From the IMG/VR virus record IMGVR_UViG_3300030451_002395, positions 282 through 25,031 of that record: a stretch of DNA of 24,750 bases; one strand, given 5' to 3'. Shown piece by piece: positions 1 to 24,750 of this stretch; positions within the stretch are counted from its first letter, which is position 1, and every line of letters begins with the position of its first letter. Source of the DNA: a virus. Position numbers and translations under genes: made by a program. Under the pieces are notes generated by a model. The model ran no database searches and had not been told where the DNA came from. It saw only the letters and a list, made by a program, of their open reading frames with translations.

Positions 1-1126
1 GTTTACGCATTAATTTGTGCGCGTGTAAATAGACTGGTTGGTTTTCTGGACTAGCATACGCAGTTTTCCAACCGTAAAGTTGATTATATCCCACGACCAT
101 TTGGTCAACAAAGTCAGACTTGCCGCTACTGGGTACACCAGTAACAGTAATAAACTGACCGGTGTAAGTAGAGAAAATATCATCAAAGTTCTTAAGTCCG
201 ATTTGAAATCCGGGTTTAAATCCATTTTTAACAAAGTCTTTAAGTTCATCTTCTATATCTTTTAATGTTGATACATTTTCTAGCGGAACAGGACGCGCGG
301 TGTGTATAGCATCACGTAGCGACTCTACACCGTGTTCAAGTAAATATTCATTAGCATCTTTTTTACCGTTAAAATCTACAAGGTAACACACATCAGCACC
401 AAGACGTCTAACAAGCTCACGTTGTAACATTTGGCCGGGTTCGTCTGCATCAACAGCTATTATTATTTTGTTTTTATCTTCAAAGTAATCAATACAATTA
501 TCTAAGTAATCTAAATTGTTACGGTTTAATGTAGCTCCATTAGGTACTGAAACAGCATTTGGTATACCAGCTTCATGTAAAGCTAACACATCCATTTCGC
601 CTTCAACAATAACACAAGTATCATAACCTACGATACTATTGATATTATAAAATACTTTTTCAGCGCCTTTATAAAGTTTAAAGTTTTTTCTACCATCACG
701 GTATTTAATATTAATGAGTTGATCACCCATATAATAATTAAACTGTATTGTATTTTCTTGTTTACCTGTTTGAGGCATAAACTCTTGACCTTCACCTACA
801 CGTAGGTCAGTCAACGTTTGTTTATTAATACCTCTTGTTTTAAACCACTCTTCAACCTTTGTGCTGGTTTCCTTATATTGTACCTCAGGTCTAACATAGA
901 CCTTTTCGCTTGCACCTTTACGTTGATAAGTATGTAGTTGAAAACTTGTATCACAATTATGACACGTGCCAAGACCACGTTCCCAATCATACGAAGCACA
1001 TTTAAGCTTCTGATTTTTAGGTTTCCTAGTATGAGAGCACAGCGGGCATATACCCTGAGCTGCGCCCTCTTTTAGGTCGTATTGATTGTACTTATCAATC
1101 AAAAATCCATTGATCTCTTGTATCAT
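1..1126 (-). CDS. DNA primase-helicase (T7 gp4-like), 3' end cut by window edge
   Basis: This is the bifunctional replication protein that makes RNA primers and unwinds the fork. The 375 visible residues read in family order. A zinc-binding domain has C27-P-L-C30 and C55-H-N-C58. A TOPRIM primase core has E175-G-E-M-D179, D226-A-D228 and a K-D-A-N-E segment near 256-260. The start of a RecA-like helicase domain has the Walker A motif G-V-P-S-S-G-K-S at 330-337. The rest of the helicase lies left of position 1. The ATG at 1124-1126 is the first in frame and puts the zinc domain at the N-terminus as in relatives. The gene sits 3 bases after the SSB-like gene, so it is probably co-transcribed with the recombination block. 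The decamer GTGTATAGCA lies inside it at 302-311. Function is confident; the exact subfamily is not. Confidence 0.93.
   Translation of the reverse strand, partial: MIQEINGFLIDKYNQYDLKEGAAQGICPLCSHTRKPKNQKLKCASYDWERGLGTCHNCDTSFQLHTYQRKGASEKVYVRPEVQYKETSTKVEEWFKTRGINKQTLTDLRVGEGQEFMPQTGKQENTIQFNYYMGDQLINIKYRDGRKNFKLYKGAEKVFYNINSIVGYDTCVIVEGEMDVLALHEAGIPNAVSVPNGATLNRNNLDYLDNCIDYFEDKNKIIIAVDADEPGQMLQRELVRRLGADVCYLVDFNGKKDANEYLLEHGVESLRDAIHTARPVPLENVSTLKDIEDELKDFVKNGFKPGFQIGLKNFDDIFSTYTGQFITVTGVPSSGKSDFVDQMVVGYNQLYGWKTAYASPENQPVYLHAHKLMRK
302..311 (+). repeat. Recurrent decamer GTGTATAGCA (first of a dispersed set)
   Basis: GTGTATAGCA occurs on the + strand at 302-311, 3874-3883, 5609-5618, 7992-8001 and 9489-9498, each time inside a leftward gene, where it encodes Ala-Ile-His. 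It occurs on the - strand at 11099-11108 and 11537-11546, with a one-base variant at 11450-11459, all beside hairpins in intergenic DNA. A given 10-mer is expected well under once in this length. The role is unknown; protein binding, recombination stimulation or recurrent codon choice are all open. Confidence 0.6.
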
Positions 1127-1129
1127 AAT

Positions 1130-1441
1130 CTAAAACGGTAAATCTTCATCAACAGCAGGAGCAGAAGCTGGAACTGTTGGTTGGTTACTATCATAAGGAG
1201 CTTTGTCAACATTTTGACCATCAGTCCACACGACTTTTACATTACCAAGATAAGTCTTAGGCGCTTTAGCATCTCTCTCTTCCTTGGTTTGTTCTACAAC
1301 TACAGGACCTTGATTACCAAACTGATCTGGTTCGTTGTTTAGTGTAATTGTAATTGGTAAGTATTTACCTTTTTTACCATTATATATTTTTTCTTTTGGA
1401 ATAACATTAAGGTTAATACTTGCTTTAATTATACTTGCCAT
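1130..1441 (-). CDS. Single-stranded DNA-binding protein (SSB-like)
   Basis: This probably coats single-stranded DNA during replication and recombination. The protein has 103 residues. Its last residues are D-E-D-L-P-F, which match the acidic tip ending in proline-phenylalanine that bacterial and phage SSBs use to dock partner proteins. Before it lies a disordered Pro/Ala/Val-rich linker (about 80-97), and the N-terminal 75 residues alternate in a beta-strand-like way. At about 100 residues it is shorter than host SSBs but normal for phage ones. It sits between the exonuclease and the primase-helicase, a typical place for an SSB. The OB fold itself is inferred from the tail and context rather than from clear sequence similarity. 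Confidence 0.75.
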   Translation of the reverse strand: MASIIKASINLNVIPKEKIYNGKKGKYLPITITLNNEPDQFGNQGPVVVEQTKEERDAKAPKTYLGNVKVVWTDGQNVDKAPYDSNQPTVPASAPAVDEDLPF

Positions 1442-1450
1442 ATTAATAAT

Positions 1451-2203
1451 TTATAACGTTTTACTTATGAAATACTGTTTAGGATTAAAGTCCTTGGTCT
1501 TGTAGAACAGGTCATAAGCTTCCGCTGCTCTACGTACCTTATCTTCACCTCTTTCATAAAACTCTGGTGAACAATCAAACACACCTAATTGATGTGTAGT
1601 TTTATCTATAACTATAAACAACATCTCATATCCAAATAACTTACTATAAATATAAGCTTGTGAATCATAGTTGTATTTTTTAGCTGACCATTGAAACTTA
1701 TCAATGTCTGCTGTTGTTTTTAAATCAATGATTAATTTTTCATCATGGTTAACAATATCTGCCTTACCTTTCCACATGTTACCAAATAGCTCAGTAACAC
1801 CTGGTGCTTCATATTGATTTGGTTTACCTATTACAGTTAAGTCATTATCGAATATAAGACCTCTACATATATCGTTAGCTATAAGTTTATCTTTCATTAA
1901 CTCAATTTCATCTACTTCTTTTTGTAGCAGACATAGCTCACCACCACTTACATCTTTGTAAGCTTTAGTATTTCTAGTGCTTGACTTAACTACCTTGTAT
2001 TTATCTAGCTTGTCGGGTTCTAGTATACAAGTGTGAAAATAACCGCCTACTAAAAATGCTGGTGATGGTTTGCTAGGTTCAAAAGCCCTTAACGGGTCTT
2101 TTAATAGCTTACTAATATGTGAGTTAGACAAAAACTTATTACCAAACTCACCATAGTAATCTTCATCATTTTTTAACTTTTGTAATATCTGCTTTTTGTT
2201 CAT
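1451..2203 (-). CDS. RecE-like PD-(D/E)XK exonuclease
   Basis: This is a probable 5'-3' double-strand exonuclease that produces single-stranded tails for the neighbouring annealing protein. The 250-residue protein carries the core of the exodeoxyribonuclease VIII / DUF3799-type nuclease family: G53-x-x-x-H57, a G-K-A-D segment with D149, I-I-D160-L-K162-T-T, and Q182-A-Y-I-Y. D149, D160 and K162 would bind metal and catalyse cleavage. Its 5' end overlaps the 3' end of the Erf gene by 38 bases, which points to translational coupling and a two-component Red-like recombination system. The ATG at 2203 is the first in frame. The family assignment is strong, the in vivo polarity is inferred. Confidence 0.88.
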   Translation of the reverse strand: MNKKQILQKLKNDEDYYGEFGNKFLSNSHISKLLKDPLRAFEPSKPSPAFLVGGYFHTCILEPDKLDKYKVVKSSTRNTKAYKDVSGGELCLLQKEVDEIELMKDKLIANDICRGLIFDNDLTVIGKPNQYEAPGVTELFGNMWKGKADIVNHDEKLIIDLKTTADIDKFQWSAKKYNYDSQAYIYSKLFGYEMLFIVIDKTTHQLGVFDCSPEFYERGEDKVRRAAEAYDLFYKTKDFNPKQYFISKTL

Positions 2204-2729
2204 TTGTTAATTTATATTTAGTTTCAATAGCTTCAATATTACCACCTGCAGCTATATATTCTTTAGCTTTAGCTATCTGTTCTTTAGTTATAGATGGCTT
2301 TGCAGCTTGTTTAATTTTATTTACAGCGTTTGATTTACTATGGTTATTAGTAGCGTCAGCGTCGGCTGTGTCATCGATTAGAAATAAATTACCTAAAGCA
2401 TATTTCTTACCGTATGAAGAAGCGGCACCAAACTGTTGAGCGGTTTGCATACCTTTTTGATTAAGGTCTACACCGACTATAGCAGTAGCGTGTATACTGT
2501 CTTTACCATCTGATATTGTTGCTGTTGATTTGATTGTTGGAACAGGGTCGGTCATAATTAACTCTTCATTAAGAGTGACTGTAACGCCGTGTTTCAAAAG
2601 GAAAGGCTTTGTAGCCTCTAAAATGTCTTCGGCTTTTCTGAAATAGTATTTACCGAACGAGTTGTAACTCGATTTTTTAGCTTTTAACTCAGTTTGTATT
2701 TGAGCTAGTTTTTGGTTTAATTCTTTCAT
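2166..2729 (-). CDS. Erf-family single-strand annealing recombinase
   Basis: This is an ATP-independent annealing protein for phage homologous recombination, probably used for genome circularisation or repair. The 187-residue sequence has the ERF superfamily signature at about 93-124: Q-x-x-G-A-A-S-S-Y-G-K-K-Y-A-L-G, followed by the acidic I-D-D-T-A-D-A-D. The N-terminal 50 residues match the usual helical start with F-G-K-Y-Y-F-R-K-A-E-D-I. A Lys/Ala/Glu-rich tail after about 130 would be a flexible partner-binding region. Partners encoded next door are the exonuclease (overlapping by 38 bases) and the SSB-like protein. A promoter-like AT box lies just upstream at 2751-2758. Confidence 0.9.
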   Translation of the reverse strand: MKELNQKLAQIQTELKAKKSSYNSFGKYYFRKAEDILEATKPFLLKHGVTVTLNEELIMTDPVPTIKSTATISDGKDSIHATAIVGVDLNQKGMQTAQQFGAASSYGKKYALGNLFLIDDTADADATNNHSKSNAVNKIKQAAKPSITKEQIAKAKEYIAAGGNIEAIETKYKLTNEQKADITKVKK

Positions 2730-2750
2730 AATTTGGTTTTTTGGTATATA

Positions 2751-2783
2751 TATATTATTACACGTTTTATTTAATTTTTAATC
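2751..2783 (-). promoter_or_regulatory. Weak candidate leftward promoter before erf
   Basis: The 60-base gap before the Erf gene contains TATATTAT at 2751-2758, identical to the -10-side octamer of the 33-base promoter family found at 6944-11517 and at a similar distance (about 21 bases) from a start codon. The CACAAA half is missing, so this is at best a degenerate member. Confidence 0.25.
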
Positions 2784-2789
2784 GCTAAC

Positions 2790-3551
2790 TCACAGAAAAT
2801 CAATCACTTGCGAGTGATCTACGTTTTCTATAAGTTTGTTAATAGCCTGCTTTTTTAATTGTGATACACGTACATAAGCACCTGTACCTTCTATTTTTAA
2901 ATGCTTAGCTATTTGCTTTGCTGTTTGTTTTTCACAATCAAGACCATAACTTAATCTTAATACCTCGTATTCTTTTATATTTAGATGTTGTTTCAATAAA
3001 CTTAATAAATACGTGTTCATTAATTCTTTATTGTAATGTTGTGTTTTATCTTCAATATCTAAAAATAAATTATTATCATTTTCTATTTTAGCATCAATAC
3101 TTAAAAACACACTATTAAAAAACATAGCTACGGCTTTTTTGTCTTTACCAAAGTCTTTTCTTATATCATTTATAACATGCTCTGGTAATCTCATTTGTCC
3201 TCTGTTTTTATCTATAGCTCTACGTATACCACCTTTGATACGTTTAGATAAAAATGATTTTAATCTTTTTTCAGGGTCTTCTGCTTCATATATAGTTTCC
3301 CAAACAATTTTATCAACAGCAATAGTTAAGTTTAAATTACCTTCTTGTATAAGATCTAATATGCTCATTACACCTGAAGCTTGTTGTGATGTAGCAAACT
3401 TTCTAGCTATGTTTTCTACAAGTGGCATGAATATAGTTATTAATTCATCTCTACTAAACTCATCCCATGGTCTACATCTATCTATTAACTTTATAGATTC
3501 TTCAAGATCTTTTTTATATCTTATGTAGTTTTGTATATTATAGTTTTTCAT
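2790..3551 (-). CDS. Phage RNA polymerase sigma factor, sigma-70 family
   Basis: This probably redirects host RNA polymerase to phage promoters. The 253-residue protein shows recognisable sigma regions. Region 2.1 is around 44-53 (L-V-E-N-I-A-R-K-F-A). Region 2.2, which binds core polymerase, is around 66-81 (D-L-I-Q-E-G-N-L-N-L and A-V-D-K). Region 2.4 is around 100-114 (F-L-S-K-R-I-K-G-G-I-R-R-A-I). M-R-L-P-E-H-V follows as region 3.0, and region 4 with a helix-turn-helix lies around 185-243. Region 1 is absent and the protein is far shorter than a host RpoD. Its start overlaps the upstream HTH gene by 14 bases, so the two regulators are coupled. The repeated leftward promoter-like elements in this arm are plausible targets, but that link is inference. 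Confidence 0.87.
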   Translation of the reverse strand: MKNYNIQNYIRYKKDLEESIKLIDRCRPWDEFSRDELITIFMPLVENIARKFATSQQASGVMSILDLIQEGNLNLTIAVDKIVWETIYEAEDPEKRLKSFLSKRIKGGIRRAIDKNRGQMRLPEHVINDIRKDFGKDKKAVAMFFNSVFLSIDAKIENDNNLFLDIEDKTQHYNKELMNTYLLSLLKQHLNIKEYEVLRLSYGLDCEKQTAKQIAKHLKIEGTGAYVRVSQLKKQAINKLIENVDHSQVIDFL

Positions 3552-4167
3552 TTTCTTTATTTAACAGTTCTTTTTCGCGTTTTAAATCTACACACATATT
3601 TCTATGTATTGTTCTGCTAGAACAATCTAATAAACCTGCTATTGCTGCTATTGTTATCTTTTTACCCATATCATGCATATCTAGCATACATTGGTATATG
3701 TCGTCCGTATGTATACGTTTAGTTCTACCTATTAACTCACCTACAATACGTAGTTTTTCTTCTTTACTTATTGTAGTGTAAGGTTTAAATATAACCTTAC
3801 GTATCTTGTTTTTAGGTGGCTCTTCTAAATCACACATACTAACTTCATATACTATTTTACGTAGCAAATCGTCGTGTATAGCAAAACTAATAAAATTATT
3901 TGACTTATCGCAAATAAACATTGCTAAATTTAAAAACTTATCTTGGTCAAGCTGTGGGTTTAAATACCATAATACTAACAAATGCCACTTAAGTGATTTA
4001 TATGTAGTTATCTTAGCTTTACTTCTAAACAATTCATAACACTCGTGTGTACCATTTTCATAAAACATATAGACCTCGTTTTCTATAGTTGGTTTATCTG
4101 TTATCGGAAACCTTCTATATACGATGCGCCACATATCTAATCTATTTGTATTTCTATCGTATGACAT
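3538..4167 (-). CDS. Helix-turn-helix protein, putative regulator
   Basis: A 209-residue protein of unknown specific function. The N-terminal 140 residues show no domain I recognise. The C-terminal part at about 168-190 (K-K-I-T-I-A-A-I-A-G-L-L-D-C-S-S-R-T-I-H-R) reads as a helix-turn-helix of the kind that detects DNA by a recognition helix with S-S-R-T-I. It overlaps the sigma factor start by 14 bases, so the two are probably made together. Its ATG (4165-4167) lies inside the stem of a hairpin at 4161-4205, so initiation could be controlled by folding of the message. The decamer GTGTATAGCA occurs at 3874-3883. It could be a repressor, activator or replication-initiation-type protein. Confidence 0.6.
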   Translation of the reverse strand: MSYDRNTNRLDMWRIVYRRFPITDKPTIENEVYMFYENGTHECYELFRSKAKITTYKSLKWHLLVLWYLNPQLDQDKFLNLAMFICDKSNNFISFAIHDDLLRKIVYEVSMCDLEEPPKNKIRKVIFKPYTTISKEEKLRIVGELIGRTKRIHTDDIYQCMLDMHDMGKKITIAAIAGLLDCSSRTIHRNMCVDLKREKELLNKENEKL

Positions 4168-4205
4168 TAGCCTATTACTCTATATTATTAATGGGCTGTT
4201 GTCAC
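4161..4205 (-). promoter_or_regulatory. Hairpin over the start codon of the HTH gene, paired with 10409-10453
   Basis: The arms TGACATTAGCC (4162-4172) and GGCTGTTGTCA (4194-4204) pair with 9 Watson-Crick pairs, one G-T wobble and one mismatch. They enclose an AT-rich loop that contains TATTACTCTATAT. The start codon of the 3538-4167 gene lies in one arm and the stop of the 4188-4679 gene at the edge of the other. The same architecture with a different stem sequence occurs at 10409-10453. It may be an RNA element or a dyad operator. Confidence 0.45.
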
Positions 4206-4679
4206 AGCCTCAGGTATTTTTGTATAAATTTTCTCTACATTAGGATTAGCTACAACATGCTTTTCACCGATATAATAATTCCAATAAGCTTTTATACTAC
4301 ATGGATCTTTATATTCATCTGGCATACATTGAGGAGGTTGTTCAAACTCTTCGTGTGGTATATTTTCAGGATAATGATATAATGGTTCTGAGCATTTAAT
4401 AATTGACAAATGATCTTTACCATAACGTTTTTTATATTCCTTACCTAAAGCTCTCATGTGCCAATATAACCAATCATAATGTAATGAGTTTTCTCTTACC
4501 CACACAGTTGACGGGTGATTCTTATGAGCTAATTTATATGGTACATCGTCTGGATTACCTAATACATGATGAGCTGCGCATAGCATTTGAGCTGATTCAA
4601 GTATCATTTTGACTACATGTTTATTATATTGTAGTTTAGCAGCTTTTATAGGACTTTTATCTAAATAAAATATATTCAT
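4188..4679 (-). CDS. Conserved phage protein with N-terminal DKHVVKM-like motif
   Basis: A 163-residue protein whose opening (M-N-I-F-Y-L-D, then K-H-V-V-K-M-I-L-E-S-A-Q-M-L at about 20-33, then A-A-H-H) resembles a family that recurs in cyanophage and vibriophage genomes as an unassigned conserved protein. The conserved Lys-His, the Glu in the following helix and several later His and Trp residues would fit an enzyme, perhaps acting on nucleic acid, but I cannot name a reaction. The start shares one base with the stop of the upstream gene (TAATG), so translation is coupled. The gene sits between DNA metabolism and redox genes in the early arm. Confidence 0.6.
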   Translation of the reverse strand: MNIFYLDKSPIKAAKLQYNKHVVKMILESAQMLCAAHHVLGNPDDVPYKLAHKNHPSTVWVRENSLHYDWLYWHMRALGKEYKKRYGKDHLSIIKCSEPLYHYPENIPHEEFEQPPQCMPDEYKDPCSIKAYWNYYIGEKHVVANPNVEKIYTKIPEAVTTAH

Positions 4680-4978
4680 TAGTATTTTTTTAGTATTTTA
4701 TTAATCTCATCTAGTCTATTTTTTACAATAGCACATTTTTCGTATTCTTCTTTGTCTTGAAACAAATTAAGTAATGTCATAAGTTTTGCTGCTTCACTGA
4801 TAGCATCTTCTTCTTCAGTCATTTCAATATCTTCGTATGCACTATTCCATGCAGTATCTGTTTTACTTACATGATCAAACCAAGTTTCCATTGTTTTTAA
4901 TTTTACCATTTTATTAACTATTGATGCTGCTAAATAATCTAAATCTTCTTTAGTCATCTTGTTGTTGTTGTCTGTCAT
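4679..4978 (-). CDS. Small acidic protein with UVR-like helical hairpin
   Basis: A 99-residue protein. Its C-terminal 35 residues (Q-D-K-E-E-Y-E-K-C-A-I-V-K-N-R-L-D-E-I, about 74-92) resemble the UVR domain, a helical hairpin through which UvrB and UvrC interact and which also occurs in bacterial McsA and Clp adaptors. The N-terminal half is acidic and helical with no recognisable domain. It overlaps the glutaredoxin-like gene by 29 bases and shares one base with the next gene. It may be an adaptor for a host protein. The UVR resemblance is a pattern match by eye and could be generic coiled coil. Confidence 0.5.
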   Translation of the reverse strand: MTDNNNKMTKEDLDYLAASIVNKMVKLKTMETWFDHVSKTDTAWNSAYEDIEMTEEEDAISEAAKLMTLLNLFQDKEEYEKCAIVKNRLDEINKILKKY

Positions 4979-5348
4979 TTTCTAATGTATTTAATTTATT
5001 TTCTATTTTTCTTAATATTTGATCTACTCTACTAAATGCTACGTGCATATTGTAGTTTAATGTTTTAGTTCTTTCTAAATTTAGTTTTTCAACAGGTATA
5101 TTTGTTTCTTTATAATTTTTAATTACTTGCAACAAATGACTTGGATTACTAAAATCTCTACCAGGAACTAAATATCTATCACCTAAAACTATAGTTGGTA
5201 CAGTTGGAGAGTTAGTAGCATAGACTATTTCATTATAACTTTGTTCATTTTCGTTTGTTAATAACTCTTCAAATTCAACATTGTTTTGTTTTAAATGTTC
5301 TTTTACTGCTTTACAGTAAGGACAAGTTTCGTTTGTATATACTTTCAT
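4950..5348 (-). CDS. Glutaredoxin-like protein with C-terminal coiled-coil extension
   Basis: A thiol-disulfide oxidoreductase. The first 80 residues form a glutaredoxin domain with the dithiol active site C9-P-Y-C12, the cis-proline motif T49-V-P51 and the G-D-R-Y-L-V-P-G-R-D segment that follows. Phage glutaredoxins usually supply electrons to ribonucleotide reductase, but no reductase is seen in this window. Residues 85-132 are an unusual helical extension that ends Q-Q-Q-Q-D-D and is not part of the fold, perhaps for oligomerisation. The gene overlaps its upstream neighbour by 4 bases (ATGA) and the downstream UVR-like gene by 29. Confidence 0.87.
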   Translation of the reverse strand: MKVYTNETCPYCKAVKEHLKQNNVEFEELLTNENEQSYNEIVYATNSPTVPTIVLGDRYLVPGRDFSNPSHLLQVIKNYKETNIPVEKLNLERTKTLNYNMHVAFSRVDQILRKIENKLNTLENDRQQQQDD

Positions 5349-5686
5349 TGTTTATATTTTTTAATTAAAGATTCTGCATCACCTACAAATATACATTCTT
5401 CTGACCATACATCAAATATACTTATATATGTTTCTTTTTCTGGAGCCTGCCATATATAATATATAAACTCTGTATCACCATGTGTATGTGTTAATGACTC
5501 TATTTCCCAATTACTTACACCGTGTTTACTACCGCTGTTGAGTAATGATTCAGCTATTTCTACACCTAAACCTTCAGGATAACCATCGTGGTGTTTGTAA
5601 AACTGTGCGTGTATAGCACTTGGCTCTACACTGAATGACTGGCCTTTTTCACGTGTGGCAAAACGTATTTGTGCTCTTGTACTCAT
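5345..5686 (-). CDS. Conserved phage hypothetical protein (MSTRAQI type)
   Basis: A 113-residue protein of a type often found in phages: it opens M-S-T-R-A-Q-I-R-F and then carries the hallmark H-A-Q-F-Y-K-H-H-D-G-Y-P-E-G (about 26-39). The rest alternates strands and includes a T-H-T-H-G-D segment and an aromatic stretch I-Y-Y-I-W. The clustered His and Asp residues suggest metal binding, though no reaction is known to me. The decamer GTGTATAGCA at 5609-5618 encodes the Ala-Ile-His just before the hallmark. Its end overlaps the glutaredoxin-like gene by 4 bases. Confidence 0.6.
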   Translation of the reverse strand: MSTRAQIRFATREKGQSFSVEPSAIHAQFYKHHDGYPEGLGVEIAESLLNSGSKHGVSNWEIESLTHTHGDTEFIYYIWQAPEKETYISIFDVWSEECIFVGDAESLIKKYKQ

Positions 5687-5698
5687 AATAATAATTTT

Positions 5699-5953
5699 TT
5701 ATTCTTTAAATTCATAATAAAAGTTTTGCATACCTTCTATTAACTCACGTCCTTTCCAGGTGTGAAAACCATAGCTATGAGTGTATTCTTCAGGTATGGG
5801 TTTATCATCTAATAATAATGCCATTAACTTCTTAGTATCTATATTAGTTCTACTTGACACTTCATTAAAAGCGTATGCTAACGCTTCGCAGTCATGTCTT
5901 GGCTCACTATTAAGTTCGTTAATAATATATTGTTCTACTTTTTCTGCTGTCAT
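5699..5953 (-). CDS. Hypothetical protein, 84 residues
   Basis: I do not recognise this gene. The protein is helical and acidic at its ends, with one cysteine (about residue 21) and a Y-G-F-H-T-W-K-G segment near 61-68. There is no membrane segment. It lies 2 bases downstream of the gp88-like gene in the same direction and 12 bases before the MSTRAQI-type gene, so it is part of the same operon. The length, tight spacing and absence of a better frame support it as real. Confidence 0.6.
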   Translation of the reverse strand: MTAEKVEQYIINELNSEPRHDCEALAYAFNEVSSRTNIDTKKLMALLLDDKPIPEEYTHSYGFHTWKGRELIEGMQNFYYEFKE

Positions 5954-5955
5954 TT

Positions 5956-6564
5956 TTAATGTATTAAAAGACCTACACGATGATTATTACCCGAAAACCA
6001 TTTGGTTGCATATAAATCAATATTTGACACGTCTGTGTACAAACTATTCAACAATTTGTCTTTGGAATAAAAGATCTTCGTATGTCTGTCTTTATTAGTA
6101 TTAATTAAATCTTTTTGTTTACCACTATCAGAGAATACAACATCAAAGTTATCTGGTAGTGTAATAGCTTTAAACATCTTAACCATATTGGTGTAAGTGT
6201 AAAACCTAACGTCTGGGTTACGCTTGGCTATTTCTAACCATTTGTATAGATAAGCTTTAGAATACATATCTCCTGAGTCATGAATCCTAATGTAATCAGC
6301 TTTCTTCTTACGTATTTCATTACTCATAACAGAAATAAATTCTTTAGTTTTAGTTAACTCATATCTTTTTTCAAACGCAGGTTTTACATTACTCCATATA
6401 TATGCACCTTTCCTAGCATAACAAAACTTGACACACTCTTTCGCCATTGGACAAGTTAGTTTACCTGATGCAGTTTTATAAGCTGGTATACCGAAATTAA
6501 ACACTCGTAATCCCAACTCACTGGAAGTATGTTTTAACTTTTTATTTTGTGTTAGTAAATTCAT
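5956..6564 (-). CDS. Phage gene product 88 family protein
   Basis: A 202-residue member of the gp88 family first named in mycobacteriophages and widespread in unrelated phages; the biochemical function is unknown to me. Seen here: a cysteine cluster C38-P-M-A-K-E-C44-V-K-F-C48-Y-A-R-K-G-A-Y, an R-I-H-D-S-G-D-M motif at about 93-100, and later F-Y-T-Y-T and S-D-S-G segments. Three cysteines near a His-Asp-Ser-Gly motif suggest metal or iron-sulfur cofactor binding, so an enzyme is likely. The start shares one base with the stop of the upstream coiled-coil gene (TAATG). Confidence 0.8.
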   Translation of the reverse strand: MNLLTQNKKLKHTSSELGLRVFNFGIPAYKTASGKLTCPMAKECVKFCYARKGAYIWSNVKPAFEKRYELTKTKEFISVMSNEIRKKKADYIRIHDSGDMYSKAYLYKWLEIAKRNPDVRFYTYTNMVKMFKAITLPDNFDVVFSDSGKQKDLINTNKDRHTKIFYSKDKLLNSLYTDVSNIDLYATKWFSGNNHRVGLLIH

Positions 6565-6923
6565 TAGTTATTATTATCTTCTGGAAAATCAACTTCTTTA
6601 AACAAGTTATGTACTTTATCAACTATTTTTTGTGTTAATTCATTAGTATATTGCATACCAATACTTTCAACATATACCTTACCGTCATACTCCATACCAA
6701 ACTCAAACTCGTAATTCTCTGTGTCATTAAAGTTATAACCGTCAACAGCATCTTCTATAGCCATGTGAATATCATCAAGTTGTTTTGGTGTTAGAGCTGG
6801 CTTGTTGTAGTCATCTATTTGTTTTTGTAAAATAGATATTTGTTGCTTATAATCATTTAGTTTGTCGTTAGTTTCGTTTTGTAAAAGCTCTAACGCAGCT
6901 TTTTTGTTTTCTAATTCTTGCAT
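6564..6923 (-). CDS. Hypothetical protein with N-terminal coiled coil
   Basis: A 119-residue protein of unknown function. Residues 1-40 are a clear coiled coil (repeating Leu/Ile with Glu, Lys and Gln), followed by a P-A-L-T-P-K-Q-L-D-D linker and an acidic alpha/beta part with F-E-F-G-M-E-Y-D-G. It ends in E-D-N-N-N. It is the first gene after the promoter-like element at 6944-6976, whose -10 side is 21 bases before the ATG, so it probably opens a transcription unit that continues into the gp88-like gene through a TAATG overlap. Confidence 0.65.
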   Translation of the reverse strand: MQELENKKAALELLQNETNDKLNDYKQQISILQKQIDDYNKPALTPKQLDDIHMAIEDAVDGYNFNDTENYEFEFGMEYDGKVYVESIGMQYTNELTQKIVDKVHNLFKEVDFPEDNNN

Positions 6924-6943
6924 GTTATTTAATTTTATTTATA

Positions 6944-6976
6944 TATATTATCGATTAAGTTCAATTTTAATTTGTG
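6944..6976 (-). promoter_or_regulatory. Leftward 33-base promoter-like element, copy 1
   Basis: Read on the - strand, CACAAA (6976-6971) is followed about 18 bases later by a TAATATA box ending at 6944, matching sigma-70 type spacing. The plus-strand end TATATTATCGA is shared with copies 3-5. It sits 21 bases before the start of the 6564-6923 gene and directly downstream of the structured stretch 6977-7112. Confidence 0.65.
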
Positions 6977-7112
6977 AACGAGATGGGCAAGCGAGTACAC
7001 ACGGTGTGGACTTTCAACCAGTTTCTCACCGTGTAAGATGTTACCATTAGCGAGTAAGGTTCTTAGGCTTACTTCTGGATTTACACTACACGTCTCGCGC
7101 CCGCACCTCGTT
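6977..7112 (-). ncRNA. Gene-free stretch with multi-hairpin folding potential
   Basis: These 136 bases hold several nested inverted repeats. The ends pair as AACGAG (6977-6982) with CTCGTT (7107-7112), continued by TGGGC (6984-6988) with GCCCG (7099-7103). Inside are ACACGGTG (6999-7006) with CACCGTGT (7027-7034) and AGTAAG (7053-7058) with CTTACT (7068-7073). It is more GC-rich than its surroundings and abuts the promoter element. It could be the processed or terminating 3' end of the upstream message, or an independent structured RNA. I see no tRNA hallmarks. The strand is assumed from the neighbouring genes. Confidence 0.4.
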
Positions 7113-7272
7113 AATACCATACACCTTGTACTTTTACAATAGTACTTGTTAAGTTACCATTACTAGTCCTAACTTTAGCACTACCTGTTTTTACTTTTAC
7201 AGGTTGTTTAGTTACCTGGCTTTTGTCACTGTATTTAGGGTTTTTGCTGTTCAGCTTTCTTTTTTTTGTCAT
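7111..7272 (-). CDS. Small basic hypothetical protein, 53 residues
   Basis: A short gene: ATG at 7270-7272, stop at 7111-7113. The protein begins M-T-K-K-R-K-L and is rich in Lys, Ser, Thr and Val, with a T-V-K-V-type alternating pattern and the ending Q-G-V-W-Y. It has no cysteine and no membrane segment. It overlaps the upstream small membrane protein gene by 38 bases in another frame, matching the coupling style of this arm. A nucleic-acid-binding role would fit its charge, but this is a guess. Confidence 0.5.
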   Translation of the reverse strand: MTKKRKLNSKNPKYSDKSQVTKQPVKVKTGSAKVRTSNGNLTSTIVKVQGVWY

Positions 7273-7393
7273 ATTCTTTTAAATTTTTATTAAAGTTTTT
7301 TCTGTTTATACTAGAGCTTACGTGCTCTTTTATTTGTGAAGTTACGTATATACCTACAACTACACCTATTATAAATATCAATCCGTGTGCCAT
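7235..7393 (-). CDS. Small membrane protein, 52 residues
   Basis: A short gene: ATG at 7391-7393, stop at 7235-7237. Residues 4-18 (G-L-I-F-I-I-G-V-V-V-G-I-Y-V) form one membrane-spanning segment at the extreme N-terminus, followed by a long Lys/Asn-rich cytoplasmic tail ending in K-K-K-K-A-E-Q-Q-K-P. Its start shares one base with the stop of the 7393-7617 gene, and its 3' end overlaps the next gene by 38 bases. A single-span early phage membrane protein could modify host envelope functions or exclude other phages, but nothing in the sequence fixes this. Confidence 0.6.
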   Translation of the reverse strand: MAHGLIFIIGVVVGIYVTSQIKEHVSSSINRKNFNKNLKEYDKKKKAEQQKP

Positions 7394-7617
7394 TATTTTT
7401 TTAATTCTTTTAGTAAATAATTAGTTATATTATATATTGCTAAATCATATATTCTTATTTGAAATAGATCATCTAATTGAGACACACAGCCATCATACTC
7501 TTCTATAGTAGGAAAGTACTGTCTAGCTTCTTCGTTGTTTCTAAGGTACTCTTCTAAATATTCCTTTGATGTCTTATTGTGCTCTTCTAATAATTTTGTT
7601 AATATTTCTTTGTTCAT
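7393..7617 (-). CDS. Hypothetical protein, 74 residues, acidic helical
   Basis: Not recognised. An acidic, largely helical protein with E-E-H-N-K-T-S-K-E-Y-L-E-E-Y-L at the N-terminus, a single Cys-Val-Ser near 44 and a hydrophobic helix I-Y-D-L-A-I-Y-N-I-T-N-Y-L-L near the end. It overlaps the upstream gene by 4 bases (ATGA) and shares one base with the downstream membrane protein gene, so it is the middle of a coupled set. Confidence 0.6.
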   Translation of the reverse strand: MNKEILTKLLEEHNKTSKEYLEEYLRNNEEARQYFPTIEEYDGCVSQLDDLFQIRIYDLAIYNITNYLLKELKK

Positions 7618-8123
7618 GTTATATTATATCTATGTCCGTTTACTATTACTTTTACTTCTGGATTGTTAACTTCATTAACTCTATTTTTATACTCAGTCTT
7701 ATACGCTTCATGTAAATATATAGGTATATACTCACCACTTGATCTAGCTACTTTGTTAGCGTGACCTATATAGTAGTTTTTGAGACAATAGCTTATTAAA
7801 TACTCTAGTCTTTCTTGTTCGTTTGGTATTAGTTTACAAGTACGAGTAGTATATTTTCTGTATAAAGTTTCACCATTTTTTTCTATTTTATAATATTGTG
7901 GTTCACTTTCGCACCTTTTATTTAGTTGATAATGTGGACAGTAGCCACCTGCTTTTACTCGCCTGACGTAACCGGAATTGTAAGAGGCAACGTGTATAGC
8001 ACTACCGTCTTTACAGTATAAGTCTTTGATTGGTAGTTTAAATACACGTGTACCATTTTTCTGTTGTCTTGATGTTGTAACTTCTTGTATACCAAGTAGT
8101 TGTAATGTTTTTTCTATATTCAT
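7614..8123 (-). CDS. Hypothetical protein, 169 residues, possible zinc-binding segment
   Basis: Not recognised. The central part carries C-K-D-G-S-A-I-H (near 37-44), then G-Y-C-P-H-Y-Q-L-N-K-R-C-E-S (about 80-92) and later T-C-K-L. The paired Cys and His residues could form a zinc site. The C-terminal half is rich in Tyr and charged residues. The decamer GTGTATAGCA at 7992-8001 encodes its Ala-Ile-His. It overlaps the downstream 7393-7617 gene by 4 bases and starts 5 bases after the upstream gene ends. Confidence 0.6.
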   Translation of the reverse strand: MNIEKTLQLLGIQEVTTSRQQKNGTRVFKLPIKDLYCKDGSAIHVASYNSGYVRRVKAGGYCPHYQLNKRCESEPQYYKIEKNGETLYRKYTTRTCKLIPNEQERLEYLISYCLKNYYIGHANKVARSSGEYIPIYLHEAYKTEYKNRVNEVNNPEVKVIVNGHRYNIT

Positions 8124-8128
8124 ATTAT

Positions 8129-8359
8129 CTATTTTTTTATTAAAAATCTATGCCCAAATGTATCTTGCCATGTAATTCTATGTAGGTCTTGTTCTGTCCA
8201 AGTAAATAAATCTCTCATTTGTTGTACTGTTAATTCACAGAACAAACATTTTTCTTTCAATACTTTTTCCATTGCTTGAGGAGCAGATTGGTATTGTCCT
8301 TGGTGTTTTTTAATTAACCTTTTGTGCTCTGGTTTGAGTTTTGTCCATAAGTTTTCCAT
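8129..8359 (-). CDS. Hypothetical protein, 76 residues
   Basis: Not recognised. The protein is basic at the N-terminus (K-L-K-P-E-H-K-R-L-I-K-K-H) and has E-K-C-L-F-C-E-L-T-V near 35-44, a lone C-x-x-C pair, then W-T-E-Q-D-L-H-R-I-T-W. It is the first gene downstream of the promoter-like element at 8382-8414 (23 bases), suggesting that it opens the transcription unit that runs through 7111. Confidence 0.6.
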   Translation of the reverse strand: MENLWTKLKPEHKRLIKKHQGQYQSAPQAMEKVLKEKCLFCELTVQQMRDLFTWTEQDLHRITWQDTFGHRFLIKK

Positions 8360-8381
8360 AATGATTGTATTTAATTTTGTT

Positions 8382-8414
8382 TATATTATCGTTATCTATC
8401 GTTATCAGTTTGTG
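8382..8414 (-). promoter_or_regulatory. Leftward 33-base promoter-like element, copy 2
   Basis: It carries the TATATTATCG end and the GTTTGTG end (CACAAAC on the - strand) of the family at the same 33-base separation. It overlaps the last codons and stop of the 8392-8604 gene and lies 23 bases before the start of the 8129-8359 gene. Confidence 0.6.
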
Positions 8415-8604
8415 TATCTTTTACTATCACGTCTACATTATTACCTTCAAAACATAGACCTACAACCTCACCTTCTTCTTTTTCTACTTTTTGTATAAAT
8501 TTATTTAAGTCAAAAGATCTAAAGTATATACCACCTCTAAACTTTACACCATCTTTGTGGTGGTACAAGTGTGCATTATCACTCCAAAATATTTTCTTTT
8601 CCAT
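8392..8604 (-). CDS. Hypothetical protein, 70 residues
   Basis: Not recognised. A compact alpha/beta-looking protein with F-R-G-G-I-Y-F-R-S-F-D-L-N-K-F near 23-37 and G-L-C-F-E-G-N-N-V-D-V-I-V near 49-61, ending in an acidic tail. It has no membrane segment. Its last codons double as promoter copy 2, which may constrain the C-terminal sequence. It sits 1 base from the upstream gene's end. Confidence 0.58.
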   Translation of the reverse strand: MEKKIFWSDNAHLYHHKDGVKFRGGIYFRSFDLNKFIQKVEKEEGEVVGLCFEGNNVDVIVKDTQTDNDR

Positions 8605-8605
8605 A

Positions 8606-8827
8606 TTATTTATTTCTAAATTGATTACTATGACTTAACGCTTTTTTAGTTGTTAGTTCATCTATTTTATCTTGTACTTGTTTTATCATTTGCAACCAAT
8701 AATTCTTCATGATGATTGGTCTTTTACCTTCTCTTTCAAATTTATCATGTTGCTCTATTACTACCGTTGTAAAGTTATCTACCATTTCATCTAGTATAAC
8801 TCTGTCTTGTATATTAAACTTTTTCAT
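8606..8827 (-). CDS. Hypothetical protein, 73 residues, helical
   Basis: Not recognised. A predominantly helical, charged protein (V-I-L-D-E-M-V-D-N-F-T-T-V-V-I-E-Q-H-D-K-F) with a second helix around W-L-Q-M-I-K-Q-V-Q-D-K-I-D-E-L and a basic tail. It has no cysteine and no membrane segment. It is packed between its neighbours with 1-base gaps on both sides. Confidence 0.58.
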   Translation of the reverse strand: MKKFNIQDRVILDEMVDNFTTVVIEQHDKFEREGKRPIIMKNYWLQMIKQVQDKIDELTTKKALSHSNQFRNK

Positions 8828-8828
8828 A

Positions 8829-9158
8829 TTACTTATTTTTATTTTGTGATGCTCTTTCCATAGCTTGTTCTAATGTTATACCTTCACTGTTAGTATAAGT
8901 ACTCATAGCTTCGTTTAGTACATCTTGAGATTCTTGATCTAACTCTGTACCATCTTCAAGTGACCAACTATTATATACATATACTGTGTCTTTAGGAACT
9001 TCTTCAACTTCAATTAGTTGTGACATATAGTCATCTTGTGACATTAAACCGAGTTGAAAGTTCATGATAGCTCTTTTCTCGTTTTCTGCTTCTACTACTT
9101 GTACACCTCTCATACTTATAGAGTCTTTGTACTCTATTTTAAATCTTGTTTTTTTCAT
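8829..9158 (-). CDS. Hypothetical protein, 109 residues, acidic
   Basis: Not recognised. The N-terminal half reads as strands and helix (F-K-I-E-Y-K-D-S-I, G-V-Q-V-V-E-A-E-N-E-K-R-A-I-M-N-F) in a pattern common to small phage proteins that contain a single alpha/beta unit. The second half is acidic and helical with L-E-Q-A-M-E-R-A near the end. Promoter-like copy 3 lies 12 bases before its ATG, the shortest such spacing in the set, so its message may be nearly leaderless. Confidence 0.6.
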   Translation of the reverse strand: MKKTRFKIEYKDSISMRGVQVVEAENEKRAIMNFQLGLMSQDDYMSQLIEVEEVPKDTVYVYNSWSLEDGTELDQESQDVLNEAMSTYTNSEGITLEQAMERASQNKNK

Positions 9159-9169
9159 AATTTTTTATT

Positions 9170-9202
9170 TATATTATCGATTACTACTTAATTTAATTTG
9201 TG
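9170..9202 (-). promoter_or_regulatory. Leftward 33-base promoter-like element, copy 3
   Basis: On the - strand CACAAATTAAA (from 9202) leads to a TAATATA box ending at 9170, the same 33-base span as the other copies. It starts right after the stop of the 9203-9421 gene and ends 12 bases before the 8829-9158 gene. Confidence 0.62.
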
Positions 9203-9421
9203 TTATAGTTTACCTAACATCGTACCATAACCTGCACGACGAGTTAACTTAGATATTTTAATGGCGTCACTTTGAGACATAATCTGTATACTATTACCAG
9301 TTTTATGGTTTATAAGTGGAGCACACCCATACATTTCAACACTAGAACAACTCACACATACTTTGTATCCTAAGTCAACACGTCCTTGAGGTATTATATT
9401 ACTACATTTTTTACACTTCAT
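9203..9421 (-). CDS. Small zinc-ribbon protein
   Basis: A 72-residue protein with C3-K-K-C6, then I-P-x-G-R, then C22-V-S-C25, spaced as in a four-cysteine zinc ribbon; the I-P-x-G-R-V-D-L-G-Y-K-V-C part recalls the DksA/TraR zinc finger found in phages. The rest, with a basic K-L-T-R-R-A-G-Y-G tail, could contact nucleic acid or RNA polymerase. It lacks the long coiled coil of full DksA, so any transcription role would be by a different means. It lies 1 base from the upstream gene. Confidence 0.65.
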   Translation of the reverse strand: MKCKKCSNIIPQGRVDLGYKVCVSCSSVEMYGCAPLINHKTGNSIQIMSQSDAIKISKLTRRAGYGTMLGKL

Positions 9422-9422
9422 A

Positions 9423-9638
9423 TTAGTTCCAAGTTGGGAAGTAGTCTTCCGAGATTAATATTAGACCACCATGACCATGACCGGTTGTGTGTATAGCACA
9501 CCAGTCAGTTAATTTGTCTGTACCAAATTTATTAGGTAAGTTTGATATAGTATAAGCTCTGTAACGTTCACCGTTTAGTTTATACTTTGTATAATTACCT
9601 TTAACTTGAGTTTTAATTTTTTTAATAGTTTTTTCCAT
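9423..9638 (-). CDS. Hypothetical protein with His-Gly-rich segment
   Basis: Not recognised. The N-terminal third is basic (K-T-I-K-K-I-K-T-Q-V-K). A central W-C-A-I-H-T-T-G-H-G-H-G-G segment (about 46-58) with one Cys and three His could bind a metal, and the protein ends F-P-T-W-N. The decamer GTGTATAGCA at 9489-9498 encodes its Ala-Ile-His. Promoter-like copy 4 lies 40 bases before the ATG. Confidence 0.58.
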   Translation of the reverse strand: MEKTIKKIKTQVKGNYTKYKLNGERYRAYTISNLPNKFGTDKLTDWCAIHTTGHGHGGLILISEDYFPTWN

Positions 9639-9677
9639 GTTAGTTTATTTTATTTGGTTAATAATTTTGTTTGTGTA

Positions 9678-9710
9678 TATATTATCGAACATAGTCGAAT
9701 TTAATTTGTG
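9678..9710 (-). promoter_or_regulatory. Leftward 33-base promoter-like element, copy 4
   Basis: It carries TATATTATCGAA at one end and AATTTGTG at the other (CACAAATT on the - strand), with the family's 33-base span. It occupies the 77-base gap between the 9716-9871 and 9423-9638 genes. Confidence 0.63.
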
Positions 9711-9715
9711 TATTG

Positions 9716-9871
9716 TTAATCTACTACCCAACCTTCATACTCGTATACTTCTTGAGCAGTTTTAATACAACACTTTTTGTGTCCATTTATTCTATTATTA
9801 TTATTTACTGTCATTACTATTATAAACGTAAGTATCAGTATACACATTATTATTTCACTTATCTTTTTCAT
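9716..9871 (-). CDS. Small membrane or secreted protein, 51 residues
   Basis: A short gene: ATG at 9869-9871, stop at 9716-9718. After M-K-K-I-S-E the protein has a hydrophobic segment of about 15 residues (I-I-M-C-I-L-I-L-T-F-I-I-V-M) that fits one membrane span or an uncleaved signal anchor. A short polar outside part follows, with C-C near 34-35 and the ending G-W-V-V-D. It sits 2 bases downstream of the 9874-10131 gene. A lipoprotein reading of M-C is possible but lacks the usual lipobox. Confidence 0.52.
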   Translation of the reverse strand: MKKISEIIMCILILTFIIVMTVNNNNRINGHKKCCIKTAQEVYEYEGWVVD

Positions 9872-9873
9872 AT

Positions 9874-10131
9874 CTAATCTAAATTATCTCTATTACCTTT
9901 TAATATACCTAATTTCTCATCTAATTTAATACAACTTTGTATGGCTCTACTCATCAGTTGTTTTTTCTCTTCGTTTTCTTCTGATTTACTCCAGTAGTCA
10001 TATATAAACTTCCAAGAATCTGTAATAGTTCTTTCATATACTTCTACGTAATTACCATAGTCGTCCCATACTTCAACTTTAAAACTTTGACCGAAACTAA
10101 ATTCAGTTGGTGTTATCTTATAATCTCTCAT
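9874..10131 (-). CDS. Hypothetical protein, 85 residues
   Basis: Not recognised. The N-terminal half is strand-rich with aromatic residues (F-S-F-G-Q-S-F-K-V-E-V-W-D-D-Y-G-N-Y-V-E-V-Y), the C-terminal half helical and charged with S-C-I-K-L-D-E-K-L. It overlaps the upstream gene by 4 bases (ATGA) and precedes the small membrane protein gene by 2 bases, so the three form one unit. Confidence 0.58.
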   Translation of the reverse strand: MRDYKITPTEFSFGQSFKVEVWDDYGNYVEVYERTITDSWKFIYDYWSKSEENEEKKQLMSRAIQSCIKLDEKLGILKGNRDNLD

Positions 10132-10391
10132 ATTTTATCTACTTTTTTACCGTTAACAATTACTTCATAACCATCTCTCCAATACTCTTTACGAGTTTTA
10201 ACATATTCTAGTGGAGACTCTTGAAAAGTCTTGAATGAAGAATATCCAGTTGGTCCTTCACTTAATATCTGTATATTACCATAACCTACCCAGTGAGGTC
10301 CTTTATTTATGTTTACTATTATTTGTTTTCTTTCTGGTGTTTTGGAATGGTCTAACGAAAACCATAGTCTTTTTAATTCTTCTCTAGTCAT
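10128..10391 (-). CDS. Hypothetical protein, 87 residues
   Basis: Not recognised. It opens M-T-R-E-E-L-K-R-L-W and has G-P-H-W-V-G-Y-G-N-I-Q-I-L near 31-43 and a basic V-I-V-N-G-K-K-V-D-K-I end. It has no cysteine and no membrane segment. It is the first gene after the hairpin at 10409-10453, whose stem ends 17 bases before the ATG, and its stop overlaps the next start as ATGA. Confidence 0.58.
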   Translation of the reverse strand: MTREELKRLWFSLDHSKTPERKQIIVNINKGPHWVGYGNIQILSEGPTGYSSFKTFQESPLEYVKTRKEYWRDGYEVIVNGKKVDKI

Positions 10392-10408
10392 ATCTTCATT
10401 TTATTAGT

Positions 10409-10453
10409 GTGACAATAGGGTATTACTCTATATATTTAACTACCTAATGTCAC
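10409..10453 (-). promoter_or_regulatory. Dyad hairpin upstream of the 10128-10391 gene, partner of 4161-4205
   Basis: GTGACAATAGG (10409-10419) pairs with CCTAATGTCAC (10443-10453) at 10 of 11 positions around an AT-rich loop with TATTACTCTATAT. The loop and the outer TGACA/TGTCA are shared with 4161-4205, while the inner stem differs in a compensating way (TAGG/CCTA here, AGCC/GGCT there). It may be an RNA element or a dimer-binding operator. Confidence 0.45.
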
Positions 10454-10485
10454 ATAGTTATACTTCATCTTTTTTACAAAAGGAG

Positions 10486-10526
10486 GAGATGGTACTCATT
10501 ACTCGGTACTTCACGAGTACCACCTC
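10486..10526 (-). terminator. Strong hairpin after the 10546-10779 gene
   Basis: GAGATGGTACTC (10486-10497) and GAGTACCACCTC (10515-10526) form an 11 of 12 base-pair stem around a 17-base loop. For leftward transcription it lies 20 bases beyond the stop of the 10546-10779 gene, and a run of T on the + strand gives a mixed A-rich, not U-rich, RNA. Termination or message protection are both possible. Confidence 0.45.
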
Positions 10527-10545
10527 GACCTATCAAACAAACTAA

Positions 10546-10779
10546 CTAAACTAGTTCTTTGTTTCTTAGTACTACTGGTATGTTGTTAGTCGCGGTGTAA
10601 GACTTATACTTTGTCCAACATGGTAGAGTAGTTAATTTTTTCTTCATAATTTCGTACACTTTGTCGTGGTTATACTTAACAGTATTACCTTTTTTGTTCG
10701 TGAATACAATTACTTGATTTTTACCGATTAGAGACTGTCTTACTACAAATCTCTTACTTTTGATTACATTTTCTTTCAT
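10546..10779 (-). CDS. Small basic protein, paralogue of 11134-11364
   Basis: A 77-residue Lys/Asn-rich protein of unknown function. It aligns almost end to end with the protein at 11134-11364: K-R-F-V-(V/I)-R-x-S-L-I-G, then F-x-N-K-K-G, then Y-N-H-D-x-V-Y, then K-Y-K-S-Y-T-x-T-N-N-I-P. The shared alternating strands followed by a helix suggest a small folded domain of about 60 residues, perhaps binding nucleic acid. Promoter-like copy 5 lies 40 bases before the ATG and a strong hairpin follows the stop, so it forms a self-contained transcription cassette like its paralogue. Confidence 0.65.
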   Translation of the reverse strand: MKENVIKSKRFVVRQSLIGKNQVIVFTNKKGNTVKYNHDKVYEIMKKKLTTLPCWTKYKSYTATNNIPVVLRNKELV

Positions 10780-10818
10780 AATTAGTTTGTTTTATTTAGT
10801 TTATATTTGTTTTACATT

Positions 10819-10851
10819 TATATTATCGAATACTATCGTTTTTACATTGTG
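10819..10851 (-). promoter_or_regulatory. Leftward 33-base promoter-like element, copy 5
   Basis: TATATTATCGAA at the left end and ACATTGTG at the right end (CACAATG on the - strand) keep the 33-base span; the -35-side block is one base off the CACAAA consensus. It lies 40 bases before the 10546-10779 gene. Confidence 0.58.
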
Positions 10852-10909
10852 TAAAGTATATAGTTTGTTTACTTCATATTTTACATTGACAGGTACTATT
10901 CTACGTTTC

Positions 10910-11038
10910 TTACTTTCTCATTAAAAACTTTATGTCGTCAATAGTAGTTTCCATCCATTTCTCACGACACTCCGACTCGTCGTACTTAAATATATTATTT
11001 AATAATAATTGGAATAGTTTTAATTTAATATAGTTCAT
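10910..11038 (-). CDS. Very small hypothetical protein, 42 residues
   Basis: A short gene: ATG at 11036-11038, stop at 10910-10912. The protein begins M-N-Y-I-K-L-K-L-F-Q-L-L-L-N-N-I-F, an amphipathic helix, then Y-D-E-S-E-C-R-E-K-W and a second charged helix with the end F-L-M-R-K. Its main support is position: promoter-like copy 6 lies 22 bases before the ATG and the frame fills an otherwise empty slot. The function is unknown. Confidence 0.45.
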   Translation of the reverse strand: MNYIKLKLFQLLLNNIFKYDESECREKWMETTIDDIKFLMRK

Positions 11039-11059
11039 AGTTTATATTTTATATTCGTT

Positions 11060-11092
11060 TATAATATCGAAACAGTTCGTTTTAAGTTTGTG
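11060..11092 (-). promoter_or_regulatory. Leftward 33-base promoter-like element, copy 6
   Basis: TATAATATCGAA and AAGTTTGTG flank the 33-base span (CACAAACTT on the - strand, then a CGATATTATA box). It lies 22 bases before the 10910-11038 gene, between that gene and a double hairpin. Confidence 0.64.
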
Positions 11093-11095
11093 CAC

Positions 11096-11144
11096 GAGTG
11101 CTATACACCACTTCGTGGTGAGGACACTCTGTATTATCTACAGA
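11096..11144 (-). terminator. Double hairpin over the end of the 11134-11364 gene
   Basis: TCTGTA (11128-11133) pairs with TACAGA (11139-11144), and the stop codon of the 11134-11364 gene lies in its loop. Next to it CACCAC (11106-11111) pairs perfectly with GTGGTG (11115-11120) around TTC, and GAGTG (11096-11100) can pair with CACTC (11125-11129) outside it. The decamer copy at 11099-11108 lies within. It is a probable 3' end of the cassette, without a U-tract. Confidence 0.45.
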
Positions 11145-11364
11145 ATGTCGGTATGTTGTTAGTATTAGTGTACGACTTGTACTTCTTGAAACAGTTCATG
11201 TTATCGAATCTTTCTTTGTTTCTGTTGTATACTTCGTCGTGATTGTAAGTAATCTTTTTACCTTTCTTGTTTTCGAAAGTTATTATTGTGTTAGTACCGA
11301 TTAATGACTTTCTGATTACGAATCTTTTAGTAGTAATGTTGTTTGTGTTAGTTTTGTTTGACAT
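11134..11364 (-). CDS. Small basic protein, paralogue of 10546-10779
   Basis: A 76-residue Lys/Asn/Thr-rich protein, clearly related over about 60 residues to the protein at 10546-10779 (shared K-R-F-V-I-R-K-S-L-I-G, E-N-K-K-G-K-K, Y-N-H-D-E-V-Y, K-Y-K-S-Y-T-N-T-N-N-I-P). The N-terminus is longer and Asn/Thr-rich, and a C-F-K-K and a C-R at the end are new. It is the first gene of the leftward arm, under promoter-like copy 7 (44 bases upstream), so it may be among the first phage proteins made. The function is unknown; early host takeover is a guess from position. Confidence 0.65.
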   Translation of the reverse strand: MSNKTNTNNITTKRFVIRKSLIGTNTIITFENKKGKKITYNHDEVYNRNKERFDNMNCFKKYKSYTNTNNIPTFCR

Positions 11365-11407
11365 AGTAATTTAATTTTATTTAGTTAATATTTATTTTAG
11401 TTACGTA

Positions 11408-11440
11408 TATAATATCGAAGACAGTCTAATTAAGTTTGTG
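11408..11440 (-). promoter_or_regulatory. Leftward 33-base promoter-like element, copy 7
   Basis: TATAATATCGA and TCTAATTAAGTTTGTG flank the 33-base span. It is nearly identical over its right half to copy 8, 77 bases to the right, so the two arose by local duplication. It lies 44 bases before the 11134-11364 gene. Confidence 0.66.
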
Positions 11441-11458
11441 TAGTGAAAATGCTATACA

Positions 11459-11479
11459 ACACGGCCTTCGGCCGCGTGT
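11459..11479 (-). other. GC-rich hairpin between promoter copies 7 and 8
   Basis: ACACG (11459-11463) pairs with CGTGT (11475-11479), and GCC (11464-11466) with GGC (11470-11472), with a 2-base bulge and a TTC loop. It follows a TGCTATACAA block, as the other hairpins follow TGCTATACAC. It would be transcribed from promoter copy 8. Confidence 0.5.
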
Positions 11480-11484
11480 AATAT

Positions 11485-11517
11485 TATAATATCGAGATGT
11501 ATCTAATTAAGTTTGTG
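11485..11517 (-). promoter_or_regulatory. Leftward 33-base promoter-like element, copy 8 (no gene of its own)
   Basis: TATAATATCGA and TCTAATTAAGTTTGTG flank the 33-base span. No coding frame lies between it and copy 7; only the hairpin at 11459-11479 does, so it either doubles the promoter for the first gene or makes a very short RNA. Confidence 0.62.
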
Positions 11518-11540
11518 TGTGGCGGCGCTGCTATTATGCT

Positions 11541-11563
11541 ATACACCGCCTGGCGGCGGGTAT
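11541..11563 (-). other. GC-rich hairpin at the head of the leftward arm
   Basis: ATAC plus CCGCC (11541-11544 and 11546-11550) pairs with GGCGG plus GTAT (11555-11563) around a TGGC loop, with one bulged A: nine pairs in all. It begins within the decamer block TGCTATACAC (11537-11546) and is the outermost member of the three promoter-hairpin modules. Confidence 0.5.
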
Positions 11564-11788
11564 TTTCTAAAATATTCTACGTAATTACATTGTTATGTTG
11601 TGCGTATTGTAAAAGGTAAACGCAAAAACATTACGGCTTTTTACGTAAAACGAAGGGGCGGTGGGTTTTCTAGTTTGACTTTTAGTAGGAGGCCGTAGGC
11701 CCAGGGTATAGGTACTACACTTTACTCCAATATTTATAATATATTTTTTTTAGTGTAAATACATTTATTAATCTGTAATTACTTAATT
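11564..11788. other. Gene-free divergent region between the two arms
   Basis: Together with 11365-11563 this forms a 424-base stretch without a gene, at the switch between leftward and rightward transcription. In this part I see a small stem TTACG/CGTAA (about 11631-11648), a purine-rich block with GGGGCGGTGGG (about 11655), a GGCC-GTA-GGCC hairpin near 11690 inside a TAGTA/TACTA pair, and a strongly AT-rich end with TATAAT at 11735-11740 followed by a T-run. The rightward late promoter must lie here, but no clear -35 matches that TATAAT. A replication origin is possible; no iterons are evident. Confidence 0.4.
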
Positions 11789-12355
11789 ATGAAAAAAAGT
11801 CCTTTATATATTAAATCTGGCATAGGTGTCCCTAGTCAAGGGTCTCCTATAAAAATATTTTCTAAGTTAAAAAAAGGTAAAAAAATTGCTAGCAAGTTGT
11901 ATAATTATGGTAAAAGTTATTTTACAGACACTGCAACTAAAACTACAAGTAAGATTGTAAAACCTACAACGACAAAGCAGATAACGCACAAAAAAACTTT
12001 ATCGCTTCCTGCTCCTGAAAAATTTGTTAGACACACGGATCCTAAATTAAGCCACAATATAACAAAAAAGATAGATTTATCAAAAACACACACTGGAAAG
12101 GGTCAAAGAAATTTAGTTTGGTTTGGTAAAGAAGGCACGGCCGGTGGTTACAAGTACCCAGGCAGACAAACTTTTACCGCTAATTTTAGTTTTAAAAAAC
12201 CTAAACATTACTCAACAAACCAAGTATTTAAAAACGAGGAGTTACAAAGTTTAATAAATAAAGGTTATGATATTGCTATAATGGGTAAAGGTAAAGGCGC
12301 TCATTACATGCCAATAAACAAAGCAATAATTAAGAATTTAAAAATAAAACCTTGA
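11789..12355 (+). CDS. Leader-module protein 1, possible ADP-ribosyltransferase-like C-terminus
   Basis: A 188-residue basic protein, first of the rightward arm. Residues 1-46 carry the leader shared by the next genes: K-K-S-P-L-Y, then G-S-P-I-K, then K-L-K-K-G-K-K-I-A-S-K-L-Y as a cationic amphipathic stretch. A Thr/Lys linker follows. The C-terminal 110 residues (F-V-R-H-T-D start, W-F-G-K-E-G, T-F-T-A-N-F-S-F, then G-Y-D-I-A-I-M and P-I-N-K-A-I-I-K-N-L) have the strand order of small phage ADP-ribosyltransferase-like domains, but I cannot verify the catalytic triad. The stop overlaps the next start as TTGA. The leader is seen; the enzyme idea is weak inference. Confidence 0.65.
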   Translation: MKKSPLYIKSGIGVPSQGSPIKIFSKLKKGKKIASKLYNYGKSYFTDTATKTTSKIVKPTTTKQITHKKTLSLPAPEKFVRHTDPKLSHNITKKIDLSKTHTGKGQRNLVWFGKEGTAGGYKYPGRQTFTANFSFKKPKHYSTNQVFKNEELQSLINKGYDIAIMGKGKGAHYMPINKAIIKNLKIKP

Positions 12356-12600
12356 AATCGTCTCCATTTAAAACAACTAAACAAAAACTGTCACCTAAAG
12401 CTTCTGCTGCTAAGAAACGTAGAGACAAAGCAGCGGCTATGAGTGAGTGGGGTAAGTATAAAAAGCGTACCGCACAAAGAGCGGGTTGTAAAAAAGGATA
12501 TGATTTTGATCATGCTACTGGTAAATGTATACCGGCGAGTAAAAATAGAGCTAATAACAGTAGATCTGGATCTACAAAAAAGAAATATGGATATGGCTAG
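12352..12600 (+). CDS. Leader-module protein 2, basic, TTG start
   Basis: An 82-residue strongly basic protein. The start is taken as TTG at 12352, overlapping the previous stop (TTGA), because it places the family-type K-S-S-P-F-K at the N-terminus; the next ATG is well inside. L-S-P-K follows, then a Lys/Arg/Ala-rich helix and a short C-K-K-G-Y-D-F-D-H-A-T-G-K-C-I-P motif (about 47-62) that could form one disulfide or bind a metal. The tail is Ser/Lys/Gly-rich. Its end overlaps the next gene by 8 bases. It might bind DNA in the virion or be ejected with it; no function is shown. Confidence 0.6.
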   Translation: MKSSPFKTTKQKLSPKASAAKKRRDKAAAMSEWGKYKKRTAQRAGCKKGYDFDHATGKCIPASKNRANNSRSGSTKKKYGYG

Positions 12601-13003
12601 AAAACCATTTAAAATGAAATCAGGTAACAGCCCGCTAAAAGTAGGTGGGTTGCTTTTAAACGCGGCTACAAAAGGACAAAAATTATGGAAATTTACCAAA
12701 AATGCTTATAAAGCGCTTGCTGTTGGTGACACTGCATTCCCTGATTTTTTAGGTGATTATCCAGATGACATGAGTATGACAGAAAAAAGACTACGTACTG
12801 CAGACGAATGGATAACATGGGGTGCTTTATCCAAGATGTATGACGGGATGGATAAAGCATTTGATCAGGGAAACATAAATATGAATGATCCAAAGAACAA
12901 GAAATATGCTGAATGGTATTACGGTTCAAAAGGCAATGAAAATGCTAATAAATCAACGCAAATTAAACCAGGTGATAAAATAGAGGCTATTTCAACAGAT
13001 TAA
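12593..13003 (+). CDS. Leader-module protein 3
   Basis: A 136-residue protein. I start it at the ATG at 12593, not further upstream, because this gives M-A-R-K-P-F-K-M-K-S-G-N-S-P-L-K-V-G, nearly the same opening as the gene at 15597. After it comes a K-G-Q-K-L-W-K-F-T-K-N-A-Y-K-A-L amphipathic helix (about 29-44). The rest is acidic and helical with E-K-R-L-R-T-A-D-E-W-I-T-W and K-K-Y-A-E-W-Y-Y. The body is unrelated to those of its neighbours. It overlaps the previous gene by 8 bases. Its function is unknown. Confidence 0.7.
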   Translation: MARKPFKMKSGNSPLKVGGLLLNAATKGQKLWKFTKNAYKALAVGDTAFPDFLGDYPDDMSMTEKRLRTADEWITWGALSKMYDGMDKAFDQGNINMNDPKNKKYAEWYYGSKGNENANKSTQIKPGDKIEAISTD

Positions 13004-13026
13004 ATAAACACATAAAACACAAAAAA

Positions 13027-13509
13027 ATGGGAAAAAAACCAATGAAAATGGTGAAAAAATCACCGGTAAAAGTAAATTCAGCGACAGAAGGTATGAGCGA
13101 AAAAGAAATAGCTGTTGCTAGAAGATCAGAAACACCTAGAGAAAAAAAAGTAAAGCCTGAAAAGCCAGATTCAGGACCAACACCTGTTACAATGAGAGCA
13201 CCATTTAAAATGAAAAACTCAATGTTAAGCATGAGTGCTAAAGATGGCTCGCCAATGCAGGCTAATTATGGTGGTTCACCTGTAAAAGTATTAACTAAGT
13301 ATAAAAAGTTAAAAAAATTAGCTTCTAAAGCATATACTAAGTTTTTTGGATCTTCTAAAACAGGTTATAATCCTGATTTAAACCCTTTTAGTCCAAAAAA
13401 CCAAAAAGGAACGAAGCCTACAATGGAAATTCCTCAAAATTTAAAAGAAATAAGAGACGAATATACTAATTTATTTCTAAAACATGGTAAATTAAAAGGT
13501 GATAAATAA
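13027..13509 (+). CDS. Leader-module protein 4, with the module repeated
   Basis: A 160-residue protein that carries the shared signature twice. The N-terminus reads K-K-P-M-K-M-V-K-K-S-P-V-K-V. From about 58 a second copy reads R-A-P-F-K-M-K-N-S, then D-G-S-P-M-Q, then G-G-S-P-V-K-V-L-T-K-Y-K-K-L-K-K-L-A-S-K, followed by A-Y-T-K-F-F. Between them is a charged linker rich in Pro, Glu and Lys. The C-terminal 45 residues are polar with N-P-D-L-N-P-F-S-P. No Shine-Dalgarno precedes the ATG, only an A-rich leader. It may be two fused or duplicated units. Confidence 0.68.
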   Translation: MGKKPMKMVKKSPVKVNSATEGMSEKEIAVARRSETPREKKVKPEKPDSGPTPVTMRAPFKMKNSMLSMSAKDGSPMQANYGGSPVKVLTKYKKLKKLASKAYTKFFGSSKTGYNPDLNPFSPKNQKGTKPTMEIPQNLKEIRDEYTNLFLKHGKLKGDK

Positions 13510-13512
13510 AAT

Positions 13513-13770
13513 ATGGCGTTTAATTTAAAATCAGGTAACACTACTAGCTTTAAAATGATGGGTAGTTCGCCGGTAAAAGTAGGAAAAATAGGAAAAGTTA
13601 AAAAACTTGTTCAAAAAAGCGTTGGTTTTGTCAAAAGTTTTTTCAATAAACCAAAAAATAACCCAAATTTAACAAAAACTGTTGAACAAACTGATAATTG
13701 GGACTATAACAGAGTTAAAAAGAGCCTAATGGATCAATTTGAGAACCAACCTGGATATAAAAACAAATAA
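13513..13770 (+). CDS. Leader-module protein 5
   Basis: An 85-residue basic protein that is mostly leader: M-A-F-N-L-K-S-G-N-T-T-S-F-K-M-M-G-S-S-P-V-K, then a cationic amphipathic helix K-V-K-K-L-V-Q-K-S-V-G-F-V-K-S-F-F (about 30-46). Only 35 polar residues follow. The stretch S-G-N-x-T-S-F-K-M-M-G-S-S-P-V-K recurs almost unchanged in the gene at 15597, indicating a recent copy. It lies 3 bases after the previous gene. The function is unknown. Confidence 0.65.
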   Translation: MAFNLKSGNTTSFKMMGSSPVKVGKIGKVKKLVQKSVGFVKSFFNKPKNNPNLTKTVEQTDNWDYNRVKKSLMDQFENQPGYKNK

Positions 13771-13780
13771 AAATAAGAAA

Positions 13781-14110
13781 ATGGCATTTAAAATGAAACA
13801 ATCACCTCATAAAGCAGGTGTTATAGAAGGGACTAGTCCTCACAAATTATACAAGAAGTATAAAAAACTAAAAAAATTTGGAAAAAAGATCTATGAAATG
13901 GTTACTGGCACACCTAAAAATAATAAAAAAATGTACGTTAAAAAAGATGGTGATGTTGTATACACAAAATCTGGTTATAGTAAAGATGGTGGTAAAACTA
14001 CTGGTTATTACCAAACGACAGATGGTAAAGTTGATCCAACAAAGACAATATCTTTAGATAAAACGGAGTTTAAAAATATAGATCATATAAACAAGCAAAT
14101 AAACCCTTAA
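13781..14110 (+). CDS. Leader-module protein 6
   Basis: A 109-residue protein. The start at 13781 gives M-A-F-K-M-K-Q-S-P-H-K-A-G, matching the family; the longer frame upstream would overlap the previous gene without similarity. A second S-P-H-K (about 19-22) precedes the cationic stretch L-Y-K-K-Y-K-K-L-K-K-F-G-K-K-I-Y-E, very like that of protein 4 (K-Y-K-K-L-K-K-L). The C-terminal 60 residues look like a small beta-rich domain with Y-V-K-K-D-G-D-V-V-Y and Y-Y-Q-T-T-D-G-K. The function is unknown. Confidence 0.68.
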   Translation: MAFKMKQSPHKAGVIEGTSPHKLYKKYKKLKKFGKKIYEMVTGTPKNNKKMYVKKDGDVVYTKSGYSKDGGKTTGYYQTTDGKVDPTKTISLDKTEFKNIDHINKQINP

Positions 14111-14120
14111 AAAAACATAT

Positions 14121-15590
14121 ATGGCATTTAAAATGAAAAAAACGCCTATGTTTGTAAATTCACCAGAACATAAGTCGGCGTTAAAAGCAAAATCAAGTCA
14201 ATACGTACTACCTGTGTCAGGTGGTGGTGATGCTGGTTTAATACAGGCTGGTAAAGAACTAGGGCTTTCAAGAGTGCCACATGCCATTGATTTTACTATA
14301 AAATATGATCCTTACAAAAAGTTTCAAAATAATCCAAGTCAAGCAAAAGAAAAACCTGAAAAAGAAGACCCTCCAAAAGATGACAATCAAAATACGAACA
14401 ATGCTAATCAAACTACTGAAAATAATAATAACAGTGAAATAAATGATACTGAGAATGATCAAGAGTTAAATAATGATGACGGTAGTGGTTCTACAATAGT
14501 TACTGGTGAAACAGGTACAACTGTTAATAATGTTGACATTGAAAATCCTAATCAAAATAATCAGGTTAATCTAGTAACGTTACAAACAATAATGCCTACT
14601 TTAGTACAAACAGGTAGGGTTGATAAAGATATAGCTCGTGCTACTAACCAGGCTATTACTAATATACGTAGTAGTAACGGTTCTGACAGGTTTGTAGAAG
14701 CTGCTGAAGGTTTTTTTGGTGAAATAGACAATGCGGAAGATTTATTAGCGGCTGAAGCACGTATGCAATATAATGACGAAACTGATCAGTGGGAATTAAA
14801 ACCTTCTCCACAGGTAATAAGTTTACCACAACAAAATATACAGCAAATACCTACTAACACGCCAGAATTTGAAATGCCATCTTCTGCTGACTACATACCT
14901 CCACAAACAAACTATGCGCATGAAAATTCAAAGTATGATGAGATAGCAATGCCTACAAAACCAAATAGAAGAGGAGTTGATGGTGCTGGACCAGATTTAA
15001 GTACAACTACTGACGAGGTCGACCCTAGATCTAGACCTGGTTATCAAATTCTTGTTAACGATGTAGATGGTGAGAAAAAAGCCGTGGTACTATATAACGG
15101 TCATATAGTTAATATTGACGAGTTGCCACCAGAAATTAGTGATCAAGAAATGGCTGACGGTAGAACTGTTAGAGAAACGTATATAGACATACAGGATGAA
15201 AACGAGCTTAAAGAAGTTGAAAAATCTGTGACTAATAATGAAGGCCAAGTAATTACTGTTCCAACTCAAGAGGAGTCTCAGTCTCAATCTACACCTGGGC
15301 CTATAAATCCAAATATTGAGTTTCAGCCATACCCAGAAGAAACAGAAACTGTGAAACCAGTTATTAGAAACCCAAGGAACAATATGCGTAAGTACAAATG
15401 GAATCAAGGTAAAGGAGGTTGGCTACCTGGTGGTAAAGAGCAGTATGAAAAAGATATGGAAAGATATAAAAATCAAAACAAAGAAAACACCAGTGCCGCT
15501 CAAATGAGAGATGACAAAATATATAACAACGCCGTGCCTGGCGGTCCGGTGCAAATGAACATGATTAAAAACGGTTACGTACCAAAATAG
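14121..15590 (+). CDS. Leader-module protein 7, large low-complexity protein
   Basis: A 489-residue protein that starts with the shared M-A-F-K-M-K-K-T-P-M and N-S-P-E-H but lacks the cationic helix. Residues 70-140 are a low-complexity Asn/Asp/Glu/Thr stretch, likely disordered. From about 150 there is a helical part (V-T-L-Q-T-I-M-P-T-L-V-Q-T-G, then R-F-V-E-A-A-E-G-F-F-G), and from 225 a long Pro/Gln/Glu-rich region. The end is Lys/Asn-rich with M-N-M-I-K-N-G-Y-V-P-K. The size and composition would suit a scaffold, a tape-like or an internal virion protein. I recognise no enzyme. Confidence 0.7.
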   Translation: MAFKMKKTPMFVNSPEHKSALKAKSSQYVLPVSGGGDAGLIQAGKELGLSRVPHAIDFTIKYDPYKKFQNNPSQAKEKPEKEDPPKDDNQNTNNANQTTENNNNSEINDTENDQELNNDDGSGSTIVTGETGTTVNNVDIENPNQNNQVNLVTLQTIMPTLVQTGRVDKDIARATNQAITNIRSSNGSDRFVEAAEGFFGEIDNAEDLLAAEARMQYNDETDQWELKPSPQVISLPQQNIQQIPTNTPEFEMPSSADYIPPQTNYAHENSKYDEIAMPTKPNRRGVDGAGPDLSTTTDEVDPRSRPGYQILVNDVDGEKKAVVLYNGHIVNIDELPPEISDQEMADGRTVRETYIDIQDENELKEVEKSVTNNEGQVITVPTQEESQSQSTPGPINPNIEFQPYPEETETVKPVIRNPRNNMRKYKWNQGKGGWLPGGKEQYEKDMERYKNQNKENTSAAQMRDDKIYNNAVPGGPVQMNMIKNGYVPK

Positions 15591-15596
15591 AACAAC

Positions 15597-16244
15597 ATGG
15601 CAAGAAAACCATTTACAATGAGATCTGGAAATAACACTTCATTTAAAATGATGGGTTCAAGTCCAGTAAAAGAACTAGTCGGTAATCAAGATAAAATCGA
15701 CATGAATAAAAACGGTAGAATAGATAGTGGTGATTTTGATATATTAAATGAAAAAAAATCACCATTAGAAGTAAACTTTTTTAAAAAAGGTAGAAAAATA
15801 AAAAAAGCCGCAGAAAAAACTATTGGCAAAGTATATGATTACTTTTTTAAACCAGCACCACAATCAACAACTGTAAGGGCAACATCGGGTGAAAAGTATA
15901 AAGTAGGTAAAAATAAAAAAGAACGAGTAAAAAGCAAAGAAGTTGATGCTAGTAAGGTACAAAAAGACATTGATGCTGCTTTTCAAGAGGGATTAAAAAC
16001 TAAAGCAAATAAATCTAAAGTTTCTAATATTATTAAACCTATACTTTACGGAGGAGGAATTGCTGGTGGTGGAGCTCTTGCTTACCAAGCTGGCTTTGAC
16101 GACGGATCAAAAGTTACAGTTGGTCCAATGTCGGGACCTGAGTATGAAAAAATAATCAACACGTACAACTCCGAAGTTGATTCTACAAAAACTAAAGAAG
16201 AAAAAAAGAAAAAGTACCCTGGCGGTGGCTATTCATACGATTAA
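15597..16244 (+). CDS. Leader-module protein 8 with EF-hand-like loop and hydrophobic segment
   Basis: A 215-residue protein. The leader is M-A-R-K-P-F-T-M-R-S-G-N-N-T-S-F-K-M-M-G and then S-S-P-V-K. Residues 35-46 read D-M-N-K-N-G-R-I-D-S-G-D, which matches a calcium-binding EF-hand or dockerin-type loop (Asp 1, Asn 3, Asn 5, Gly 6, Ile 8, Asp 12). K-K-S-P-L-E and the cationic stretch F-F-K-K-G-R-K-I-K-K-A-A-E-K follow, then Y-D-Y-F-F-K-P. Around 149-167 a Gly/Ala-rich hydrophobic segment could insert in a membrane. Its tail is Lys-rich and ends P-G-G-G-Y-S-Y-D. A membrane-crossing ejected protein is a possibility only. Confidence 0.7.
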   Translation: MARKPFTMRSGNNTSFKMMGSSPVKELVGNQDKIDMNKNGRIDSGDFDILNEKKSPLEVNFFKKGRKIKKAAEKTIGKVYDYFFKPAPQSTTVRATSGEKYKVGKNKKERVKSKEVDASKVQKDIDAAFQEGLKTKANKSKVSNIIKPILYGGGIAGGGALAYQAGFDDGSKVTVGPMSGPEYEKIINTYNSEVDSTKTKEEKKKKYPGGGYSYD

Positions 16245-16282
16245 AAACTAATTATTAACCAATACATAAAACCAAAAAAACT

Positions 16283-16573
16283 ATGACTTATTTGTATTAC
16301 AAGTCGTCAAACTCGACGCAACCAATTAAACCCAACGAAAAAACTATTGAAAACTGGAAACACTTAGCTAATAAAGCTAATTGGAGAATAACACAGTTAG
16401 CCAATGGTTTTTATCAAACAGAAGTGTCAGAACCAGAAAAAGATGATTGGCACGCTGTAACAAGAAGAGAAACTATAGAAGGAGCTGAAACAGCTATTGA
16501 CGGAAGTGTTGATCATTTCAACAAAAAGTTAGAAGCAACAAAAGGTCCTAAAGTAATTAAAACATTCAAGTAA
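16283..16573 (+). CDS. Hypothetical protein upstream of groEL
   Basis: A 96-residue protein I do not recognise. It opens M-T-Y-L-Y-Y-K-S-S-N and has W-R-I-T-Q-L-A-N-G-F-Y-Q-T-E-V (about 33-47) and a D-D-W-H-A-V-T-R-R-E-T segment, with a helical end. The pattern of a short strand pair and an amphipathic helix suggests one small domain. A 38-base A-rich leader precedes it without a Shine-Dalgarno, sharing the words CTAATTATTAAC and CCAATACATAAAAC-like with the leader at 18410-18482. It lies 23 bases before groEL. Confidence 0.6.
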   Translation: MTYLYYKSSNSTQPIKPNEKTIENWKHLANKANWRITQLANGFYQTEVSEPEKDDWHAVTRRETIEGAETAIDGSVDHFNKKLEATKGPKVIKTFK

Positions 16574-16596
16574 AACAATAAATTAAATTAAATTAA

Positions 16597-18168
16597 ATGG
16601 AATACAATCATCCTAGCGAGATTGTCAAAGATGTTAACTTTGGTGATAAAGCTAGTAGTAAAATATTTGCTGGCGTAAAAAAGCTAGCTAAAGCAGTTAA
16701 ATCAACCTTAGGCGCAAGTGGTAAATGTGTTATTTACGAAGATGCCAGAGGTCTCCCGGTGATCACAAAAGACGGTGTAACAGTAGCAGAATCTGTTGTC
16801 TTGTTTGATCCGGTTGAGAATATGGGAGCAACGTTGATTAAAGAAGCTGCTAAAAACACAGTTAAAGAAGCAGGTGACGGTACTACAACAGCTACTGTTC
16901 TTGCAGAATCTTTAATTGAAGAAATTAACAAAAACGTTTACAAAAACTTTACTATAAGAGACATCAAAGAAGGTATAAATTCTGGTCTTGAAAAGGTAAA
17001 AGATTATTTAGATAAGATCTCTGTAAAGATTGAAGGTGATATGCTGAAATCTGTTAGTTCAATTAGTTGCAATAATGATGCAGAACTAGGAAAGATTATA
17101 GCAGAGGCTTATACTAAAGTAGGTAAAGATGGTGTTGTGTTAATGGAAGAGTCGCCAACTGAAGAAACATACGTTGAAATAGTTGACGGTGTACAAATCG
17201 ATTCAGGGCTTACGTCTCCACATTTTGTTACAGACAAAGATAAACAAGTTTGTGAGCTTGATAATCCGTTAGTTTTAATAGTAACATCTGAAATACCTAA
17301 TATACGTAAGATACAAAAAATACTAGAGCACGTTATAAAAAATAAAAGATCTTTGTTAATTGTTGCTCCAGTTGATCAGCAAGTTAAAGCAGCTTTACTT
17401 ATGAATAAAGTAAAAGGTAATATCAAAGTAAATATAGTTGATTTACCAGGCTTTGGTCCTACTAAAAACGACACTTGCGAAGATTTTGCTTTTTTAACAG
17501 GAGCAAAAGTAATAAACGAACAGCTGGGAGACGATTTAGATTTAATAGATGTAGATTGTTTGGGTGAAGCTCACTCTTGCGTTACAGACTCTAAAAACAC
17601 TGTTCTTACAATTGACACTCCTGAAAAGGAACTAAAACAAAGAATAAAAAGTATACAAAAGCTAATAGACAAAGAAGATAAAAATCCTTTCATTAAGAAA
17701 AAGCACCAACAAAGATTAGCTATGCTTTCAGGAAGTGTTGGTATAATCAAAGTAGGTGCTAATTCCAAAATTGAACTTAAAGAAAAGAAAGATAGGGTTG
17801 AAGACGCTATATATGCCACAAAAGCAGCATTAAAAGAAGGTATTGTGCCTGGTGGTGGTGTAGCTTTGTTAAACGCATCAGAAAGAATACCGTCAGAAAA
17901 CACTGGCGAAATCATATTATTAAACGCTATTAAATCACCTTATCAAACTATATTATCTAACGCTAGTATAGAAAAAGGAGAAGAACTTGCTGGAGGTCAT
18001 GGCATAAACGTTGTTACAGGCGAAGAAGTCGATATGATTGAAGCAGGTATTATAGACCCTGTACTTGTAACCAAGTCAGCACTTAAAAATGCAGTAAGTG
18101 TTGCCACTACAATTATATCTGCAGATTGTGTAATTTCAAACATGAGGTTAGATGAAAGCAGTAAATAA
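16597..18168 (+). CDS. groEL: Phage-encoded chaperonin GroEL
   Basis: A group I chaperonin subunit that would assemble into a ring that folds proteins with ATP. At 523 residues it is slightly shorter than the usual 540-550. The hallmarks are present: K-D-G-V-T-V-A at about 58-64, G-D-G-T-T-T-A-T-V-L-A at 93-103 with the catalytic-loop Asp, and V-E-D-A-I-Y-A-T-K-A-A-L-K-E-G-I-V-P-G-G-G near 400-420. The apical domain (about 190-370) is recognisable but diverged, and L-G-A-S-G-K replaces the usual L-G-P-K-G-R near the nucleotide site. The C-terminal Gly-Gly-Met tail is missing. The stop overlaps the GroES-like start by 17 bases. It probably folds capsid or other virion proteins. Confidence 0.96.
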   Translation: MEYNHPSEIVKDVNFGDKASSKIFAGVKKLAKAVKSTLGASGKCVIYEDARGLPVITKDGVTVAESVVLFDPVENMGATLIKEAAKNTVKEAGDGTTTATVLAESLIEEINKNVYKNFTIRDIKEGINSGLEKVKDYLDKISVKIEGDMLKSVSSISCNNDAELGKIIAEAYTKVGKDGVVLMEESPTEETYVEIVDGVQIDSGLTSPHFVTDKDKQVCELDNPLVLIVTSEIPNIRKIQKILEHVIKNKRSLLIVAPVDQQVKAALLMNKVKGNIKVNIVDLPGFGPTKNDTCEDFAFLTGAKVINEQLGDDLDLIDVDCLGEAHSCVTDSKNTVLTIDTPEKELKQRIKSIQKLIDKEDKNPFIKKKHQQRLAMLSGSVGIIKVGANSKIELKEKKDRVEDAIYATKAALKEGIVPGGGVALLNASERIPSENTGEIILLNAIKSPYQTILSNASIEKGEELAGGHGINVVTGEEVDMIEAGIIDPVLVTKSALKNAVSVATTIISADCVISNMRLDESSK

Positions 18169-18409
18169 TTACATAGTAGTAAAAAACATAAAAACAGGAC
18201 CTAAAAAAGTTGCCGGTCTTATAATGACAGACAAAACAGATGTTGACAATAGGTATGTAAAGGCCGATGTAATATCTATAGGTAATTTAGTAGAAGGCAT
18301 AAAAGAAAAAGACGTTGTATATTACGACAAGCACGCTGGTCATGACATACAACACAACGAAATACTATATAGAGTTATTAGATCTTTAGATGTAGTACTC
18401 ATAGATTAG
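18152..18409 (+). CDS. groES: Phage-encoded co-chaperonin GroES-like
   Basis: The lid for the GroEL ring. The 85-residue protein has the cpn10 order: N-Y-I-V-V-K-N-I-K, then a mobile loop with G-L-I-M (about 22-25, taking the place of the conserved Ile-Val-Leu that contacts GroEL), V-I-S-I-G, a K-E-K-D-V-V-Y-Y strand where GroES has V-G-D-x-V, and the closing Y-R-V-I-R-S-L-D-V-V. At 85 residues it is a little shorter than the usual 95. It overlaps groEL by 17 bases and follows it, the reverse of the bacterial groES-groEL order. T4 gp31 is the precedent for a phage co-chaperonin. Confidence 0.85.
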   Translation: MKAVNNYIVVKNIKTGPKKVAGLIMTDKTDVDNRYVKADVISIGNLVEGIKEKDVVYYDKHAGHDIQHNEILYRVIRSLDVVLID

Positions 18410-18482
18410 ACCTAAACCTTAAACCAATACCATAAAACTTAAAAACATATATTAACTAATTATTAACAAAAAAAAAGAAATT
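18410..18482 (+). promoter_or_regulatory. A-rich leader before the three paralogues
   Basis: The 73-base gap after the GroES-like gene holds CCAATACCATAAAAC, then ATATATT and AACTAATTATTAAC, then a purine run before the ATG at 18483. The two words recur in the 38-base leader at 16245-16282. They may be promoter parts or ribosome-recruiting leader elements; no Shine-Dalgarno is present. Confidence 0.35.
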
Positions 18483-18824
18483 ATGAATTATTTGTATTTT
18501 GCAGAAGCAGAAGTCGAAACTACAGGAGAAGCAGCTATGTATCCAGCTAGCTCTTTTATAGGTTTAGATCCTATTTCTGCAACAACGACTAGACTGTCGT
18601 TTAAATCAAGAAACAACGCTGGCGCGGGTGACGATGATGTATTGTTAACGCATGGTACTAGAACGCACGCTCAAGTAGCTGAATTAATAGCTAGCGTGTT
18701 AGAACCAAGCCCAGGTAACAGAGGTAAGTTTATAGTGGTTGCCGATGAAATGAACGGTGTTTACTTAGACAGCGGTAATGGAGCTGATTTAAGTGGAACT
18801 GTAACAATAACAACTTTAGCTTAA
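18483..18824 (+). CDS. Probable virion protein, first of three tandem paralogues
   Basis: A 113-residue protein with strand-rich, Thr/Ala/Gly-rich composition typical of small decoration, fibre or head proteins. Motifs shared with the next two genes are Y-L-Y-F-A-E-A near the start, Y-P-A-S-S-F-x-G-x-D-P-I-S-A-T-T, L-S-F-K-S-R, D-D-D-V-L-x-T-H, and a closing V-T-I-T-T strand. Charge is low and there is no cysteine. Three similar copies in a row suggest a heteromeric or dosage-related structural part. No enzyme motif is seen, and the assignment to the virion rests on composition and position. Confidence 0.65.
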   Translation: MNYLYFAEAEVETTGEAAMYPASSFIGLDPISATTTRLSFKSRNNAGAGDDDVLLTHGTRTHAQVAELIASVLEPSPGNRGKFIVVADEMNGVYLDSGNGADLSGTVTITTLA

Positions 18825-18849
18825 TTATTAACTTTAAAAAATTTAAAAC

Positions 18850-19185
18850 ATGGAAAGATATTTTTATTTTGGAGAAGCTACTGTTGAAACTACAGGAGAA
18901 GCTTGTTTGTTTCCTTTATCTTCATTTTTAGGAGCTACTCCAGCAACAGCAGGAAGAACTACATTACACTTTAAATCAAGAAACGGTGCTGCTACAGACG
19001 ATCAAGTTTTATGCTATCACACTGGTTTTAGTACAAAAGACTTTGCAATATATTTAGGTGGTTTACTTAGAAAAAACCAAAGAAATCCTTTTATATATGT
19101 TAGAGGTGCGGACACAGAGACTGGAGACTTTGCTCCTTCTAAACCAGTAGTTATAGATCAAGTAACTGTTACAACTGAAGCTTAA
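18850..19185 (+). CDS. Probable virion protein, second of three tandem paralogues
   Basis: A 111-residue relative of the neighbours on both sides: E-T-T-G-E-A is identical to the first copy, S-S-F-L-G-A-T-P matches S-S-F-I-G-L-D-P, and H-F-K-S-R-N-G-A-A-T-D-D-Q-V-L matches the K-S-R-N-N-A-G-A-G-D-D region. It differs in the second half (L-L-R-K-N-Q-R-N-P-F-I-Y-V-R-G-A) and has two cysteines. It closes with V-T-V-T-T-E-A. It begins 25 bases after the first copy with an A-rich leader. Confidence 0.65.
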   Translation: MERYFYFGEATVETTGEACLFPLSSFLGATPATAGRTTLHFKSRNGAATDDQVLCYHTGFSTKDFAIYLGGLLRKNQRNPFIYVRGADTETGDFAPSKPVVIDQVTVTTEA

Positions 19186-19208
19186 TAATAACATTTAAAA
19201 TTAAAAAA

Positions 19209-19559
19209 ATGAACGATACATACATATATATAGCTGAAGGAACAGGATCTGATGCTGCAGGTGATTCTGTTTTATATCCAGCTGCTAACTTTACAGGTAT
19301 AGACCCTATATCTGCTACAACATCAAGAATATCATTTAAAGCATTAACAGGTAACGCTGCTGATGATGATATTTTAGTAACACACGAAAGTGGAAAGTTC
19401 AAAGAACTTTGTCAAGCTTTGGCTTTAGCATTAAATACTACTAAAGGTGGTACTGTTGTGTTTATAGATCAAGATAACAAAATTTTCTTTGATGAATTAA
19501 TACAAAACGGAGCTATGTCTGGTGTTAACTCTGATCCTGTTATTACATTAGACACATAA
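19209..19559 (+). CDS. Probable virion protein, third of three tandem paralogues
   Basis: A 116-residue protein, closest to the first copy in its centre (G-I-D-P-I-S-A-T-T-S-R-I-S-F-K against G-L-D-P-I-S-A-T-T-T-R-L-S-F-K) and sharing N-A-A-D-D-D-I-L-V-T-H. The second half (L-A-L-A-L-N-T-T-K-G-G-T-V-V-F-I-D) is its own. It is acidic with few charges otherwise. It lies 23 bases after the second copy and ends 3 bases before the winged-helix candidate. Confidence 0.65.
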   Translation: MNDTYIYIAEGTGSDAAGDSVLYPAANFTGIDPISATTSRISFKALTGNAADDDILVTHESGKFKELCQALALALNTTKGGTVVFIDQDNKIFFDELIQNGAMSGVNSDPVITLDT

Positions 19560-19562
19560 TAG

Positions 19563-20003
19563 ATGCGATTAACTGCGCAAGATCTGCGTAGAATGAATAT
19601 CCTTAAGTATTACAGGCTCACAAGAAAGTGGGTCTGTAAAACTTACGGGTTAACAGATGCAGATTTAGAATTATTAATTTATTTAGATTGTAAAGAAAGA
19701 TTTACACGACAAGAGTTTATAGACGGTACTTACACATACTCATGGGACAAAAACCGTTGGGAAAGGCTACGAAGAGATGGTTGGATAGAAGTTTGGAGAC
19801 AGAGAAACAGAACAACTATAAAATATTCAATATTTAAAACATCTTTTAAATGTAGTCAATTAATAAGTAGAATATACAGAATACTTTTAGGTGAAGAAGA
19901 TTTACCCACATCTGAAAGAAGTATATTTTTTAATAACAAATCGTATACAGATAAAGTTTATAATAAAGCTATAGATGATATGATTAAAGATAAAGATAGA
20001 TAA
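19563..20003 (+). CDS. Probable winged-helix DNA-binding protein
   Basis: A 146-residue basic protein. The first 90 residues read like a MarR-type winged helix: L-T-D-A-D-L-E-L-L-I-Y-L as the opening helix (about 31-42), F-T-R-Q-E-F then W-D-K-N-R-W-E-R-L-R-R-D-G-W-I-E-V-W-R as recognition helix and wing, and T-T-I-K-Y-S-I as the closing strand. The rest is helical with L-I-S-R-I-Y-R-I-L-L. In phages this position, among structural genes, could mean a late regulator or a packaging factor. It shares one base with the next gene (TAATG). The fold is inferred from pattern. Confidence 0.55.
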   Translation: MRLTAQDLRRMNILKYYRLTRKWVCKTYGLTDADLELLIYLDCKERFTRQEFIDGTYTYSWDKNRWERLRRDGWIEVWRQRNRTTIKYSIFKTSFKCSQLISRIYRILLGEEDLPTSERSIFFNNKSYTDKVYNKAIDDMIKDKDR

Positions 20004-20440
20004 TGGGGTTTAAATTAGGTACAAATAGAGGTAATTATGCTGTTAGAGGTGAAATTAAAACTAAATTTAGTTTTGGTAGAAAACCTAGTAGTGACGTGTC
20101 TGTGCCTGGTACTCCTATAATAAGAACTGATTTAGAAGAAGGCGTTTTTGGAGAAGCTAATATGGATGGCAGTATATTTATTAGTAATAAGCTAGAACCT
20201 AATAGCTTTGAAGAAAGACAGACAATAATACATGAAATGAGACATGCTACAGATATGAAGTTAGGTAAGTTATCTTATGACGATGATCATATAATGTATA
20301 ATGGTGAAAGATTTGAAAGAAAAGATATAAATGGTATTGATTCTATATTAGTAGACGGTGAGTGGAAACAAGCTGGTGACGATGGTTTTCCTTGGGAAGA
20401 CGATGCTAATAATGGTAATCACACAAATACACTTAGTTAA
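20003..20440 (+). CDS. Putative zinc metallopeptidase (HExxH)
   Basis: A 145-residue protein with H77-E-M-R-H81-A-T-D, an HExxH zinc-binding motif inside a helix that is preceded by E-R-Q-T-I-I, as in small metallopeptidases. The preceding G-S-I-F-I-S strand fits the edge strand of such folds. The third ligand is not certain; H96 or a nearby acidic residue is possible. It opens M-G-F-K-L-G-T-N-R-G, faintly like the leader genes. The acidic W-E-D-D-A-N-N-G-N-H tail is unusual. It could process virion proteins or attack a host protein or peptidoglycan link. No signal peptide is seen. Confidence 0.6.
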   Translation: MGFKLGTNRGNYAVRGEIKTKFSFGRKPSSDVSVPGTPIIRTDLEEGVFGEANMDGSIFISNKLEPNSFEERQTIIHEMRHATDMKLGKLSYDDDHIMYNGERFERKDINGIDSILVDGEWKQAGDDGFPWEDDANNGNHTNTLS

Positions 20441-20446
20441 AAAAAT

Positions 20447-20839
20447 ATGAGTATATTAGGAAAAATATTTTCAAGTGGAGCTACTGAATTAGTAAAAGGT
20501 GTAGGTGGTGTTATAGATGAACTACACACTTCTAAAGAAGAAAAGCTTGAAGCTGAAAGAAAAATAAAAGATATGATAATGGGTTACGAAGCTGAGATGC
20601 AAAAGCAAGTAACTGAAAGATGGAAGGTTGACATGCAATCTGATTCTTGGTTATCAAAAAATATAAGACCACTAGTTTTAATATTTCTAGTAGTATCAAC
20701 AGTATTGTTAGTTTTTATTGATGCTGGCGTTATTGCTTTTGAAGTTAAGGCTTCGTGGGTAGACTTATTACAATTAGTATTAATAACCGTGATCGGTGCT
20801 TATTTTGGCGGTAGATCACTAGAAAAAGTAAAAAAATAA
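20447..20839 (+). CDS. Holin-like membrane protein
   Basis: A 130-residue protein resembling the three-segment holin family first described for gene transfer agents. Residues 1-24 form an amphipathic helix with Gly-rich turns, 28-65 a charged helix (K-E-E-K-L-E-A-E-R-K-I-K), and then two membrane spans at about 75-98 (L-V-L-I-F-L-V-V-S-T-V-L-L-V-F) and 104-121 (D-L-L-Q-L-V-L-I-T-V-I-G-A-Y-F-G-G), with a basic K-V-K-K tail. It would form membrane lesions at the end of infection. No endolysin is recognised nearby, so its partner may lie outside the window. Confidence 0.75.
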   Translation: MSILGKIFSSGATELVKGVGGVIDELHTSKEEKLEAERKIKDMIMGYEAEMQKQVTERWKVDMQSDSWLSKNIRPLVLIFLVVSTVLLVFIDAGVIAFEVKASWVDLLQLVLITVIGAYFGGRSLEKVKK

Positions 20840-20842
20840 ATT

Positions 20843-21223
20843 ATGGCAATAACACAAGACACGGCTTATAGCTTTGGTCAATTAGGTTCAGCTTTTAATG
20901 ACGGTACAGCTGCAATGACACCTCCTGCTGGAAAAGTATTTATAGCAATAACTTTTATAACAGACACTACGTTTGATACTAGTGGAGGTTTAATAGCTTC
21001 ACAAGATACAACGGCAGGTTTAGAGTATATAACTACGCTACTAGGTGACGGATCAGGTGATCCTGCACATAACGCAGCGTTATCACCAGATCTTGGTGAA
21101 ACTGGAGCTGGAGGTTTGATAGTCGATGTAAACAACACGTTTCCAAAAGGCTTGACTATATACGGTAGATGGAGCGAAATAGATTTGGCTTCTGGATCAA
21201 TAATAGCTTATATAGGAGACTAA
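20843..21223 (+). CDS. Probable virion-associated protein, 126 residues
   Basis: A low-charge, Gly/Thr/Ala-rich, strand-rich protein: A-G-K-V-F-I-A-I-T-F-I-T-D-T-T-F near 29-44, then T-T-A-G-L-E-Y-I-T-T-L-L-G-D-G, and the end W-S-E-I-D-L-A-S-G-S-I-I-A-Y-I-G-D. The composition fits a decoration, fibre or head-fibre protein. It has no cysteines and only a few lysines, a clear change from the lysine-rich leader proteins. It shares one base with the LamG-like gene (TAATG), suggesting that the two act together at the virion surface. No named family is recognised. Confidence 0.6.
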   Translation: MAITQDTAYSFGQLGSAFNDGTAAMTPPAGKVFIAITFITDTTFDTSGGLIASQDTTAGLEYITTLLGDGSGDPAHNAALSPDLGETGAGGLIVDVNNTFPKGLTIYGRWSEIDLASGSIIAYIGD

Positions 21224-22035
21224 TGTTAGGATTAGGTACTAGTATAACCAGTCACTATTTTCAATCTGAATCTTACGTAGATCCGTCTTCATTTAGTAAT
21301 CTAGCCTTATGGTTACAGTTTGATAAAGATATATCTACTGATGAACCAGACGCTGGTAGCAGCAACGATGATAGCTGGTCTCACAATGACAAAATAAACC
21401 AATGGTCAGACCAATCTGGAAATAACAACCATGCGGTGCAAACTACTTCTGCTGACAAGCCTAGAGCTGATTTTGATAACGGCGGGGCTGATACTGGTTC
21501 TGTTAAATTTGCAAACAACACGAAGTTTATGGATTTAACTAGCAACATAACTATGTCTGGTGATTTTACTATAATGATTAGATTTAGACTTGATAATGCT
21601 AGTGCTGCAAGAGCTTTTTTAGGTGACAGTGGTACAGACTTGTTTAAGTTAGAAGACGCTACAGAGTTTAGGTCTATTATAGGTGGAGCTGGTACTCTTG
21701 CTTGGGATGAAACTTCTGCCGCAGCAGTGCCAGGTGCTGACACTACTAAAAGAAGTATAGTTACATTTACAAGAAACTCAGGAGCACTAAGCGTTCATGT
21801 AAACTCAGGTACATCAAGCGGTGGTTGGAAAGACATACACGACGACGTTGATTGGGACGCCGCGGAAAGCCACTCTGATTCAGATACATTTACAATAAGT
21901 AATATAGGTTGTCAAGCTGACGACACTGATGATTTTCGTGGTTGGATATATGATGTGCTTATTTATAACGGCACGGCTTTAACAGAAGCACAAAGAAAAC
22001 AAAATTACGACTACTTAGTTAGTCAAACTTTATAA
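21223..22035 (+). CDS. LamG / concanavalin-like domain protein, probable adhesin
   Basis: A 270-residue protein started at the ATG at 21223 that overlaps the previous stop; a longer upstream frame would overlap the neighbour heavily. After a short N-terminus the sequence has the pattern of a Laminin-G-like jelly roll: L-A-L-W-L-Q-F-D, then I-N-Q-W-S-D-Q-S-G-N-N-N-H-A-V, F-T-I-M-I-R-F-R-L, and near the end D-F-R-G-W-I-Y-D-V-L-I-Y-N-G-T-A-L-T-E-A-Q-R. Such domains bind glycans and occur in phage tail fibres and head-bound adhesins. It probably attaches the particle to host or environmental polysaccharide. Low charge and no cysteine cluster fit a virion protein. Confidence 0.75.
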   Translation: MLGLGTSITSHYFQSESYVDPSSFSNLALWLQFDKDISTDEPDAGSSNDDSWSHNDKINQWSDQSGNNNHAVQTTSADKPRADFDNGGADTGSVKFANNTKFMDLTSNITMSGDFTIMIRFRLDNASAARAFLGDSGTDLFKLEDATEFRSIIGGAGTLAWDETSAAAVPGADTTKRSIVTFTRNSGALSVHVNSGTSSGGWKDIHDDVDWDAAESHSDSDTFTISNIGCQADDTDDFRGWIYDVLIYNGTALTEAQRKQNYDYLVSQTL

Positions 22036-22056
22036 TAACTAAAATTAAATAAAATT

Positions 22057-22344
22057 ATGGCAAAAACAAAGAAACAAAAATTAGTAGATTTAAAACCTCA
22101 AAAAGTTAGCGAGGATCACTTAAAAAAAGTTCAATCTATTGTAAACAATATAAACAGAGCTCAACTAGATATAGGTAACATGGAGTTAAGAAAACACGAG
22201 TTGCTACACGGTATTGCTGGTTTAAGAGATGATTTAAAGGCAGTGCAAATTGAACTAGAAAAAGAGTATGGTACTTTTGATATTAATATTCAAGACGGTA
22301 CGATAAATTATAGAGACAATGGCAAAGTTAATAAGAAAGATTAG
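22057..22344 (+). CDS. Coiled-coil protein of unknown function
   Basis: A 95-residue protein of a type I have seen in marine phage genomes. A basic start (A-K-T-K-K-Q-K-L) is followed by a long coiled coil with K-K-V-Q-S-I-V-N-N-I-N-R-A-Q-L-D-I-G-N-M-E (about 23-43) and L-R-D-D-L-K-A-V-Q-I-E-L-E-K-E-Y-G, and the end F-D-I-N-I-Q-D-G-T-I-N-Y. The G-N-M-E-x-R-K-H-E-L-L-H segment is distinctive. It overlaps the next gene by 26 bases. A structural or scaffolding role is possible. Confidence 0.65.
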   Translation: MAKTKKQKLVDLKPQKVSEDHLKKVQSIVNNINRAQLDIGNMELRKHELLHGIAGLRDDLKAVQIELEKEYGTFDINIQDGTINYRDNGKVNKKD

Positions 22345-22540
22345 TATAGGAAAAGACTATAAAAACGACGCTATGCACTATGCTGTTGGTCAAGAAGTTT
22401 ACGGTGGACATACTATTTGTAATATATTAGAAGAAGAAGATAAATATTCTATTTATATAAAGAAAGATAAAGATGTTTTGCCCTGGAAAGACTTTAACAA
22501 AAACATGGCAGTATCTGTTGAATATAACTTAGAGTATTAA
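22319..22540 (+). CDS. Hypothetical protein, 73 residues
   Basis: Not recognised. An N-terminal basic stretch (A-K-L-I-R-K-I-S-I-G-K-D-Y-K) leads to a strand-rich part with V-G-Q-E-V-Y-G-G-H-T-I, then D-K-Y-S-I-Y-I-K-K-D-K-D-V and W-K-D-F-N-K-N. One cysteine is present. It overlaps the previous gene by 26 bases and shares one base with the next (TAATG). A small beta domain is likely. Confidence 0.6.
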   Translation: MAKLIRKISIGKDYKNDAMHYAVGQEVYGGHTICNILEEEDKYSIYIKKDKDVLPWKDFNKNMAVSVEYNLEY

Positions 22541-23130
22541 TGAAAGCGCCTTTTGACTTTGTTGTAAGGCCAAAAGGAAATAGATATAACAATACTAAAA
22601 AAGTTGGTGATAAAGAGTTGATATTAAACACTGAGGTTTATAATCATCAGTTTGTAAATAGAGAAGCTATTGTTAAATCTGTACCTACGGCTTACAAAAC
22701 TAAAATAAAAATAGGCGATACTGTTATAGTACATCACAACGTTTTTAGACGCTGGCACGATGTTAAAGGTAGAGAAAAAAACAGTAGAAGTTATTTTGAT
22801 GAAAACACTTATCTTTTAAAAGAAGATCAAATATTTTTGTATAAAACAAATGACAAATGGAAAGCTACAGACGGTTATTGTTTTGTACAACCTATAAAAC
22901 AAAGAAACAAGTTGGAGCAAGGTGATGAAGAAGAGTGTATAGGTATAGTTAGATATACTGACGGAGTTAACAAAGTTAACGACCTTGTAGGATTTACACC
23001 TTTTTCAACTTACGAGTTTATAATCGATGGTAAAAGATTATATAGAGTTTTAAATAAATTTATTACAATTAAATATGAATATCAAGGAAACGAAGAAGCT
23101 TATAATCCAAGCTGGGCACAAAGCGGTTGA
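22540..23130 (+). CDS. Putative double GroES-like (cpn10-fold) protein
   Basis: A 196-residue protein that reads as two cpn10-type barrels in tandem. The first (about 5-101) has F-V-V-R-P-K near the start, I-V-K-S-V-P, then K-I-G-D-T-V-I-V-H-H and Y-L-L-K-E-D-Q-I-F-L-Y. The second (about 112-182) has G-Y-C-F-V-Q-P-I-K, G-I-V-R-Y, V-N-D-L-V-G-F and L-Y-R-V-L-N-K-F-I-T-I, parallel to D-V-V-Y-Y and L-Y-R-V-I-R-S-L-D-V-V in the GroES-like protein at 18152. No mobile loop is obvious, so it may not cap GroEL. It is overlapped by the next gene for 56 bases. The fold is inferred by eye and unproven. Confidence 0.5.
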   Translation: MKAPFDFVVRPKGNRYNNTKKVGDKELILNTEVYNHQFVNREAIVKSVPTAYKTKIKIGDTVIVHHNVFRRWHDVKGREKNSRSYFDENTYLLKEDQIFLYKTNDKWKATDGYCFVQPIKQRNKLEQGDEEECIGIVRYTDGVNKVNDLVGFTPFSTYEFIIDGKRLYRVLNKFITIKYEYQGNEEAYNPSWAQSG

Positions 23131-23353
23131 GGAGTTAATTAACGTCGCGAAAGAAAAAATAATTACAAATACAGAAGACGATGTTTCTGCTGATAGATTA
23201 AAAAATGCCGCAGCTACTAAAAAACTAGCAATATTTGACGCATTTGAAATACTTAACAGAATCCAAGAAGAAGAAAACCTGCTTGAGGGAAAAACACCTA
23301 AAGAGGCAGAGAAAAAAGTCTTTAAAGGATTCGCAGAAGGCAGATCTAAGTAA
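23075..23353 (+). CDS. Candidate terminase small subunit
   Basis: A 92-residue, entirely helical, charged protein directly before the terminase large subunit, sharing one base with it (TAATG). Its position and size match a small terminase that recognises phage DNA for packaging. Residues about 37-62 (D-V-S-A-D-R-L-K-N-A-A-A-T-K-K-L-A-I-F-D-A-F-E-I-L) form a helical pair, and the C-terminus is basic and Gly-containing. I do not see a classic helix-turn-helix, so the call rests on neighbourhood. Its start lies 56 bases inside the previous gene. Confidence 0.55.
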   Translation: MNIKETKKLIIQAGHKAVEELINVAKEKIITNTEDDVSADRLKNAAATKKLAIFDAFEILNRIQEEENLLEGKTPKEAEKKVFKGFAEGRSK

Positions 23354-24750
23354 TGTACAATCAAAGTTTAGTTAAGGTTATAGAACCTATAAAGAAGACA
23401 ACAATTACACGTTTAAACCGTGGTAAAAAATGGAAATATGGATACAATAAAGAACATGATATTATCGTTATATCAAAAACTGGTAAAATTGGTGAAATAC
23501 TTGAAATCCAAAACTTGCGAATTGCTTTACCATCTGTGCCCGTGCAAGTACATGGACTGCAAAAAAATAAGTGGGAAAAAATAGATTACCCAAAAGAATT
23601 AAGTAAGCTTAAAAACATATTTGATTGGAGAGCTTATCCTGAAGAACAAAAAGAGCAGTGGTTTGATTATATAGACGAAGAATTTAAGCGTAGAGACGAG
23701 GGTTTTTGGTTTATGAATAATAAAAAACCAACATACATAACAGGCACTCACTATATGTATTTACAGTGGAGTAAAATAGACGTGGGTGCTCCTGACTATA
23801 GAGAGGCTAATAGGTTATTCTATATATTTTGGGAAGCATGTAAAGCTGATAAAAGGTGTTACGGTATGTGTTACCTTAAAAACAGACGTAGTGGATTTTC
23901 TTTCATGTCAAGCGCAGAAACAGTTAATTTAGCTACTATTTCAAGTGATAGTAGATATGGTATACTATCTAAAACAGGTGCAGATGCTAAAAAAATGTTT
24001 ACGGATAAAGTAGTGCCAATTAGTATAAATTACCCGTTTTTCTTTAAACCAATACAAGACGGTATGGACCGTCCTAAAACAGAGCTTGCTTACAGGGTAC
24101 CAGCTAGTAAGTTTACAAGAAAAAAGATTACAGCTAACGAACAGCTAGAAGATCTTCAAGGTTTAGATACAACTATTGACTGGAAAAATACTGGTGACAA
24201 TAGTTATGACGGTGAAAAATTAGCTTTACTAGTGCACGATGAAAGTGGTAAATGGGAAAGACCTGATAATATTTTAAACAACTGGCGTGTTACAAAAACG
24301 TGTTTAAGATTAGGCGCTAAAATAGTTGGTAAGTGTATGATGGGCTCAACTAGTAATGCGTTAGACAAAGGTGGTGATAACTTTAAAAAACTTTACAATG
24401 ATTCTGACGTTACAAAAAGAAACCGTAATGGACAAACAAAGTCTGGTTTATATTCTCTTTTTATACCAATGGAGTGGAACTATGAAGGATTTATTGACGA
24501 ATACGGACAACCAGTATTTAATAACCCAGATAATGATGTCTTCGGACCAGATGGTGAATTAATAGATTATGGAATAATAGATCACTGGAATAACGAAGCA
24601 GACGGTTTAAAAAACGATCAAGATGCTTTAAATGAGTTTTACAGGCAGTTTCCAAGAACAGAAGAACACGCGTTTAGAGATGAGGCTAAAAATAGTATAT
24701 TTAACTTGATAAAAATTTACGAACAAATAGACTATAACGAAGAGATGTAT
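23353..24750 (+). CDS. Terminase large subunit, 3' end cut by window edge
   Basis: The packaging motor ATPase and nuclease. The 466 visible residues contain the ATPase part. A characteristic F-W-F-M-N-N-x-x-P-T-Y-I-T-G-T-H-Y region is around 118-134. The P-loop variant K-N-R-R-S-G-F-S-F lies at about 176-184, where the usual Gly-Lys-Thr is replaced by Gly-Phe-Ser as in some crAss-like and related phage terminases. A Walker B type L-L-V-H-D-E-S is around 293-299, and M-G-S-T-S-N near 332-337 fits the coupling motif. A later F-P-R-T-E-E-H-A-F near 432-440 is typical of this family. The nuclease domain is beyond the right edge. The ATG at 23353 shares one base with the previous stop. Confidence 0.93.
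   Translation, partial: MYNQSLVKVIEPIKKTTITRLNRGKKWKYGYNKEHDIIVISKTGKIGEILEIQNLRIALPSVPVQVHGLQKNKWEKIDYPKELSKLKNIFDWRAYPEEQKEQWFDYIDEEFKRRDEGFWFMNNKKPTYITGTHYMYLQWSKIDVGAPDYREANRLFYIFWEACKADKRCYGMCYLKNRRSGFSFMSSAETVNLATISSDSRYGILSKTGADAKKMFTDKVVPISINYPFFFKPIQDGMDRPKTELAYRVPASKFTRKKITANEQLEDLQGLDTTIDWKNTGDNSYDGEKLALLVHDESGKWERPDNILNNWRVTKTCLRLGAKIVGKCMMGSTSNALDKGGDNFKKLYNDSDVTKRNRNGQTKSGLYSLFIPMEWNYEGFIDEYGQPVFNNPDNDVFGPDGELIDYGIIDHWNNEADGLKNDQDALNEFYRQFPRTEEHAFRDEAKNSIFNLIKIYEQIDYNEEMY

Follow-up and report, generated by a model that had tools for sequence, protein, structure and literature searches.

A short N-terminal module is attached to many otherwise unrelated late proteins in a lineage of uncultured phages. 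Its most likely role is that of an address label that puts small late proteins into or onto the virus particle, and we consider the chances evenly balanced that it is a virion-targeting leader by which these proteins are packaged. The module was detected in a window of 24,750 nucleotides, i.e. the whole stretch of DNA analysed, which spans positions 282 to 25,031 of the IMG/VR record IMGVR_UViG_3300030451_002395.

The module in the window

The window harbours a cluster of eight co-directional genes on the plus strand, from 11789 to 16244. These genes and four neighbours are as follows.

11789..12355, + strand: 188-residue basic protein with the SPxK half of the module only (MKKSPLYIKSGIGVPSQGSPIK, 11789-11854), then an amphipathic Lys-rich helix (p=0.012), without FKMK core
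12352..12600, + strand: 82-residue very basic protein with a TTG start and an N-terminal SSPFK tag; body homologous to gp080 of phi38:1 and phi40:1 (family profile)
12593..13003, + strand: 136-residue protein with leader MARKPFKMKSGNSPLK, core at 12605-12640 (leader profile with the window genes held out, E 4.6e-7)
13027..13509, + strand: 160-residue protein with two modules, a degenerate copy at 13027-13071 and a full copy at 13198-13287 (held-out profile, E 3.7e-4)
13513..13770, + strand: 85-residue protein with leader MAFNLKSGNTTSFKMMGSSPVK (13513-13578; held-out profile, E 5.6e-3)
13781..14110, + strand: 109-residue protein with leader MAFKMKQSPHKAGVIEGTSPHK (13781-13846; held-out profile, E 0.052), then an amphipathic helix (p=0.006)
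14121..15590, + strand: 489-residue protein with leader MAFKMKKTPMFVNSPEHKSALK (14121-14186; from sequence and relatives)
15597..16244, + strand: 215-residue protein with leader MARKPFTMRSGNNTSFKMMGSSPVK (15597-15671), then an EF-hand/dockerin-like loop (DMNKNGRIDSGDF; weak Dockerin_1 match, E 0.009)
16597..18168, + strand: phage GroEL (Cpn60_TCP1, E 2.2e-54), context gene and anchor for collecting relatives
18152..18409, + strand: putative GroES-like context gene, named from position, gene order and sequence
19563..20003, + strand: conserved 146-residue protein homologous to phi38:1 gp078 (E 7.4e-18 to phi38:1, 5.4e-26 to Panino), context gene
20003..20440, + strand: conserved 145-residue HExxH metallopeptidase-like protein whose N-terminus, MGFKLG..., is a core variant (family alignment)

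The start of the third cluster gene at 12593 (alternatively 12587) overlaps the stop of gene 12352 (ATGGCTAG). No further family member of the gene 11789 protein was seen in the viral proteins that were fetched, and the window proteins received no useful annotation from Pfam or PHROG. The leader of gene 13781 resembles a subtype found in other loci, FKMKGSPAKLGTIQGTSGH. An identical copy of the gene 14121 protein is present in contig G001, and its relatives L025:4641 (514 residues) and L021:2403 (413 residues) also start with MAF[KN]M. The loop of gene 15597 is common to other tagged proteins.

A sequence-only reading of the cluster had attributed the complete module to all eight genes. Six of them do have the FK[ML]K core, with a core-like sequence within the first 20 residues for genes 12593, 13513, 13781, 14121 and 15597, but genes 11789 (SPLY/GSPIK) and 12352 (SSPFK) only have the SPxK half. 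SPxK, also expected throughout, is found as SPx[K/Q] within the first 60 residues in seven proteins, and gene 14121 has NSPEHK. By chance, 0.1 of the eight genes would have the core and 0.38 would have SPxK, as estimated from 2,000 composition-preserving shuffles in which the maxima were 2 and 3, respectively. The reported doubling of the module in gene 13027 is genuine, with a degenerate KPMKMVKKSPVK at the start and a full APFKMK...GSPMQANYGGSPVK at residues 58-87. The near-identical stretch noted in genes 13513 and 15597 is likewise real: 15 of 16 residues are identical for only 33 of 48 bases, which points to protein-level selection and not to recent DNA duplication. Together with synonymous codon use in the leaders, which is the same as in the bodies, these values indicate that selection acts on the peptide.

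The amphipathic Lys-rich stretch described in six genes was recovered in genes 11789 and 13781 and is borderline in genes 12593 (p=0.052) and 13513 (p=0.050). Among 146 tagged proteins, 14% have such a stretch at p<0.05 relative to shuffles, with a median p of 0.41. We thus rejected the helix as a part of the module, as it is local to the genome of the window.

Recurrence of the leader in viral loci

Using GroEL as the anchor, we collected 67 related loci. The FK[ML]K core was found at 69 of the 1,314 N-termini of these loci, against 1.7-3.3 expected, and SPxK was present within the first 60 residues of 39 of these 69 tagged proteins versus 50 of the 1,245 others. The leader profile with the window genes held out retrieved 87 proteins at E<1e-3, and none among shuffled or reversed sequences. 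Across 226 viral loci, the leader is present on 334 proteins that form about 205 body clusters, 167 of them singletons. The N-terminus is the only part that 148 representative tagged proteins have in common, and no conserved residue pattern or cleavage site was detected after SPxK in this set. This recurrence on differing bodies lends support to the tag on varied cargo that the sequence-only reading had proposed. The late position, opposed to the early expression that would have argued against that reading, is supported by strand: all 269 scorable tagged genes are on the late strand, and none on the opposite one.

The module spans about 20-30 residues, with an FK[ML]K(G) core, a variable linker and at least one SPx[K/Q] element. 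Several leader subtypes occur within one genome, and one body was found with differing subtypes. Leaders are only modestly more alike within than between genomes (p about 0.001), and as undetected homology between bodies could contribute to this, we gave the difference no weight. The motif is internal rather than N-terminal in 13 cases. The number of tags per large contig ranges from 0 (G005) to 7 (G010), which makes the leader an accessory feature.

The pattern FKMKGFSGFGN is absent from 257 Gb of cellular genomes, where MAFKMKG has 27 matches, none of which resembles the leader. The leader profile, run in six frames over phi38:1, MW202828, the last 50 kb of Panino and the last 40 kb of elemo, yielded no hit. 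Neither tblastn searches of cultured phages nor searches of PHROG with the leader alone gave matches, short queries being weak in both. The subtype pattern SGNxxSFKMMGSSP, probably too strict, had zero matches in viral sequences. The string ‘FKMKG’ was not found in the literature text searched, which is weak evidence of novelty as sequences are rarely printed there.

The tagged genes are grouped near GroEL/GroES and a holin-like gene, and in L165 and L240 some are flanked by the portal gene and the scaffold-like gene. Their products are basic (median pI 9.8 versus 6.4; Lys content 17.6% versus 10.1%) in both leader and body, and the bodies are mostly small and cysteine-poor. The scaffold-like protein is acidic, with a pI of 5.0. 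Some KMKK-repeat proteins are also encoded in the genomes that have the leader.

Bodies attached to the leader

Body types include metallopeptidase-like, LysM, EF-hand-like and DUF6321 proteins, and many bodies have no annotation. In the 20003 family (67 sequences), M1, F3 and K4 are conserved at 90% or more, and H77, E78 and H81 are invariant, partly by construction since members were gathered by their HExxH motif. Ten collected relatives have an FKMK stretch in place of the MGFKLG variant. The AlphaFold2 model of the 20003 protein has low confidence for the first ~30 residues, followed by a folded domain. The top PDB matches in the fold search were IrrE, selecase and abylysin; they are partial and not significant alone (E 0.2-0.75), but the top four are all of metallopeptidase type. 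At the sequence level, the family also matches selecase MJ1213, though weakly (E 0.016). It shares HExxH with minigluzincins and IrrE/SprT-like metallopeptidases, the leader-like N-terminus being a feature of the 20003 proteins.

One tagged protein has a C-terminal S74-like domain (E 0.001, just under the Pfam cut-off) and also matches tail fibre PHROGs. For this C-terminal part there are also matches to PHROG families annotated as virion structural (2.5e-17) and DNA ejection (3.1e-9) proteins. In another tagged protein the match is to the N-terminus of a PHROG family of virion structural proteins (1.2e-6), and one tagged body has a LysM domain and matches endolysin PHROGs. Enzymatic cargo, as suggested by the sequence-only reading, is consistent with these enzyme-like bodies; its membrane-active cargo was based on the amphipathic stretch, and most tagged proteins do not have one.

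Phage lineage and the gp080 family

On sequence grounds, the phage group of the window is composed of uncultured relatives of the podophages phi38:1 and phi40:1, and its hosts are probably marine Bacteroidota. TerL is homologous and matches only Flavobacteriia phages plus one uncultured record, the closest TerL being that of MW202828 (64.6%), whose record has no family assignment. The TerL-portal-structural gene order is that of phi38:1, phi40:1, Calle (Pervagoviridae) and Elemovirus. The 19563 protein, with possibly a winged-helix fold, marks the gene order common to the window and cultured relatives. TerL and gp078 are shared with this whole group and gp080 with phi38:1, phi40:1 and Calle, but phi38:1 and the scanned elemo stretch lack the FKMK leader of the window group.

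Gene 12352 belongs to a conserved basic family distinct from the FKMK-tagged genes, which includes the gp080 proteins of phi38:1, phi40:1 and Calle. Its profile scores 60.7 bits against gp080, the best of 1,000 shuffles reaching 7.8. The SSPxK tag is present in some genomes only, on about half of the family. Experimental MS/MS underlies the annotation of phi40:1 gp080 as a virion protein, and the same holds for two small late proteins encoded nearby, gp069 and gp077, yet gp080 has no SPxK tag. The SPxK half is therefore unnecessary for incorporation in phi40:1. We looked for homology between the paralogues 18483, 18850 and 19209 and phi40:1 gp077 and found none.

Putative function

The leader would be a short unstructured peptide binding one common structural partner at head assembly, most plausibly inside the procapsid, i.e. 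the scaffold-like protein or the inner wall of the capsid. The attached small basic bodies and enzyme-like domains would travel inside the particle or attached to it, and some of them may enter the host along with the DNA. Protein-level conservation, diverse bodies, the exclusive use of the late strand, head-gene neighbours, the MS/MS-annotated homologue of a cluster member and the tagged enzyme-like and LysM bodies go part of the way towards the sorting or packaging tag proposed by the sequence-only reading. Counting against it are the untagged gp080, the accessory nature of the tag, the mixed subtypes, the 13 internal copies, and the missing protease and cleavage site. Searches with late structural proteins of G013 recognized no prohead protease family, a missing match being no proof of absence, and we found no virion proteomics for any FKMK-tagged protein.

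NFGIGSSPVK may resemble encapsulin cargo peptides. Encapsulin cargo-loading peptides are short, hydrophobic/Gly sequences, usually C-terminal, that bind to the inner face of a shell with the HK97 fold.

The best reading is that the leader would act like the capsid-targeting sequence of T4, with no claim of identity. That short N-terminal leader directs diverse small proteins into the prohead core (PMC3012670; PMC7411985). As in T4 IPI-IPIII and Alt, the leader precedes otherwise unrelated proteins, and these share a basic character with the internal proteins that contact DNA in T4 (PMC3012670). In contrast with T4, the core is FK[ML]K(G) plus SPxK, the bodies are far more numerous, some tags are internal, and neither a prohead protease nor a cleavage site was recognized. 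In SPN3US, N-terminal extensions of ejection and head proteins were proposed to target the prohead (PMC7411985); however, the propeptides cited have 111-130 residues and are removed by the prohead protease, versus about 20-30 residues with no sign of cleavage here. The Bacteroidota phage crAss001 stores virally encoded cargo proteins in its capsid and tail; the parts of that report consulted mention no common short leader, the feature found here (PMC10172136).

Should the tag load virions, sequence alone would be enough to predict hundreds of unannotated ‘dark’ phage proteins as virion cargo. The T4 strategy, in which one leader serves many payloads, would then have a second example, and a short portable tag would be available for loading proteins into a Bacteroidota phage, for which tools are few. 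More speculatively, and with the balance against it, an abundant marine lineage might use the five-residue FKMKG core plus SPxK as a modular loading code for hundreds of fast-changing, unrelated payloads, injected into Bacteroidota as effectors or counter-defences.

Alternatively, the tag might send non-virion late proteins to a site in the host cell, i.e. the membrane, the nucleoid, the lysis apparatus or the phage GroEL. The grouping of tagged genes near GroEL/GroES and the holin-like gene, the Lys-rich amphipathic stretches of some window genes and the LysM body with endolysin matches are in line with this idea. We regard it as unlikely, as one protein of the cluster has a homologue that is annotated as a virion protein from MS/MS, tagged genes are also found between portal and scaffold-like genes, and the amphipathic stretch is not general.

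It is quite unlikely that the leader serves to anchor proteins to the exterior of the particle (fibre hub, neck or capsid surface), in the way that the N-termini of some tail fibres do. The fibre-typical S74-like domain and the LysM body would fit, and in the crAss001 virion the tail-fibre protein gp22 docks via residues 1-26 (PMC10172136). Nevertheless, most bodies are short and very basic, without recognizable fibre, adhesin or trimerization domains, and the remaining S74-bearing relatives that were found have no leader.

Direct DNA binding by the leader, with the proteins condensing DNA without a common protein receptor, appears improbable. SPxK resembles SPKK-type minor-groove motifs, and leaders and bodies are strongly basic. 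However, the best-conserved part is FK[ML]K(G) with its aromatic residue rather than SPKK, and a core variant is also found on the acidic metallopeptidase-like domain of G013 (pI 5.2).

Lastly, the likeness of the N-termini might stem from low complexity, an effect of the translation start or recent copying of a DNA element, as the Lys-rich and A+T-rich start regions and the KMKK-repeat proteins might suggest. This explanation is scarcely credible and was rejected given the shuffling and reversal controls, the chance expectation, the codon use, the synonymous divergence of the window copies, the internal copies and the cellular genome searches.

Module in the eight window genes and its genomic setting

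According to the sequence-only reading, all eight co-directional genes from 11789 to 16244 (named by start position) open with one module. We found its FK[ML]K-like core in six of them; the other two, 11789 and 12352, have SPxK-like elements but no core. The module does occur twice in 13027, where the core that we counted is the second, internal copy. When each protein was shuffled in 2,000 trials, the core appeared in a mean of 0.1 of the eight (maximum 2) and SPxK in 0.38 (maximum 3). The near-identical stretch noted in 13513 and 15597 shows 15/16 identity as protein and 33/48 as DNA, which indicates that the copies are old and that their protein sequence has been kept constant. The Lys-rich amphipathic stretch ascribed to six genes is clear in 11789 and 13781 and borderline in 12593 and 13513, and it does not generally accompany the module.

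The 25,031-base virus record that contains the window has two opposed gene blocks there, with a divergence point near 11.4-11.8 kb. The features used below are:

Right block: the eight genes from 11789 to 16244, the small conserved gene 16283, GroEL and GroES, followed by small late genes
16597-18168: GroEL (Pfam Cpn60, E 2.2e-54)
20003-20440: HExxH metallopeptidase-like late protein with a leader-like N-terminus; its family occurs in many relatives

A near-identical counterpart of the region lies on a second contig, G001 (46.9 kb), in which the right block extends on to TerL, portal, scaffold-like and capsid genes. Counterparts of these head genes on the related contig G013 match PHROG portal and virion structural families. 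The same ~600 bases, lying within GroEL, stand at both ends of G013 (L078-L081), which implies that this genome is complete at ~71.4 kb. The TerL of the lineage matched only Flavobacteriia phages (Flavobacterium elemo, Cellulophaga, Tenacibaculum, Maribacter) and one uncultured podovirus (64.6% match), from which we infer that the host is probably a marine member of Bacteroidota. The window GroEL is distant from those of cultured phages (~40% identity); a 2026 study includes that of the podophage phi38:1 in its list of methylated proteins detected in samples of free virions (PMC13288928).

Enrichment and diversity of the leader

Relatives were collected through GroEL because loci were not to be chosen by motif, yielding 67 loci with 1,314 distinct proteins. 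The core [FY][KTNRQ][ML][KR] is present at residues 2-12 of 69 of these proteins, against chance levels of 1.7 (internal windows of the same proteins) and 3.3 (shuffles, maximum 6). SPx[K...] occurs within the first 60 residues in 39/69 core-bearing proteins versus 50/1,245 others. A profile of the leader alone, built from relatives with the window genes held out, retrieved 87 proteins at E<1e-3, seeds included, and nothing at that threshold from five-fold shuffles and reversed sequences. Of the window genes it recognised three at E<0.01 (12593, 13027 and 13513) and a fourth, 13781, marginally, leaving 14121 and 15597 unrecognised. Codon use in the leader is near that of the bodies.

Scanning for the patterns of two leader subtypes and of MAFKMKG added further viral contigs, the figures for MAFKMKG being lower bounds. 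The leader recurs with different C-termini: at least 334 tagged proteins fall into at least 205 body clusters from at least 226 viral loci, a partly motif-chosen set whose counts thus describe diversity, not enrichment. Among the matches listed, 167 of the 205 clusters have a single member. In an alignment of 148 representatives, MAFKMKGxP...G...SPxK is common and nothing is alignable downstream. Recurrent subtypes after the core are FSGFGNSPVK, SPMQRNFGIGSSPVK, SPAKLGTIQGTSGH and RSGNKPSIAKLAGVSPMK, and one body can bear differing subtypes (e.g. L008:816, L023:8346, L047:4368 and L103:10749, given as locus:position). Across 257 Gb of cellular genomes, FKMKGFSGFGN had no match and MAFKMKG had 27, none of them leader-like.

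Few tagged bodies are identifiable: LysM (2.9e-13), DUF6321 (4e-10), EF-hand-like loops and an S74-like C-terminus slightly below the Pfam cut-off. Two tagged proteins match PHROG virion structural and DNA ejection families. A C-terminal AAKRKF[KD]V[WY]PSAYA[SN] domain recurs on tagged L248:10971, L254:4077 and L122:16, and untagged copies also exist in relatives. L025:4641 and L210:5967 combine a MAFKMK start with the Cys motif GC..A.N(Y/F)...A..DDG(S/T)C.Y; the former groups with window gene 14121, which the latter resembles C-terminally by eye only. Proteins with KMK/AMKMKK repeats and SPxK near the start (L085:13410-13703, L040:8320, L122:836) could represent either low complexity or extreme forms of the module.

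Gene position and possible roles of the leader

Early expression, examined by strand, is not indicated: among the matches listed, 269/269 scorable tagged genes share the strand of the late core genes. They do stand beside the same late genes and occupy set places: upstream of the 16283-like gene, in the interval from that gene to GroEL, between the 19563-like and holin-like genes and, in some phages, between the portal and scaffold-like genes. Large contigs hold 0 to 7 tagged genes, so the tagged set is accessory. The median pI of tagged proteins is 9.8 versus 6.4, with 17.6% versus 10.1% Lys and 0.19% versus 1.0% Cys.

Tags for virion proteins are already known as a kind; to our knowledge, the range of bodies is wider here than in known examples. 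The leader was unreported in the literature text searched, which is weak evidence of novelty. The likeliest reading, to which we give about even odds, is that the leader serves as a loading signal read by one conserved head component. The acidic scaffold-like protein (pI 5.0, net charge -16 over its first 100 residues) is a candidate partner for the basic leader. Such a signal would act like the capsid-targeting sequence of T4, a short N-terminal leader that is the sole conserved part of highly diverse internal proteins and carries them into the scaffolding core (PMC3012670; PMC7411985); the likeness is one of working and not a class assignment. One of the two main rivals is that the leader might dock proteins on the outside of the particle, as a crAss001 tail fibre does by its N-terminal residues 1-26 (PMC10172136). 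The other is a purely intracellular address.

Gene 12352, within the eight-gene cluster, bears on the link to virions. Its family profile scored 60.7 bits against phi38:1 gp080 (best of 1,000 gp080 shuffles, 7.8). The counterpart of gp080 in the podophage phi40:1, 100% identical across a 79-residue alignment, is annotated in its record as 'structural protein, based on experimental MS/MS proteomics analysis'. The same annotation is given to gp069 and gp077, small late proteins nearby. Gene order is partly shared with the window, in which 19563 encodes a homologue of gp078, the neighbour of gp077. In 19/42 members of the 12352 family, KQKLSP is preceded by a SPx tag at the N-terminus, for example MKSSPIRL; two more have GTPxK, and most others begin directly at KQKL. 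This pattern indicates that the SPxK half can be present on or missing from a body whose relative is annotated as a virion protein. That relative lacks the tag, which limits what can be claimed for the tag.

Three tandem paralogues of ~111-116 aa (18483-18824, 18850-19185 and 19209-19559; ~125 family members in the fetched loci) adjoin GroES and the gp078 homologue, a position like that of phi40:1 gp077 (MS/MS structural), to which no homology was detected.

Metallopeptidase-like proteins

Among 67 aligned sequences of the 20003 family, M1, F3 and K4 are conserved at ≥90% and H77, E78 and H81 are invariant, HExxH having also been a collecting criterion. The N-termini are mostly MGFKLG or MAFKLG, and ten members have an FKMK stretch in the first 25 residues. 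AlphaFold2 (mean pLDDT 73.7) gave this conserved protein a folded domain after ~30 low-confidence residues. Compared with solved structures in sequence and in fold, it came nearest to minigluzincin and IrrE metallopeptidases, with weak matches throughout. Together, the conserved HExxH, the predicted fold and these matches make enzymatic cargo plausible. Three other tagged proteins (L030:7899-8909, L226:630-1595 and L264:6179-7084), with no match in Pfam or PHROG, carry HExxH-like or related motifs (IHEGAH, GEEISH, TAELGH) and are possibly further cargo of the metallopeptidase type.
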